Assembly (NCBI GenBank): GCA_902579395.1
Contig: CACHGK010000001.1
Coordinates: forward strand, 209,036 to 273,035
DNA: 64,000 nucleotides
Direction of reading: 5' to 3'
Source of the DNA: an uncultured Alphaproteobacteria bacterium
GTDB taxonomy: Bacteria > Pseudomonadota > Alphaproteobacteria > Methylaequorales > Methylaequoraceae
The notes beneath the pieces were generated by a model that was given only the letters and a program-made list of their open reading frames with translations, did no database searches and was not told the DNA's origin. Both the position numbers and the translations under genes were made by a program. Below are positions 1 to 64,000 of this stretch, one piece after another (within the stretch, counting starts at the first letter, position 1; the number at the start of each line of letters is the position of its first letter).

Positions 1-1
1 A

Positions 2-208
2 CTTTATAGAGGTGCAGAGTATGCTGTTGACTTTCTACCCAAAATAAAAATAGAGCTAATAATCGATGACAGTCTTGTCGATGACGTAATTGAAGTAATT
101 AAAAGCAAAGCGCACACTGGAAGAATTGGCGATGGTAAAATTTTTATTTCAAGCGTAGACGATATTGTTAGAATCAGAACTGGAGAGACCGGTAAAAATG
201 CTATATAA
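2..208 (+). CDS. glnB: Nitrogen regulatory protein P-II, 3' part (5' end outside window)
   Basis: The frame is open from the window edge to TAA at 206-208 and encodes the last 68 residues of a PII protein. The T-loop motif YRGAEY is at the start; its last Tyr matches the uridylylated residue of the family. The C-terminal signature [10 protein letters not shown] is followed by VRIRTGE. PII senses glutamine and 2-oxoglutarate and controls glutamine synthetase through GlnD/GlnE. glnA follows 18 bp downstream on the same strand, the usual glnB-glnA operon. Assigning GlnB rather than GlnK rests on that neighbour. Confidence 0.95.
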
Positions 209-226
209 ATTTTAAATGGAGGAAAT

Positions 227-1636
227 ATGAGTGACATAGCTAAAGTAATGAAAATGATTAAAGATAAGGAAGTTAAGTTTGTTGATCTTCGTTTTACTGA
301 TACAAAAGGTAAATGGCAGCATACAGCGCAAACTGTTGAAACAATAACTGAAGAAACTTTTAAGGATGGAATTATGTTTGATGGATCATCGATTGCTGGA
401 TGGAAAGACATACATGAAGCTGATATGATTCTAAAACCAGACCCCTCAACTGCCGTAATGGACCCTTTTACAGCACAACCACAATGCATTCTTTTTTGCG
501 ATGTAATTGAACCTGATGATGGAAAGCCTTATGCTTTGGACCCAAGAAGTACTGGTAAAAAAGCGGAAGCATATCTAAAAGAGTCTGGAATTGGAGACCA
601 GTGTTTTTTTGGTCCAGAAGCTGAATTTTTTATTTTTGATGATGTAAAGTGGGCAACTGATCAAGAATACACTTTTTTTAGTATTGATTCAGAAGAAGGG
701 CCCTATAACACAGGAACAGAAATGGAAGGTGGAAATATGGGTCATAGGCCAAAAGCTAAAGGTGGTTATTTTCCTGTTCCACCAGTTGATTCTGCTACCG
801 ATATAAGAGCAGAAATGGTATCAACAATGTCTGAGATGGGCCTAGATATGGAAAAACATCACCATGAAGTCGCGCCATCTCAACATGAACTTGGCATGAA
901 GTTTGGTTCATTAATTGAAAGTGCTGACAACCTTCAAAAATATAAATATGTAGCACATATGGTGGCACAGGCTTATGGTAAAACGGCGACATTCATGCCA
1001 AAACCGGTTTATAATGATAATGGATCGGGAATGCATGTTCATCAATCTGTGTGGAAATCAGGAAAATCCTTATTTGCAGGTGATGGTTATAATGGATTAT
1101 CTGATGAATGTCTCTACTATATTGGTGGTATCATTAAACATGCAAAAGCGATCAATGCCTTTTCTAATGCAACTACCAACAGCTATAAAAGACTTGTTCC
1201 AGGTTTTGAGGCTCCTATTTTACTTGCTTATTCTTTTAAAAATAGATCAGCTGCATGTAGAGTTCCTTATGTAAGCAGTCCAAAAGCTGCAAGATTTGAA
1301 GTCAGATTTGGTGATGCTTCAGGTAATCCATATTTTACCTTTGCTTCTATGCTTATGGCAGGGCTTGACGGAATCAAAAATAAAATTCATCCTGGAGAAG
1401 CCATGGATAAAGATTTGTATGCTCTTTCGGAAGAAGAACTTAAAGGTGTTCCTACGGTTTGCGGAAGTCTTAGAGAAGCTTTGAGCGCTTTGGATTCTGA
1501 TAGAGATTTTCTCAAAGAGGGCGACGTATTCAATGATAGCCTTATTGACGCGTACATAGCGCTAAAAATGGATGAAGTTATTCAATTTGAACAAACACCT
1601 CATCCTGTTGAATTTAAAATGTATTACTCGGTATAG
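227..1636 (+). CDS. glnA: Type I glutamine synthetase
   Basis: This cytoplasmic enzyme makes glutamine from glutamate, ammonia and ATP. Its 469 residues are the normal length for the dodecameric type I enzyme. The N-terminal FDGSSIAGW motif is near residue 51 and the ATP/metal region [10 protein letters not shown] near 263-272. Tyr398 in MDKDLYAL fits the adenylylation-site pattern, so GlnE control is likely (inference). The ATG at 227 has a strong GGAGG ribosome binding site. The gene lies 18 bp after glnB, and its 3' end faces the isochorismatase-like gene with a 12 bp gap. Confidence 0.98.
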
Positions 1637-1648
1637 TTGGTATTATTT

Positions 1649-2197
1649 TTATTTAATTAAATTTGAAAAGTCTTTGAAATGCTTATTATTTGAGTTCCTC
1701 AACAACTCAAATACTAGCATCTCAAAGCTTAAAACTATCACATCATTTTGTTGTAATCTTTGCAAACCTAAATCTTTATTAATTTTTGTTCGAGATCCAA
1801 CACATTCATTTACTACAAAAACATTATAGCCATATCTTCTAAGATCTAAAGCTGTTTGTAATATACATATGTGGGTTTCTATTCCACAAAGAATGACCTG
1901 TTTAGTTCTAATAAGATCCTCAATTGATTTTTTTTCATTAAACGGAAAACATGAAAATGAGGTTTTTTCTAATTTGTTACAGTTTAATGACTCAAGCACC
2001 TGCTTTAAACTCTGAACTGTAGGACCTAAACCTTTTGGATATTGCTCCGAGTATACAATTGGACATTTGATTTTTGAAAATACATTTAATGTTTTTAGTA
2101 GATATTCATTTAAAAGCTCAAAGTTGGCTATTTTGCAAAATAATTTCTCTTGAACATCAACTATTAATAATGAGCAATCTAAAGAATCAACTAACAT
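1649..2197 (-). CDS. Isochorismatase-like cysteine hydrolase
   Basis: This is a 182-residue single-domain protein of the isochorismatase/nicotinamidase-like superfamily. The usual catalytic triad is visible: Asp14 in LLIVDVQ, Lys78 in LEKTSF and Cys111 in GIETHICILQT. The substrate cannot be read from sequence; the length and GIETHIC motif resemble the YcaC-like group of unassigned hydrolases. I chose the ATG at 2197 over a TTG one codon upstream, because it forms a TGATG stop-start overlap with the peroxidase gene, which suggests translational coupling. Confidence 0.85.
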   Translation of the reverse strand: MLVDSLDCSLLIVDVQEKLFCKIANFELLNEYLLKTLNVFSKIKCPIVYSEQYPKGLGPTVQSLKQVLESLNCNKLEKTSFSCFPFNEKKSIEDLIRTKQVILCGIETHICILQTALDLRRYGYNVFVVNECVGSRTKINKDLGLQRLQQNDVIVLSFEMLVFELLRNSNNKHFKDFSNLIK

Positions 2198-2736
2198 CAA
2201 TTTTCAAATAAAGCAGTCTCAATTTGCTTTATTAAACCCTCAGAGGTTGGACTAGTCATTGATGAAAACCAATTGATTATTTGTCCATCCTTGCCGATTA
2301 GATACTTATGAAAATTCCATCTTGGTTGACCAATTACTGAGACATTATCATTAATCCATTTATATATGGGATGGGCGGCTTCCCCTTTAATCTTTTGTAT
2401 AGCAGACATCGGGAACTCTACGCCATATCTTATTTCACAGAACTGTTTAACATCTTCATCTTTGGATAACTCCTGGTTAAAATCATTTGTTGGCACACCA
2501 AAAACAACTAAACCATCTTCTTTGTATCTTTCGTAGATCTTCTGAAGACCAGAGTATTGGGGGGTAAATCCACATTTGGATGCAGTATTCACCAGAAGAA
2601 CTACTTTATTTTTATAGTCTGCAAAATTTATATTTTCGCCAGAAATTGATTCTATGGAAAAGTCATGAAATACTTTTTCAGAGGATTTTGAGTAAGAAAA
2701 AAACATTGTTGTTAAAATCAATAATAAAACTTTCAT
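2197..2736 (-). CDS. Glutathione-peroxidase-family thiol peroxidase, probably exported
   Basis: This 179-residue thioredoxin-fold peroxidase has the family motif NTASKCGFTPQY with the peroxidatic Cys at residue 55, then VPTNDF, and WNFHKYLIGKDG with the conserved Trp near the end. It is a Cys enzyme, not a selenoenzyme. Residues 1-17 are hydrophobic and look like a signal peptide, so it probably reduces peroxides in the periplasm (inference); many homologues are cytoplasmic. It is the first gene of a pair with the downstream hydrolase and diverges from the lipoprotein gene across 55 bp. Confidence 0.88.
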   Translation of the reverse strand: MKVLLLILTTMFFSYSKSSEKVFHDFSIESISGENINFADYKNKVVLLVNTASKCGFTPQYSGLQKIYERYKEDGLVVFGVPTNDFNQELSKDEDVKQFCEIRYGVEFPMSAIQKIKGEAAHPIYKWINDNVSVIGQPRWNFHKYLIGKDGQIINWFSSMTSPTSEGLIKQIETALFEN

Positions 2737-2758
2737 TATGATAATTTAATAAAAAATA

Positions 2759-2786
2759 TTGAAAAATAAAGTAATATTTCTAAAAT
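2759..2786 (+). promoter_or_regulatory. Promoter candidate for the lipoprotein gene, possibly leaderless
   Basis: TTGAAA (2759-2764) and TAAAAT (2781-2786) are separated by 16 bp. The ATG follows only 5 bp after the -10, so transcription would start at or next to the start codon. Read by eye only. Confidence 0.45.
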
Positions 2787-2791
2787 AAATC

Positions 2792-3211
2792 ATGTCTTTC
2801 TATAAATTATTATCAACTATAATTTTTTTTTTTCTAGCTTCATGCTCAAACGAAAATCTGGTTCCAGTAAAAGGGCCAGAAGGAGACCCGAACTTAGAAT
2901 TAAACTTTTCTCAATTTGATGATATACCTATACCAGTAAATTCAAAGCTGATAAGAGAAGATTCGATAATCATTTCCAGAAAAGTAGGTTGGTCAGGAAG
3001 ATTGGTTTTTGATACAAGTGAAAATCAGATTGAGGTTTTTGATTTTTTTAGAAACGAGTTGCCAAAGTTTGGGTGGAAGAAAATTTCAGAAATAAGTTCA
3101 GAAAGTAGTTTACTTAATTATCAAAATAATCAAAGATTCGCTTCAATACAAATTTTTGAAAAAACTCTTTTTGGATCAAAAGTAAAAATTACAGTTACTG
3201 AAATAGAATAA
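2792..3211 (+). CDS. Small lipoprotein of unknown function
   Basis: The 139-residue product begins with a hydrophobic segment ending in LASC, with the lipobox Cys at residue 18, so it should be lipidated and membrane anchored. The mature part has a short FDDIPIP segment, then alternating beta-like stretches (GRLVFD, FGWKKI, FASIQIF, VKITVTE). I recognise no catalytic residues and assign no function. It stands alone, divergent from the peroxidase gene, with 198 bp of non-coding DNA between it and the recombinase gene. It could be host sequence or cargo of a decayed element. Confidence 0.7.
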   Translation: MSFYKLLSTIIFFFLASCSNENLVPVKGPEGDPNLELNFSQFDDIPIPVNSKLIREDSIIISRKVGWSGRLVFDTSENQIEVFDFFRNELPKFGWKKISEISSESSLLNYQNNQRFASIQIFEKTLFGSKVKITVTEIE

Positions 3212-3409
3212 ATAAATAATAATTTGAATCAGTAAACCTTACTATAAGGAATATAAAATATTTCCCTTCTTTATGATAAGTTTACAGATGTAAATTCAAT
3301 CGAAATAAAAATCCCATCATTATTAATTAAAAAAACCATCTAATAACTCAAGCACTTGACTAGAGATTCAGAGGAAATTTTTAAACTTAGAATTTTATTA
3401 CATTATATT
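3212..3409. other. Intergenic region without a gene
   Basis: This AT-rich 198 bp lies between the convergent lipoprotein and recombinase genes. I see only a weak CCTTA-CTA-TAAGG hairpin near 3237. I looked here for a copy of the tRNA-Leu 3' end that could mark the far end of an integrated element and found none by eye. Confidence 0.5.
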
Positions 3410-4666
3410 TTATATATGGACCAATTGACTTAACCAGCTAGATTTTATATCGAATGATATATCATTGCTATAAAATGATTTTTTTTTCGCCAAACCAATT
3501 ACATCAGAAATAATTTGTTCAGGACAACCTATCTCTTTTAATCTTTCAATAAGTGTATACTTAAAAGAAATACAAGTTTTACCATCTGATAAATTTTTTA
3601 TTTTATCATTAAGTCTTTTCTCTATTGTTATAAAATTTTTCTTTTTACTTATGAAGGAATTGAAAAAGAATAAACTTGAGTCAGATATTCCAATTTTCTT
3701 AACAGTATGCAATGACAATCCAACTAAAGGAATCACTCTTCTCTTGTATATATTATTTATGGATCTTAATTTATTTGATCTGATAACAATGTATGGGTTA
3801 AACTTACTAATCTTAACATCTTCATTTGCAAGACCAATAATTTCATTGAAGGTGCATCCAGTATCATATATCATTCCACAAATTAATGCTAATACAGAAT
3901 CATTTTCGAGACAAAATTTTTTAATTTTAACGAGTTCATCTCTATCAAAAATTTGTCTATTGATAATTGATTTATTTTCTGGCCATTTAAGACTAGAAAA
4001 AGGGTTTCTCTTGTCGATTGAATAATTCTTAAAAATTACATTAAATAGGTTTTGAATATTGGATTGATTTCTTTTTCCTGTAGAAATTTTATTCATATTA
4101 ACAAATTGATCCCTAAAGTTTTTAGCATCAATTGAAGAGTATTCTGTTAAACACTTGTCTCCACAAAACTTAATCATCATACTGACTGATTTTTTTATTG
4201 ATTTTGATTTCTTTGATTCTATTGAAACTCTTTTTAAATTAAGGTAAGCGTATAAAGCATGACTTAATTTAGGAAGTTTCTTTTCTTCATCTAAAATTAA
4301 ATGATCTAATGAATGTTTAAAACTACCAGAATCCTGGTTCTTATAATGATCAATTAATTCCTTCTTGGAATACAATACGTGATCCATTAAATACTCATAA
4401 TCATCAATAAATTCTAATGAATATTTTCTTATGTCTATCCTTTTTTGTCCAAAAATTTTTTTTAAATATGTATCAGAATTTTTTTCAATTTCATTGAACA
4501 TTTTCTTGTGTTCTAAGGCTTGAAGCTTTGCTCTTTTGACCGCTGTTGGAATTTTATTGGTTTTGAGAGAGATTTTTAATGTTGATTTTCCAAGAATATT
4601 TATCAATTTATTTGGAATAGCCCTTTGATACCAATACTGATTACCATGTCTGTAGATATATTTCAT
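3410..4666 (-). CDS. Degenerate tyrosine recombinase (integrase-like) beside tRNA-Leu
   Basis: From the ATG at 4666 this is an intact 418-residue protein. The N-terminal segment KYIYRHGNQYWYQRAIP resembles the DUF6538 arm domain of phage-type integrases. A SAM-like core-binding segment and the catalytic domain follow. In the catalytic domain most active-site residues are changed: the Arg of TGxR is Thr272 (TGCTFNEI), the HxxR box reads ISFK (Ile366, Lys369), and the last His is Leu392 (IGLAKK). A Lys in KRRVIPL and a candidate Tyr399 remain. Strand transfer is therefore doubtful, yet there are no stops or frameshifts. The frame stays open for 19 more codons into the tRNA, but the usual integrase start KYIYR supports 4666. 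The gene starts 12 nt after the tRNA CCA, the normal place for an integrase at a tRNA attachment site. Confidence 0.8.
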   Translation of the reverse strand: MKYIYRHGNQYWYQRAIPNKLINILGKSTLKISLKTNKIPTAVKRAKLQALEHKKMFNEIEKNSDTYLKKIFGQKRIDIRKYSLEFIDDYEYLMDHVLYSKKELIDHYKNQDSGSFKHSLDHLILDEEKKLPKLSHALYAYLNLKRVSIESKKSKSIKKSVSMMIKFCGDKCLTEYSSIDAKNFRDQFVNMNKISTGKRNQSNIQNLFNVIFKNYSIDKRNPFSSLKWPENKSIINRQIFDRDELVKIKKFCLENDSVLALICGMIYDTGCTFNEIIGLANEDVKISKFNPYIVIRSNKLRSINNIYKRRVIPLVGLSLHTVKKIGISDSSLFFFNSFISKKKNFITIEKRLNDKIKNLSDGKTCISFKYTLIERLKEIGCPEQIISDVIGLAKKKSFYSNDISFDIKSSWLSQLVHI

Positions 4667-4678
4667 TTCTAAAACTTT

Positions 4679-4766
4679 TGGTGCGGTCGAGAAGACTCGA
4701 ACTTCCACAGGCAATTTGCCCACAACGACCTCAACGTTGCGCGTCTACCAGTTCCGCCACGACCGC
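4679..4766 (-). tRNA. tRNA-Leu (GAG)
   Basis: Read on the minus strand, the 7-bp acceptor stem is GCGGTCG with CGACCGC, the anticodon loop TTGAGGT gives GAG, there is a long variable arm (GGC/GCC stem) as expected for Leu, and the T-loop is TTCGAGT. Discriminator A and an encoded CCA end the 88 nt gene. It lies 10 bp after pccA and 12 bp before the recombinase gene. Confidence 0.95.
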
Positions 4767-4776
4767 TTAATAATTC

Positions 4777-6765
4777 TTAATCAAATTCAAGAATAATCTG
4801 ATCAACTTCCAAACTATCTCCTTCTTTGCAATTTATTGTTTTTATTTTAGTTTTTTTCTCGGCTTTTATTATGTTTTCCATTTTCATTGCCTCGATAATT
4901 GCTAAAGGTTGATTCTCCTCAATAACCTGATTTTCTTTAACAAGAATAGAAACCAATAAACCTGGCATAGGTGCCATTAAGAATTTTGACTTGTCTTCTT
5001 TTTTTCTAGGTATCATAATTTTATTCAGTTCAGAGTGCCTTTCCGACAAAACTAAAATATTATGTAGTGCACCTTTATGATTTATTAAAAACCTTGGACC
5101 ATTTCTTTTAATACTAAAATAGGAAAGATTGTTATCAATAATTGCTGAAAAAAGTGGATAACCGATATTCCAATTACTTTTTAAATTAAAATACTTTTTA
5201 TTAACATAAATATCATAACTTTTATTAAAATTATTGAAAGAAATAGACGCATCATAACTTTTATTTTCATCAATAACACACCAATTATTATCTACGGTTT
5301 TATTAAACCCCTTAAGTTGATTTGAAATTGAAGCTGCTCTAAGCAAGTACTTATAATTTACAAATGTAGCAACTGCATAAAGCTGCATTTGATGACTTAC
5401 CTCCGTTTTAAATGAATCGTATCCACTTGGATAGTTTTCAGCAATAAATGATGTTGAGTAGTTACCGTTATAAAACTTAGGATTTTGCAAGATATCAGAA
5501 AGAAAATCTCTATTTGTTTTTACACCTTCGATAAAATACTTGTCCAACGCATTTATCATTTCAGAAATTGTATCTTTCCTATTTTTAGTATACGCACATA
5601 ACTTCGAAATCATTGGATCATAAAACATACTTATCTCTGAGCCCTCAACTACTCCAGAATCTACTCTAGTACTTTTACCTCTTGGTTCGATGTATCTAGT
5701 AAGTCTTCCAATAGATGGTAGAAAATTTTTTGACGAGTCCTCTGCATATATCCTACATTCAATTGCTGATCCACTAAATTTTACGTCATTTTGCCGTAAA
5801 GATAATTTTTCACCTGAAGCTACTCTTATCATCTGCTCAACAAGATCTATTCCAGTAACTAGTTCAGTAACTGGATGTTCAACTTGAAGCCTTGTATTCA
5901 TTTCTAGAAAATAAAAATTCTTATCTTTATCTACAACAAACTCAACCGTACCTGCTGAATAGTATCCAACTGCTTTCGCTAGCTGAATTGCCTGACTAAC
6001 CATCTTTTCTCTTAATTTCTCATCAACAAAAATACTTGGCGCCTCCTCTATTACTTTTTGATGTCTTCTTTGAATAGAACATTCTCTTTCACCTAGGTGA
6101 ATAAAATTGCCAAACTGATCCCCCAAGACTTGAATTTCAATATGTTTTGGAAATTCTATAAACTTTTCAATGAATACTCTATCATCGCCAAAACTTGACT
6201 TAGCCTCATTTATTGCTGAATTAAAATTATCCTTAAGCTCAGATTCATTAAAAGCAATTCTCATGCCCTTGCCGCCACCTCCAGCGGAGGCTTTAACCAT
6301 AAGTGGATAACCAATCTCTTTAGCCTGCTTTATAGCTTCATTAATATTCGGAACAATCTCTAAACCACCAGGGACAACTGACACACCAGCTGACTTTGCA
6401 ATCTTTTTTGATTCAATCTTATCACCCATCGAGGAAATTGCTTCACTTGGAGGACCAATAAAAATTTTTCCAATTTTTTGTACCTCATCTCTAAAATTAA
6501 CATTCTCAGACAAAAAACCATATCCTGGGTGTACTGCTTCAGCACCTGTTTTTTTAATTGCATCAATTATTTTGTTAATAATTAGGTAGCTTTCCGCGGA
6601 TGTATTGCCACCAATATTCAGATACTCATCAGCCATATTCACATGTGGAGCATTTAAATCTGGATCAGAACAAATTGATACTGTTTTTATACCCATTTTT
6701 CTCGCAGTTTTAATTATTCTACAAGCAATTTCGCCCCTATTTGCAATCAAGATTTTTTTTAGCAT
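4777..6765 (-). CDS. pccA: Propionyl-CoA carboxylase alpha subunit (biotin carboxylase + biotin carrier)
   Basis: This 662-residue subunit carboxylates biotin with ATP and bicarbonate and passes the carboxyl group to PccB, turning propionyl-CoA into methylmalonyl-CoA. The N-terminal biotin carboxylase core starts LKKILIANRGEIACRI; the ATP-grasp loop ASAGGGGKGMRI is near residue 160 and EMNTRLQVEHPVTE near 290. The C-terminal biotinyl domain carries EAMKM with the biotin-accepting Lys628. The region between should be the BT domain that contacts PccB. pccB ends 1 bp upstream, so they form one operon. Acetyl-CoA or methylcrotonyl-CoA carboxylase is the alternative, but PccB argues for propionyl-CoA. 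Confidence 0.93.
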   Translation of the reverse strand: MLKKILIANRGEIACRIIKTARKMGIKTVSICSDPDLNAPHVNMADEYLNIGGNTSAESYLIINKIIDAIKKTGAEAVHPGYGFLSENVNFRDEVQKIGKIFIGPPSEAISSMGDKIESKKIAKSAGVSVVPGGLEIVPNINEAIKQAKEIGYPLMVKASAGGGGKGMRIAFNESELKDNFNSAINEAKSSFGDDRVFIEKFIEFPKHIEIQVLGDQFGNFIHLGERECSIQRRHQKVIEEAPSIFVDEKLREKMVSQAIQLAKAVGYYSAGTVEFVVDKDKNFYFLEMNTRLQVEHPVTELVTGIDLVEQMIRVASGEKLSLRQNDVKFSGSAIECRIYAEDSSKNFLPSIGRLTRYIEPRGKSTRVDSGVVEGSEISMFYDPMISKLCAYTKNRKDTISEMINALDKYFIEGVKTNRDFLSDILQNPKFYNGNYSTSFIAENYPSGYDSFKTEVSHQMQLYAVATFVNYKYLLRAASISNQLKGFNKTVDNNWCVIDENKSYDASISFNNFNKSYDIYVNKKYFNLKSNWNIGYPLFSAIIDNNLSYFSIKRNGPRFLINHKGALHNILVLSERHSELNKIMIPRKKEDKSKFLMAPMPGLLVSILVKENQVIEENQPLAIIEAMKMENIIKAEKKTKIKTINCKEGDSLEVDQIILEFD

Positions 6766-6766
6766 A

Positions 6767-8299
6767 TTACAGTGGAATATTATCGTGTTTTTTCCAGGGA
6801 TTATTAAGTTTCTTATTTTTCAACATCTCAAGTGATCTACATATTCTCATTCTTGTACTGTTTGGCATTATCACATCGTCAATAAAACCTCTACTTCCTG
6901 CTATGAAAGGATTAGCTAATTTTTCTCTATACTCGTTCGTTTTCTTTTCAATCTTCTTCTTATCTCCGATTTCACCTCTAAAAATGATTTCAACAGCACC
7001 TTTAGGTCCCATTACAGCAATTTCTGCTTGAGGCCATGCATAATTAACGTCACCTCGTAAATGTTTTGAGCTCATGACGTCATAAGCACCGCCGTATGCC
7101 TTTCTCGTGATTATAGTGATCTTTGGCACTGTTGCTTCTGCAAAGGCGAATAATAACTTAGCTCCATGTTTAATGATTCCATTATACTCCTGAGAAGTAC
7201 CTGGTAAAAAACCTGGGACATCAACAAAAGTTATAATAGGAATATTAAAACAATCACAAAACCTTACAAATCTTGCAGCTTTTCTAGAAGAATTATTATC
7301 TAAACAACCAGCCAAAACCATGGGTTGATTTGCAACTATTCCAACTGGCGAACCTGACATTCTAGCAAAACCAGTTATTATATTGGCGGCATAATCTGGT
7401 TGAGTTTCAAAAAAATCTCTATCATCAACAACTTTTGTAATCAATTCTTTCATGTCATAGGGTTTATTTGGATTTTCTGGAATCAGAGTATCAAGTGAAA
7501 GCTCAATTCTATCAACAGGGTCGTCAGATTTTCGAATAGGTGGCATTTCTTTGTTTGATGAAGGTAGAAAGCCCATGAATCTTCTTAACTGAAATAAAGC
7601 CTCAACATCGTTATCAAAAGCTAAATCAGCAACTCCAGATTTTTTTGTATGAGTTGAGGCTCCTCCTAATTCTTCGTGACTAACTTCTTCATGTGTTACA
7701 GTCTTAAGAACGTCAGGACCAGTTACAAACATATAGGAAGTATCTTTAACCATAAATATAAAATCAGTCATTGCAGGACTATAAACAGCTCCACCAGCGC
7801 AAGGTCCCATAATCACTGATATCTGCGGAATTACTCCGGATGAGAGAACATTTCTTTGGAAAACCTCAGCGTAACCAGCTAAAGAGGCAACTCCTTCTTG
7901 GATTCTAGCTCCACCAGAGTCATTTAAGCCGATCACTGGTGCGCCTACTTGAAGTGCCTTATCCATAATCTTAGAAATTTTTTCTGCATGTGATTCTGAC
8001 AAAGAACCTCCAAAAACAGTAAAATCTTGACTAAATACAAAAGTTAACCTCCCGTTGATCGTCCCATATCCGGTAACCACACCGTCTCCAGGTATTTTCT
8101 GTTTTTCCATATCAAATTCAGAACACCTATGTTCAACAAACATATCCCATTCCTCAAATGTTCCCTCATCTAATAATATCTCTATTCTCTCCCTCGAAGT
8201 TAGTTTACCTTTTTTATGTTGACTGTCTCTTCTATTATTTCCTCCACCAAGAATTGCCTGATTTCTTTTTGAATCTAATTTTTTTAAGATTTCTCTCAT
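6767..8299 (-). CDS. pccB: Propionyl-CoA carboxylase beta subunit (carboxyltransferase)
   Basis: The 510-residue carboxyltransferase has two crotonase-fold halves. The N-terminal half has GGARIQEGV and [16 protein letters not shown]; the C-terminal half has [19 protein letters not shown] and [13 protein letters not shown], closely matching well-characterised PccB proteins. With PccA it makes methylmalonyl-CoA in the breakdown of odd-chain fatty acids and branched amino acids. The next step normally needs B12-dependent methylmalonyl-CoA mutase, which is not in this window but fits the B12 uptake locus at 43.7-46.7 kb. It sits 33 bp after the ATP12-family gene. Confidence 0.95.
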
Positions 8300-8332
8300 A
8301 ATTAACCTTTTTTAATAATATTTATAAACTAA

Positions 8333-9001
8333 TTAGTTTGCATTTTTAAAGAAAATTGAAATTTTTTTTAAAGTATTGTAAAAATTTTTATCAATATTTT
8401 CTTGTTCCGGCACAACACCCCATCTCTTTTGTTGGTAATTATACTCCATGTTTGTCAATTTAAACAATGTATTATAATTGATGTCTTTCATCACAAAAAA
8501 ATAACTTAGAATAACTGATTTAGTAAGTGTTGCTAATTTAAATAACACTGTCAAATTATAATTATCTAATTTATCCAAAAAAAGATAAAATTTTTTACTC
8601 TTGATCTTTGATGATTTCGAAAATGAACTAATAATTGCAAGATTTGATTTAAAACATTTATCAAATTTTTCCATAAAGGGATTAAGTTTTTTATTCATTT
8701 GTATTATTAGCTCTTTTTCTTCAAAACATCTAAATAAAACTATATCAAAATTTAAAATTTCTATGATTTTTTTTTTTATTCTCTTTTTTTCTTCAAACTT
8801 TAAATTACATGAAAAATTTGTAAGATTCATAATAGAACTTGGATCTTTATAATAATTATTATTCTTAATTTCTCTGACAATTAAATTTGCATGCTTTTTT
8901 TTTTTTACTTCTAGTAAACTTCCATTTGGAGTTGTTAAAAAAATTTCATCATCATTTTTAAAAATATACTTATCTTCTAGTTTAATAATCCGAACTAACA
9001 T
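8333..9001 (-). CDS. ATP12-family F1 ATPase assembly chaperone
   Basis: This 222-residue protein matches the ATP12 layout: an N-terminal beta-rich part with TPNGSLLEV, a middle segment FDIVLFRCFEEKELI, and a helical C-terminus ending in YQQKRWGVVPEQE, which corresponds to the conserved Gln/Trp-Gly region. In mitochondria ATP12 binds the F1 alpha subunit during assembly; the bacterial role is presumed the same. It is very AT-rich and Lys/Asn/Phe rich, so similarity is weak outside these motifs. It starts directly at the end of the RluC gene, a pairing common in Alphaproteobacteria. Confidence 0.75.
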   Translation of the reverse strand: MLVRIIKLEDKYIFKNDDEIFLTTPNGSLLEVKKKKHANLIVREIKNNNYYKDPSSIMNLTNFSCNLKFEEKKRIKKKIIEILNFDIVLFRCFEEKELIIQMNKKLNPFMEKFDKCFKSNLAIISSFSKSSKIKSKKFYLFLDKLDNYNLTVLFKLATLTKSVILSYFFVMKDINYNTLFKLTNMEYNYQQKRWGVVPEQENIDKNFYNTLKKISIFFKNAN

Positions 9002-9964
9002 CTATTCTATTAATTTAAAAATTTTAAGATTATCAAATGACAAATCTTGTTTAGTTAATTTTAAGCATTTTAATTCTTTCATAAATGGATCAAAGTATCT
9101 AGGCAAAGGGGCAGTAAATTCTTTATTTTCTCCAGAAGAGGTTTTAAAATTTAAAGAATAAGCGTGTAAAAAAAGTTGGTTGCTATATAAATTTTGTATT
9201 CTTCTAGAATATTTAAATTTTGTTTCGCCAACAATAGGATTCCCAATAGATTTTAAATGATATCTTATTTGGTGTTTTCTACCGGTAATAGGTTTAACAA
9301 CTAATAAAGAAATGTTATTTTTAAAACAAATTCGTTTGAAATATGTCAAAGATTTAAGCTCTTTATTATCATAATTAATTGAATGGTCTACTTTACCAAA
9401 CTTAAATTTTGGTGATCCATAAACTAAAGCAATATACCTCTTCTCAATTAAACGGTTCTTAAATAACTCACCAAAATATTTTGCGGAATCTAAACTCCTA
9501 GCAATTAATAAGATGCCAGATGTTTCTTTATCAATTCTATGAACAAGTCTGGGTCTGTCAATTGAATCAAATTTTAATGAATCTAGCATAACATCAACAT
9601 TCAATTTTATTTTTGTACCTCCTTGAACTGCAAGACCAGAGGGCTTATTTATGATTATTAAATCTTGGTCTTTAAACAAAATAAGTTCTTTTATAAAATC
9701 AGAAAACTTTCTATTGTAATCTTCCTTATTTTCAAGTTTATTTTGTTGTTTAATATTTCTAGAAAATTTTATTATATCGCCAGTATATAAGATTGATGAG
9801 TTTCTTATTCTCTTCCCATTGACTCTAACAATTCCTTTGCGAATAAACTTGCATAAAATTGGGTATGTGATGAATGATATTTTTTTTTTTAACCAATAAT
9901 CAATTCTTTGATTATTAAATTCTTTTGTAACTTTCCATTCATTTAAATTATTTTGAGGACTCAT
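9002..9964 (-). CDS. rluC: RluC/RluD-family rRNA pseudouridine synthase
   Basis: The 320-residue protein has an N-terminal S4-like RNA-binding segment (residues about 15-70) and the RluA-family catalytic motif HRIDKETSGILL with Asp145 as the expected nucleophile. It probably isomerises uridines in 23S rRNA. RluC is favoured over RluD or RluA by the S4 domain and the neighbouring ATP12-family gene; the exact target sites cannot be read from sequence. It follows rplQ by 23 bp and abuts the ATP12-family gene, so it may be expressed with the ribosomal cluster. Confidence 0.85.
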   Translation of the reverse strand: MSPQNNLNEWKVTKEFNNQRIDYWLKKKISFITYPILCKFIRKGIVRVNGKRIRNSSILYTGDIIKFSRNIKQQNKLENKEDYNRKFSDFIKELILFKDQDLIIINKPSGLAVQGGTKIKLNVDVMLDSLKFDSIDRPRLVHRIDKETSGILLIARSLDSAKYFGELFKNRLIEKRYIALVYGSPKFKFGKVDHSINYDNKELKSLTYFKRICFKNNISLLVVKPITGRKHQIRYHLKSIGNPIVGETKFKYSRRIQNLYSNQLFLHAYSLNFKTSSGENKEFTAPLPRYFDPFMKELKCLKLTKQDLSFDNLKIFKLIE

Positions 9965-9987
9965 GTCAACTCAATTTAGGATAGGAC

Positions 9988-10542
9988 TTAACTATTTTTT
10001 TTTTCTAAAGTTTTGTCTGAATCCTCATCTTTAGTTATTTTCATTGTTTTTTTCGAGGTCGTATTCTTCTCATTTGATTTGTCTACTTCTTTCGGAATCT
10101 GCATATTTTCATCAATTTTTTCATTGTTATTATTTTTTTCTTTTTCTTTTATTCTATTCTTGTCATCAAAACCTTTTGCATTAATATCTCTTTCAACAAG
10201 TTCGATTATAGCCTTGGGAGCAGAATCGCCATACCTGTAACCGGATTTTAAGATTCTAACATAACCACCATCTCTCTTCTGATATCTTTTTCCGAGAACA
10301 TCAAAAACTTTATCTACTATTTTTTTATCTCCTAAATATGAGTAAACTTTTCTTTTTGAAGCCAATGTATCCTTTTTTCCAATAGTAAGAATCTTCTCAA
10401 TGAATGGTCTTAAGTCCTTGGCTTTTGGCAATGTGGTTTCAATTTGCTCATGAATTATAAGAGACTTGCTTAGATTTTTTAAAAGAGCAATTCTATGACT
10501 TGTTTTTCTATTTAATTTTCTACCTGAATAATTATGTCTCAT
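9988..10542 (-). CDS. rplQ: 50S ribosomal protein L17 with charged C-terminal tail
   Basis: The L17 core begins MRHNYSGRKLNRKTSHR and runs to about residue 121 (SAPKAIIELVERD). A tail of about 63 residues follows, made mostly of Lys, Glu, Asn and Asp. Alphaproteobacterial L17 often has some C-terminal extension, but this one is long. It is the last gene of the alpha operon, 11 bp after rpoA. Confidence 0.97.
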   Translation of the reverse strand: MRHNYSGRKLNRKTSHRIALLKNLSKSLIIHEQIETTLPKAKDLRPFIEKILTIGKKDTLASKRKVYSYLGDKKIVDKVFDVLGKRYQKRDGGYVRILKSGYRYGDSAPKAIIELVERDINAKGFDDKNRIKEKEKNNNNEKIDENMQIPKEVDKSNEKNTTSKKTMKITKDEDSDKTLEKKNS

Positions 10543-10553
10543 TTAAACCTCTT

Positions 10554-11567
10554 TTAATAGGGATCATCAAGTTTACGTCTAATTTCTTCAATATTTTCAG
10601 GTGGCCAACCCTCAATCTTCATTCCCAACTCTAGGTTCATAGTTGAGAGAATTTCTTTTATCTCATTTAATGATTTTCTTCCAAAATTAGGTGTTCTTAA
10701 CATTTCTGATTCTGTTTTTTGAACCAAGTCACCTATATATATAATTTCATCGTTTTTTAAACAGTTAGCGGATCTGACTGAGAGTTCCAGCTCTTCAACC
10801 TTTCTAAGTAAATTAACGTTTAGTGAAGGTTCCTCCGCAGCCGGCGGAGCCACTTCCTCGTCAGGTTCCTCAAAATTTATAAACATCTTTAATTGTTCAT
10901 CAATTATTCTTGCAGCGTAGGCAACTGAATCCTCTGGAATTACTGAACCATTTGTTTCAATGTTCATAATAAGTTTATCATAATCAGTTACTTGACCTAC
11001 CCTTGAGTTCTCAACTCTAAATGAAACTCTTCTAACAGGAGAAAAAAAAGAATCTATAAAAATTGTACCTAAGGGAGCATCATTTTTTTGCTTTAGTGCT
11101 GGAACATATCCTTTACCCTCTTCAACATTTAATGTCACATTTATTTTTGCTTTTGAATCGAGTGTAAACAAATGAAGATCTTTATTCAAAACCTCAACGT
11201 GTGCTCCACAATCAATATCTCCTGCTGTAATGGCCTTAGGTCCCTCAGCTTTGATATGTATTTTGGTTGACTCGACATCATTCAGTTTTAGTGCTAGTTG
11301 TTTTATGTTAAGAATTATATCTGTAACGTCTTCAATTACACCTGGAATGGCAGAAAATTCATGAGTTATACCTTCAATATGAACAGAAGTTACCGCCGCT
11401 CCTCTAATGGAGGACAATAATACCCGTCTTAGCATGTTGCCCAATGTTTGACCATAACCGCTTTCAAGAGGTTCTGCGATTAATTCAGCTGCAGTTGAAT
11501 TTTCTTTGATCTTATTAAATTCAATTTTTTTTGGCTTAATTAGCTCTTTCCAATTCTTATTAATCAC
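10554..11567 (-). CDS. rpoA: RNA polymerase alpha subunit
   Basis: RpoA nucleates polymerase assembly (N-terminal domain) and binds UP elements and activators (C-terminal domain). From a GTG at 11567 the protein is 337 residues, the usual length, and starts [17 protein letters not shown], like the family N-terminus; an AGGA sits about 9 bp upstream. An ATG at 11630 is in frame but would add 21 non-homologous residues and overlap rpsK by 35 bp, so I prefer the GTG. An acidic/Pro linker ([13 protein letters not shown]) joins the two domains, and the C-terminal domain has the helix-hairpin segment [15 protein letters not shown]. Confidence 0.95.
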
Positions 11568-11595
11568 TACTATACATCCTTTGTTAAGTATTAAG

Positions 11596-11985
11596 CTAAA
11601 CTCTTCTTCGTTTTGATGGTCGACAGCCATTATGTGGAATAGGAGTTATATCTTTAATTACAGTAATATTCAGGCCCGTTGATCCCAAAGCTCTGATTGC
11701 TGACTCACGTCCGTTACCAGGTCCTTTAATGACAACCTCTACGTGCTTCATTCCATGCTCCATAGCTTTCTTTCCAGCTTCCTCAGCAGCAAGTTGTGCT
11801 GCAAATGGCGTGGATTTTCTAGAGCCTTTAAACCCTTTATTTCCAGAGGATGACCACGAGACTGTATTACCAGTATTATCTGTAATCGTTATAATTGTAT
11901 TATTGAAAGTTGAATTAATGTGGGCAATACCTGATGGAATATTTTTCTTTACTTTTTTCTTTGTTTTTGAACTTTTAGTTACCAT
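11596..11985 (-). CDS. rpsK: 30S ribosomal protein S11
   Basis: The 129-residue S11 has its typical segments: [33 protein letters not shown] and, at the C-terminus, [18 protein letters not shown]. It binds the 30S platform near the anti-Shine-Dalgarno region. It lies 6 bp after rpsM and 28 bp before the chosen rpoA start. The N-terminal dozen residues are Lys-rich and variable. Confidence 0.98.
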
Positions 11986-11991
11986 TTTAAA

Positions 11992-12366
11992 TTAAACTGC
12001 CTTTTTCTTTCCTGCTATAGGTATTGCTTTCCCTTTTCTTGTTCTCGCATTAGTGTGCGTTCTTTGCCCTCTAACAGGAAGCTTTTTTCTATGTCTCAAA
12101 CCTCTGTAACAACCAAGGTCGGTTAACCTTTTTATTCTTGTTGAAACTTCTCTTCTCAGATCACCTTCAACTAAAAAATTTTTATCAATATACTCTCTTA
12201 TCTTAATTACTTCATCTTCATTTAATTCATTAACTCTTTTATTTGAATTTATTTTTACTGAATCACAGATCTTTCTGGCAAATTTTGGTCCAATACCGTA
12301 TATGTATCTCAAGGATATCTCCAGACGCTTATTACTTGGAACATTAACACCAGCTATTCTTGCCAC
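11992..12366 (-). CDS. rpsM: 30S ribosomal protein S13
   Basis: The 124-residue S13 begins [19 protein letters not shown] and ends with the basic tail typical of the family, including [15 protein letters not shown] and [13 protein letters not shown]. It sits in the 30S head and contacts the P-site tRNA and 50S. It is the first gene of the alpha operon, separated from adk by 60 bp that hold a promoter candidate. The rpmJ (L36) gene found here in some bacteria is absent. Confidence 0.98.
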
Positions 12367-12394
12367 ATTACCCTCTCAATAAATCCAAATCTGG

Positions 12395-12422
12395 ATTATA
12401 TTTTCTTTTTATTTTAAGTCAA
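12395..12422 (-). promoter_or_regulatory. Promoter candidate for rpsM-rpsK-rpoA-rplQ
   Basis: On the minus strand TTGACT (12417-12422) and a perfect TATAAT (12395-12400) are 16 bp apart, in the only sizeable gap between adk and rpsM. A small ATCCA-GATT-TGGAT hairpin lies just downstream and would be at or near the 5' end of the transcript. Confidence 0.65.
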
Positions 12423-12426
12423 CACG

Positions 12427-12999
12427 CTAAGAAATAATCTTTAAAATTTCCTCATTAACTTTATCGATATCTTCCATAGCATTAATTTTACTTAAAATTC
12501 CTTTTTTCTCATAATATTCTACAATTGGTAAAGTTGAGGATTTGTAAACTTCAATTCTATTTAATAAAATTTCAATATTATCGTCTTTTCGAAGATCATT
12601 GCTAGCTGCTTCCTTTATTCTATTTTGGATTCTTTCTTTAAGAATATCGAAATCTATTTTAAAGAGAATGACACTATCTAGTTCTAAAGAAATATTTTCT
12701 AATGCTTTATCAAGAACCTTAGCTTGGTTTAAATTTCTTGGAAAACCGTCAAATATTACACTTTTATTAACATATTCCTCAACTTTATTTACAATAATGT
12801 TTATAACTATCTCATCAGAAACCAGCTCTCCAGATTCCATAAGCATACTTATTTTTTTTCCTAAATCAGAGTTTTTTGAAGTTTCCTCTCTAAGTAAATC
12901 TCCTGTTGATAATTGAATGTAGTTTTTTTTTTCTACCAGTAGTTTAGATTGAGTTCCCTTACCACATCCCGGTGGGCCGAGCAGTACAATTCTACTCAT
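12427..12999 (-). CDS. adk: Adenylate kinase (short type)
   Basis: Adk interconverts ATP + AMP and 2 ADP. The P-loop GPPGCGKGTQS is at residues 8-18 and the AMP-binding FDGFPRNLNQAK near 84-95. The 190-residue length and lack of a Cys-containing LID insertion mark the short form usual in Alphaproteobacteria. It overlaps secY by 4 bp (ATGA type), the standard secY-adk coupling. Confidence 0.97.
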   Translation of the reverse strand: MSRIVLLGPPGCGKGTQSKLLVEKKNYIQLSTGDLLREETSKNSDLGKKISMLMESGELVSDEIVINIIVNKVEEYVNKSVIFDGFPRNLNQAKVLDKALENISLELDSVILFKIDFDILKERIQNRIKEAASNDLRKDDNIEILLNRIEVYKSSTLPIVEYYEKKGILSKINAMEDIDKVNEEILKIIS

Positions 13000-14339
13000 C
13001 TTCCTCTTCTTAAATTTGATTTTCTTATTAAACCTTCATATTGATGGGCTAATAAATAAGATTGAATTTGGTTAACAGTATCCATCGTAACACTTACTAC
13101 AATTAATAAACTTGTTCCGCCAAAATAAAATGGAACTTTATATTTTGCAATTAATAATTCTGGTAAAAGACAAATCAATGCCAAATAGATTGCACCTAAA
13201 ACAGTTAATCTTGTAAGAATATAATCCAGATAAATTGCTGTATTTTCTCCAGGTCTTATGCCAGGAACAAATCCACCATATTTTTTTAGATTATCTGCAG
13301 TATCCTTTGGGTTAAAAACAATTGCGGTATAAAAGAATGCGAAGAAGATTATCATAGACATGTATACAGTTAAATACACAGGATGCCCCCTACTTAAAAA
13401 TAAACTGATTGTATTTAACCATTCAGGTCCTCCTCCTGCATTAAAGCTGACAAAAGTTATTGGCAAAAGCAAAAGAGAACTTGCGAATATTGGTGGTATA
13501 ACACCAGCGGTATTGATTTTTAATGGTAAATGTGAAGATTCAGCAACTTTATTTCCTGCTCCAGGTTGCCGTTTTGGATATTGTATTGTAATTCTTCTCT
13601 GTGCTCTTTCTATGAAAACCATAAATGCTATAACCGAAATGGACATTATCAATAAAAACACAATAAAAAGAGTTGATAATGCACCAGTTCTTCCCAACTC
13701 AAACGTCGTACTTAAGGCTAAAGGTAGCTGAGCTACAATACCTGTGAATATTATTAGAGATATTCCATTCCCAATACCCCTCTGGGTTATTTGTTCCCCC
13801 AACCACACTAGAAATAATGTCCCTGAAACTAAAGTAATAACTGTTACAAATCTAAAAAATATCCCAGGTTCCATTACTGCTTGAAGTCCTTGACTATTAG
13901 ACATGTTTTCAACTCCGACAGCCACTCCATAGCCTTGAACTGTTGCAAGAAATACGGTGCCGTATCTTGCGTATTGATTAATTTTTTTTCTCCCCACCTC
14001 ACCTTCTTTCTTGAGTTGTTCAAGCTGAGGTGAAATAACTGTTAATAACTGCATTATAATACTTGCTGATATATATGGCATGATATTCAAAGCAAAGACG
14101 GTCATTCTACCCAACGCACCACCTGCAAACATGTCAAACATTCCCAATATACCGCCGACATTTCTCTCAAAAACCTTTTCAAGTGCCACTGGATCAATAC
14201 CTGGTATGGGAATGTAAGAGCCGATTCTGTATACAATAAGCGCGAGAAGAGTAAACAAAATTCGCTTCTTAAGATCATCGGCTTTTGCTATTGATCCGAA
14301 ATTTATTCTTGACGCGAGCTGTTCTGATACTGATGCCAT
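12996..14339 (-). CDS. secY: Protein translocase channel subunit SecY
   Basis: This 447-residue inner-membrane channel has ten expected transmembrane helices. Family features include an N-terminal segment before YRIGSYIPIPGID, the plug region near GGALGRMTVFALNIMPYISA, and cytoplasmic loops with RRITIQYPKR and FVPGIRPGENT. It forms the SecYEG translocon with SecE (39539-39724). It is placed after rplO as in most bacteria, with a 3 bp gap. Confidence 0.98.
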   Translation of the reverse strand: MASVSEQLASRINFGSIAKADDLKKRILFTLLALIVYRIGSYIPIPGIDPVALEKVFERNVGGILGMFDMFAGGALGRMTVFALNIMPYISASIIMQLLTVISPQLEQLKKEGEVGRKKINQYARYGTVFLATVQGYGVAVGVENMSNSQGLQAVMEPGIFFRFVTVITLVSGTLFLVWLGEQITQRGIGNGISLIIFTGIVAQLPLALSTTFELGRTGALSTLFIVFLLIMSISVIAFMVFIERAQRRITIQYPKRQPGAGNKVAESSHLPLKINTAGVIPPIFASSLLLLPITFVSFNAGGGPEWLNTISLFLSRGHPVYLTVYMSMIIFFAFFYTAIVFNPKDTADNLKKYGGFVPGIRPGENTAIYLDYILTRLTVLGAIYLALICLLPELLIAKYKVPFYFGGTSLLIVVSVTMDTVNQIQSYLLAHQYEGLIRKSNLRRGR

Positions 14340-14342
14340 TAT

Positions 14343-15008
14343 TTAACTCTTCTTTTTCGTTGATGATTTTTTAGCTTCGTTTTTCTTTTTAATAGGCTTT
14401 TTAATTGATTTTTTCTCTTCTTTTTTTGTATCAACTGCTTTAGATTTTATAGATGCCTTCAAGTCTACTTTTTTATCATTAGAGGTTTTGGAAAGTTTAT
14501 TCCCCTCTTGATTTTTTTTATTTTTTAAGTTTGTAGTTTTCTTTTTTTTTTTCAAAAACTTAACAACTGTAACCGTTCCTCCAACTCTCTCAAACTCCTT
14601 TTTTGCAGATCCTGAGATAGCATGAGACTCAACACTAATTGATTTATCAAGTTTGTTACCTAATAAAAGCTTAATAAAAACATTCTTTTTTGAGCTTGAA
14701 TAATTTATTAAATCTATAATCGATAATTTATCATTTTCTTTTACTAATTTCTTTTCAATAAGTGAGTTTACAAAATCAGTTTTTAAAACAACTTTATTGA
14801 TCCTTTTCCTCGACTTAAAACCGTGCTTAGGCATCCTCATATGCAGAGGCATTTGGCCTCCTTCAAAACCATTTATTGATACACCTGTTCTTGATTTTTG
14901 CCCTTTCATTCCTCTGCCAGCCGTTTTACCCTTGCCAGAGCCAATGCCTCTTCCAACGCGTTTTCTTTTTTTTAAATTTGTTTCTATTTTAAATTCATTA
15001 AGTTTCAT
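14343..15008 (-). CDS. rplO: 50S ribosomal protein L15 with Lys-rich C-terminal tail
   Basis: The L15 core starts MKLNEFKI and has [19 protein letters not shown] and [18 protein letters not shown]. The core ends near residue 151 (TVTVVKFL); a further 70 residues are almost only Lys, Ser, Asn, Glu and Thr. I start at the ATG at 15008, 4 bp after rpmD; an in-frame codon 6 residues upstream would overlap rpmD and matches nothing in the family. Confidence 0.96.
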
Positions 15009-15012
15009 AAGA

Positions 15013-15192
15013 CTAGACCTTTTCAACCTTTACTAAATGTTTAATTTTGTCAATCATGCCATTTATTGAAGGGCAATCTTCATGAATTTTTTCCCTATTT
15101 ATTTTATTTAACCCCAAACTAATCAGAATATGGCGTTGCTTAATGTTCCTTCCAATTGGACTTTTCAATTGCTTAATTCTAATTTTTGGCAT
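15013..15192 (-). CDS. rpmD: 50S ribosomal protein L30
   Basis: This short 59-residue frame is easily missed. It reads [16 protein letters not shown], then [11 protein letters not shown] and, at the end, [10 protein letters not shown]-like residues ([10 protein letters not shown]). These match the L30 fold and its position between rpsE and rplO. Its ATG overlaps the last 14 bp of rpsE in another frame, so translation is probably coupled to S5. Confidence 0.95.
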
Positions 15193-16102
15193 TGTCGTTT
15201 CCTATTTGGGAGATTTTTCTTCTTTTAGTAATATCGTTGATTTTAAGACCTCTTCTCATAGCAATTATCTTTGGAGAGGAAGCTGATTTTAAAGCTTCAA
15301 AAGTTGCTCTAACCATATTATGAGGATTTGAAGTTCCAACAGATTTTGCAACAATATCTTGAATACCAAGAGCTTCAAAAACAGCTCTCATAGGTCCCCC
15401 AGCAATTACTCCTGTACCCGATGGAGCTGTCCTCAGATAAACTATTCCTGAGTCAAACCTTCCTTTGATATCATGATGAAGAGTTCTGCCTTGCCTTAGT
15501 GGAATCCTAATCATATTGGCCTTAGCTTCGTCAGTTGCTTTTTTTATTGCTTCGGGCACCTCTTTAGCTTTACCTTTTCCATGACCTACCATTCCATTTC
15601 CATCACCAACAACGACAAGAGCAGCGAAACTAAATCTTCTTCCTCCTTTGACAACTTTTGCAACTCTATTAATACTGACAAGTTTTTCAACATATTCCCC
15701 TTGCTCATTATTTCTATTGTTTGGTTCTTGTTGATTTTGTCTTGTATCCGTTGATTTTTGTGAATCATTTGATTTTTTTTGTTTTTGATTATTGTTTGCT
15801 TGCGAAGATGTTAGTTTCTTTCTAGAAGTCTTATCTTTAGGTGATTCTTTTCTTTCAATATTTTTTTTTGTCTCTTTTTCTACCTCATTTTGAGTTATTA
15901 CTTTGTTAACTCCATTATCTGATGAAACTTCTGTATCATCTTTATTTTCATTAGAAGTCTTAGAAACTTCTGTGACATTGTTTTCATTTGCTTTATCAAT
16001 CGACGCTGAAGATTTATCTACATCAGTTTTCTTTTCAACTTTATCGATATTATTCTTGTCTTCGACTTTTACATCTTTTGATTTATTTTTTTCTTCACTC
16101 AT
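15179..16102 (-). CDS. rpsE: 30S ribosomal protein S5 with a long low-complexity N-terminal extension
   Basis: The S5 core begins near residue 135 ([33 protein letters not shown]) and ends at residue 307; it is complete, with [18 protein letters not shown] and [13 protein letters not shown]. Before it are about 134 residues of Lys, Asp, Glu, Asn, Ser and Gln. The extension looks translated: there is no internal Met before the core, and the ATG at 16102 has AGGA about 7 bp upstream. S5 affects decoding accuracy at the mRNA entry channel. The function of the extension is unknown. Confidence 0.96.
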
Positions 16103-16110
16103 ACTTAATC

Positions 16111-16464
16111 CTAAAATTTTACACCTTTCGATCTTATTCCCATTGCAAGCTCCTTTATTCTTCCATGATAAAGATATCCTCCTCTATCAAAAGCAAAAGC
16201 ATCTTTGATTTTTTTTTCTTTAATAAGTTCTCCTAATTTTTCACCTACTTTGAAGGCAACTTCCTTTGGTTTAATACCCTTTTCTTTAAAAGATTTGTCA
16301 TGTGATGATGTTGATAAAATTGTTTTGCCCTGTCTATCATCTATAACCTGAACATATATATGTTTTGATGATCTGAATGCGGATAGTCTAAGGTTAGCAC
16401 TTTTTTTGATCTTAGATCTAACTCTTGAGCTTCTTTTTTTTATTGAACGTTTTCTAGATATCAT
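16111..16464 (-). CDS. rplR: 50S ribosomal protein L18
   Basis: The 117-residue L18 has a basic N-terminus and the motifs [17 protein letters not shown] and, at the C-terminus, [16 protein letters not shown]. It binds 5S rRNA with L5. Its ATG overlaps the rplF stop by 4 bp, and rpsE follows after 8 bp. Confidence 0.97.
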
Positions 16465-16994
16465 TTTTTCTTGCCTTCTTTTCTTTTAATAACTTCATCT
16501 TTATACTTTATTCCTTTCCCCTTATAGGGTTCAGGTTTTCTAAACGATCTGATATTAGCAGCGATTTGTCCAACTTTCTGTTTATCAATTCCTGAAATTT
16601 TTATTTCAGTAGGTTTAGGAACGTCAATTTTCAAATCATCTGGAACATCAAATTTTATTGGATGAGAATATCCAAGAAGCAACTCTAATATTTTACCTTT
16701 CTGAGTAGCTTTATAACCAACTCCATTTAATTCCAATTCTTTAACGAATCCTGAAGTAACTCCGTCAACTATATTTTTTATTCTAGACCTTACAGTACCC
16801 CACATTTTTTGATGATTTATCGAATTGCTTGATTTATTGACATGAATCATATTTTCCTTAATTTCTACTTTTGCATTTGTCTTAAAGTCAAAAGAAAGTT
16901 CACCAAGTTTTCCCTTAGCATATATAACGTTTTGCTCTATTCTCACTTGAGTATCACTAGGAACAGTTATTGGAATTCTTCCACTTCTTGACAT
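16461..16994 (-). CDS. rplF: 50S ribosomal protein L6
   Basis: The 177-residue L6 starts MSRSGRIPITVPSDTQV and has the C-terminal family motif RSFRKPEPYKGKGIKYKDE. It sits near the factor-binding site of the 50S subunit. It has normal length for the family and lies 9 bp after rpsH. Confidence 0.98.
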   Translation of the reverse strand: MSRSGRIPITVPSDTQVRIEQNVIYAKGKLGELSFDFKTNAKVEIKENMIHVNKSSNSINHQKMWGTVRSRIKNIVDGVTSGFVKELELNGVGYKATQKGKILELLLGYSHPIKFDVPDDLKIDVPKPTEIKISGIDKQKVGQIAANIRSFRKPEPYKGKGIKYKDEVIKRKEGKKK

Positions 16995-17003
16995 ATTTAT
17001 CTC

Positions 17004-17402
17004 CTAAAAAACCTTACACAAAATTTCGCCACCCACATTTTCGTCTCTTGCTTCACTGTCTGACAAAACGCCTTTAGAGGTTGACAAAATTGAAATACCA
17101 AGTCCATCAAAGTTTCTCTGAAGATCACCTATTTTAGAGTAAACTCTTCTTCCGGGTGTTGAAACTCTTGAAATATCTTTTATCACGGGTTCACCATCTA
17201 CGTATTTTAATTCAATTTGAAAATTATTCTTATGATTTTCTAATTCAATTTTTTTAAAACCTCTTATATAACCTTCTCTATGCAAAACATCAAGCACATT
17301 ACCTCTAAATCTTGATGCAGGCATCAGAACGGATTCTTTTTTACGTAATTGTCCATTCCTAATTCTTGTTAACATATCGCCGAGTGGGTCTGATAAACTC
17401 AT
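17004..17402 (-). CDS. rpsH: 30S ribosomal protein S8
   Basis: The 132-residue S8 starts MSLSDPLGDMLTRIRNGQ and has the C-terminal segment GLGISILSTSKGVLSD. S8 binds helix 21 of 16S rRNA and, in E. coli, represses the spc operon at rplE; I did not identify such an operator here. It lies 20 bp after rpsN. Confidence 0.98.
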   Translation of the reverse strand: MSLSDPLGDMLTRIRNGQLRKKESVLMPASRFRGNVLDVLHREGYIRGFKKIELENHKNNFQIELKYVDGEPVIKDISRVSTPGRRVYSKIGDLQRNFDGLGISILSTSKGVLSDSEARDENVGGEILCKVF

Positions 17403-17422
17403 GTCTTTAATCCTTTCCTTTA

Positions 17423-17728
17423 CTACCAGCTTGATTTAGTTATTCCAGGAATTTGACCTACAGCAGCCAATTCTCTGAAAGCAATTCTAGACAATTTAAA
17501 CTTTCTATAAACACCCCTAGATCTACCAGTTAAAGCACATCTATTTCTAATTCTCACCTTAGAAGCATTTCTTGGGATTTTTGAAAGTTGAAGTCTAGCC
17601 TGAAATTGTTCATCAGGACTTAATTTTTTATTATTTGCAAGTTTTAATAGTTTATTTCTTTTTGCCTTATACTTATTATACAACTTAATTCTTTTTTTAT
17701 TTCTTTCTATTATACTCAACTTAGACAT
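17423..17728 (-). CDS. rpsN: 30S ribosomal protein S14 (zinc-free type)
   Basis: The 101-residue S14 has [20 protein letters not shown] and ends IPGITKSSW, the family C-terminus. The length and the lack of paired CxxC motifs identify the long zinc-independent form. It lies between rplE and rpsH. Confidence 0.98.
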
Positions 17729-17737
17729 TGTTTCTCC

Positions 17738-18277
17738 TTAATCTTTAAATGGAAGGTTAAAGCTCTTTAGTAGTTCGTAAGCATGTTCTTTTTTTTTGGC
17801 TGAAGTAGTTATTGTAATATCCATTCCTCTAACCTTGTCTATCTTATCGTAGTTTATTTCAGGAAATATTATTTGTTCTTTGATTCCAATTGAATAGTTA
17901 CCAAATCCATCAAATGACTTTTTAGACAAACCTTTAAAATCCCTTACCCTTGGCAAAGCGATAAATACAAGCCTATCTAAAAACTCATACATTCTTTTTT
18001 TTCTTAAAGTAACTTTGCATCCAATACTTAAACCTTTTCTTAATTTAAAACCAGCAATTGATTTTTTTGCTTTCGTTATTACGGGCTTTTGTCCAGTGAT
18101 AAGAGATAAATCCTCAATTGCATTATTTATAACCTTAGAGTCTGAGACAGCTTCACCAACCCCAATATTTACAACAATTTTCTCCAACTTAGGTACTTCA
18201 AAAAGATTTTTAAGTCCAAATTTTTCCTTAAGTTCATTTCTAATTTGAGAATTATATTTTTCTGCTAATCTTGCCAT
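17738..18277 (-). CDS. rplE: 50S ribosomal protein L5
   Basis: The 179-residue L5 has [13 protein letters not shown], the [17 protein letters not shown] region and, near the end, [19 protein letters not shown]. It carries 5S rRNA into the 50S subunit and touches P-site tRNA. It lies 7 bp after rplX. Confidence 0.98.
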
Positions 18278-18284
18278 ATTGAGT

Positions 18285-18608
18285 CTAAGTTAATGTTTCA
18301 CCTGATTTCTTTGAGTATCTAATCTTTTTTCCGTCTTTTAAAAATTTAAATCCAACTCTTGAGGGTTTAGAGGTTTTTGGATCAACAAGTGATAATTTGC
18401 AAATGAATAAAGGCATTTCAATACTTTCAATACCACCTTTTTGAGTCGCAGACTGTTTGGTGTGTTTTTTTGCGATATTAATTCCTTCAACAATTGCTTT
18501 ATCTTCCAAGTTTTTCATCTTAATTATCTTTAAAACTTTCCCAGTTTTACCCTTGTCTTTACCAGAAAGAATAAATACATTGTCTCCTTTTTTAATTTTA
18601 GCTGCCAT
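18285..18608 (-). CDS. rplX: 50S ribosomal protein L24
   Basis: The 107-residue L24 starts with a KOW-type segment, [20 protein letters not shown], followed by [12 protein letters not shown]. It starts 50S assembly by binding the 5' end of 23S rRNA. It lies 2 bp after rplN. Confidence 0.98.
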
Positions 18609-18610
18609 AA

Positions 18611-18979
18611 TTACAGTACCTCTGGGGCTAATGAAATTATTTTCATGTATTTTTTAGCTCTCAATTCTCTAGTAACGGGTCCAAAAATCCTAGTACCAAG
18701 TGGTTCTCCATTATTATTTATTAGAACAGCCGCATTTCTGTCAAATCTAATAGATGAACCGTCAGATCTATAAACGTCTTTAGCAGTTCTTACTATCACG
18801 GCTTTATGTATTTCACCTTTTTTTACTTTACCTCTTGGGATTGCGTCTTTGACTGTAATAACTATTATATCCCCAACTGATGCAAACTTTCTCTTTGATC
18901 CGCCCAATACTTTAATACACTGGATTTTTTTTGCTCCAGAGTTATCAGCTACTAATAATGTTGATTGCATCTGTATCAT
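18611..18979 (-). CDS. rplN: 50S ribosomal protein L14
   Basis: The 122-residue L14 starts [20 protein letters not shown] and has [19 protein letters not shown] and [11 protein letters not shown], all family signatures. It lies at the 50S-30S interface. Full length; 10 bp after rpsQ. Confidence 0.98.
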
Positions 18980-18989
18980 TTACATTCCC

Positions 18990-19217
18990 CTAGTTTATAA
19001 CAATCCATTTTTTTGTTTTAGAAATTGGTTTGTTCTCCTGAATTGAGACAAATTCACCGGTTTTATATTTATTTGATTCATCATGAACTGAGTATTTTTT
19101 TGACCTATTGATGTATTTTTTATAAACGGGATGCATAACCTTTCTACTTACTTTTACAGTTATTGTTTTATCTGACTTATCAGATACAACTATTCCTCTT
19201 AAAATTCTTTTGGGCAT
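18990..19217 (-). CDS. rpsQ: 30S ribosomal protein S17
   Basis: The 75-residue S17 starts [21 protein letters not shown] and ends in [10 protein letters not shown], matching the family OB fold. It is a primary 16S rRNA binder. It lies 7 bp after rpmC. Confidence 0.97.
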
Positions 19218-19224
19218 AACTTTC

Positions 19225-19422
19225 CTATTTCTCTTTATTATTTTGATTGATTATTGTATTAATTCTGGCAATTTGTTTTCTTACCATACTTATTCTGGCT
19301 GTTTTTTCTAATTGACCTGAGCTCTTTTGAAAACGTAGATTTAATGATTCTTTTCTAAGCATGTTAATTTTTTCTCTTAATGCTTTACTATCGAGTTTTT
19401 TAAGTTCAGAAAACTTTTCCAT
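19225..19422 (-). CDS. rpmC: 50S ribosomal protein L29
   Basis: The 65-residue two-helix L29 has the motif [20 protein letters not shown]. It lies at the peptide exit tunnel near the trigger factor and SRP docking site. Its ATG overlaps the last base of rplP. Confidence 0.97.
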
Positions 19423-19835
19423 TATGCACCTAGCCTTGTTACAAATTTTGTCTTGTTTGGAAGCTTCGCTGAAGCAAGTTCAAAGGCCTCAGATGCTAAA
19501 TTTTTAGGTACTCCATCTATTTCAAATAAGATCTTTCCTGGCTTAACTTTCGCTGCCCAGTATTCAACTGCCCCTTTGCCTTTACCTTGTCTAACTTCAG
19601 CAGGTTTTTTAGAAACAGGCACGTCTGGGAAGATCCTAATCCAAACTCTACCAGATCTTTTCAAATGTCTAGAAATACATCTTCGAGCAGACTCTATTTG
19701 TCTGGATGTAATCCTCGCAGGAGTTAGTGCCTTTAATCCAAATGCACCAAAGTTTAAGAAGTTCCCACCCTTCGAGACTCCATGCATTCTTCCTTTAAAT
19801 TGCTTTCTATATTTTGGTTTCTTTGGTTGTAACAT
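19422..19835 (-). CDS. rplP: 50S ribosomal protein L16
   Basis: The 137-residue L16 has [24 protein letters not shown]-like residues ([16 protein letters not shown]) and the loop [16 protein letters not shown]. It helps form the A-site tRNA and peptidyl transferase region. It lies 3 bp after rpsC. Confidence 0.98.
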
Positions 19836-19838
19836 ATC

Positions 19839-20531
19839 TTATTTCTCTACTTTTGATAATTCTTCATTACTAATTTTATTATCGGACTCATTATCATTAC
19901 TGTCCCTGTCAAATTTTTCACCCTTAAATATCCAGACCTTTACACCACAAATACCATAAGTTGTATTAGCTCTTGAGACTCCGTAATCAACATCGGCTCT
20001 TAACGTATGAAGAGGCACTCTTCCCTCCCTATACCATTCGGTTCTAGCAATCTCTGCCCCACCTAATCTTCCGCTACAATTAACTCGTATTCCTTCTGCA
20101 CCAAGTCTCATAGCCGATTGCACTGCTCTTTTCATAGCCCTTCTAAATGCCACACGTTTTTCAAGTTGCTGTGCAATATTATCTGCAACAAGTTGCGAAT
20201 CTAATTCTGGTTTTTTTATCTCTACAATATTAATGCTCACCTCTCCACTAACCATCTTATTAACCGCTTTTTTTAATTTTTCAATATCAGAACCTTTTTT
20301 ACCAATAATTACACCAGGTCTTGAAGTATATAAAATTATATTTGCTAACTTTGCGGGTCTCTCAATAACAATTTTTGAGATTCCAGCCGAGCTAAGTTTT
20401 TTTTGTAAAAACTTTCTTAAATTAATATCTTCTTGAAGTAAGTCTGAATAACTTTTTTCTGAAAACCATCTGGACTCCCATGACTTAATTATTCCAAGTC
20501 TTAGACCTATTGGATTAGTTTTTTGACCCAT
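19839..20531 (-). CDS. rpsC: 30S ribosomal protein S3
   Basis: The 230-residue S3 starts [14 protein letters not shown], has the KH-domain motif [14 protein letters not shown] and a C-terminal domain with [20 protein letters not shown]. It forms part of the mRNA entry tunnel. The last 25 residues are an acidic Asn/Asp/Glu tail. It overlaps rplV by 17 bp. Confidence 0.98.
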
Positions 20532-20946
20532 CTTTATCTTTCTTTTGTTGATTATTTAGTTTTTTTTCCTTAACGGACAATTCATCCTTTTCTTGAACCA
20601 TAATTCTTATTCTAGAAAAAGTTTTGAGAATTTTGCCTGCTCTTCCCCTAGCTCTTGGTCTGAATCTTTTCAAAACCATCGACTTGCCAACACTTGCTTC
20701 TTTAACAAATAGCTTGTCAATATCAAGTTGGTGATTGTTTTCTGCATTAGAAATCGCTGATTTAAGAATTTTTAATACTTCGTTTGAAATTCTTCTTTTT
20801 GAAAACTCGAGATTATTAATAGCCTTATCAACTTTCAATCCTCTTATTAACCCAAGTATTAAATTTGTTTTTTGAGGGCTAGATTTTAGTGATTTTCCTA
20901 TTGCTTTAACCACCATTGGTTCTTCTTTTTCAACTTTATTTGCCAT
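20515..20946 (-). CDS. rplV: 50S ribosomal protein L22
   Basis: The 143-residue L22 has the tunnel-lining beta hairpin region with [18 protein letters not shown], and [15 protein letters not shown] near the N-terminus. Short variable tails flank the core, with a Lys/Asp/Asn-rich C-terminus. It lies 14 bp after rpsS. Confidence 0.97.
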
Positions 20947-20960
20947 TTATCATAATTTCC

Positions 20961-21233
20961 TTAAGATGTTTTCTTATCAGCGTTATGTCCTTTGTAAGTT
21001 CTTGTTGGAGAAAATTCTCCAAACTTGTGTCCAACCATGTTCTCACTAACTGTGACAGGTATATGTTTTTTCCCGTTGTGTACCCCAAAAGTTAAACCAA
21101 CAAACTCAGGTAAAATTGTTGATCTTCTTGACCAAGTTTTGATTACGTCATTTCTACCAGAGCTTTTTACTGCCTCAGCTTTTTTGACTAAATACATATC
21201 AACAAACGGTCCTTTCCAAACTGATCTTGACAT
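20961..21233 (-). CDS. rpsS: 30S ribosomal protein S19
   Basis: The 90-residue S19 starts [18 protein letters not shown] and has [20 protein letters not shown] and [11 protein letters not shown]. It binds the 30S head next to S13. Its ATG overlaps the rplB stop codon by one base (TAATG). Confidence 0.98.
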
Positions 21234-22057
21234 TATTTTTTACCTCTTTTTAATATATACTTATCTGTACGTTTATTTTTTCGAGTTTTCTTTCCTTTAG
21301 CAGAAAATCCTTTCCTTGATACCGGGTTACGTCCACCTGAGGTTCTTCCTTCACCACCACCATGAGGATGATCAACTGGATTCATTGCAACCCCCCTAAC
21401 AACTGGCCTTATTCCCATCCACCTTTTTCTTCCAGCTTTTCCTAGTTTTACATTCTTATTATCTGGATTTGATACCATACCAATTGTTGCTCTACACTCT
21501 ATTCTCACTAATCTGATTTCACCAGATGAAAGCTTTATTTGAGCGTACTCAGAATCCTTGCCAACTAATTGACTGTAGGTTCCAGCAGATCTATTTAATT
21601 GACCACCCTTTCCTGGCTTCATTTCTACGTTATGTATTAATGTATCTGTAGGTATATTTTTCAATTGCATGCAGTTGCCAACCTTAATCTCTGCCTTATC
21701 CGAAGAAACTAATTTATCGCCAATCTTTAGATTTTGAGGCGATATAATGTAAGAGTGGTTTCCATCTTCATACTTTACAAGAGCAATATTGGCAGTTCTA
21801 TTTGGATCATATTCTATTCTTTCAACTGTTGCGATCTTATCCAACAAGTTTCTCTTAAAATCAATAATACGATACTTTCTTTTGTGCCCACCACCTTGAC
21901 GCCTTGCAGTTAAGTGACCAAAATTATTTCTTCCTCCACTTTTTGTCAGACCTTTAGTTAGTTTTTTAAATGAACTACCTTTGTAAAGATCACTTTTATC
22001 AGTTAAAACCAATCCTCTTTGTCCTGCTGTATTGGGTTTATATTGTTTTAATGCCAT
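21233..22057 (-). CDS. rplB: 50S ribosomal protein L2
   Basis: The 274-residue L2 starts [17 protein letters not shown] and contains [19 protein letters not shown], whose His is needed for peptidyl transferase assembly in the family. Normal length. It lies 3 bp after rplW. Confidence 0.99.
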
Positions 22058-22060
22058 CGT

Positions 22061-22366
22061 TTACTTTACCTCAACTGTTGTATCAATAGTATTGCCCTCT
22101 GCTAACTTAACGAATGCCTTTTTAAAATCAGGTCTTTTACCCTTAATATTTCTAAATTTTTTAATTTTTCCATTTTGATTTAAAGTATTAACAGACAAAA
22201 CCTTAACATTAAAAAGTTTTTCAACAGCTTGTTTAATTTCAGGTTTTTTGGACTTAGGTGAAACTTTGAAAACATAATAATTAAATTGTGAAACATAAGT
22301 AGATTTTTCAGAAACAAGAGGGTTTCTAATTACTTCATAAATTTTCTGAGATGAAATCTTATTCAT
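22061..22366 (-). CDS. rplW: 50S ribosomal protein L23
   Basis: The 101-residue L23 has IRNPLVSEKSTYVSQFNYYVF and the helix KPEIKQAVEKLFNVKVLSVN. It lies at the tunnel exit and docks trigger factor and SRP. Its ATG overlaps the rplD stop by 4 bp. Confidence 0.97.
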   Translation of the reverse strand: MNKISSQKIYEVIRNPLVSEKSTYVSQFNYYVFKVSPKSKKPEIKQAVEKLFNVKVLSVNTLNQNGKIKKFRNIKGKRPDFKKAFVKLAEGNTIDTTVEVK

Positions 22367-22998
22367 TTAATAAACCTTTCTTGGATGCCTGTTAGTGCAT
22401 TCTCTGAAAAAACAAGAAAATCTCTTTTTAAGATGTCATATACGTTAAGTCCCGCAAGTGGGAGTACATCAACTTTTGGAACATTTTTTGAGGCAATAAA
22501 AAAATTTTTATCAATTTCTGAGTGGTCTATGAACAATGCTGAATCTATCTTCATATTGTTGAGTTTATTCTTAAATAGACTCGTTTTTGGTTTTGAAATC
22601 TTGAATTCATTTAAGATTTTCAATTTTCCATCTTTTAATTTTTTGGATAAGGTCATTTTAAGAGCTAGTCTCTTTATCCTCTTTGGGAGTTTATGCTCGT
22701 GCGACCTAACTTGAGGACCAAAAATTACAGCACCTCCGCGCATTTGTGGAGACCTTTTGCTGCCTTGGCGAGCGCTTCCTGTCCCTTTTTGCTTAAATGG
22801 TTTTTTTGTTGTCCCAGATATCTCTGAGATACCCTTTGTTTTGTGATTACCACTTCTCTTTTTTGCTAATTGATACCTTACCATTCTATGAATAATATCC
22901 TCTTTAACTTCGATACCAAATATTGATTTGTCGAGATTTATCTCTTTTATTTTTTTATTATCAAAAGAACTTATATTTTCCTTTATAGACGTCATCAA
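22363..22998 (-). CDS. rplD: 50S ribosomal protein L4
   Basis: The 211-residue L4 has the extended loop FKQKGTGSARQGSKRSPQMR and the motif GGAVIFGPQVRSHEHKLPKR. In E. coli L4 represses the S10 operon through the rpsJ leader; here rpsJ follows tuf by only 21 bp, so there is no room for that leader. It overlaps rplC and rplW by 4 bp each. Confidence 0.98.
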   Translation of the reverse strand: MMTSIKENISSFDNKKIKEINLDKSIFGIEVKEDIIHRMVRYQLAKKRSGNHKTKGISEISGTTKKPFKQKGTGSARQGSKRSPQMRGGAVIFGPQVRSHEHKLPKRIKRLALKMTLSKKLKDGKLKILNEFKISKPKTSLFKNKLNNMKIDSALFIDHSEIDKNFFIASKNVPKVDVLPLAGLNVYDILKRDFLVFSENALTGIQERFIK

Positions 22999-23900
22999 TT
23001 ATTTTCCTGATCAGATTTTTCTTTATCATTATCATTTTTAGCTTCTGGAACAAGATTGTCCTTAACTTCTTTATTTTCTTCAATAGCTATATTCTTTTGA
23101 AGTTTAGCATCGTCGCTATTTTTTTTTGTTTGGACTTCAGAGTTACTTTGGTCCTGTTTAATAGCCTCGACAGGTGGGTTATTTTGATTATTATTGTCAT
23201 CGTTATTGTTTTGTTGTTCAACATTATTTTCCAATGAATTTGATTTTTCGTTATTCGCTTTTATATCTTGATTTTTTTTAACAGAATCAACTATTCTTAT
23301 TACCGAACCTTTATGACCTGGTACAGCGCCTTTAACAACCAAAAGGTTATTAACAGTGTCAATGTTGAGGACTTTCAAATTTTGGATCGTAACCTTTTTA
23401 TTACCTAGCCTACCAGCCATTTTTTTTCCTTTAAAAACCTTTCCAGGATCTTGGCATTGTCCTGTAGACCCATGGGATCTGTGAGAAATAGAAACTCCGT
23501 GTGTAGCTCTATTTCCAGAAAAATTATGCCTTTTCATTCCTCCAGCAAAACCCTTACCAATAGAGTTAGATGAAACATCTATGTACTGTCCGACAACAAA
23601 GCTTGATACATTTAGACTTTCACCTACTTTAAAATTGTTTGATTCAGATACTCTAAACTCCTTGCATTGAGAAAAAGATTTAAGGTTATTTTTTTTTAAA
23701 AAACCTAGGAAAGATTTATTTGCTTTCTTTTCTGAATAACCATGCGAAAGTGTTATCGAATTATAGCCGTGCTTTTCCAAATTTTTTATTGATACAACTT
23801 TACAATCCTTGACTTGAAGAATTGTCACAGAGTGATTAACCATATTCTTATCATAAAATCTAGACATTCCAATTTTTTCTGCTAATAAACCAATTCTCAT
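22995..23900 (-). CDS. rplC: 50S ribosomal protein L3 with long low-complexity C-terminal tail
   Basis: The L3 core (residues about 1-207) has the family segment GKGFAGGMKRHNFSGNRATHG and GSTGQCQDPGKVFKGKKMAG, which carries the site methylated in some bacteria. A tail of about 94 residues follows, made of Asn, Asp, Gln, Glu, Lys and Ser. L3 lies near the peptidyl transferase centre. The tail is far longer than the usual few variable residues; its role is unknown. Confidence 0.97.
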   Translation of the reverse strand: MRIGLLAEKIGMSRFYDKNMVNHSVTILQVKDCKVVSIKNLEKHGYNSITLSHGYSEKKANKSFLGFLKKNNLKSFSQCKEFRVSESNNFKVGESLNVSSFVVGQYIDVSSNSIGKGFAGGMKRHNFSGNRATHGVSISHRSHGSTGQCQDPGKVFKGKKMAGRLGNKKVTIQNLKVLNIDTVNNLLVVKGAVPGHKGSVIRIVDSVKKNQDIKANNEKSNSLENNVEQQNNNDDNNNQNNPPVEAIKQDQSNSEVQTKKNSDDAKLQKNIAIEENKEVKDNLVPEAKNDNDKEKSDQENN

Positions 23901-23914
23901 TATTTCATCTCTTT

Positions 23915-24223
23915 TTATAATTTAATTTCAATATCAACACCTGCAGCCAACTCAAGCTTTTGCAAAGCATCGACAGTTTGAGGAGTCCACTCAGTTATAT
24001 CCATCATCCTCTTGTGAGTTCTTAATTCAAGTTGGTCTCTTGATTTTTTATCAACATGAGGAGATTTAAGAACTGTAAATTTTTCAATTATAGTTGGTAA
24101 CGGAATTGGACCTTTGACATTCGCTCCTGTTCTTTTCGCAGTGTTTACAATTTCCAAAGTCGTTTGATCTAGTATTCTATGATCAAAGGCTTTAAGTCTT
24201 ATGCGAATATTTTGGTTTGCCAT
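23915..24223 (-). CDS. rpsJ: 30S ribosomal protein S10 / NusE
   Basis: The 102-residue S10 has [20 protein letters not shown] and [20 protein letters not shown]. Besides its ribosomal role it acts as NusE in antitermination with NusB (62245-62703). It lies 21 bp after tuf, so the str and S10 operons are probably read as one. Confidence 0.98.
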
Positions 24224-24244
24224 GCTTATGATCCTTATTCAAAC

Positions 24245-25435
24245 CTATTCGATTATTTCAGCAACAACACCAGCACCAACGGTTCTTCCGCCCTCTCTGA
24301 TTGCGAATTTTAAACCTTTATCCATTGCAATAGGTGTTAGTAGCTCTACTGTTACAGAAACATTATCACCAGGCATTACCATCTCAGTTCCCGACGGAAG
24401 TTCAATTGTTCCCGTAACGTCAGTTGTTCGAAAATAAAACTGAGGTCTATAATTTTTAAAGAATGGCGTATGCCTTCCACCTTCGTCTTTGTTTAAGACA
24501 TAGGCCTCTGCTTTAAATTTTTTGTGCGGTTTAATAGAGCCTGGCTTAGCAAGAACTTGTCCTCTTTCAACCTCTTCTCTTTTTGTACCTCTCAAAAGCA
24601 CTCCAACATTATCGCCTGCCTCTCCCCTGTCCAAAAGTTTTCTGAACATCTCAACTCCAGTGCACACAGTCTTTTGTGTTTCCTTAATTCCAGTAATTTC
24701 TATTTCATCGTTTACATTGACTACTCCTCGCTCAACTCTACCAGTTACGACCGTTCCCCTGCCTGATATTGAAAAAACATCCTCAATTGGCATTAAAAAG
24801 TCTTGATCAAGTGGTCGAGCTGGCTGAGGTATATGTTCGTCAACCTTTTGCATTAACTCAAGGATAGCTTTTTTTCCAGTATCCTCATTTGAATCTTCAA
24901 TAGCAGATAATGCTGAGCCTTTAACTATTGGTATGTTATCACCATCAAATTCGTACTTGGATAACAATTCTCTCACTTCCATTTCCACTAAATCTAGCAA
25001 CTCTGGGTCATCAACTTGATCTACTTTATTCATAAATACTACAATTGAGGGCACACCGACTTGTCTCGCTAACAAGATATGTTCTTTTGTTTGCGGCATT
25101 GGTCCATCAGCAGCTGATACAACAAGTATTGCCCCGTCCATTTGAGCAGCGCCTGTAATCATGTTTTTAACATAATCGGCATGCCCTGGACAATCCACAT
25201 GAGCATAATGTCTTTTTTCGGTTTGGTATTCAACATGTGCTGTCGAAATAGTTATTCCTCTTTCTTTTTCTTCAGGTGCCTTATCTATCTGAGCATAATC
25301 CATTGCTGTGGCTCCCCCAGTTTCTGCTAAGACTTTAGTAATTGCTGCAGTTAATGTTGTCTTCCCGTGATCAACATGACCAATTGTTCCTATGTTACAG
25401 TGAGGTTTGCTTCTATCAAATTTTTCTTTTGCCAT
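24245..25435 (-). CDS. tuf: Elongation factor Tu
   Basis: The 396-residue GTPase brings aminoacyl-tRNA to the ribosome. G1 GHVDHGKT is at residues 19-26, G3 DCPGHADYV near 81 and G4 NKVDQVDD near 136. Domains II and III are complete, with the C-terminus [15 protein letters not shown]. It lies 24 bp after fusA. Only one copy is in this window. Confidence 0.99.
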
Positions 25436-25459
25436 TTTTATTACTCCTTCATAAATAAG

Positions 25460-27541
25460 TTAACCAGAAACTTTTTCTTTGACTTCCTCAGCAACATTAT
25501 GAGGAACTTCTTCATAATGATCAAAAGTCATTGTATAACTTGCCCTACCCTGGCTCATAGAGCGTAAATTATTTACATATCCAAACATATTGGCAAGTGG
25601 GACCATGCCATTTACAACATGATTAACCCCTCTTTGTTCCATGCCTGAAACTTGTCCTCTTCTTGAATTTAAATCTCCAATAATATCTCCCATATAATCT
25701 TCAGGAGTAACAACTTCAACTTTCATCATCGGCTCTAAAAGAACGGCTTTTGCTTTAGGCATAGCTTCTCTAAAAGCAGCTCTTGCAGCGATTTCAAAAG
25801 CCATAACACTTGAGTCAACATCATGAAATGCTCCATCCACAAGCGTACATTTAAAATCTATTACTGGAAATCCAGCAAGAAACCCAGTCTCGGTTGATGA
25901 TTTTATACCTTTTTCTACACCTGGTATATATTCCTTCGGAACTCTTCCACCTACAATTTTACTCTCAAAAACAACACCACCACCTTTTTCTAAAGGTTCA
26001 AAATCCATAACTACCTTTGCGAACTGACCTGCACCTCCAGACTGTTTTTTGTGTGTGTAATCAATTGAAGCAGATTGTGTGATTGTTTCCCTGTAAGCCA
26101 CTTGAGGGGCACCAACTGTTGCGTCAACTTTAAATTCCCTCAACATTCTATCTACTAAAATTTCTAAATGTAGTTCACCCATTCCTTTCATGACTGTTTG
26201 ACCCGATTCATGATCTATGCTGACCTTAAACGAGGGGTCTTCTGCAGCCAACCTCTGGAGAGCAATACCCATTTTCTCTTGATCAGCTTTAGTCTTTGGC
26301 TCTACAGCCACTTCAATAACAGGGTCTGGGAATTCCATTCTTTCCAAAATGACTGCATTCTCAGCCTCACAAAGTGTATCACCTGTTGTTGTATCTTTTA
26401 ATCCGGCAACTGCAATAATATCACCTGCGTGAGCAGTTTTAATGTCCTCTCTTGAATTTGAATGCATTTGAAGCATCCTCCCAAATCTCTCTCTTTTATC
26501 TTTTACAGAATTAAGAATTGAACTTCCAGCTTCTACTTTACCTGAATAAACTCTCATGAAGGTTAGAGAACCTACAAATGGGTCATTCATAATTTTAAAT
26601 GCTAAAGCAGAGAAAGGTTCATCATCTGAACTTTTTCTAATAATGGATTCATCTTCACTTTGATACTTTACCCCTTTTATTGCTGGAACGTCTAAGGGTG
26701 ATGGCAAAAAATCAACAACTGCATCAAGCATAGGTTGAACACCCTTATTCTTGAATGCACTTCCACATAAAACAGGAACAAACTTACTGCTTATTGTGCC
26801 TTTTCTTATAAGAGATTTTAACTCACTCTCAGATGGAGTATTACCATCAAGATATTTTTCCATAATTGAGTCATCTAGCTCTACAACAGTCTCTACTAAT
26901 TTTTCTCTATATTTGTTTGCTTCCTCTAACATATCAGCAGGTATTTCTTCATCAGAAAATTTAGCGCCAAGCGTTTCTTCCTGCCAAACTACAGCCTTCA
27001 TTCTTACTAAATCTACTATCCCTTTAAAATTAGATTCGGAGCCAAGCGGCAACTGTATTACTAATGGGGTAGCGCCTAGTCTATCGACAATCATATCTAC
27101 GCATCTATAAAAGTTAGCACCAATTCTATCCATTTTATTTACAAAGCACATACGTGGCACACCATATTTATCGGCCTGTCGCCAGACTGTCTCTGATTGA
27201 GGTTCTACACCAGCAACTGAATCGAAAACACAAACACTTCCGTCAAGCACTCTTAAAGATCTTTCAACTTCAATTGTAAAATCAACATGTCCAGGTGTAT
27301 CAATAATATTTATTCTTTTGTCTTTCCAAAAACATGTTGTGGCAGCTGAGGTTATGGTTATCCCTCTTTCTTGTTCTTGTTCCATCCAATCCATAGTAGC
27401 CGCACCATCATGAACCTCTCCTATTTTATGAGAAACCCCAGTATAATAAAGAATTCTTTCAGTAGTTGTTGTTTTACCTGCATCAATATGAGCCATGATG
27501 CCAATATTTCTATAATTATTTAAATCTGTTTTTCTACTCAT
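25460..27541 (-). CDS. fusA: Elongation factor G
   Basis: EF-G is the translocation GTPase. From the ATG at 27541 it has 693 residues, with P-loop [15 protein letters not shown]3 DTPGHVDF and G4 NKMDRIG, and complete domains II-V ([20 protein letters not shown] in domain IV). A GTG three codons upstream is in frame, but the ATG matches the family start MSRKTDL and is preceded by AGGTGG. It starts 2 bp after the rpsG stop. Confidence 0.98.
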
Positions 27542-27543
27542 AA

Positions 27544-28023
<480 letters not shown>

Positions 28024-28395
28024 CTACTTAGGTCTTTTAGCTCCATATTTGGATCTTCTTTGTTTTCTATTTTTTACACCTTCGGTATCAAGAATTCCTC
28101 TAAGAACGTGATACCTAACACCCGGTAAATCCTTAACTCTTCCACCTCTAATTAAAACTACTGAGTGTTCCTGAAGATTATGACCTTCTCCTGGAATGTA
28201 GCTTGTGACTTCAAAACCATTAGTAAGTTTTACTCTAGCTACCTTTCTTAATGCTGAATTCGGCTTCTTTGGAGTAGTTGTATAAACACGAGTGCAAACT
28301 CCTCTTTTTTGAGGGCAACTTTCAAGTGCAGGAACTTTATTCCTTTTTAATTGCTTAGATCTTGGTGATCTAATTAACTGGTTAATAGTAGGCAT
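28024..28395 (-). CDS. rpsL: 30S ribosomal protein S12
   Basis: The 123-residue S12 has [18 protein letters not shown], with the Lys that is changed in streptomycin-resistant mutants of other bacteria, and the conserved [10 protein letters not shown] loop. These residues are of the drug-sensitive type. It is the first gene of the str operon, 108 bp after rpoC. Confidence 0.98.
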
Positions 28396-28458
28396 TTTTT
28401 CCTCAAAATTAAGTTAGAAATTGTGTTTGGTTTTTAACCACTACCAATTATTGCTTGG

Positions 28459-28486
28459 AAATTATCATATCTCAATTTGCTGTCAA
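28459..28486 (-). promoter_or_regulatory. Promoter candidate upstream of rpsL
   Basis: In the 108 bp between rpoC and rpsL there is a perfect TTGACA (28481-28486, minus strand). The -10 is uncertain: TAATTT (28459-28464) lies 16 bp away, while better-looking TATGAT and GATAAT are too close (11 and 14 bp). Just upstream, a 4-bp GAAC-AAA-GTTC hairpin followed by a T-tract spans the rpoC stop codon and may be a weak terminator. Confidence 0.4.
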
Positions 28487-28503
28487 CTGTAGATAAAAAA
28501 AAA

Positions 28504-31500
28504 TTATGAACTTTGTTCTCCACTCTCAGTGGCTTTGCTTAATAGTTCTTTGTCTTTTTTATTAGCCTCTAACTTAACTTGTGACATGAAAGATCCTGTG
28601 CCACATGGGACAAGCCTTCCTACGATTACATTTTCTTTTAAGCCCATTAAGCTATCAACTTTTCCTGAAACAGACGCTTCAGTCAAAACTCTAGTTGTTT
28701 CTTGAAATGAGGCTGCAGACACGAAGCTGTCAGTTTGCAAGGATGCTTTAGTAATTCCAAGTAATATTTGGTGACCTTTTGCAATTTTTCTATTTTCTTT
28801 CTCAGCTTTGGCATTTTGTTCATTAAATTCTTTTCTACTTACTTGTTCTCCAGCTAATAAAGTTGTTTCTCCAGCATCAGTAACTTCAACTTTTTGCATC
28901 ATCTGCCTAACGATTACTTCAATGTGTTTATCATTAATCTTTACACCCTGAAGTCTATAAACATCTTGAACTTCTTTTGTTAGATAAGTAGCCAAAGCTT
29001 CAACTCCTTTTACTCTTAAAATATCATGAGGGACAGAGTTGCCATCGACTAATATATCACCAATTTCAACATAATCTCCCTCTTGTACAGTTAAATGTTT
29101 AGATTTTGAAATTACATACTCAACAGGTTCAAATTTTGAATCATCTGGAACAATAGATATTTTCCTTTTCATTTTGTAATCTTTTCCGAACTCAATTTTG
29201 CCAGAAACTTCAGCAATTATTGCGTGATCTTTCGGTTTCCTTGCTTCAAATAATTCTGCCACTCTGGGTAGACCACCGGTTATGTCTTTTGTTTTACTCG
29301 ATTCTCTGGGAACTCTAGCAATTATATCACCTTGTTTAATATTTTGATCATTATTTACACTAATTATTGAGTCAACAGTTAATTCGTAATTGGCATCACT
29401 TCCATTCTCTAAAACAAGAACTTTACTATTAGATTTTTTATCGTGAATTTCTATCCGAGGAACTAAATCCTGATTTTTAGCTTGTTGCTTCCAATCCATT
29501 ACAATATTGCTTGATAGCCCAGTAGATTCGTCAATTATTTCTCTAGTAGTCATCCCCTCTTCAAGATCTTTAAATTTTACTATACCATCAATTTGAGCAA
29601 TGATAGGTAATGTAAACGGATCCCATTCTGCAATAATATCATTTGGTTTGACTTTTTCTCCATCGTTAAAATTTATTTTACATCCAAATGGCAACCTATG
29701 CTTTGCCCTCTCTTTATTTTTTTCATCTAGTACCAGCAGTGATGCGTTTCTAGACATATTAATATGATTACCATTACTGTCTTTTGCTGACTTGAGGTTT
29801 ATATATTTAGCAGATCCTTTGACCTTAGACTCAATATTGGAAATTTCTGTACCTTTTTGGGCTGCTCCACCAATGTGAAAAGTTCTCATTGTCAATTGTG
29901 TGCCTGGTTCTCCTATTGACTGAGCAGCAATAACACCAACTGCCTCTCCTACATTAACAAGTGTTCCTCTAGCTAAGTCTCTACCATAACATTTCGCACA
30001 AACCCCAAACTCTGCCTCACAACTAAGAACAGATCTAACTTTTATTTTTTCAAATCCAACTTTATCAATGAATGGAAGATGTTCCTCTGAAACAATATCG
30101 CCCGATTTTGCTATAACCTTATTATTTTCTTTATCAATTAAATCTTCAGCTAGAGTTCTTCCAAGCACTCTTTCCGACAAAGGTTCAACTACTTCACCAC
30201 CTTCCACTAATTCATTCAGTGTTATAAACTTAGAAGTGAAGCAATCTGGTACAGTAATTATTGAATCTTGTGCAACATCAACCAATCTTCTGGTCAAGTA
30301 ACCTGAATTTGCTGTTTTTAAAGCTGTATCTGCTAGTCCTTTTCTTGCTCCATGACTTGAATTAAAATATTCTAAAACTGTTAAACCTTCTTTAAAATTA
30401 GAAACAATTGGGGTTTCAATGATTTCTCCAGATGGTTTTGCCATAAGGCCCCTCATGCCTGATAGCTGCTTTAATTGGGCAGCTGATCCTCTCGCACCTG
30501 AATCTGCCATCATGTAAACAGAATTAAAGTTTTCAACTTTATCTGTTTCGCTTGGGACAAGAATCTTCATCATCTCATCTGCAACGGAGTCGGAACATTT
30601 TGCCCATGCATCAACAACTTTGTTGTATTTTTCTCCTTTTGTTATTAAACCCTCCGAATATTGTTTTTCGTAGGATTTTACTTTCTTTTCAGTCTCTTCT
30701 AAAAGATCAGATTTTTTTGATGGTATTAAAAGGTCATCCTTACCGAAAGAAATACCTGCTTTGCAAGCTTCTCTAAAACCAATTTCCATTAATTTATCAG
30801 CAAAAATTACTGTTTTCTTCTGCCCACAATGTCTGTAAACTAGATCGATAGCATTGCTAATTTCTTTTTTTGTCAACACTTTGTTAATTATGTCAAAACT
30901 TACTTTTGGATGACGTGGAAGAACTTCACTTAATAACATTCTGCCTGGGGTTGTTGAAACGGTTTGAGCGATTGGCTCAAAATTCTCGTTTACTGTATTA
31001 AACCTGCATTTAATGCTTGCGTGAAGGGAAACATTTTTTTGATCAATTGCGATTAATAACTCTTCGATTGAAGAAAAGATCATTCCTTCGCCTAACCCTC
31101 CTGGACTTTTTAAACTAAGATAGTAAAGTCCAAGTATCATATCCTGAGATGGAACAATAATCGGCTTTCCATTGGCTGGCGACAAAATATTATTGGTTGA
31201 CATCATTAGCACCCTTGCCTCAAGCTGAGATTCTAATGATAATGGAACATGAACAGCCATTTGATCACCATCAAAGTCTGCATTAAATGCTGTACAAACC
31301 AATGGATGAAGTTGGATAGCTTTGCCTTCAATAAGGGTTGGCTCAAAGGCTTGGATGCCAAGACGATGGAGTGTTGGAGCTCTATTTAAAAGGACTGGAT
31401 GTTCCCTTATTACTTCTGCAAGAATATCCCATACCTCTGGTCTTTCTTTCTCAACCATTTTTTTTGCGGCTTTAACTGTAGTTGCTAGATTATATTTTTC

Positions 31501-32655
31501 TAGTTTGGAATATATGAATGGTTTGAATAATTCTATGGCCATTTTTTTAGGTATTCCACATTGGTGTAATTTAAGTTCAGGTCCAACTACGATCACAGAC
31601 CTTCCCGAATAATCAACTCTCTTTCCTAGCAAATTCTGTCTAAATCTTCCTTGCTTCCCCTTCAACATATCTGAAAGAGATTTTAGAGGTCTTTTATTTG
31701 TTCCGGTTATCACTCTTCCTCTTCTTCCATTGTCAAACAAAGCATCACAGGCTTCCTGTAACATTCTCTTTTCATTTCTAACTATTATATCTGGAGCTTT
31801 AAGTGTAAGTAATCTTTGAAGTCTATTGTTTCTATTTATTACTCTTCTATAAAGATCATTTAAATCTGAAGTGGCAAACCTTCCGCCGTCAAGAGGAACA
31901 AGTGGTCTTAACTCTGGGGGAATGACTGGTATAACATTAAGAATCATCCATTCAGGTTTTAACTTTGAACCAATAAAAGCTTCTATCAACTTCAATCTCT
32001 TGACTAGCTTTTTCTTTTTTGTCTCTGAAGATGTTGAACCTAATTCGTCCCTGACTAGCTTCTGATCATCTACAAGATTGATCTCTGATAGAAGTTTTTG
32101 AATAGCTTCTGCGCCAATCATACTTTGGAAACTATCTCCGAACTCTTCCTTAAGACTTGAATTTTCTTCATCACTTAAAATTTGAAATTTTTTAAGCGAT
32201 TTTACCATACCTGGCTCCGTAACAATAAAACTTTCAAAATAAAGAACTTTTTCAAGATCCTTCAAAGCAAGATCAAGAAGCAAACCTATTCTACTAGGTA
32301 AGGACTTAAGAAACCAAATATGAGCAACTGGAGCTGCCAAAGGTATATGACCCATTCTTTCTCTTCTAACTTTAGTCAATGTAACCTCAACACCACATTT
32401 TTCACAAATGATTCCTTTGAATTTCATTCTTTTATATTTTCCGCAAACACATTCGTAGTCTTTTATTGGACCAAAAATTCTTGCGCAAAAAAGGCCGCTT
32501 CTTTCGGGTTTAAAGGTTCGATAGTTAATTGTCTCAGGTTTCTTTATTTCACCATGAGACCATGAAACTATTTCATCAGGGCTTGCAATGGAAATTCTCA
32601 AATGATCAAAATTAACTAAACTAGGTTTTTCAATCAATTTCATTAATTCATTCAT
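28504..32655 (-). CDS. rpoC: RNA polymerase beta' subunit
   Basis: The 1383-residue beta' subunit has the N-terminal zinc ribbon ([20 protein letters not shown]), the catalytic magnesium motif [12 protein letters not shown] near residue 457, and the second Cys cluster near residue 880 ([17 protein letters not shown]). The trigger-loop region [16 protein letters not shown] is intact. It lies 10 bp after rpoB. Confidence 0.99.
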
Positions 32656-32665
32656 TCTTTACCTC

Positions 32666-35600
32666 CTAGTTAACATTTCTTTCTAAAAGTTCAACATTTA
32701 AACCCAGTGATTTCAATTCCATAATAAGTACATTGAAAGATTCAGGAATACCAGACTCAATATTATCGTCTCCTCTTACAATTGTTTCATAAGCCTTAGT
32801 TCTTCCAGACACATCATCTGATTTTACAGTTAACATTTCTTGCAGTGTATACGAGGCACCATAGGCTTCGAGTGCCCAAACCTCCATTTCACCAAACCTT
32901 TGTCCACCAAATTGCGCTTTCCCCCCTAATGGCTGTTGTGTCACCAAACTATAAGGACCTATTGATCTAGCATGAATCTTATCGTCAACCAAATGATTTA
33001 GTTTCAACATATAAATCTGTCCAACTGTAATGTGCCTATCAAAATAGTTTCCAGTTCTTCCGTCAATTAACTTCTTCTGTCCACTTGTTGAACTTGAAGC
33101 CATATTAAAAAATTCGTTAATATCAAACTCTTTGGCTCCGTCAAAAACAGGGGTAGCAAAAGGAACTCCATTTTTCAACTGTACTGCCCTACTAATTATT
33201 TCATCATCTTTCAAATCAGAAATTCTTTGATTATAAATTTTTTCCCCATAAACGTTTTTAAATAGTTTCCTTATCTTATCTATATTACTTTTATCACTCT
33301 GTGAATTTATTGCTAAGTCATAAAACTTTTTCCCCAAATCTACTGATGCTGCACCTAAATGAGTTTCTAAAATTTGTCCCACGTTCATTCTTGATGGAAC
33401 ACCTAGAGGGTTTAAAACTATGTCAACAGGGGTTCCATCTTCCATGTATGGCATATCTTCAACTGGAATAATTCTAGAAATAACTCCTTTATTACCGTGT
33501 CTGCCCGCCATTTTGTCTCCAGGAGCCAATTGTCTTTTGACAGCAACAAAAACCTTAACTAACTTCATAACCCCTGGCATTAATTCGTCTCCAGATTGAA
33601 CTTTATCAACTTTTGATTGAAAAGTTTTATTCAACAAGTCCAAACTGTTTTTGAAGGCCTCGTTTAAAGCTTCGATTTTTTTCATAGCAGAATCAGATTT
33701 TACCACTACATTTTTCAGATTTGATAAATTTTCAAGATCTAATACATCTTTTGAAAGCTTAGTAATTTTTTGCTTTTTTTCAAAACCACTAACATATTCT
33801 TGATTTAGCAACAATGCCTTTAGGTTTTTTTCAAAGCTTGATTCAAGGATAAACTTTTCATCTTCCATATCAATATGTAATTGCTCAATCTGCATTCTTT
33901 CATTTGATAAAGATCTTTCATCTTTATCTATACCTCTTCGCGAAAAAACCCTTACTTCGACAATAGTTCCCGTAACACCTGGTGGAAGTCTTAATGAGGT
34001 ATCTTTAACATCAGCAGCCTTTTCCCCAAAAATTGCCCTCAATAATTTCTCTTCTGGTGTCATTGGAGATTCACCTTTTGGAGTAACTTTTCCAACCAAA
34101 ATATCTCCGGGGTTTACTTTTGCGCCAATATGAACAATTCCTGCTTCATCAAGGTTTGTAAGAGATTCTTCACCAATATTAGGTATATCTCTTGTAATCT
34201 CTTCCTGACCTAATTTTGTGTCTCTTGCTAACACTTCAAACTCTTGAATGTGAATTGATGTAAAAACATCATCAACAACGAGCTTTTCAGATATCAGAAT
34301 TGAATCCTCATAGTTATATCCGTTCCATGGCATAAAGGCTACAGTAACGTTCTTTCCAAGTGCGAGTTCGCCAATTTTCGATGCAGGTCCGTCGGCAATT
34401 ATATCTCCCTTTTCGACAAAATCACCCTCCCTTACAAGTGGAGTTTGATTTATGCATGTGTCTTGATTTGACCTTTGAAACTTGCTTAGTCTATATATAT
34501 CGACACCGGTATCGTTAGCCCCTTTTTGTACAGCACTAATCACAATTCTTGACGAATCTACTTGATTAACGTACCCAGACCTTTTAGCGACCACTACAAC
34601 ACCAGAATCCCTCGCAACTACTGACTCCATCCCAGTACCAACATAAGGTGATTGACTTTTTAAAAGAGGCACAGCCTGCCTCATCATATTTGAACCCATA
34701 AGTGCTCTGTTTGCGTCATCGTTTTCAAGAAAAGGTATAAGTGCAGCCGCAACAGAAACTAACTGTTTAGGAGATACATCAATATAATCTACATCTTTGG
34801 GATCTAGCATCAAAAAATCTCCACTTTTTCTGCACGAAATCAAAGATCTCTCGAAAAACCCATTACTTTTGAGTGGTTCATTTGCCTGAGCAATTGCATA
34901 TTTTTCTTCTTCCATAGCTGATAGATATACAATTTCTGAAGTTACTTTTGATTTCTCGACTTTCCTGTAAGGAGTTTCAATAAAACCGTAACTATTTACT
35001 TTAGAATATGTAGCAAGTGAGTTGATTAATCCGATATTTGGGCCTTCAGGAGTTTCAATTGGACAAATTCTTCCATAATGAGAGGGGTGTACATCTCTTA
35101 CCTCAAAACCAGCTCTTTCCCTAGATAGTCCTCCTGGACCAAGCGCAGAGAGTCTCCTTTTGTGAGTTATTTCGGAAAGTGGGTTTGTTTGATCCATAAA
35201 TTGTGACAGTTGACTTTGTCCAAAGAATTCTCTAATTGCTGCTGATGCAGGCTTAGGATTTACAAGGTCGTTTGGCATAACAGTTTCAATGTCTGGGGCA
35301 TTCGTCATTCTCTCTTTTATAGCTCTTTCCATTCTAATCACACCCAATGTATATTGATTTTCGAGAAGCTCTCCAACTGACCGCACTCGTCTATTACCTA
35401 AATGGTCAATATCATCTATATGACCATTGCCGTCTTTAAGACCAGCCAAATAATTTATTATTTGAATTATATCGTTGTTTTCAAGAACTCTAACATCCAG
35501 ATCGGTATCAAGATTTAATCTGGAATTAATTTTTAGTCTTCCTACGGGAGACAAATCATACCGTTCTCTATCAAAAAACAGACTTCTAAATAATTTATCA

Positions 35601-36841
35601 GCTGCTTCCACTGTTGGTGGTTCACCTGGACGAAGAATTTTATAGATTTCTGTTATGGCATCATTTCTATTTTTGTTCTTGTCTGCGAAAAATGTATCCC
35701 GAATATATGAGCCTTGTTGATTTGAATTAATATTAAGTATGACAATTTCATCAATGTTCTTGTCAGAAAGATGATTTATGACGTTGTCATCTATCTCTTC
35801 TCCAGCCTCAAAATAAATTATGCCAGTTTCTGAATCGAAGATGTCAGCTCCCAAAAAACTACCTTTTAAGTTTTCATTATCAAGAAATAACTTCTTTACA
35901 GAATCTTCTGCTAACTTTTTTTCTAGCAAAATATTAAATTTATCTCCAGCCGATGCATAGGTTTTTCCTGTTTCTGACGATACAAGGTCAGATTCTATTT
36001 TAACACCAATAAAGTCATTCTTATCATATTCAACTTCCCAACCGTCTTTTTTTCTTGTTACTACTCTTGATTTATAAAAATATGAAAACAACTCTTCATG
36101 AATCATTCCATTAATCTTTGTATAATCAATATCTTTCCCTTCTTTGAAACATTTCTTTCTATATTCAGACGATTTTTTATCATCCAGTGCAAGCAACAAA
36201 GACGAAGCTAATAACTTACGTCTTTTATCTATTCTTACATACAAAAGATCTTTTGGATCAAATTCGAAATCAATCCAAGAACCATTATAAGGGATAAGTC
36301 TTGAGGCAAACAGGAATTTTCCTGTTGAATGACTTTTTCCTTTATCATGATCAAAAAAAACGCCTGGAGAACGATGCATTTGGGATACAACTACTCTAGT
36401 CGTACCATTAAAAACGAATGTACCTCTTGAGGTCATTAAAGGCATATCACCAAGATAAACGTCTTGTTCTTTAATGTCTTTAACAGAAGAAACGCCTGTT
36501 TCTTCATCAATCTCTCTTATAATTAAGTTTAGTGTTACTTTTAGTAAAGATCCATATGTACCACCTCTTTGAATGCATTCTTCAACATCATATTTGGGAT
36601 CCTCAAGCTCATATTTTACAAATCTCAATTCTGCTACACCGGAGAAGTCAGTTATGGGGAATACTTTATTGAATACTGCTTGCAATCCAATATCTTCTCT
36701 ATCTTCAGGCTTAATATCTTTTTGTAGAAAAAGATCGTATGAGTTTTTTTGAATTTCAAGAAGATTTGGCATTTCCACCAAATCAGGTATTTGGCCAAAG
36801 CTTTTTCTAATATTATGTTTGTCAGTGAAGGATTTTTTCAT
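32666..36841 (-). CDS. rpoB: RNA polymerase beta subunit
   Basis: The 1391-residue beta subunit has the rifampicin-binding region near residues 540-610: [28 protein letters not shown]. The Asp, His and Ser most often changed in resistant mutants are all the sensitive type. Near the C-terminus are [12 protein letters not shown] and [20 protein letters not shown]. It lies 7 bp after rplL, the usual rplJL-rpoBC order. Confidence 0.99.
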
Positions 36842-36848
36842 AATGATG

Positions 36849-37226
36849 CTACTTAAGTTCTACAGTTGCCCCAGCTTCCTCAAGCTGTTTCTTGAACTTT
36901 TCAGCATCTTCCTTATTAACACCATCTTTTAGTTTGGATGGTGTTCCTTCAACTAAATCTTTGGCTTCCTTTAACCCAAGTCCAGTTATGGTTCTCACTT
37001 CTTTAATAACATTGATTTTTTTGTCGCCAGCTGCAGCTAAATGAATTTCAAATTCAGTTTTTTCTTCACCAGCTGCCTCAGCTGGAGCTCCAGCTGCTGG
37101 TGCTGCAACAGCTACGGGTGCTGCTGCAGATACACCCCATTTTTCCTCTAAAAGTTTCGTTAGTTCAGAAGCTTCCAGAACTGTTAAGGTTGACAAATCA
37201 TCAGCAATTTTTTGTATATCAGCCAT
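36849..37226 (-). CDS. rplL: 50S ribosomal protein L7/L12
   Basis: The 125-residue stalk protein has an N-terminal dimer domain, an Ala/Pro-rich hinge ([12 protein letters not shown]) and the C-terminal factor-binding domain with [20 protein letters not shown]-like sequence ([20 protein letters not shown]). It forms the mobile stalk with L10. It lies 21 bp after rplJ. Confidence 0.98.
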
Positions 37227-37247
37227 ATTTTTACTCCTTTAAATTAA

Positions 37248-37763
37248 TTAATTATTATTTTCAAACTTATTTTTTATTACTCTAACTAGGTTAGATTGAT
37301 TGGAAGATAACACTGAAACAATGTTTGATTGAGTTGAAACAATCAAGCCAACGATTTTAGCTCTAACTTCATCCATTGAAGGAAGAGACGCAAGTTGCTT
37401 TATATCATCCACACTTAATTCCTGATCTCCCATTACTCCACCAAGAATTTTTAATTTTTCATTATCTTTAGCAAACTTAACCACAACTTTTGAAGTGGAT
37501 ACAGGATCATTAGAGTATGCTACAGATGTTGGTCCAGTGAATAATTTTTCAACAATCTTAAAGTTAGTATCTTGAATTGCTCTTTTAATTAAGGTGTTTT
37601 TGGCTACTCTAAAATTAGAATCACTGTTAGTCTTAATTTCATCACGCAAAGACGAAATCTCTGAAACATTCAAACCCTTGTAATCAGCGATCAGAAGAAA
37701 CTCTGATGTCTTCAAGGCTGAATTCATTTGTTCAACATATTCTTTTTTTTCGGCTTTCTGCAC
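37248..37763 (-). CDS. rplJ: 50S ribosomal protein L10
   Basis: The 171-residue L10 anchors the L7/L12 stalk. Family features are ADYKGLNVSEISSLRDEI and FRVAKNTLIKRAI. The start codon is GTG at 37763, with AGGAG about 10 bp upstream; no ATG nearby fits the family N-terminus better. A leader resembling the L10 autoregulatory RNA lies directly upstream. Confidence 0.96.
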   Translation of the reverse strand: MQKAEKKEYVEQMNSALKTSEFLLIADYKGLNVSEISSLRDEIKTNSDSNFRVAKNTLIKRAIQDTNFKIVEKLFTGPTSVAYSNDPVSTSKVVVKFAKDNEKLKILGGVMGDQELSVDDIKQLASLPSMDEVRAKIVGLIVSTQSNIVSVLSSNQSNLVRVIKNKFENNN

Positions 37764-37798
37764 CTATTTAAATCTCCTAAAACTGCCTGAGTAAAACT

Positions 37799-37851
37799 AT
37801 AGACTTTACCCATCTATTCAGGATTTACGGTAAAAACCACCTGAAGTCTAT
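37799..37851 (-). promoter_or_regulatory. L10-type leader RNA of rplJL
   Basis: Between rplA and rplJ the transcript contains an 8-bp stem ATAGACTT / AAGTCTAT (37844-37851 with 37799-37806) enclosing a CAGG/CCTG stem with unpaired purines. This resembles the L10 leader that L10-L7/L12 binds to repress rplJ translation. The match is by eye; no covariance model was run. Confidence 0.6.
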
Positions 37852-37871
37852 GACAGAATAAAAATTATTAA

Positions 37872-38561
37872 TTACATAACACTTGTTGGATCAACTTGCA
37901 ACCCCGGACCCATTGTTGAGTTAATAAAAAATTTTTTTATAAATACACCCTTTGACGATTCTGGTTTTTTTTTCTTTAATTCTTCAATTAAAAAAGAAAT
38001 ATTTTTCTTCAACTCTTCATTTGAAAAGCTTGTTTTTCCAACTGAAACATGAATTATTCCTGACTTATCTGTTTTATACTCAAGTTGTCCAGACTTAACC
38101 TTTTTAATTGCCTCGATAACGTTATTGGTAACAGTGCCAAGCTTTGGGTTTGGCATTAAACCTTTTGGTCCAAGGACCTGGCCCAATGTACTAACTTTTG
38201 GCATCATTTTTTGGGTAGATATACATTTATCAAAATTCAATTCACCCTTTTTAACTGTTTCAATTAATTCATCACCTCCAACAATATCTGCACCAGCATT
38301 TTTTGCTTTCTCGATATCATCTCCATCGGCGAAAACTGCAACTTTTACTTTTTTTGCTGGCATCTTTGGTAAACTTAAAACACCTCTAACTTGCTGGTCG
38401 GATTTCTTTGCATCAATGCCTAAAATTATGGAAATATCAAGAGACTCATCAAATTTTTTTGAGGAATATTTTTTTGAAATATCTATAGCCTCCTCTAATT
38501 TATGAGTGTCTTTATCCTTAAGTTCTTCAAAAATTTTTTTTCCCTTTTTAGTTTTTTTCAT
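37872..38561 (-). CDS. rplA: 50S ribosomal protein L1
   Basis: The 229-residue L1 has the family segments [41 protein letters not shown] and [18 protein letters not shown]. It forms the L1 stalk and binds its own mRNA in other bacteria. It overlaps rplK by 4 bp. Confidence 0.98.
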
Positions 38562-38986
38562 TTTTCCACTTTTATTCCCATTGACCTAGCCGTTCCCGCA
38601 ACCATTTTTTCGGCAGACTCAGGATTTTTTGTGTTAAGATCATTCATTTTGTCTTCTGCGATCTTTTTTATATCGTTTTTTGAAATAGATGCAATAACTT
38701 CTTTACCTGGTGTTTGAGAAGCCTTTTTGAGTTTGAGTGCTTTCTTAATAAAATATGACACTGGAGGTGATTTAGTTTCAAAAACAAAACTCTTATCTTG
38801 AAATACAGTTATTACTACTGGGATTGGCATTCCTTGTTCAAGTTTTTGTGTAGCCGCATTGAAAGACTTACAAAACTCCATTATGTTTACCCCTTTTTGT
38901 CCAAGTGCTGGACCTACTGGGGGGGATGGGTTTGCTTGACCTGATGGAATTTGCAGTTTTATATATCCGTCTATTTTTTTTGCCAT
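38558..38986 (-). CDS. rplK: 50S ribosomal protein L11
   Basis: The 142-residue L11 has [21 protein letters not shown], then [11 protein letters not shown], and the C-terminal rRNA-binding part ending [12 protein letters not shown]. It forms the factor-binding centre with 23S rRNA and is needed for RelA activation. It lies 16 bp after nusG. Confidence 0.98.
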
Positions 38987-39002
38987 TTTTTTCTCCTATA
39001 TA

Positions 39003-39533
39003 TCATATTTTTTCAACCTGAGAATAATCCAAATTCACTGGAGTTGACCTACCAAAAATTGAAACACTAACTTTTAACCTTGCTTTTTCTTCATCAACTT
39101 CCTCAACCATTCCATTAAAGGAGGAAAAAGGTCCATCTGATACCCTAACCTGTTCACCAATTTCAAAACTTACTGATGGTTTAGGTTTTTCTAAACCGTC
39201 TTTCATTTGATTTAAAATAGAATCTATTTCACTTTGCGAGACTGGTATTGGCTCACCTTTCTTTCCCCCAAGAAAACCATATACTTTTGGGAGGTGTCTC
39301 ACTATGTGCCAAATCTCATCATCCATAATCATTTGTATTAGCATGTAACCAGGAAAGAATTTTCTCTCTGAACTGACTTTTTTTCCTTTCTTCATTTCTA
39401 TAACTTCTTCAGAAGGTATCAAAATCTTGGTAATATTCTCTGAAAGTCCCTTTTTTTCAACCTGAGCAAGCAACTCTCTCTCTATTTTCTTTTCATTACC
39501 TGAATAAACTTGTAGTATGTACCATTGAGTCAT
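39003..39533 (-). CDS. nusG: Transcription antitermination factor NusG
   Basis: The 176-residue NusG starts MTQWYILQVYSGNEKKIERE (NGN domain, binds RNA polymerase) and has FFPGYMLIQM; the C-terminal KOW domain has RVSDGPFSSFNGMVEEVDEE and couples to S10 or Rho. It lies 5 bp after secE. Confidence 0.98.
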   Translation of the reverse strand: MTQWYILQVYSGNEKKIERELLAQVEKKGLSENITKILIPSEEVIEMKKGKKVSSERKFFPGYMLIQMIMDDEIWHIVRHLPKVYGFLGGKKGEPIPVSQSEIDSILNQMKDGLEKPKPSVSFEIGEQVRVSDGPFSSFNGMVEEVDEEKARLKVSVSIFGRSTPVNLDYSQVEKI

Positions 39534-39538
39534 TTGCT

Positions 39539-39724
39539 TTAAAATAAGATAAATTCAACTAAAAATGAAATAATTTTATCGATCAACAAAAAAAATACTG
39601 AGGAAATCAAAACAAAGATAAAGACCATTATGGTGGTGGTTATTACTTCAGGTTTTGTTGGCCAGGTAATTTTCATTGCCTCCTGCTTAACTTCTTTATA
39701 TAGGGTGATAATTTTTTGCATCAT
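39539..39724 (-). CDS. secE: Protein translocase subunit SecE
   Basis: This 61-residue single-span protein has the conserved amphipathic part VKQEAMKITWPTKPEVITTT followed by one hydrophobic helix. It is the short form usual outside the gammaproteobacteria and clamps SecY. It lies upstream of nusG as usual, but the gene on its other side is an inverted sirtuin gene instead of tRNA-Trp. Confidence 0.95.
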   Translation of the reverse strand: MMQKIITLYKEVKQEAMKITWPTKPEVITTTIMVFIFVLISSVFFLLIDKIISFLVEFILF

Positions 39725-39753
39725 ATTAATTTTTAGATTTTTTTGATATTGTT

Positions 39754-39783
39754 AACATAAACAAAAAGAAAATCAAATAGCAA
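39754..39783 (-). promoter_or_regulatory. Promoter candidate for secE-nusG
   Basis: On the minus strand TTGCTA (39778-39783) and TATGTT (39754-39759) are 18 bp apart, about 30 bp upstream of secE. The region is shared with the divergent sirtuin gene. Confidence 0.4.
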
Positions 39784-39793
39784 ATTAATTCCA

Positions 39794-40516
39794 ATGTGCA
39801 TTCTAAATAAAAACATTTTTATTTTAACTGGAGCAGGTATTTCCAAAGAAAGTGGTATTGAAACTTTTAGGGAAAAAGATGGCCTTTGGGATAATTATAA
39901 AATTGAGGATGTTTGCACTGTTGAAGCTTTTAACAAAGATCCAGATTATGTAAATAATTTCTATAACGAAAGAAAGAGAAAATTACAAAATCCAAAAATA
40001 TCTCCTAATAATGCCCATATATCTTTGGCTAAATTAGAAGCAAACTGTAAACGGAATTTTTTGCTTGTCACGCAAAATATTGATAACCTCCATGAGAGAG
40101 CGGGATCAAAAAAAATATTACACATGCATGGTTCTTTGGAAAAAATTTATTGTATGTATTGCAAACACAGTGAAATCTTTAACTTTGAATTATCTTCAAA
40201 ATATGTTTGTAAGAATTGTAAAAACGTAGGTATGGTCAGAATCGATGTTGTTTGGTTTGGTGAACAACCCAAATATTTAGATAAAATATATAGTTTTTTA
40301 GAAAATACAGAAGTCTTTATCTCAATTGGAACATCAAATAATGTTTATCCTGCGGCTGGTTTCATAGACTTTCTTCTTCAAACAGGTAAAAAAATAATCT
40401 TTTATGAATTCAATATTGAAACTACCAATAAATCTTCACTTTTTGATAAGAATTTTATAGGTCCTGCTAGTAAAACGGTTCCTGGATTTGTTGATAGAAT
40501 AATCAAATCTAAGTAA
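39794..40516 (+). CDS. cobB: Sirtuin (NAD-dependent protein deacylase, CobB type)
   Basis: The 240-residue Sir2 protein removes acyl groups from lysine using NAD. Visible motifs: GAGISKESGIETFR (residues 13-26), TQNIDNLHERAGS (93-105), catalytic His112 in HMHGS, and four zinc Cys (120, 123, 139, 142). Tyr57 and Arg60 form a YxxR motif, known in SIRT5 and E. coli CobB for removing acidic acyl groups such as succinyl. It is a single plus-strand gene squeezed between secE and tRNA-Trp, both on the minus strand; its stop codon directly precedes the tRNA-Trp 3' end. Confidence 0.93.
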   Translation: MCILNKNIFILTGAGISKESGIETFREKDGLWDNYKIEDVCTVEAFNKDPDYVNNFYNERKRKLQNPKISPNNAHISLAKLEANCKRNFLLVTQNIDNLHERAGSKKILHMHGSLEKIYCMYCKHSEIFNFELSSKYVCKNCKNVGMVRIDVVWFGEQPKYLDKIYSFLENTEVFISIGTSNNVYPAAGFIDFLLQTGKKIIFYEFNIETTNKSSLFDKNFIGPASKTVPGFVDRIIKSK

Positions 40517-40592
40517 TGGCAGGGGCGGAGAGACTCGAACTCACGACCTACGGTTTTGGAGACCGTCGCTCTACCAACTGAGCTACACCCCT
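40517..40592 (-). tRNA. tRNA-Trp (CCA)
   Basis: Minus strand, 76 nt with encoded CCA. The acceptor stem is AGGGGTG with CGCCCCT, the D-arm AGCTCAGTTGGTAGAGC, and the anticodon stem ACGGT/ACCGT encloses loop CTCCAAA, giving CCA. Discriminator G. It is normally next to secE; here the sirtuin gene lies between. Confidence 0.97.
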
Positions 40593-40598
40593 AATTAA

Positions 40599-40672
40599 TG
40601 GAGCGGGTGAAGGGAATCGAACCCTCGTAACCAGCTTGGAAGGCTGGGGCTTTACCACTAAGCTACACCCGC
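40599..40672 (-). tRNA. tRNA-Gly (TCC)
   Basis: Minus strand, 74 nt with encoded CCA. The acceptor stem is GCGGGTG with CACCCGC, and the anticodon stem CCAGC/GCTGG encloses loop CTTCCAA, giving TCC. It lies 6 bp upstream of tRNA-Trp and is probably co-transcribed. A run of 15 A (40673-40687) lies directly at its 5' side. Confidence 0.97.
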
Positions 40673-40694
40673 AAAAAAAAAAAAAAATTTTCAC

Positions 40695-40700
40695 TATAAT
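40695..40700 (+). promoter_or_regulatory. -10 element candidate for the ArsC-like gene
   Basis: A perfect TATAAT lies about 30 bp before the ATG at 40731. No -35 is evident: the expected position falls in the A-run. It supports the ATG over the in-frame GTG at 40701, which would be at the -10 itself. Confidence 0.45.
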
Positions 40701-40730
40701 GTGATAAACTTAAAACAAATACAACAACTA

Positions 40731-41057
40731 ATGACATTTACGCTTTTACATAATAAAAATTGCTCAAAATCTAGAAGCTGTGTTGAAATTTTAAATCAAA
40801 ATAACATTAAATTTGAAATAAGAGAATACATGAAAAAACCTTTATCACTCTCCGAAATAAAAAAATTAATATCAAAGTTTGATGGAAATAAATTTGATTT
40901 ACTACGCTCGGGGGGTGAAAAACTTGATAATAAAAGGTTTGAAGAATTCCTTTTTAAAAATCAAACCAATCTTCAGAGACCAATCTTTTTCAATGGATCA
41001 AAATATTTTGTTTGCAGGCCACCCAATAAAATTCTAGACTTAATTAGACATGACTGA
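40731..41057 (+). CDS. ArsC/Spx-family thioredoxin-fold protein (arsenate reductase-like)
   Basis: The 108-residue protein has the ArsC-type redox site HNKNCSKSR with Cys11 and the C-terminal LQRPIFFNG...CRPP segment typical of glutaredoxin-coupled arsenate reductases. Many chromosomal members of this family have no proven arsenate activity, and there are no other ars genes nearby, so the substrate is open. Start at ATG 40731; a longer frame from GTG 40701 overlaps the -10. It lies alone on the plus strand between tRNA-Gly and tRNA-Tyr, ending 1 bp before the tRNA-Tyr 3' end. Confidence 0.82.
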   Translation: MTFTLLHNKNCSKSRSCVEILNQNNIKFEIREYMKKPLSLSEIKKLISKFDGNKFDLLRSGGEKLDNKRFEEFLFKNQTNLQRPIFFNGSKYFVCRPPNKILDLIRHD

Positions 41058-41058
41058 A

Positions 41059-41144
41059 TGGTGGAGGGAGTAGGATTTGAACCTACGTAGGCTTACGCCG
41101 TCAGATTTACAGTCTGATGTATTTGACCACTCTACCATCCCTCC
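41059..41144 (-). tRNA. tRNA-Tyr (GTA)
   Basis: Minus strand, 86 nt with encoded CCA. The acceptor stem is GGAGGGA with TCCCTCC, the anticodon stem TCAGA/TCTGA encloses loop CTGTAAA, giving GTA, and there is a long variable arm as expected for bacterial Tyr. T-loop TTCAAAT. Confidence 0.97.
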
Positions 41145-41153
41145 TTTAAAGAA

Positions 41154-41183
41154 TGTATACTTTGCAATTCTATAATTTGTAAA
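41154..41183 (-). promoter_or_regulatory. Promoter candidate for tRNA-Tyr
   Basis: On the minus strand TTTACA (41178-41183) and TATACA (41154-41159) are 18 bp apart, about 10 bp upstream of the tRNA 5' end. The same 67 bp must also hold the divergent rlmB promoter. Confidence 0.4.
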
Positions 41184-41211
41184 GTAAAAAATAAATTTAT
41201 AAGATATAAAA

Positions 41212-41931
41212 ATGTCGGCAAATGAAACGCAAATCATATTTGGACTACACTCTTCAGTTGCAGCTATTTTAAACAAAAACAGAAATATTAAAAAAATAAT
41301 AATGACTGAAGAAGTTCTTAAAAAAAATAAAGAGTTATTTGAAAATATTGAAAATGTAGAGAGACAAATCGTTGATAGAAAAAAAATTGACTCACTTATC
41401 GGTGAGAAAGTTCACCAAGGAATTGTTGTGTATTCTGATAAATTACCAAAAAAAGTAATCTCAGATATCAAAAATCACGAAGATTTAGTTATTATTTTGG
41501 ATTCTTTAAACGACCCTCAAAATGTTGGCTCAATTATAAGAACCGCTTATGCATTTGATGTGCAAACTATAATCTACTCAAAACATAATTCCTTTGAGAT
41601 TAGTCCCTTTTTAATTAAATCAGCAAGTGGGGCATTTGAAAAAGTAAAGCTTGTGGAGGTAACAAATTTAAATAAAGCTATTGAATTTTTAAAAAAAAAT
41701 AATTTCTGGATTGTTGGATTAGACAGCAAATCAGACAATGAAATTACTACCTTACCAAATGATTTAAAAAAAGCTATCGTTTTGGGTTCAGAAAACAAAG
41801 GGATAAAAAAATTATTATTAGATAACTGTGATTTTAAAGTTAAAATTAACATAACAAAAAGCTCATTAATTGATAGTCTTAATGTTTCTAATGCTGCAGC
41901 AATAACTATGTTTGAATTGAGAAAAAAATGA
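41212..41931 (+). CDS. rlmB: 23S rRNA 2'-O-ribose methyltransferase RlmB (TrmH/SpoU family)
   Basis: The 239-residue protein has an N-terminal substrate-binding domain starting IIFGLHSSVAAIL and a knotted SPOUT domain with its three motifs: LDSLNDPQNVGSIIRTA, IVLGSENKGIK and SLNVSNAAAITMFEL. It probably methylates G2251 of 23S rRNA; TrmH-like tRNA targets cannot be excluded. It faces away from tRNA-Tyr, its usual neighbour in Alphaproteobacteria. Its stop overlaps the next start (ATGA). Confidence 0.92.
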   Translation: MSANETQIIFGLHSSVAAILNKNRNIKKIIMTEEVLKKNKELFENIENVERQIVDRKKIDSLIGEKVHQGIVVYSDKLPKKVISDIKNHEDLVIILDSLNDPQNVGSIIRTAYAFDVQTIIYSKHNSFEISPFLIKSASGAFEKVKLVEVTNLNKAIEFLKKNNFWIVGLDSKSDNEITTLPNDLKKAIVLGSENKGIKKLLLDNCDFKVKINITKSSLIDSLNVSNAAAITMFELRKK

Positions 41932-42542
41932 AAGAACTTCCCAAGTTTTACAATAATCTAGATCTTACACTTCAAGAAATAGAATATCTTTTGAATAGAG
42001 GTGTCAAAGATAGAAAGTCTAGCTTTCACTATACAATGCTATGCACAATAAATAATAAAACCCCAGAATCTAGAACTGTTATTTTACGAAACTTTAATAA
42101 AGATAAATTTGAATTAAATATTCATAGTGACTCTAGATCAGGAAAAATCACTCAAATAGAAAGTAATAACAACGTTTCATGTTTGTTTTATGATGATAAA
42201 AAAAAGATACAAATAAGAATTAATGGTCTGGCAAAAATTGAGAAGTCATACCAACCTTCTTGGGATAAATTAACTAATTGGTCAAGAAGATGTTATCTTA
42301 GTGAACATAAACCTGGAACCGAAGTTGTAAAACCATCTTCAGGATTTCCTGAAAAATTTGTTAATGAATCCCCAAACGATGAAGAATCTATCGAAGGTTT
42401 GAAAAATTTTGCAGTTATAAAAGTTATTATTGATTCAGTTGAGTGGTTGTATTTAGCAAGTCAAGGACACAGAAGAGCAATATTTAAAATTAAAAGAAAA
42501 AGTTTACCTTTCAGCATTGATAAGAAGTGGCTAATCCCTTAA
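41928..42542 (+). CDS. Pyridoxamine 5'-phosphate oxidase-like flavoprotein
   Basis: The 204-residue protein has the split-barrel FMN fold: ESRTVILRNFN, ELNIHSDSRSGKITQI and VSCLFYDDKKKIQIRINGLA. A C-terminal part with WLYLASQGHRRAIF follows. The sequence resembles the Alr4036-like branch rather than classical PdxH, so vitamin B6 synthesis is not assured. It overlaps rlmB by 4 bp and the CPBP gene by 16 bp, forming a three-gene plus-strand unit. Confidence 0.8.
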   Translation: MKELPKFYNNLDLTLQEIEYLLNRGVKDRKSSFHYTMLCTINNKTPESRTVILRNFNKDKFELNIHSDSRSGKITQIESNNNVSCLFYDDKKKIQIRINGLAKIEKSYQPSWDKLTNWSRRCYLSEHKPGTEVVKPSSGFPEKFVNESPNDEESIEGLKNFAVIKVIIDSVEWLYLASQGHRRAIFKIKRKSLPFSIDKKWLIP

Positions 42543-43129
42543 AAAATATAGAATTTTTTTTTATTTTCCTAATATTACCATCCGTAATTTTTTTTTTAGA
42601 TTCCTCAATAATTGTTTTTCTAACTCTTTACTTAGTTTTTACTTTATCATTAGTTATTCTTTATTTTGATAAAACTTTTTCATTTAATTCACTAAAAAAA
42701 AAAGTTGACTGGAAATTTATCATAATATTTTCTCTTATATTCTTATCCCTCAGTTTTTTCTATATACTTTTAGTAGACAAAGACTTGCTTTTTATTTTTC
42801 CAAAAACTAACTTTAAACTTTGGCTGCTAGTAATTCTTATCTATCCTTTTTTATCTGTGATACCTCAAGAGGTAGTTTATAGAGTTTTTTTTTTTCAAAG
42901 ATATTTTACTAAGAAAAATAGTTTTTATTTTTTGATGCTACCAAATATGGTTGTATTTTCTTATGGGCATATAGTTTTTAATAATGTTCACGCAATTTTA
43001 ATTACTGCAATTGTTTCTCCAATATTTACATACGCATATTTAAAAAAATCTTTTTTAACTTGTATTGTTCTTCACTCATTAGGTGGTCAGATAATTTTTA
43101 CTTTAGGTCTCGGTAAATACTTTTTTTAA
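42527..43129 (+). CDS. CPBP-family intramembrane protease-like protein
   Basis: This 200-residue, very hydrophobic protein has about six membrane segments. The CPBP (Rce1-like) motifs are present: PQEVVYR as motif 1, FSYGHIVFNN as motif 2 and LHSLGG near the end. Motif 1 has Gln instead of the first Glu of EExxxR, as in some members. The substrate is unknown. It starts at a GTG inside the flavoprotein gene. Its 3' end overlaps msrA by 4 bp on the opposite strand. Confidence 0.8.
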   Translation: MANPLKNIEFFFIFLILPSVIFFLDSSIIVFLTLYLVFTLSLVILYFDKTFSFNSLKKKVDWKFIIIFSLIFLSLSFFYILLVDKDLLFIFPKTNFKLWLLVILIYPFLSVIPQEVVYRVFFFQRYFTKKNSFYFLMLPNMVVFSYGHIVFNNVHAILITAIVSPIFTYAYLKKSFLTCIVLHSLGGQIIFTLGLGKYFF

Positions 43130-43671
43130 GAATAATTTACTTCTAAACCTTTTAGACCACAATAGCCATTGGGGTTTTTATAAAGATATTTTTGGTGATA
43201 ATCTTCCGCGACATAAAAATTTTTGATAATTTTTATTTCAGTGTGAATTGTTCCTAAAGATTTTGCTGTAAGTAATTTCTGAAATTTTTCTTTGGATTTC
43301 TCAAGCTTGTTTATTAAATTTTTCTGGTCTGTCAAAATTATGGATCTGTATTGGGTTCCGGTGTCGTTACCTTGTCTATTTAGCTGGGTAGGATTATGAG
43401 ACTCCCAAAAAATTTTTAATAAGTCATTAAGATCATTTTTTTTTTCATCATAAATAACTTTCACAACTTCTGCATGACCAGTTGTTCCTGTACAAACTTT
43501 TTCATAATTAGGATCGTTGGTGTGCCCCCCTGCATAACCAACAACGGTAGTGTATAGACCGTCTAGATGCCAAAACTTTCTTTCAGCACCCCAAAAACAT
43601 CCCATACCAAAGAAAATTTGAGATAAATTATCTGGTTTAGATTTTTTTATATCTATTTCAAAAATACTCAT
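43126..43671 (-). CDS. msrA: Peptide methionine-S-sulfoxide reductase MsrA
   Basis: The 181-residue enzyme repairs methionine-S-sulfoxide in proteins. The catalytic motif GMGCFWGAERKFW has Cys24; GYAGGHTNDPNYEKVCTGTTG and HNPTQLNRQGNDTGTQYRS are intact. A C-terminal Cys in GYCG could act as the resolving Cys. There is no signal peptide. It diverges from the cobalamin riboswitch. Confidence 0.96.
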   Translation of the reverse strand: MSIFEIDIKKSKPDNLSQIFFGMGCFWGAERKFWHLDGLYTTVVGYAGGHTNDPNYEKVCTGTTGHAEVVKVIYDEKKNDLNDLLKIFWESHNPTQLNRQGNDTGTQYRSIILTDQKNLINKLEKSKEKFQKLLTAKSLGTIHTEIKIIKNFYVAEDYHQKYLYKNPNGYCGLKGLEVNYS

Positions 43672-43688
43672 GATTCATAACAGCTAAT

Positions 43689-43716
43689 TTGACATTAAAT
43701 GATATAAGTTTAATAT
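43689..43716 (+). promoter_or_regulatory. Promoter candidate for btuB-tonB
   Basis: TTGACA (43689-43694) and TAATAT (43711-43716) are 16 bp apart, about 15 bp before the riboswitch aptamer. The predicted start near 43723 would place the whole aptamer in the leader. Confidence 0.6.
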
Positions 43717-43727
43717 ATAAACCATAC

Positions 43728-44006
43728 TTAGTGCTCGCAAGAGTTAAAAGGGAAACTAGTTTGAATCTAGTACAGCCCCCGCTACTGTAAGTTGTGCGTT
43801 TTATCATTAAGCCACTGATTATTTCGGGAAGGCGATAAAGCCAAGAGCAACAAGTCAGGAAACCTGCTAAGTTAGCGTCATTCAATCAGGCTGCGGGTTG
43901 GTCTTCTGATTATGGTCCTTCCATTGAGGTGACGTGATTAACCTCAGTGGAATTCTGAAATTCCACTTACAAAATTGGCCAGAAAGCACGGTCTTATTAA
44001 GGAGCC
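43728..44006 (+). promoter_or_regulatory. Cobalamin riboswitch and expression platform
   Basis: The 339 bp without a gene between msrA and the receptor holds this RNA. Conserved pieces occur in order: TGCTCGCAAGAGTTAAAAGG, then AGTACAGCCCCCGCTACTGT (core), GCCACTG, TTTCGGGAAGGCG, and the B12 box AAGTCAGGAAACCTGC at about 43852-43867. Downstream, a hairpin at 43921-43950 and another at 43947-43966 share bases and exclude each other. GGTCCTT at 43914-43920 could pair with the ribosome binding site region AAGGAGCC (43999-44006). There is no T-tract, so translational control is more likely than termination (inference). Confidence 0.93.
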
Positions 44007-44010
44007 TTAA

Positions 44011-46020
44011 ATGAGAACATTCTTATTTAAACTATCATGCACTTTATTAGTATTTTTTCCAATTTTCTTGAGTGCCCAAGAAGAAATAATTATTAAGTCA
44101 AGCAGACTTATCAAAGACAAAATAGTTGGAGCGCAAACTTATATTATGGACAAGGAATTTATCCAGTCAAACTCGACTAAATCTATACCTGAATTATTAG
44201 CCAAACTTCCAGGAATTAAAATAAAGGACCTTAGAGGTGGCGGACTTGGAGCTAGTCAGTCCATTGACATCAGAGGTTTTGGAGATACAGCAACAAAAAA
44301 TACTTTAATTCTATTGAATGGTCAAAGACTCACCAATATAGATCTTAGTCTTGTAGATTTCACTACGATACCAAGAGACAGTATTGATAGGATTGAGGTA
44401 ATTATGGGAAACAGTGCAGTGCTTTTTGGAAACAACGCAACAGCTGGTTCAATCAATATAATTACTGATCAATCCATTAAGAAAGGTGATCAATTAAATG
44501 CAAATCTGAGCGTTGGCTCTCTTGGAAAGTTTGGGTCATACCTGAGTGGAACAAAAACAAAAGATAACTTTTCTGTTAAAGGAAATCATAATCTTATATT
44601 TTCTGATGGTTACAGAAGAAATAGTGGTTATTATCAAAATAATGGAGGTATTGAATTCTCATTTGACAAAGGTTATTACGATTTTTATGTTAATTTAAGA
44701 TCCAACAACCAGTTTCAGGAACTTCCTGGTGATGTAGGAGTAAATACTGGAAGTTTTGCAAACTCGAACGGTTTCCATATTGACCCTAGATCAAGTGACA
44801 CCCCTGCTGATTTTTCACAAAATAATGGCCATAATATTTTTTATGGTGGTTCATATGATTTTAATTCATTCAATACAATTATTATTGACGGTTCATACAA
44901 ATATAATAAAAGTGAAGGTAAGTTTTTATCATCTTCATCAGAACTAGACACAAGGATTTCAACTTATCAACTAAGCCCAAGACTTCTTAGTGATTTAAAA
45001 GTATTTGGGTTTAGCTCTGACTCAATCTTTGGTACGGACTTTAACTATGCATATTACTATTCTGATAGAATGGAGTCAGGTAAAGCTTGGTATAAAAAGT
45101 ACAAAATGCAAGATTTAAATATTGCACCATATTTTAGTACAAATGTTAACTTATCAGAGTTAGACTCAATTTCTGTTGGCTTCAGATATCAATGGAATTG
45201 GTTAAGAGCTGGAGACACTAATAACCCAAGTGCCTATACTTGGACTTTAGGTGAACAGGAAACAATTCTAAAACCTGATCATCAACATGCATTTCATTTA
45301 GGTTATGAAAGGTTTATAAATCAAAATAATATTTTTTCAATCAAAGGTGGCAGAAGTTTCAGGTATCCCGATGTTGATGAAAGAGTTGGCTCAGGCTTCG
45401 TTTCTGCAACTCATAATTTTAGATTAGGCTCTCAGGCCTCTTATGATTTTGAATTTGGGCATAAATATCTGGATAATAATATCAAAGTTCAAACCAACTT
45501 TTATTATATGAGATTAAAGTCTGAAATAAAGTACGATAATGCTACTTTTACCAATAGAAATCTTGCTCGAACTCATAGATATGGTATAGAAAACAAAATT
45601 GACTTCAATCTAAATAATCAACTAGTCTTTTCTAACAGCTTTTCTGTTGCACAATCAAAATATAGAGCTGGGCATAGACGAGATTATGATCTAACTGGAG
45701 TTCCAGCATTTAAAAATGTTGTAGATATTGAATATAAATTCTCTGAATATTTAAATCCAAATATAAGCTTATACTATCAATCATCACAAAGAATGATTAA
45801 TGATGAAGAAAACTATCAGGTCGTTCAACCCGGATATTATTTAATTGATATGGGTTTCAGCGGTAATGGTTATGGTTTTAATTATTCTATGATGTTCAAT
45901 AATATTCTAGATAAAAACTATTATCAATATGCTGTAGCTTCAACTAACAGTTATAATGTTTATAATACCTATCCACTTGAAGGCTTCAATATGATGTTCA
46001 CACTTAGTAAAGATTTATAA
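44011..46020 (+). CDS. btuB: TonB-dependent outer-membrane receptor, probably for cobalamin
   Basis: The 669-residue protein has a signal peptide (cleavage near residue 22, FLSAQ), a plug domain with LLAKLPGIKIKDLRGGG, DIRGFGD and IEVIMGNSAVLFGNNATAGS, and a beta-barrel of about 500 residues with alternating aromatic strands. The plug has the usual TonB-receptor features. B12 as substrate is inferred from the riboswitch directly upstream; a cobinamide or other corrinoid is possible. It overlaps tonB by one base (TAATG), with AGGAG 7 bp before its ATG. Confidence 0.9.
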   Translation: MRTFLFKLSCTLLVFFPIFLSAQEEIIIKSSRLIKDKIVGAQTYIMDKEFIQSNSTKSIPELLAKLPGIKIKDLRGGGLGASQSIDIRGFGDTATKNTLILLNGQRLTNIDLSLVDFTTIPRDSIDRIEVIMGNSAVLFGNNATAGSINIITDQSIKKGDQLNANLSVGSLGKFGSYLSGTKTKDNFSVKGNHNLIFSDGYRRNSGYYQNNGGIEFSFDKGYYDFYVNLRSNNQFQELPGDVGVNTGSFANSNGFHIDPRSSDTPADFSQNNGHNIFYGGSYDFNSFNTIIIDGSYKYNKSEGKFLSSSSELDTRISTYQLSPRLLSDLKVFGFSSDSIFGTDFNYAYYYSDRMESGKAWYKKYKMQDLNIAPYFSTNVNLSELDSISVGFRYQWNWLRAGDTNNPSAYTWTLGEQETILKPDHQHAFHLGYERFINQNNIFSIKGGRSFRYPDVDERVGSGFVSATHNFRLGSQASYDFEFGHKYLDNNIKVQTNFYYMRLKSEIKYDNATFTNRNLARTHRYGIENKIDFNLNNQLVFSNSFSVAQSKYRAGHRRDYDLTGVPAFKNVVDIEYKFSEYLNPNISLYYQSSQRMINDEENYQVVQPGYYLIDMGFSGNGYGFNYSMMFNNILDKNYYQYAVASTNSYNVYNTYPLEGFNMMFTLSKDL

Positions 46021-46715
46021 TGAAAATATTTCAAGGAAAATATTTAGTTGTTTCACTCTTAATTCATTCCACTGTAATAATTTCTTTTCTGCTTTTTCAA
46101 AAACCCATTGAAAAAGCAGAAACTTTTATGCTGATTACTGAAATTATTGAAATGGAAGAATTAAGTAATTCAAAGCACATTAAGAACTTAGATAACCACA
46201 AAAGGAAAGTTGCTAAAAAGAGCCCTATCATAGAAAAGTCGAATGTTAAAACACTAGATATTAAAGCTGTTTTAAAACCTAAAACTAATTTAGTTACTTT
46301 TAAACCTTATAAATTAGAATCTGACGAGAAGAATGATGATATCAAAAAAGCTAGAATTGAAAAAAAATCAATAAAAAGTAGTAACTCATACAAAAAAACC
46401 AATGAAAACAAAATTAGTCATAAAAAAAACTTATCTAAAGCTAATTATAAAATTGGCTCAATAAACAACCCTCATCCACCATATCCACTTATTGCAAGAA
46501 AAAAAGGTCTTCAAGGAAAACTTATTTTAGAGGTTTTAGTAAATGAAGATGGATCAGTAAAAAACGTAAGAATTGGAAAGTCTTCTGGTTATAAAATATT
46601 AGACTCTGTTAGCAAACAAACTATCGAGAAATGGATTTTTATTCCAGCAAAAAAAAAGGGGAGAAACGTTGAAGATCAATTACAAGTGCCAATAAGGTTT
46701 GTCTTAACAGAATAA
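46020..46715 (+). CDS. tonB: TonB energy-transducing protein
   Basis: The 231-residue protein has one N-terminal membrane span (residues about 9-25), a long Lys/Pro periplasmic linker, and a C-terminal TonB domain starting PHPPYPLIARKKGLQGKLIL and ending VPIRFVL. It passes proton-motive force to the receptor. ExbB and ExbD are not in the window. Coupling to the receptor through TAATG and control by the same riboswitch suggest a TonB dedicated to B12 uptake (inference). Confidence 0.92.
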   Translation: MKIFQGKYLVVSLLIHSTVIISFLLFQKPIEKAETFMLITEIIEMEELSNSKHIKNLDNHKRKVAKKSPIIEKSNVKTLDIKAVLKPKTNLVTFKPYKLESDEKNDDIKKARIEKKSIKSSNSYKKTNENKISHKKNLSKANYKIGSINNPHPPYPLIARKKGLQGKLILEVLVNEDGSVKNVRIGKSSGYKILDSVSKQTIEKWIFIPAKKKGRNVEDQLQVPIRFVLTE

Positions 46716-46735
46716 AATATCACATAGATTTGATA

Positions 46736-46811
46736 TGGCGTCCCCTACGGGATTCGAACCCGTGTTGCCGCCGTGAAAGGGCGGTGTCCTAAACCACTAG
46801 ACGAAGGGGAC
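46736..46811 (-). tRNA. tRNA-Glu (TTC)
   Basis: Minus strand, 76 nt with encoded CCA. The acceptor stem is GTCCCCT with AGGGGAC, and the anticodon stem CCGCC/GGCGG encloses loop CTTTCAC, giving TTC. Discriminator G. It stands alone between tonB and a small secreted protein gene. Confidence 0.97.
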
Positions 46812-46883
46812 AACTTTAAGCTTGTAAAAAAATAATATGACTATATATATAGACTTTTTAATTTATATGTAAATTATTTTGTT

Positions 46884-47231
46884 ATGAGAAAATTAATATT
46901 TTTAACGACTTGTTTTTGTATTTTGCTTCCTTTCCTTATTTATGGTAAAGAGGCAAGCAATCATTTGTGTAATCTCAGAGGTTATGAAATTATTTTTCCT
47001 TATGAAGAGGCAATTACCAAGATTAAGTCAAAATTTAAGAACTTCCCAAATCAAAAAGAGTCTGAATTAGAAAAATTTAAGTTAAGTTTCGAGCAAAACT
47101 TTCAAGGCATTCCACTTTATAAAGAAGCTGGATGTTCCAACGCCAGATTATCTGAATATCTTAATTGTCTTATTACCACAGATGGGAAAGATTGTAGAAT
47201 CTATTACACTCAAATGAGAATAGTTGACTAA
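46884..47231 (+). CDS. Small exported protein of unknown function
   Basis: The 115-residue product has a clear signal peptide (about residues 1-21, hydrophobic, ending near IYGKEA). The mature part of about 94 residues has four Cys (in HLCNL, AGCSN, LNCLI and KDCRI), which could form two disulfides in the periplasm, and is otherwise charged. I recognise no family. Its last codons overlap recJ by 4 bp on the opposite strand. A promoter was not assigned; the 72 bp upstream are AT-rich. Confidence 0.65.
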   Translation: MRKLIFLTTCFCILLPFLIYGKEASNHLCNLRGYEIIFPYEEAITKIKSKFKNFPNQKESELEKFKLSFEQNFQGIPLYKEAGCSNARLSEYLNCLITTDGKDCRIYYTQMRIVD

Positions 47232-48997
47232 ACAACTATATCCTCTAAAAATAGTTCTACACTTTCTTCTCCATCCCATCGATTCATTGTCAAGCTCACT
47301 ATCAATGCTTTTGTAAAATTCTCTGTTTCTATAACTTTACCAAGGCTTGTACCTACTGAATTAAAAGATATTGCTTTTATTCTATCTCCAAACGAATTCT
47401 CTACAAAAAAGGAATAATGTTTTTCACCAACTATTCTAGGATATTTTATAAAACAATCTCTAATTAAAAACTTTGGTTTAGGATTTCCAACTCCATATGG
47501 AGAAAATTTATCAATGGTTGCGAAAAATTCTTTATTTATTACAGATATGTTTAATTCAGATTCAAATTGCTTTTTTAAATCTTGTGCGCTTTTATTAAAT
47601 CTATCTCTTAAGTTTATCTTAAGCTCGCTAATCTTTGACCTTCTGATTTTGAAGCCACCAGCCATCTTATGTCCGCCACCTGAAACCAAAATGTTATTTT
47701 CTACTAATTCAATGATTAATGCTCCAATATCATAACTTTTAACAGATCTACATGAAGCAGAGCAAACATCAGTATTTTCTGAAATGACAATTGATGGTGT
47801 GTTAAATTTCTCAGTAATTCTAGCTGCTACTATCCCAATAACACCTGGATGCCAATTTTCATTGTGCACACAAATTATATTTTCATCATTTGTTGAGATT
47901 TGTTTCAGTGCTTCTTGCTCAACTTTCTTTTCTATGGATTTTCTAAGATTATTAAATTCATAAAGTTTTTGAGCTATCACTGATGAAATAGATTTATTTT
48001 TTGATGTTAATAAGTTCACACTCATCCTTGAATCACCAACTCTTCCACCAGCATTAATTTGAGGTCCTAAAATAAAACCAAGATGGTATTCATTTATCAT
48101 TTGGTTAATCGAAGAATTTTCTATTAAACAATTAATACCCATATTTTTTGAATTGTTCATAACTTTTATTCCTTGTTTTACAAATGCTCTATTTAGATTA
48201 TCAAGTTTAACTAAGTCACAAACTGTTGCTAAAGCTACGAGATCCAAATATTTAATAAGATTAGGAGAAGAGTTTATAAAATATTTAATTTTTTTTAGTT
48301 CTCTATTAATTGCAACTACAAAAAAAAATACCACTCCAGTTGCACAAAGATGATTTAAGGATGATGTGTCTGATTTTTGTTTAGGATTAATTATTGCATA
48401 TGCATTAGGTAGTGTAACAGATTCAATATGATGATCTAAAATAATAACATCAACTCCATCCTCACTAATCATATTTATAGATGTTTCTGCTGTAGTACCA
48501 CAATCAAGAGTTAAGATCAGTTCACATCCTTTGTTTTTTAAGTTTTTAAGTGCATTCACATTTGGGCCGTAGCCTTCACTAATTCTGTCTGGGATATAAT
48601 ATTCATAAGATATATTAATCTCACTTAAGTAATTACACAAAAGAGCTGTTGCACTTGATCCATCAACATCGTAGTCTCCAAGAATACCAATTTTTTTATT
48701 TTCTTTAATAGATTTTATTACTCTTAAGGTTGCCTTTTCCATGTCATGTAAAACAAATGGATCAGGAATTAAATTTTTAATTTTTGGGTTAATAAAGTTA
48801 TCAAAATTTGATCTTGATATACCCCTCGAAACAATCATCTTAGCAATTGACAAATCTAGATTCAAATCATCTTTTATTTTATTTACTTCTAAATCACTTG
48901 ATTCTTTCTCACTCCAATAAAAACCTTTTATTGAGTAATTATTTTTTTGATTATTGTTTTTTTTACAATCTTCAATAAAATTGAAATCAGTCTTCAT
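47228..48997 (-). CDS. recJ: Single-stranded-DNA-specific exonuclease RecJ
   Basis: RecJ degrades ssDNA 5' to 3' in recombination and mismatch repair. The 589-residue protein has the DHH phosphoesterase motifs DYDVDG (108-113), DCG (165-167) and DHH (188-190), and the DHHA1 motif GGGHKMAGGF in the C-terminal half, followed by an OB-like domain. I start at ATG 48997; a TTG two codons upstream is also in frame. It diverges from the phosphofructokinase gene with only 22 bp between the two ATGs. Confidence 0.96.
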   Translation of the reverse strand: MKTDFNFIEDCKKNNNQKNNYSIKGFYWSEKESSDLEVNKIKDDLNLDLSIAKMIVSRGISRSNFDNFINPKIKNLIPDPFVLHDMEKATLRVIKSIKENKKIGILGDYDVDGSSATALLCNYLSEINISYEYYIPDRISEGYGPNVNALKNLKNKGCELILTLDCGTTAETSINMISEDGVDVIILDHHIESVTLPNAYAIINPKQKSDTSSLNHLCATGVVFFFVVAINRELKKIKYFINSSPNLIKYLDLVALATVCDLVKLDNLNRAFVKQGIKVMNNSKNMGINCLIENSSINQMINEYHLGFILGPQINAGGRVGDSRMSVNLLTSKNKSISSVIAQKLYEFNNLRKSIEKKVEQEALKQISTNDENIICVHNENWHPGVIGIVAARITEKFNTPSIVISENTDVCSASCRSVKSYDIGALIIELVENNILVSGGGHKMAGGFKIRRSKISELKINLRDRFNKSAQDLKKQFESELNISVINKEFFATIDKFSPYGVGNPKPKFLIRDCFIKYPRIVGEKHYSFFVENSFGDRIKAISFNSVGTSLGKVIETENFTKALIVSLTMNRWDGEESVELFLEDIVV

Positions 48998-49019
48998 ATA
49001 CAAAATTTATCATAAAAAA

Positions 49020-50213
49020 ATGGCTTATAAAAATAATATATTAATTGCACAAGGTGGTGGGCCAACTAATGTTATTAACCAATCTCTTGCTGGGATTATG
49101 ATAAATGAAAAAAAAAATAATTCTAATCTTATAGGTTCGATCCATGGTGTTAATGGAATTGTTAACAATAAATTTAAATTTCTAAATAATGTTTCTCAGG
49201 AGGATCTAAAAGTCATAAGAAATACACCTGGGGCCGCTCTTGGATCTACTAGAGATAAGCCTGATAAAACTTATTTATTAGAAATATATAATGTTTTAAA
49301 AAAAAAAAACATAAGCAAATTTTATTATATTGGTGGTAATGATTCGTCGGATAGTTTAAAGATAATCTCTAATTTTGCTAAAGCAAAGAAATATAATCTT
49401 CAGTGCATACATGTGCCAAAAACTATTGATAATGATTTGGTTTTAAATGACCACACCCCAGGCTTCGGTTCTGCTGCAAAATATGTTGCTCAGTTATTTT
49501 CTGGAATCAATTATGATGTAAAATCGTTACCAGGAGTTTACATTGGAATTGTAATGGGAAGACATGCAGGATTTTTGACAGCTTCAACTTCATTATTAAG
49601 AAATAAAAAAAAGGACGGACCTCATCTGATTTTTATACCTGAGAATCCATTTGAATTAAATTCATTTTTACAGAATGTAAAAAAGATATTTTTAAAGTAT
49701 GGTAGATGTGTTGTTGCAGTATCTGAGGGAATACAAGATAAAAAAAAGAAATTATTTGTAGAAAAAATTAAAAATACCAATGAATTTGATGCTCATGGAA
49801 ATATTCAATTGTCAGGATCAGGAATATTAGGTGATTTTTTAGCAAATCAAATTAAAAGCAAATTAAATATTTCGAGGGTCAGAGCCGATACACTTGGTTA
49901 TTCTCAAAGATGCTTTCATGGATCGGCTTCAGAGGTAGATCAGTCAGAGGCCTTCAAAATAGGACTTAATGCTGTTAATTTTTCTTTAAAATATAAGAAC
50001 TCTTTTTCAGTAGGAATAAAAGAGAGAAAAAATTTCAGGAAAAAATATAAAGCCCAATATATTTTAAATTCATTAGATGCGATCGCTGGCAAAACAAAAG
50101 TTATGCCTCGGAATTTTTTTGATAAGAAAAACTTTGATGTTACAAAAGAATTTCTCGATTATTGTAAACCTCTGATCGGAAATAAATTTCTTGAGACGAT
50201 GTCAATTATTTGA
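49020..50213 (+). CDS. pfp: PPi-type 6-phosphofructokinase
   Basis: From ATG 49020 the 397-residue protein belongs to the PfkA superfamily and phosphorylates fructose 6-phosphate. GGNDS (105-109) replaces the GGDGS of ATP enzymes, and PKTIDND (133-139) has Lys in place of the PGTIDND Gly; both are established markers of pyrophosphate dependence. TPGFGSAAKY, GRHAGFL and RADTLGYSQR are also present. It could work in glycolysis or, being reversible, in gluconeogenesis. An upstream extension of 22 codons exists but would overlap recJ. Its 3' end overlaps hom by 8 bp. Confidence 0.93.
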   Translation: MAYKNNILIAQGGGPTNVINQSLAGIMINEKKNNSNLIGSIHGVNGIVNNKFKFLNNVSQEDLKVIRNTPGAALGSTRDKPDKTYLLEIYNVLKKKNISKFYYIGGNDSSDSLKIISNFAKAKKYNLQCIHVPKTIDNDLVLNDHTPGFGSAAKYVAQLFSGINYDVKSLPGVYIGIVMGRHAGFLTASTSLLRNKKKDGPHLIFIPENPFELNSFLQNVKKIFLKYGRCVVAVSEGIQDKKKKLFVEKIKNTNEFDAHGNIQLSGSGILGDFLANQIKSKLNISRVRADTLGYSQRCFHGSASEVDQSEAFKIGLNAVNFSLKYKNSFSVGIKERKNFRKKYKAQYILNSLDAIAGKTKVMPRNFFDKKNFDVTKEFLDYCKPLIGNKFLETMSII

Positions 50214-51474
50214 AATTTTCAATTCTGAGATAGACGGTTTTTTGCCTAATAAATGAAAGATTATTAATTTTACTTAATGCCTTCATCATATTTTTTTCTA
50301 AACAAGTATGAGTTGTGATCACAATAGTTGCCTCTGCTGAATTCACCTTACCTGTATCTTTTTGTAACATTGATTTCATAGAAATATTAAATTTTTTAAA
50401 TTCATTAGCTATTCCTGAAATTACTCCTGATTTATCATCAGTTGAGAACCTTAAATAGTAACAGCCTAATCTGTCATCAAGGTTAACAATTTTATATTTA
50501 GATAGATTTTTTTTCCTTGAATTATCTAAATTTCTTTGCGACAGATCAATAATATCACTAAGAACTGAAGTTGCAGTTGGATAAGCTCCTGCACCCTCAC
50601 CTACAAAACAGCTTTTTTTACAAAAATCAGATTCAACTACTATCCCATTATAAACACCATCTATCTTGGCAATAAATGAATCTTTAGAAAGCAGACAAGG
50701 ATAAACAAAACACTTTAAGTTATTATTATCAAATTCTGTAAGTCCAAGTAGTTTGATTTTATAACCAAGTGTATCTGCAATTTTTAAGTCTAACAAATTA
50801 ATATTTTGAATACCCTCATTTTTAATTTTTTGCACATCACATCCAAATGCAATTGATGACAAAATTGATAGTTTATGACTTGCGTCAGTCCCATCAATAT
50901 CAAATGTCGGATCGGATTCAGCATATCCTAATTTTTTAGCATCACTTAATATTTTGTTGAATTCTTTATTTGAGGATAACATCTCACTTAAAATATAATT
51001 AGATGTTCCATTCAATATTCCATAAATTCTTTTGATTTTATTAGAGAGTAAGAATTCATCTATCACTTTTATTATTGGAATACCACCCGCAACAGCTGCT
51101 TCAAACTTAATTTTACAATTGTTAATTGTTGTAAGTTTTTGAAAATCGTTCCAATATCTAGAAACAAGTGCTTTATTAGCTGTAACGACATTCTTTTTTT
51201 TGTTCAAAGCATCAATTACAATTAATTTGGCGATTCCACTATCCCCTCCAATTAATTCAACTAAAACATCGTAATCATTAAAATCTAGTAAATATTTAGC
51301 ATCCTTAAAAAAAGTTGTATTCTTAAAATATTTACCCTTAAGTTTTGTATGTTTTCTCGATGCAATTGCTGAAACTTCAATGTTTTGATCTTTATACTTT
51401 TTCAACAGATCCAAAAGGCCAGAACCTACAGTGCCAATTCCTGCAATTGCTATCTTTAATTTATTTTTTAACAC
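50206..51474 (-). CDS. hom: Homoserine dehydrogenase
   Basis: The 422-residue enzyme reduces aspartate semialdehyde to homoserine for threonine and methionine. It has the NAD(P) motif GIGTVGSGLL at residues 12-21, the catalytic segment GILNGTSNYILSEM, and YAESDPTFDIDGTDASHKL. The C-terminal 80 residues are an ACT domain (SGVISGIANEFKKFNISM), as expected for feedback control by threonine. The start is GTG at 51474. Confidence 0.96.
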   Translation of the reverse strand: MLKNKLKIAIAGIGTVGSGLLDLLKKYKDQNIEVSAIASRKHTKLKGKYFKNTTFFKDAKYLLDFNDYDVLVELIGGDSGIAKLIVIDALNKKKNVVTANKALVSRYWNDFQKLTTINNCKIKFEAAVAGGIPIIKVIDEFLLSNKIKRIYGILNGTSNYILSEMLSSNKEFNKILSDAKKLGYAESDPTFDIDGTDASHKLSILSSIAFGCDVQKIKNEGIQNINLLDLKIADTLGYKIKLLGLTEFDNNNLKCFVYPCLLSKDSFIAKIDGVYNGIVVESDFCKKSCFVGEGAGAYPTATSVLSDIIDLSQRNLDNSRKKNLSKYKIVNLDDRLGCYYLRFSTDDKSGVISGIANEFKKFNISMKSMLQKDTGKVNSAEATIVITTHTCLEKNMMKALSKINNLSFIRQKTVYLRIENFK

Positions 51475-51477
51475 AAA

Positions 51478-52212
51478 CTAGTATATTAAGAAAATTTCAG
51501 TTCGCTGGTTTGCTTGTGTTCCTGCTGGCATATTCTCTTTAAATAGGGGCTTGGTATCAGAAACGGCCTCAGTAATTAAAGAATTACTTGGGAAGTTATA
51601 TTTTTTTATAAAAATATTAGCAACCGATTGAGCCCTTTTATCTGAAATCATAAAATTGACTAATTTGTGTTTTGCCAAGGGCATATCTCTTGTTCTTTTG
51701 CTAGCATGCCCGACAATTTTGATTTTTGCATTTCTTTCTTTTGCAATTTTTGCTATTTTTTTAATTTTTTTCAGGCCGGTTATATCAACATTACTTGATC
51801 CACTATAAAAATTAATTGTAGCCACTCTATACTGAATTTTATCGTTTATGCTTAACTTAGAAATTGTACTTTGATACTGATCAAATGAATCATTTGGCTT
51901 TGCTTCAACTTCATTGTTGACTGAGTCTGAAGTTAAATTATCTTCTGATTGATCTAAAACCATACTATCATATTCTTGTGTTGGAGAAGCCTCCAGCTTT
52001 TCATCAGAAAGTTCAAGAGATTGATCTTCTAAACTCTCATTTAGGTCATCCATAATTTCATCTTCTTCTTGTTGAATATCAGAAAGAAGTTGACCAACTT
52101 CATCCACAGTCTCTGGAGATTCTACTTCACTTTCTCCCATAATATCTGAAACAGAGATACAACCATAAACAAAAAAAGTTAATGACAAAATTATGATATT
52201 TAATTTTCGCAC
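51478..52212 (-). CDS. OmpA-domain lipoprotein
   Basis: The 244-residue protein begins with a lipoprotein signal ending FFVYGC, then an acidic, Ser/Asp/Glu-rich region of about 110 residues, and a C-terminal OmpA-like peptidoglycan-binding domain (INFYSGSSNVDITGLKKI, IVGHASKRT, SDKRAQSVANIFI, NQRTEIFL). It is probably an outer-membrane lipoprotein tied to peptidoglycan. I prefer the GTG at 52212, which has AGGA 8 bp upstream, over the TTG five codons earlier. It ends 3 bp before hom starts. Confidence 0.8.
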   Translation of the reverse strand: MRKLNIIILSLTFFVYGCISVSDIMGESEVESPETVDEVGQLLSDIQQEEDEIMDDLNESLEDQSLELSDEKLEASPTQEYDSMVLDQSEDNLTSDSVNNEVEAKPNDSFDQYQSTISKLSINDKIQYRVATINFYSGSSNVDITGLKKIKKIAKIAKERNAKIKIVGHASKRTRDMPLAKHKLVNFMISDKRAQSVANIFIKKYNFPSNSLITEAVSDTKPLFKENMPAGTQANQRTEIFLIY

Positions 52213-52262
52213 TAAATAAATCCTCAATAAATGAAGTATAATTTAAAATTTAAAATCTCAAA

Positions 52263-52802
52263 CTATTTTTTTAAAAATTCTTGACTTAATCTGCAATATA
52301 CATCAGGTGTGTTAATAAGTAATTTTTCCTCTGTTTCTGATATTTTTCTTACAAATTTGCCTGGGTTACCCGCCCACAGTTCTCTGGCTTTGACTTTAGT
52401 TCCAGGAGTTATTATTGCACCTGCAGCAACAAAAGAAAATTCTTCAAGAACAGCTTGATCTAAAATAACTGAACCCATACCTACTAAACAATTTGATTTT
52501 ATTTCACAAGCGTGAATTGTTGCATTATGACCAATTGTAACATTATTATGTAAAATTGTAGGACTTCCTTTCTTTCCATTTGCAGAAAAACCATAAGAAG
52601 AAACATGAATAACTGTGCCATCCTGAATATTACATCTTTTTCCAATTTTCACATAGTTAACGTCAGCTCGTATTACCGTATTATACCAAATATTTGTATC
52701 ATCATCTATAGTTACATCGCCTACCAGATGCACACCATCAGCGATAAAAACACTTTCTTTAATGCTTGGTAATTTATTTTTATATTTTACAAAATTTTGC
52801 AT
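52263..52802 (-). CDS. Gamma-carbonic-anhydrase-like hexapeptide-repeat protein
   Basis: The 179-residue protein has the left-handed beta-helix repeats of the YrdA/gamma-CA family. The metal-binding His are present at 66, 92 and 97 (VIHVSS, IGHNATIHA), and the family ending GNPGKFVRKI follows. It may bind zinc and have carbonic anhydrase activity, but many members are inactive in assay. Its start overlaps the argC stop by one base, so the two are coupled. Confidence 0.85.
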   Translation of the reverse strand: MQNFVKYKNKLPSIKESVFIADGVHLVGDVTIDDDTNIWYNTVIRADVNYVKIGKRCNIQDGTVIHVSSYGFSANGKKGSPTILHNNVTIGHNATIHACEIKSNCLVGMGSVILDQAVLEEFSFVAAGAIITPGTKVKARELWAGNPGKFVRKISETEEKLLINTPDVYCRLSQEFLKK

Positions 52803-53815
52803 TAAACTAGAGACTCACTTTCTTTAAAATCATACATCAAATTCATATTCTGAATAGCTTGGCCAGATGCACCCTTAATTAAATTATCTATACAACTTAA
52901 TATCACAATTTTATTTTTTGAGTGATCTGTAAAAACTTTTATTGCTATATTGTTCGTATTTTTCACGTCTTTTATTGAAGGTATACTTAAATTATCATAA
53001 ATTTTTACAAAGGGTTCATCACTATAAAATTGACGTAAAGTTTTTTTATAATCATTTTCATCACAATTCTTGTCTATGTAAATCGTGGACTGGATACCAG
53101 AAATTAAAGGTAAAACGTGGGGTACAAAAGTTAAAGAAACTGTTTTGTTAATTTTATTAAGCTCTTGCTTCATTTCTGGGTAATGTTGATGTTGCTCAAG
53201 TCCATAAGCAAAAAAATTTTCACTAATCTCAGAAAAAAGATTTTCAATTTTTGGTTTTTTTCCAGCTCCACTTATACCTGATTTAGAGTCAGCTATAATT
53301 TCCTTAATACCAAATCTAGGTTCTCTTAGAAGTGGGATTAATGGAAGTAAAATTGAGGTTGGATAACAACCTGGATTTGCAATGAACTTCGCATTTTTAA
53401 TTTTTTTTTTGTAAATTTCTGATAAACCATACAAAAATTTTTTATTTAAACTTTCTGCATTATGCTTACATTTATAAAATTTCTCATATTCCTTAATTGA
53501 ATCAAATCTGAAATCTCCGGATAAATCTATAATTGATATATTAGAATCAAGATTTCTAATTATATTATTTTGGAATTTCTTATGAGGAAGACAGCTAAAT
53601 ACTAAGTCTATGTCATGAAAATTAAAATCTTCATATTTAGTTATTTTAATTTTGGAGATTTTATTTAAGTTTTTAGAAATTTGACCTAATTCTTTCCCAA
53701 CCGTTGAATTACCAAATACGCCACAAATTTTAACATTTTTATGCTTATCAAGAAAACTAAGAAGCTTGGATCCGGTATAACCAGATACACCAAAAATGCA
53801 TACATTAAGAGACAT
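52802..53815 (-). CDS. argC: N-acetyl-gamma-glutamyl-phosphate reductase
   Basis: The 337-residue enzyme makes N-acetylglutamate semialdehyde in arginine synthesis. It has the nucleotide-binding motif GVSGYTGSKLL (9-19) and the active-site motif NPGCYPTSILL with Cys150. It is the standard length for ArgC. It follows rpsI by 3 bp, the frequent rplM-rpsI-argC arrangement of Alphaproteobacteria. Confidence 0.97.
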   Translation of the reverse strand: MSLNVCIFGVSGYTGSKLLSFLDKHKNVKICGVFGNSTVGKELGQISKNLNKISKIKITKYEDFNFHDIDLVFSCLPHKKFQNNIIRNLDSNISIIDLSGDFRFDSIKEYEKFYKCKHNAESLNKKFLYGLSEIYKKKIKNAKFIANPGCYPTSILLPLIPLLREPRFGIKEIIADSKSGISGAGKKPKIENLFSEISENFFAYGLEQHQHYPEMKQELNKINKTVSLTFVPHVLPLISGIQSTIYIDKNCDENDYKKTLRQFYSDEPFVKIYDNLSIPSIKDVKNTNNIAIKVFTDHSKNKIVILSCIDNLIKGASGQAIQNMNLMYDFKESESLV

Positions 53816-53818
53816 ATG

Positions 53819-54283
53819 TTATCTTTTTGAAAATTGAGGGCTTCTTCTAGCTTTATGTTTACCGAATTTTTTTCTTTCTACTTTTCGAGCATCTCTTGTT
53901 AAAAAACCAGCTTTTTTTAGTCTTTTTCTTAGAGACGGGTCAAGATGAACAAGTGCTCTGCTTATACCATGTCTCAAAGCACCGGCTTGCCCAGATAACC
54001 CTCCTCCAGATACAGTTGAAAAAATTTCTAGCTTTTCCAAATTTTCAGTTTTAGAAAGTGGTTCTTCGAGGATAGTGCTGTAAATCTTTCTTTTAAAATA
54101 ATCTTTACTATCTCTTCCATTAACTGTAATTTTTTTTGATCCATATTTTATCCAAACTCTTGAAACAGATCTTTTTCTTCTACCTGTGGCATATGCTCTA
54201 CCAAGTTTGTCTATTTTTGGAGAGATTGAATCTTCTTTATCTGTTATTGGTTCAGATTGAGGTTTATTATCTGTTTCGGTCAT
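53819..54283 (-). CDS. rpsI: 30S ribosomal protein S9
   Basis: The 154-residue S9 has [19 protein letters not shown], then [19 protein letters not shown], and the C-terminus [11 protein letters not shown] whose tail reaches the P site. About 25 acidic/polar residues precede the core. It overlaps rplM by one base. Confidence 0.98.
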
Positions 54284-54744
54284 TAGTTTGCTTTATTTTT
54301 TCTATTCAAATTACCGAAATCTATAGATTCTGGTTTTTGAGAATCTAAATTATGATTTTCGTCTTTAAAAACCCTTAAGTTTGATAATTGTTTTTTAGAC
54401 AGTGCATTGGAAGACATCATTCTTTCCACAGCTTTTCTTATTACAAACTCTGGGTTCTTTCCTTTTATAATGTCTTTGAAATAATTTTCTTTTAAGCCAC
54501 CCGGATAGCCAGTGTGTTTATAGTATTTTTTATCTTTACTTTTATTACCTGTTAACTTTATTTTACTTGCATTAACAATTATTACATTATCACCGCAGTC
54601 AAGATGAGGAGTGAAAATTGATTTGTGTTTACCTCTTAAAATCGAAGCTACTTTAGCTGCTAGTCTACCTAATACCAAATCAGAAGCATCAATTAAATAC
54701 CACTTTTTTGTAATATCACTTTTTTTAAGACTATAGGTCAACAT
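54283..54744 (-). CDS. rplM: 50S ribosomal protein L13
   Basis: The 153-residue L13 has [41 protein letters not shown] and HTGYPGGLK, all family signatures. It is an early 50S assembly protein. A promoter candidate lies directly upstream. Confidence 0.98.
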
Positions 54745-54753
54745 AATGTTAGC

Positions 54754-54781
54754 AAAATAACTTAATATACCTCGCTGTCAA
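54754..54781 (-). promoter_or_regulatory. Promoter candidate for rplM-rpsI-argC
   Basis: On the minus strand TTGACA (54776-54781) and TATTTT (54754-54759) are 16 bp apart, in the 50 bp gap between cutA and rplM. The leader would be very short (a few bases). Confidence 0.55.
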
Positions 54782-54794
54782 CATCAAAAAAGAT

Positions 54795-55100
54795 TTATAA
54801 GTTTTTTTTTGCCCAACTCAAATATTTATCATTCACATCATTAACTAATATTTCTGCAATAAAAGGAATAGAATAATTGTGATGTTTTTGTAATAATTCC
54901 TCAATATTAGGTTTATTTAAAAAGGTTTTTATTATTAGAACTGATTCCATAGTTGATTTGATTAGTTTATCCTCACTGTAGAAACTCTCTACATTTTTAA
55001 ACACATTTACACAAATTACCCTTTTTTCAAGTAGTAATTTTTTAGCTAGTTTTTTTGCAAAAGTGCTATCACAAGTTGTATAGAATATTTTTATTTTCAT
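54795..55100 (-). CDS. cutA: CutA1-like divalent-cation tolerance protein
   Basis: The 101-residue protein fits the CutA1 trimer fold: YTTCDSTFAKKLAKKLL at the N-terminus, VICVNVFKNVESFYSEDK, ESVLIIKTF in the middle and YLSWAKKNL near the end. CutA was linked to copper tolerance in E. coli, but the molecular role is unsettled. It lies 12 bp after tRNA-Pro. Confidence 0.88.
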   Translation of the reverse strand: MKIKIFYTTCDSTFAKKLAKKLLLEKRVICVNVFKNVESFYSEDKLIKSTMESVLIIKTFLNKPNIEELLQKHHNYSIPFIAEILVNDVNDKYLSWAKKNL

Positions 55101-55112
55101 TTTCTAGATTTA

Positions 55113-55191
55113 TGGTCGGGGCGACTGGATTTGAACCAGCGACCTCCCGCCCCCCAGACGGACGCGCTAAACCAGACTGCGCTACGCCCCG
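55113..55191 (-). tRNA. tRNA-Pro (GGG)
   Basis: Minus strand, 79 nt with encoded CCA. The acceptor stem is CGGGGCG with CGCCCCG, and the anticodon loop CTGGGGG gives GGG, closed by a TCCGT/GCGGG stem with two G-T pairs. T-loop TTCAAAT. It follows merR by 2 bp, a conserved placement in the class. Confidence 0.95.
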
Positions 55192-55193
55192 TT

Positions 55194-55505
55194 TTATATT
55201 TTGGACTTGATATCATTAATAAGTGCCTTAATATCAGAAATAATTTTTTTTTCTTGATCTTTTTTTTTTATTTCATTTTTCAAAAAAATTTTTGCACCTT
55301 CAATTGAAAACTTTTGATCGTATAAGAGTGACTTAATTTTTTCTAATAACTTTAATTGACTTTCATCATAGTATCTAGTTCCGTTAGGTTTTTTTATAGG
55401 ATTTAGAGGAGAAAATTTTTTTTCCCAAAATCTTATAACGTAGATTGGGATATTAAGTTGTTTAGAGACCTCTCCAATTTTCCTTAATGCATCATTTGAT
55501 TTCAT
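55194..55505 (-). CDS. MerR-family transcriptional regulator
   Basis: The 103-residue protein has a winged-helix MerR domain: LRKIGEVSKQLNIPIYVIRFWEKKF, then NGTRYYDESQLKLLEKI, followed by a short coiled-coil-like Lys/Glu-rich C-terminus without an effector domain. This small MerR after ihfA is conserved in Alphaproteobacteria; its target is unknown. ATG 55505 fits the family better than an in-frame TTG four codons upstream. It overlaps ihfA by 14 bp. Confidence 0.88.
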   Translation of the reverse strand: MKSNDALRKIGEVSKQLNIPIYVIRFWEKKFSPLNPIKKPNGTRYYDESQLKLLEKIKSLLYDQKFSIEGAKIFLKNEIKKKDQEKKIISDIKALINDIKSKI

Positions 55506-55809
55506 CTTTATCTGCAATATTAGAATTTATAAGGTTTATCAAAAAATCTGACGGTTTAAATTTAACTACATTTCTTTCAGAAATCATAAACTCTTCTTTA
55601 GTCTTTGGGTTTCTTCCGATTCTTGATTTTTTACTTTTTATTTTAAAAATTCCAAAATTTACTATCTTTACATCATTGTGATTTTTTAACTCAAAAAAAA
55701 TAACATCTAAAAATGACTCTAAAAAAAATTGGCATTCTCTTTTTGAAAGACCAATATTCTCATTTAAATGGCTGACTACAAGAGCTTTGGTAACAACTTT
55801 TTTTGACAT
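55492..55809 (-). CDS. ihfA: Integration host factor alpha subunit
   Basis: The 105-residue HU/IHF-fold protein has VKIVNFGIFKIKSKKSRIGRNPKTKEE, the DNA-clamping arm with the Pro that intercalates in the family. The position after fabH and before merR identifies the alpha subunit. It bends DNA in recombination, replication and transcription. 16 bp after fabH. Confidence 0.93.
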   Translation of the reverse strand: MSKKVVTKALVVSHLNENIGLSKRECQFFLESFLDVIFFELKNHNDVKIVNFGIFKIKSKKSRIGRNPKTKEEFMISERNVVKFKPSDFLINLINSNIADKDEIK

Positions 55810-55825
55810 TACATAATTATATATT

Positions 55826-56785
55826 TCAAATTCTTAAAATACAACTACCCCAGGTCAGTCCTCCCCCTATAGCACATAATGCTAGAATATTATCTTTTTT
55901 AATTTTGCCATCGTCAATTGAACTTGAAAGTGCCAATGGTATTGATGCTGCTGAAGTGTTCGCATGAAACTTAACAGTACTAATAGTTTTTTCTTCACTT
56001 ATCCCAATTTTTTTTGCGGTGCTTGTTATTATTCTCTGATTGGCTTGATGTGGAATAAACCAACTTACATCTTTGATATTCAATTTACAGTCATCAAGAG
56101 CTTCAAATGTCGCTTCAGACAATTTATTCACTGCTTGTTTGAATATATCCTGTCCATTCATTCTTATTTTTCCAACCATCTGATTTTTAGAAGGTCCTCC
56201 GTCGCTATATAGGCTTTCATGCCACGCACCATCAGAATATAATTTTGTAGATAAAATTCCTTCATTCTTTTCGGTTGGTCCTAGTATAACTGCGCCTGCA
56301 CCGTCACCAAATAACACGCATGTTCTTCTATCCTCCCAATCTACAATTTTAGATAAAGTTTCAGCTCCAATTACCAAAACGTTTTCTGCCTTTTTGCATT
56401 TAATTAATGAATCAGCAATTTGAATAGAATAAATAAAACCCGAACAAACTGCTTGAATATCAAATGCACTTATATTTCTCATCCCCAATTTTGTTTGTAC
56501 TTTTGTTGCAGTTGATGGAAAAGTATTATCTGGTGTTGTTGTTGCTAAAATCACACAGTCAATATCTTTACTATTTAAATTTGCCGACTTTAAAGCATTT
56601 ACAGATGCTTTAATTGCCAAATCAGATGTTAACTCGTTTTTTTTAGCGATATGTCTTTGTTTTATTCCCGTTCTAGAAAATATCCACTCATCAGAAGTTT
56701 CGACAAACTTCAAGAAATCGTTATTTTTTAGAATTTTTTCTGGAAGAAAATAACCATGACCTAAGATTTTGGAGTTTAAAAACAT
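55826..56785 (-). CDS. fabH: Beta-ketoacyl-ACP synthase III
   Basis: FabH condenses acetyl-CoA with malonyl-ACP to start fatty acid synthesis. The 319-residue enzyme has its triad: Cys114 in AVCSGFIYS, His in IPHQANQRI and Asn in HANTSAASIP, plus the end GGGLTWGS. It lies 3 bp after plsX. Confidence 0.98.
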   Translation of the reverse strand: MFLNSKILGHGYFLPEKILKNNDFLKFVETSDEWIFSRTGIKQRHIAKKNELTSDLAIKASVNALKSANLNSKDIDCVILATTTPDNTFPSTATKVQTKLGMRNISAFDIQAVCSGFIYSIQIADSLIKCKKAENVLVIGAETLSKIVDWEDRRTCVLFGDGAGAVILGPTEKNEGILSTKLYSDGAWHESLYSDGGPSKNQMVGKIRMNGQDIFKQAVNKLSEATFEALDDCKLNIKDVSWFIPHQANQRIITSTAKKIGISEEKTISTVKFHANTSAASIPLALSSSIDDGKIKKDNILALCAIGGGLTWGSCILRI

Positions 56786-56788
56786 TAA

Positions 56789-57790
56789 TTAATCTAGTTT
56801 TAATTTTTTTTCAATCTCATTAATATAAGAGTTTTCGATAAGTGATACAGCAACACCAATGGCATTACAAAAACCAAATGCATCTGTGCTACCATGACTT
56901 TTTACTACTATTCCATTCAGACCAAGAAGAACTGCTCCGTTGTATTTTCTTGGATCAATTCTAGTCTTAAATCTATTTAATGCAGGTTGGGATAATAAAT
57001 AACCTAATTTTGAAATAATAGAGCTTTTGTATGAGTTTTTTAAAAATGTAAAAATAAGCTCTGCAACTCCCTCAGCTGTTTTCAAAGCAATATTGCCTGA
57101 GAATCCATCTGTAACAACAACATCAACAACTCCTTTGTTAATATCATTACCTTCCACAAAACCACAAAAATTAATTTTTTTTGTAATTTTACTCAAATCA
57201 GAATGAGTTTGTTTTACAATACTATTACCTTTGATAAGTTCTGACCCAACGTTTAACAAGCCTATCCTGGGATTTTGAATACCAAGAACAGTCTGAGAAA
57301 AAATATCTCCCATTAATGCAAATTGGACTAAATTATCATTCGAACAATCTACATTAGCGCCTAAATCTAAAATAACTGTCTGCCCTTTTAACGTTGGCAT
57401 TAAGCCAGCGATAGCCGGTCGACTGATTCCATTTAATGTCTTCAATACAAATTTGGAAATGGCCATTAGAGCTCCCGTATTGCCAGCTGATACAAAGCCA
57501 TCAGCATCATGAGATGAAACATCATTAATTCCAAGCCTCATGCTTGATTTTTTTAATTTTCTGAGTGCATTTACTGGTTCATCATCTGATTTGATACATT
57601 CTTCTGTGTGAATAAATTCATAATTTGCAAATCCATTTTTTTTTAATTGAGGTTGAGATTTTGTCATATCTCCAAAAAGCTTAAATTTTACATCAGGATA
57701 TATTTTCGAGGCCATTGCAACACCCTCTAGAGTTGCTTTGGGGCCTTGATCTCCTCCCATAACGTCAATGGCCAATACTGTTTGTTTCAA
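56789..57790 (-). CDS. plsX: Phosphate acyltransferase PlsX
   Basis: PlsX converts acyl-ACP to acyl-phosphate for phospholipid synthesis. The 333-residue protein starts LAIDVMGGDQGPKATLEG and has DGFVSAGNTGALMA and VVTDGFSGNIALKTAEG. The start codon is TTG at 57790, supported by AAGGA 7 bp upstream and the family N-terminus; no ATG fits. It lies 14 bp after rpmF. Confidence 0.96.
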   Translation of the reverse strand: MKQTVLAIDVMGGDQGPKATLEGVAMASKIYPDVKFKLFGDMTKSQPQLKKNGFANYEFIHTEECIKSDDEPVNALRKLKKSSMRLGINDVSSHDADGFVSAGNTGALMAISKFVLKTLNGISRPAIAGLMPTLKGQTVILDLGANVDCSNDNLVQFALMGDIFSQTVLGIQNPRIGLLNVGSELIKGNSIVKQTHSDLSKITKKINFCGFVEGNDINKGVVDVVVTDGFSGNIALKTAEGVAELIFTFLKNSYKSSIISKLGYLLSQPALNRFKTRIDPRKYNGAVLLGLNGIVVKSHGSTDAFGFCNAIGVAVSLIENSYINEIEKKLKLD

Positions 57791-57804
57791 GATTAATCCT
57801 TGTT

Positions 57805-58017
57805 TTAATTCTGAGATTCCATTTCTTTGTCATCATCAGACTCAGTTTTGTTAATTATCTCTCTTTTATTGTAGTATCCACAAGCTTCGCAGATGTGGTG
57901 GGGAAGTTTAAATTCACCGCAATTTGGACATTCCATGGAATTGATGTTGAACATGCTGTGGTGAGATCGTCTTTTTCCTCTTCTTGCTGGAGTTGTTTTT
58001 CTTTTTGGTACGGCCAT
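57805..58017 (-). CDS. rpmF: 50S ribosomal protein L32
   Basis: The 70-residue L32 starts MAVPKRKTTPARRGKRRSHH and has a zinc ribbon with CPNCGEF and CEACGYY. A short acidic tail follows. The usual DUF177/YceD gene between the chaperone and rpmF is missing: only 79 bp of AT-rich DNA lies there, with a TATAAT at 58062-58067 (minus strand) that may serve as the rpmF promoter. Confidence 0.97.
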   Translation of the reverse strand: MAVPKRKTTPARRGKRRSHHSMFNINSMECPNCGEFKLPHHICEACGYYNKREIINKTESDDDKEMESQN

Positions 58018-58096
58018 TGGGTAATCCTATAAATTAGTAATCTTGACTTGTACATAAAAAAATTATAAATAACAATATTTTTTTTAAATACTTAAA

Positions 58097-58600
58097 TTAT
58101 TTCTCATTGAAAAATTTTAAATTCCAAAATTCATTTTCGTCTAGTTGTATTAATTGGTAAATATTTTTTTTTATATATTCCTCAAGTAAATCAAGTTTTA
58201 ACGGATATTTAAAATTTTTTTTTAATATTTTTTTTAAATCTGTTTTTTTTTTTTTTTCTATTTCGTCAAAAATAATTGAATATCGATAAAGCCTTCCATA
58301 AAAATTTCCTATAATAATCCTAATTTTTTTTCTTAAACTTGTCTCTGACCCACCAAGCTCAATTACTAATCCCTCAAGATCTTTGATATACTTGTTAATC
58401 AAATAATCTATATTTTTGTTTTCGAAATTTCTACTTTTCATGTACCAAATAATTAGAATCAAATTAGTTTGAAAAAACTCAACGAATAAACTTGCATCCT
58501 TATTTTTTGTTTTTTTTAAAAAAAAAGATTGTTTTGATTGTTCGCCAATTTTACTATAAATGTTATCTAATTTTTTTTTTTTTAAACTGAAAAATATCAT
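58097..58600 (-). CDS. Cbp3-type ubiquinol-cytochrome c chaperone family protein
   Basis: The 167-residue protein matches this family (Cbp3/UQCC1-like) in its central helix bundle: a DLEGLVIELGGSETSLRKKI segment, then GNFYGRLYRYSIIFDEI, near residues 90-130. In mitochondria Cbp3 helps assemble cytochrome b of complex III. It is very Lys/Ile/Phe rich. The only reasonable start is the ATG at 58600, whose last base is one base away from the divergent bamE ATG. A TATAAT at 58623-58628 (minus strand), inside the bamE signal-peptide codons, may be its -10. Confidence 0.78.
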   Translation of the reverse strand: MIFFSLKKKKLDNIYSKIGEQSKQSFFLKKTKNKDASLFVEFFQTNLILIIWYMKSRNFENKNIDYLINKYIKDLEGLVIELGGSETSLRKKIRIIIGNFYGRLYRYSIIFDEIEKKKKTDLKKILKKNFKYPLKLDLLEEYIKKNIYQLIQLDENEFWNLKFFNEK

Positions 58601-58601
58601 T

Positions 58602-59060
58602 ATGAAAAACTTTCTTATACTTATTATATTATTATTATCATCTTGTGCCTCAAAAAAAATTGTAAATGGGAATTTACCAGATACCGAAACTCTTTCAATT
58701 TTAAAGATAGGTAAAGATGATAAAAAGTCTGTTTCAGAAATACTGGGTGAACCATCCTTTTATGGAACTTTAGGTGATAACTCGTTTTACTACATCGGGA
58801 CTTTACGCTCAAAAATTGCATTTATGAGATCAAAAATTAAGGAACAGTACATACTTGAATTGAAATTTGATAAATCAAATAAATTAAAAAATATTTTCTT
58901 TTATGATAAATCACAATCAACTGATGTAGCTATGTCGTCATTAGAAACTAAAAGTGGTGGAGCTAAACAGGGGTTTTTCCAACAAATACTTGGGAATTTT
59001 GGGGTTCCAGGTATGAAACGAGGTGGACCTATTTTGGGAAGTGGAAAGGCTGACGATTAA
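58602..59060 (+). CDS. bamE: BamE-family outer-membrane lipoprotein
   Basis: The 152-residue product starts MKNFLILIILLLSSCAS, a lipoprotein signal with lipobox Cys, followed by a BamE/SmpA fold: GKDDKKSVSEILGEPSFYG, NSFYYIGTL and ILELKFDKSNKLKNIFFYD. The C-terminus has a Gly-rich end (FGVPGMKRGG), as in alphaproteobacterial members. It should join the BAM complex for outer-membrane protein assembly. ATG 58602 is chosen over one 14 codons upstream because the signal peptide begins there. Confidence 0.88.
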   Translation: MKNFLILIILLLSSCASKKIVNGNLPDTETLSILKIGKDDKKSVSEILGEPSFYGTLGDNSFYYIGTLRSKIAFMRSKIKEQYILELKFDKSNKLKNIFFYDKSQSTDVAMSSLETKSGGAKQGFFQQILGNFGVPGMKRGGPILGSGKADD

Positions 59061-59076
59061 TTTCTTTATGTGTTAT

Positions 59077-59094
59077 AATTTAAATATTTAAATT
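59077..59094. terminator. AT-only palindrome between convergent bamE and hppA (weak terminator candidate)
   Basis: A perfect 18-bp palindrome, AATTTAAAT joined to its inverse, lies in the 45 bp between two convergent genes and is followed by T-rich sequence on the plus strand. It has no G-C pairs, so an efficient terminator hairpin is doubtful. Confidence 0.25.
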
Positions 59095-59105
59095 TGAGAT
59101 TATTT

Positions 59106-61205
59106 TTAAGTTAACATCGACAGAAGAAGTATTGAAACAATATTTATAATTTTTATCATTGGATTGATTGCAGGTCCTGCTGTATCTTTATAAGGATCAC
59201 CAACTGTATCACCTGTAACTGCAGCTTTATGTGCTTCTGAATTTTTACCGCCAAAATTTCCATCTTCTATATATTTTTTTGCATTATCCCAAGCACCTCC
59301 TCCAGAAGTCATAGAGATTGCAACGAACAATCCTGTGACTATAGTACCGAGAAGCATAGCGCCTAAAGTCGTAAAAGCTGGCGCAGCTTGACCTGCTATA
59401 ATGAAAATTAAATAATATGTGATGAATGGTGCCAAAACAGGAAGCATTGATGGGAGTATCATGGCAATTATGGCCTCTTTTGTTAAGATATCAACAGCTT
59501 TGCCGTATTCAGGTTTTGACTTTCCCGTCATTATCCCCTTGTTCTCTGCAAATTGCCTTCTTACCTCGTTCACAATTTTTTCTGCTGTCTTACCAACAGC
59601 TGTCATACCCATGGAACCAAACAAAAAAGGCAACATGCCACCTATCAGAAGCCCAACTACAACATAGGGGTCATCCAAAGAAAATTTAACATCAAGGTTA
59701 GGGAAGTAATATTTTAGATCTTGAGTATAAGCACCAAATAGAACTAAAGAAGCAAGTCCAGCGGAACCAATTGCATAACCTTTAGTTACTGCCTTGGTTG
59801 TATTTCCCACAGCATCAAGTGCGTCAGTAGTTTTTCTTACATTTTCTGACAAATTTGACATTTCAGCAATACCTCCAGCATTGTCAGTCACAGGACCATA
59901 AGCGTCCAACGCCACTATCATTCCCGCCAAAGCTAACATAGTAGTAGCAGCCACTGAAATACCGTATAATCCGGCAAACTTATAGGATAAAAGTATTCCC
60001 AAAATTATAACGATTGTAGGCAATGCGGTTGATTGCATTGAAACAGCAAGACCTTGGATTATATTTGTTGCATGACCCGATTGAGACGATTTTGCTACAG
60101 ATTTTACAGGGTTAAATTCGGTGCTGGTATAATATTCAGTTATCCAAACGATTAAGCCAGTTACAGCTAATCCAATTATTGAGCAGTAAAATAGATCAAT
60201 ACCTAGAAAAGATTCAATAAACAAATCACTATTAATTATAAGTTTATCAGTGCCTATAAAGAAATCTGTGACGAAATAGATTAATACTATTGAAACAAGA
60301 GCCGTTATAATTAAACCTTTGTAAAGAGCTCCCATTATATTTTGAGACCCTTCTCCAAGTTTTACGTAATAAGCTCCAACTAATGAAGAAATAATACAAA
60401 CACCAGCTATCAATAATGGGAACATCATGAATGTTTGTTGATCTACGCTATCAAATAAAATTAAACCAAGAACCATAGTTCCTACAATTGTAACCGCATA
60501 TGTTTCAAACAGGTCGGCAGCCATTCCTGCGCAGTCACCAACGTTGTCACCGACATTGTCAGCAATAACTGCAGGATTTCTTGGATCATCTTCAGGTATT
60601 CCAGCTTCAATCTTTCCTACAAGATCGGCTCCTACATCAGCACCTTTGGTAAATATTCCGCCTCCTAATCTTGCAAAAATTGATATAAGTGAAGCCCCAA
60701 AACTTAATGCTATCATTGCTTCAACTATTTCCCTACCTTGGGATTGTCCAAATTGTTGATTTAAAAACCAGTAGTAGACAACCAGACCGAGAAGTCCAAA
60801 ACCAACTACAAAAAAACCAGTTATTGCACCTGACTTAAACGATATATCAAGTGCTTTATCAAGACTTTCAGTCGCAGCCTGAGTGGTTCTAACATTTGCT
60901 CTCACAGATACAAACATTCCAACATAACCTGCCAATCCAGATAAAAAGGCTCCAATGACAAAACCTATTGCAACAAATGGATTATGAATAAGAAAATAGA
61001 GTATAACAGTAATCAATATACCAACAATGGATATTGTTATGTATTGTCGATTCAAGTATGCCTGGGCTCCCTCTTGAATAGCTGAAGCAATTTCTACCAT
61101 TCTATCTGAACCTTGAGGTTCCTTTAAGATTTTTTGTGTAGTGAAGGCTCCAAATCCAATTGACAATAAGGAACAAAGTAAAACTATTGAATATTCTAGA
61201 TACAT
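59106..61205 (-). CDS. hppA: Proton-translocating membrane pyrophosphatase (K+-independent type)
   Basis: This 699-residue inner-membrane pump couples pyrophosphate hydrolysis to proton export. It has about 16 membrane helices, the substrate motif [18 protein letters not shown] and a C-terminal copy with DNAKKYIE and [15 protein letters not shown]. The segment [18 protein letters not shown] has Lys where K+-dependent enzymes have Ala, the established marker of potassium independence. It fits with the PPi-type phosphofructokinase in this window. Confidence 0.97.
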
Positions 61206-61234
61206 ATTGTTTTAAAAATAAACAGTAAGAACCT

Positions 61235-61262
61235 CTTATATCACATTAGATATCATGTTCAA
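61235..61262 (-). promoter_or_regulatory. Promoter candidate for hppA
   Basis: On the minus strand TTGAAC (61257-61262) and TATAAG (61235-61240) are 16 bp apart, about 30 bp before the hppA ATG. Confidence 0.5.
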
Positions 61263-61268
61263 TACATA

Positions 61269-61312
61269 ATTAATTAAAAATGACTAAATCATTAATTAAA
61301 AATGACTAAATC
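61269..61312. repeat. Perfect 22-bp tandem duplication across the thiL stop codon
   Basis: 61269-61290 and 61291-61312 are identical. The second copy holds the last codons and stop of thiL; the first is its duplicate in the intergenic region before hppA. It has no frame effect on thiL. Likely a recent replication-slippage event. Confidence 0.9.
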
Positions 61313-62252
61313 CAACTTTTTTAAAATTAATTTCTTTCCCATTTTTATCATATATCTTTAAACCTTTTCCTTTAGAAAAAAAACCAATTTTTGAAATATT
61401 TTTAATTTTTTTTAGTGAGTTTATATTTTTTTTTTTTATCCCAAAAAGGAGTTCATAATCCTCGCCACCTGATAAAAATATTTCCCAAATTCTTTTGGGT
61501 TTAATTTTTTCAGAATTTAAAAGTTTTTTTGCAACTCTAGAGACAGGTATCTTATCCAAAAAAATATTTGCTTGTAAATTTGATTGATATGCAACTATTG
61601 ATAACTCTCTTAATAAACCATCAGAAATATCTGTGCAAAAATCAGCCAACCCTTTTAGATTTTTTCCAAGTTCTATTCTTGGCTGTGGCAACATGAATTT
61701 CTTTGTAAGGTACGTCCTCTCGTTAATGGAGAAATTCATAAATTGCGATTTATTTTTAATACTTAAACCTAATGCCGCATCCCCTATTTTTCCAGACACA
61801 TATATATCTGAATTTTTAATTGCAATATTTTTTTTGTGACATTTTTTTTTTGTTTTACCAATAATTGTTGCATTTAAAAAAATTTTTGATGAGTAACTAA
61901 GATCACCTCCAAAAAGTTTTAAATTAAACAATAACATATCTTTTTTTAATCCTTTCGTAAAATTAACAAGCCATGGATTAATCATATTTTTTGGCAATGC
62001 AATATTTAAAAAAAAGCCATAAGGCTCGGCTCCCATTGCAGCTACATCTGATAGATTTATTCTCAATAACTTCTTTGCAACTAATTTAGGGTCATAATCT
62101 TTTTTAAAATGTTGATCCTCGATCATCATATCAGTTGAAATTATCATTTTTTTGTCTTTAAGAAATGCAGCATCATTTTCTAAATGAAGAGACTCTTTAT
62201 TTTTTGCTAGCGGTTTAAAATATTTGTCTATAATATTTTTTTCTTTATCCAT
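61296..62252 (-). CDS. thiL: Thiamine-monophosphate kinase
   Basis: The 318-residue ATP-dependent kinase makes thiamine diphosphate. It has the family motifs DAAFLKDKKMIISTDMMIEDQHF near the N-terminus, INLSDVAAMGAEPYGFFL, and TDISDGLLRELSIVA; a C-terminal SGGEDYELLFG follows. It overlaps nusB by 8 bp, an order (ribH-nusB-thiL) common in the class. Confidence 0.96.
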   Translation of the reverse strand: MDKEKNIIDKYFKPLAKNKESLHLENDAAFLKDKKMIISTDMMIEDQHFKKDYDPKLVAKKLLRINLSDVAAMGAEPYGFFLNIALPKNMINPWLVNFTKGLKKDMLLFNLKLFGGDLSYSSKIFLNATIIGKTKKKCHKKNIAIKNSDIYVSGKIGDAALGLSIKNKSQFMNFSINERTYLTKKFMLPQPRIELGKNLKGLADFCTDISDGLLRELSIVAYQSNLQANIFLDKIPVSRVAKKLLNSEKIKPKRIWEIFLSGGEDYELLFGIKKKNINSLKKIKNISKIGFFSKGKGLKIYDKNGKEINFKKVGFSHF

Positions 62253-62703
62253 CTAGTTGTAACTTTTTATGAATCTTATCTAAAATTGCATTTATGAAAC
62301 TATTTTCTTTTTCAATACTAAATGATTCGGCTAACTTTAAGTATTCACTTATGATTATACCCATTGAAGTTTTTGGATAAGAAATCATCTCAGAAATTGC
62401 AACCCTAAGTATTGCTTGAAGAATTCTTGGTAGCCTGGTAAATGACCAATTACTTTTTAAGTTTTGACTTATTAAAGCTAGAATAATTTCATCTTTTTCA
62501 AAAACATTATTAAAAATCTTTTTTAGAAAAGCCTTATCGTAATAATTTAATTCTTTAATATTTTCAAAATCTATATGAAAATTTAGATCGTTTTCATTTA
62601 TAAAATCTTTTTCTATTGACTTTTTATCAAATCCAAAACCCTGACTAAAAGTTGCTTGAATTGCAAGATATCTTGAAAGTGATTTAGACTTATTCTTTCT
62701 CAT
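62245..62703 (-). CDS. nusB: Transcription antitermination factor NusB
   Basis: The 152-residue all-helical protein has SRYLAIQATFSQGF, then RLPRILQAILRVAISEM and the C-terminal EYLKLAESFSIEKENSFINAILD. NusB with S10 (rpsJ) binds boxA in rRNA leaders. It is preceded by 102 bp that include a long inverted repeat. Confidence 0.95.
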   Translation of the reverse strand: MRKNKSKSLSRYLAIQATFSQGFGFDKKSIEKDFINENDLNFHIDFENIKELNYYDKAFLKKIFNNVFEKDEIILALISQNLKSNWSFTRLPRILQAILRVAISEMISYPKTSMGIIISEYLKLAESFSIEKENSFINAILDKIHKKLQLDG

Positions 62704-62760
62704 AGCTTTTTTATTAACTTTTTATACTAATTGAATTTAATTTCAATGATACACTTACGT

Positions 62761-62810
62761 ACTAAAATCGACTAGAAATTTATTTAACTAGTATTCTTCA
62801 AGATTTTAGT
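62761..62810. repeat. Nested inverted repeat at the ribH-nusB junction
   Basis: Outer arms ACTAAAATC (62761-62769) and GATTTTAGT (62102+700, i.e. 62802-62810) are perfect over 9 bp, with inner arms ACTAG (62771-62775) and CTAGT (62788-62792). It overlaps the ribH stop codon. No T-tract follows on the minus strand, so it is not a classical terminator. Confidence 0.6.
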
Positions 62811-63231
62811 TTCTTAGCATTTTAATTAAATTGCAGCATACTGCAGCTGCCTTGGTGCCAAGATCTTTTTTATTCGGATCTGATCTTTCCATTGCTTGAT
62901 CAATATTGTCAACAGTAAGAATAGCTGTTGATAATGGAAGTGAGTGCTTGCAAGCCAGAGAATATATTTGATTCAGGCAAACGTCTTTTACTACTTGATA
63001 ATGATCTGTTTCACCTTTCACTATGCACCCAAGAACTATAAAGCCCGAATACTTATCTTTAAATTTTGATAGTACAATTGGTAGTTCAAGAGATCCATCT
63101 ACTCTTTTTGCGTCATACTCAATTTTTTTTTCTCTAAGATAAGTTTTGGCTGCAGATAACAAATTCTCAGATACTAATGGATAGAAATCAGAGTAAATTA
63201 TTAAAATTTCTTTATATTTTTCTTGTACCAT
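62806..63231 (-). CDS. ribH: 6,7-dimethyl-8-ribityllumazine synthase
   Basis: RibH catalyses the second-last step of riboflavin synthesis. The 141-residue protein has GSLELPIVLSKF, GCIVKGETDHYQVVKDVCLNQ with the catalytic His, and LSTAILTVDNIDQAMERSD. It overlaps ribBX by 20 bp, so translation is coupled. No FMN riboswitch is visible inside the window. Confidence 0.96.
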   Translation of the reverse strand: MVQEKYKEILIIYSDFYPLVSENLLSAAKTYLREKKIEYDAKRVDGSLELPIVLSKFKDKYSGFIVLGCIVKGETDHYQVVKDVCLNQIYSLACKHSLPLSTAILTVDNIDQAMERSDPNKKDLGTKAAAVCCNLIKMLRN

Positions 63232-64000
63232 TTATCTCTATACCAAATCCGTCAATACCGATAATATTTTTAGATGATTTTGTTAAAAGCGTTACTTTAT
63301 TAACACCTAGATCTATTAATATTTGAGCACCAATACCATATTCTTTTAAAATTTTTCCTCTGGAATTAAGTTTTTTCATTTCTTTTTCTGGATTTCTTAT
63401 TATTACAATAACTCCAGCATTATTCTTCGAGATGATTTCAATTGATTTTTCTAAATCTTTATTTTTAAAATCCAGAATATCTGAAATAATATTTAATCTA
63501 TGCATTCTTACCAAAACATTTTTATTTTTTATTAAATTTCCTTTGACCAATGCCAAGTGCTTGTTTCCATCTATAAGGCTTTGATAAATAAACATTTTAA
63601 AATTTCCAAATTTTGACAATGTTAAATTATCTGTTTTTATACAATTAATAAACTTGTCTTTCTTAAGTTTGTATTCAATTAAATCTTTTATTGATGACAT
63701 TTTTAACTTATGTTTTTTACAAAACTTTATTAAATCATCAAATCTCGCCATCGAGCCATCATCATTCATAATTTCACATATCACTCCATAAGGACTTGAT
63801 TCTCCATTCGCTAACCGTGATAAGTCTACGGCTGCTTCAGTGTGACCAGCTCTTTCTAATACTCCTCCATCCTTTGCAAGAAGTGGAAAAATATGTCCGG
63901 GACTTACTAAATCAGAAGGTTTAGATCTTTGAGACACTGCAACTTTAATTGTATGAGCTCTATCTTGAGCACTAATCCCGGTTGTAACCCCCTTCTTTGC
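63212..64000 (-). CDS. ribBX: DHBP synthase fused to a degenerate GTP cyclohydrolase II-like domain (5' end outside window)
   Basis: The frame is open to the window edge, so the N-terminus is missing. The visible RibB part has TGISAQDRAHTIK, then HIFPLLAKDGGVLERAGHTEAAVDL and GVICEIMNDDGSMAR, which makes dihydroxybutanone phosphate. The C-terminal half keeps the GCH II outline (GNFKMFIYQS, VRMHRLNI) but lacks the three zinc Cys that normally follow VRMHSEC and the catalytic core. It should not make the pyrimidine precursor. Such RibB-RibX hybrids are known in Proteobacteria; a separate ribA is expected elsewhere. Confidence 0.9.
   Translation of the reverse strand, partial: AKKGVTTGISAQDRAHTIKVAVSQRSKPSDLVSPGHIFPLLAKDGGVLERAGHTEAAVDLSRLANGESSPYGVICEIMNDDGSMARFDDLIKFCKKHKLKMSSIKDLIEYKLKKDKFINCIKTDNLTLSKFGNFKMFIYQSLIDGNKHLALVKGNLIKNKNVLVRMHRLNIISDILDFKNKDLEKSIEIISKNNAGVIVIIRNPEKEMKKLNSRGKILKEYGIGAQILIDLGVNKVTLLTKSSKNIIGIDGFGIEINGTRKI

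Follow-up and report, generated by a model that had tools for sequence, protein, structure and literature searches.

The protein encoded at positions 3410-4666 on the reverse strand of the window (the whole 64,000-nucleotide stretch of DNA that was analysed) is best explained overall as a domesticated, clade-wide descendant of an integrase that no longer recombines DNA and probably binds it, with a tandem repeat as its likely target. We put the probability of this reading at about 0.7. The window is part of a 1.30-Mb draft genome from the HIMB59/AEGEAN-169 group (PMC10308909), and the gene is a single-copy, vertically inherited chromosomal gene that is kept by purifying selection. Domestication is favored because the same residues have been lost throughout the clade, the protein is under purifying selection, the locus is fixed, and the neighboring gene mgtE has been lost but this gene never has.

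The open reading frame starts with ATG and runs uninterrupted through the 418 codons that the initial annotation had counted, with zero internal stops. Its product was identified from the reading frame, a Pfam search, a fold search and an alignment of orthologues as a degenerate DUF6538-type protein of 418 amino acids with the tyrosine recombinase fold. The N-terminal, arm-like DUF6538 domain (residues 1-60, 4487-4666, reverse strand) was assigned from Pfam and the alignment and contains 22 invariant residues; the Pfam match (PF20172) covers residues 3-60 with an E-value of 1.2e-12 and 47.8 bits against a cut-off of 27. It is followed by a core-binding (SAM-like) domain at about residues 131-230 (3977-4276, reverse strand), placed by the fold search, and a degenerate catalytic domain at residues 231-418 (3413-3976, reverse strand), placed by the fold search and the alignment. 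A structure model predicted with 18 orthologues as input (mean pLDDT 76, pTM 0.45) has the two-domain core-binding and catalytic fold of the solved tyrosine recombinases, and residues 129-397 of this predicted model align with XerA, lambda Int, Cre and XerH at Z scores of 12-16. A second prediction made from a single cousin sequence reached a pLDDT of 34 and was discarded. The Pfam search found no match to Phage_integrase (PF00589) in the window protein, and the matches among the orthologues all fall below the cut-off. The protein has the N-terminal domain by which the DUF6538 integrase subfamily is recognised, but it lacks the above-threshold PF00589 match that also marks the subfamily. The integrase architecture read from the sequence initially is thus borne out by both the domain and the fold. 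DUF6538 as a name was not found in the literature searched.

The gene also occupies the position at a tRNA 3' end that had been claimed for it. Its ATG lies 12 bp past the 3' end of tRNA-Leu(GAG) (4679-4766, reverse strand) on the same strand, and this tRNA lies upstream of the gene at every orthologous locus that extends that far. tRNA-Leu(GAG) is the ancestral integration target of the integrase gene. The conserved upstream syntenic anchor is a gene for the alpha subunit of an acyl-CoA carboxylase of the propionyl/methylcrotonyl type (PCC, 4777-6765, reverse strand). Downstream, the conserved anchor is a small lipoprotein-like gene (LIP, 2792-3211, forward strand), and a glutathione-peroxidase-like gene (2197-2736, reverse strand) serves as the second. 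The 198-bp spacer at 3212-3409 of the window may be a remnant of mgtE (compare L121, 3530-4897).

The catalytic positions were assigned by aligning the window protein and 18 full-length orthologues with catalytically complete close cousins. These cousins (L058-L066, L229-L238 and Ruegeria WP_011537162.1) are tRNA-targeting proteins of Alphaproteobacteria with DUF6538 and Phage_integrase domains. At codon 272 (3851-3853, all codons here on the reverse strand) the catalytic Arg I of the TGxR box is replaced by Thr, and the orthologues have Thr, Ser, Lys, Met or Asn but never Arg. Codons 366-369 (3560-3571) read IxxK in place of HxxR; the His is missing in all 18 orthologues and Arg II is mostly Lys or Arg. 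Codon 392 (3491-3493) is Leu in place of the His/Trp of the third box, which is likewise lost in 18 of 18. The three substitutions proposed initially (Thr for Arg, IxxK for HxxR and Leu for the last His) are therefore the ones that the cousin alignment gives, and they extend to every full-length copy in seven genera, with substitutes that vary by lineage. The initial annotation had also left a Lys and a candidate Tyr in place. The Tyr holds, as the former nucleophile at codon 399 (3470-3472) is invariant in all 18 orthologues. The Lys does not: the beta-hairpin position at codon 304 (3755-3757) is Asn in the window copy and Asn, Lys, Ile, His or Arg among the orthologues, with the Lys present in 8 of 18. 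The survivors of the key set in the window copy are Tyr399, the acidic E275 and K369, a conservative replacement for Arg II, so that neither this protein nor its orthologues have the R-K-H-R-H/W-Y set of an active tyrosine recombinase.

Relocation of the missing residues to other parts of the fold was considered and rejected. The alignment contains no conserved His anywhere in the catalytic domain across the orthologues. The Args that are conserved are at positions 296, 301, 310 and 375. As the close active cousins also have Arg at 301, 310 and 375, the conserved Args are not regarded as catalytic residues that have moved.

Orthologues occur in seven genera of one family (g1, g3, g7, g8, g10, g11 and g12). 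The gene-bearing clade comprises 25 genomes, and the locus is assembled in 20 of them; the remaining five lack the anchors or have them interrupted where a contig stops. In 20 of 20 assembled loci the gene is single-copy and at the same place, and G008 and G029 have contig-edge pieces only. Seven genomes from five sister genera have the empty site, with PCC, tRNA-Leu, mgtE in some, and LIP in that order. Presence and absence map to one change on the carboxylase tree with a branch support of 100/99; this tree is unrooted, so that it does not polarise gain against loss. From the nature of integrases we infer that the change was a gain. The gene's own tree recovers the same three groups as the carboxylase tree. 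The genomes that were compared are incomplete single-cell and metagenome assemblies.

In G001, G014, G022 and G026 the integrase descendant is separated from the lipoprotein gene by mgtE, which in the gene-lacking G017 follows tRNA-Leu directly. Since it is found in these four gene-bearing genomes and in G017, mgtE predates the integrase descendant and has been lost several times, but at the assembled loci the neighboring integrase descendant has never been lost. No att repeats and no cargo were found at tRNA-Leu, and nothing but this gene, joined in some genomes by mgtE, lies between the tRNA and the anchors. A relic att site was considered and rejected, as no part of the tRNA 3' end is repeated downstream. 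A search with the orthologue alignment found no relatives in viral contigs, and a phage origin by close match was set aside because the only matches were to integrases of Microcystis phages, which are distant at 20% identity.

The catalytic losses could also mean that the gene is a recently inactivated integrase, a relic heading to decay that is still open by chance. Its rate fits this to some extent, as the integrase descendant evolves faster than its neighbors: between G001 and the window its identity is 58-59% compared with 87% for the carboxylase, and omega is about 0.01-0.06 for the carboxylase and the peroxidase. The selection estimates point the other way. Pairwise omega from a codon likelihood method is 0.11-0.20 in seven pairs with dS of 0.27-0.75, well below 1, and the M0 model over seven g1 species gives 0.107, better than an omega of 1 by a 2dlnL of 612. 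In g1 the regional values are 0.041 for DUF6538, 0.10 for the core-binding domain, 0.097 for the beta2-beta3 hairpin and 0.088 for the C-terminal part, and even the fastest stretch of the gene reaches 0.21. The protein is constrained along its whole length and the arm domain the most. No frameshift is present in any full-length copy. Together with identical losses in 18 orthologues from seven genera and a locus that has never been lost, these values make a decaying relic highly improbable, and the suggestion that the integrase died very recently can be dropped. The alternative offered beside it, domestication, gains from the shared losses, the rejection of neutrality, the fixed locus and the congruent trees. 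Vertical inheritance, a fixed locus and purifying selection, by which a domesticated host gene is recognised, are all found here.

A candidate for the DNA target of the domesticated protein comes from the spacer that separates the gene from tRNA-Leu. In g3, g7, g8 and g11 this spacer is 42-47 bp long and holds TGTGGTAGANNNGTAGTATT or a near copy of it, and the rest cannot be aligned. The conserved element is a 20-bp tandem direct repeat with an 11-bp period, TGTGGTAGAAT x2. A search of the family with TGTGGTAGANNTRTRGTA that allowed one mismatch gave 33 matches in 21 of the 25 gene-bearing genomes and none in the seven gene-lacking genomes, and the reversed control gave one match in all 32. 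Because the gene-bearing genomes form one clade, this co-occurrence of gene and repeat counts as one phylogenetic event and not many. The consensus over 34 sites consists of two TGTGGTA copies 11 bp apart and carries 29 bits. In g1, g10 and g12 only 6-14 bp lie between the tRNA and the start of the gene. The window itself has no convincing repeat site, with one match at three mismatches against a chance expectation of 1.02. Its own genus is without the repeat beside the gene and has conserved copies at the two other places described below.

The active cousins carry repeats in a comparable position. They share the three-part architecture of the window protein and its place and orientation after a tRNA, and most lie directly downstream of one. 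They differ in having the set TGMR/K/HSFRH/GGW/Y (with Tyr for the HxxR His in a few) and in that their sites differ between genomes. Several have tandem repeats of 11-12 bp at the integrase start codon, with a sequence that is each cousin's own. These are perfect (8/8) in L059 (TGACGTACAAAA x2), L062 (GGTCGTAGAAAT x2) and L235 (GGTAGACCGAAT x2) and weaker in L065, L066, L231 and L232. Six of 11 cousin lineages reach 7/8 identities compared with a background of 4.6%, a figure that is optimistic because the 11-12 bp period was chosen after looking. Of the lineages looked at later, only the one made up of L241 and its Ruegeria relative agreed; the rest either lacked such a repeat or gave no basis for a judgement. 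Because several active cousins carry comparable repeats at the start codon, the clade repeat is a candidate binding site, and the two copies of TGTGGTAGAAT are the likely target of the protein. Further DUF6538-like integrases, separate from the gene studied here and with all catalytic residues present, are encoded by L021 (G020), L037 (G010) and L038 (G007); no tRNA occurs in the stretch examined.

The matches lie mainly at three places: beside the gene, after tRNA-Ser(GCT) and after the stop codon of ORF216. The tRNA-Ser(GCT) gene follows gatB, and the repeat lies ~3-12 bp downstream of it in g3 and g8 and ~65-70 bp downstream in g1; no repeat was found at this site in the four gene-lacking genomes examined. 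In L173 and its g1 relatives a gene of the MAPEG family converges on tRNA-Ser(GCT), and the repeat is near the 3' end of the MAPEG gene. ORF216 encodes a protein of ~213 amino acids without a Pfam match and occurs only in g1, g3, g8 and g10 (loci L155-L167, for example G002:C6:21331-21969). The repeat lies 0-2 bp after its stop codon in 13 of 13 genomes with the ORF intact. Frameshifts disrupt the ORF in G006, but the repeat site is kept there. In g7 a repeat without ORF216 (G018:C36:13209-13226) lies ~56 bp past a gene that is also upstream of ORF216 in G002 and G026. No known RNA family beyond a tRNA was found at the repeat loci. The sites at tRNA-Ser and ORF216 do not fit an ordinary promoter operator, because both lie at the 3' ends of genes and the tRNA-Ser site is between convergent genes.

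Viral contigs contain 26 exact matches to the repeat, many of them near-copies of one stretch. These were judged to be chance matches, as related integrases, tRNAs and ORF216 are all absent from their vicinity. In one group of viral contigs (L278, L281, L283, L286 and L297-L300), TAATGTGGTAGAATTATAGTATTGGGG recurs within nearly identical flanks and seems to come directly after a stop codon; no link of this group to the integrase descendant was found.

The places at which the repeat is found bear on two further explanations. In the first, the dead integrase would occupy the 3' flanks of tRNA genes and so block related tRNA-targeting elements, which would itself be a domestication for DNA binding, directed against mobile elements. 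Two of the three conserved site types are directly downstream of tRNA genes, and four active cousins (L062, L231, L235 and L237) are at tRNA-Leu(GAG) itself, as this would have it. The third site type, however, follows ORF216, a reading frame and no tRNA gene; repeats of the arm type are normally part of the element and not of attB; and active DUF6538-like integrases persist in some genomes of the clade (L037 and L038). We therefore consider such a guarding role unlikely. In the second, the protein would work by contacting other proteins, for instance by modulating XerC/XerD or active integrases, and the repeats would serve a different regulator. G000 and several relatives do encode two Xer-like recombinases (replacement of Xer by this protein was rejected, as both genes are already present in G000), and the link between gene and repeat rests on one clade. 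Against this, the repeat lies in the 42-47 bp spacer, the place where several cousins have their own repeats, and the arm and the basic hairpin are the most conserved parts of the protein. A role in protein contacts is accordingly improbable, slightly more so than guarding.

The reading that we prefer, a domesticated DNA-binding protein, can be set out as follows. A DUF6538 integrase gene that targeted tRNA-Leu(GAG) would have arrived between this tRNA and mgtE in an ancestor of the seven HIMB59 genera. The protein then lost Arg I, the His of HxxR and the His/Trp of the third box, the mobile element itself was lost too, and purifying selection has kept the gene. The retained DUF6538 arm, core-binding domain, basic beta2-beta3 hairpin and structural Tyr would allow sequence-specific DNA binding without recombination. 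The repeats may be bound through the DUF6538 arm, and the remaining recombinase fold may add DNA contact or assembly. Where the repeat precedes the gene (g3, g7, g8 and g11) binding could be autoregulatory; at tRNA-Ser and ORF216 it could serve regulation, insulation, blocking or bridging of loci. In g1, g10 and g12 the site at the gene's own promoter is gone, and judging from the short spacing the gene is probably expressed by read-through from the tRNA-Leu promoter. A DNA-binding role at the tRNA-Leu locus is plausible, and the spacer repeat conserved in four genera adds support. The role is probably wider than this locus because the repeat copies of the window's own genus are at tRNA-Ser and ORF216. 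More tentatively, at somewhat below even odds, the protein may mark loci for the host, acting as an insulator, roadblock or bridge at its own promoter, the tRNA-Ser 3' flank and the 3' end of a clade-specific ORF, and not as a phage repressor.

The closest parallel is MrpR (YopR), the master repressor of the Bacillus prophage SPbeta, a dead tyrosine recombinase with a solved structure (PDB 8A0A; PMC10516654). Like the window protein, MrpR has lost the Arg I, HxxR His and third-box residues and has kept the Tyr (Table 3 of PMC10516654). Mutants in this Tyr are temperature-sensitive (PMC10516654), so its retention in the window protein may be explicable by analogy. MrpR acts as a regulator that does not recombine DNA but binds to repeated elements in it, which compare with the candidate repeat sites described here. 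It differs in being a prophage gene without a DUF6538 arm, whereas the gene studied here is chromosomal and vertically inherited with no element left, and its DNA binding is inferred. KplE1 IntS represses its own promoter through sites adjoining the tRNA, and the same is predicted for many integrases encoded next to tRNA genes (PMC2951348). The likeness is in an integrase gene beside a tRNA with sites for its own product in the promoter; IntS, however, is an active prophage recombinase, and autoregulation of the gene studied here is a proposal. The Crypton-derived DUF3504 proteins of animals are likewise domesticated tyrosine recombinases that have lost the catalytic tetrad (PMC3212892), but they are eukaryotic, have lost the Tyr as well and are fused to other domains.

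Dead tyrosine recombinases that serve as DNA-binding regulators are thus known from the prophage protein MrpR and from the eukaryotic Crypton descendants. The conserved repeat sites make the idea of a domesticated DNA-binding protein directly testable. If it is true, selfish integrases can turn into host proteins in bacteria as well, and in this case would have done so clade-wide in streamlined, free-living ocean bacteria.
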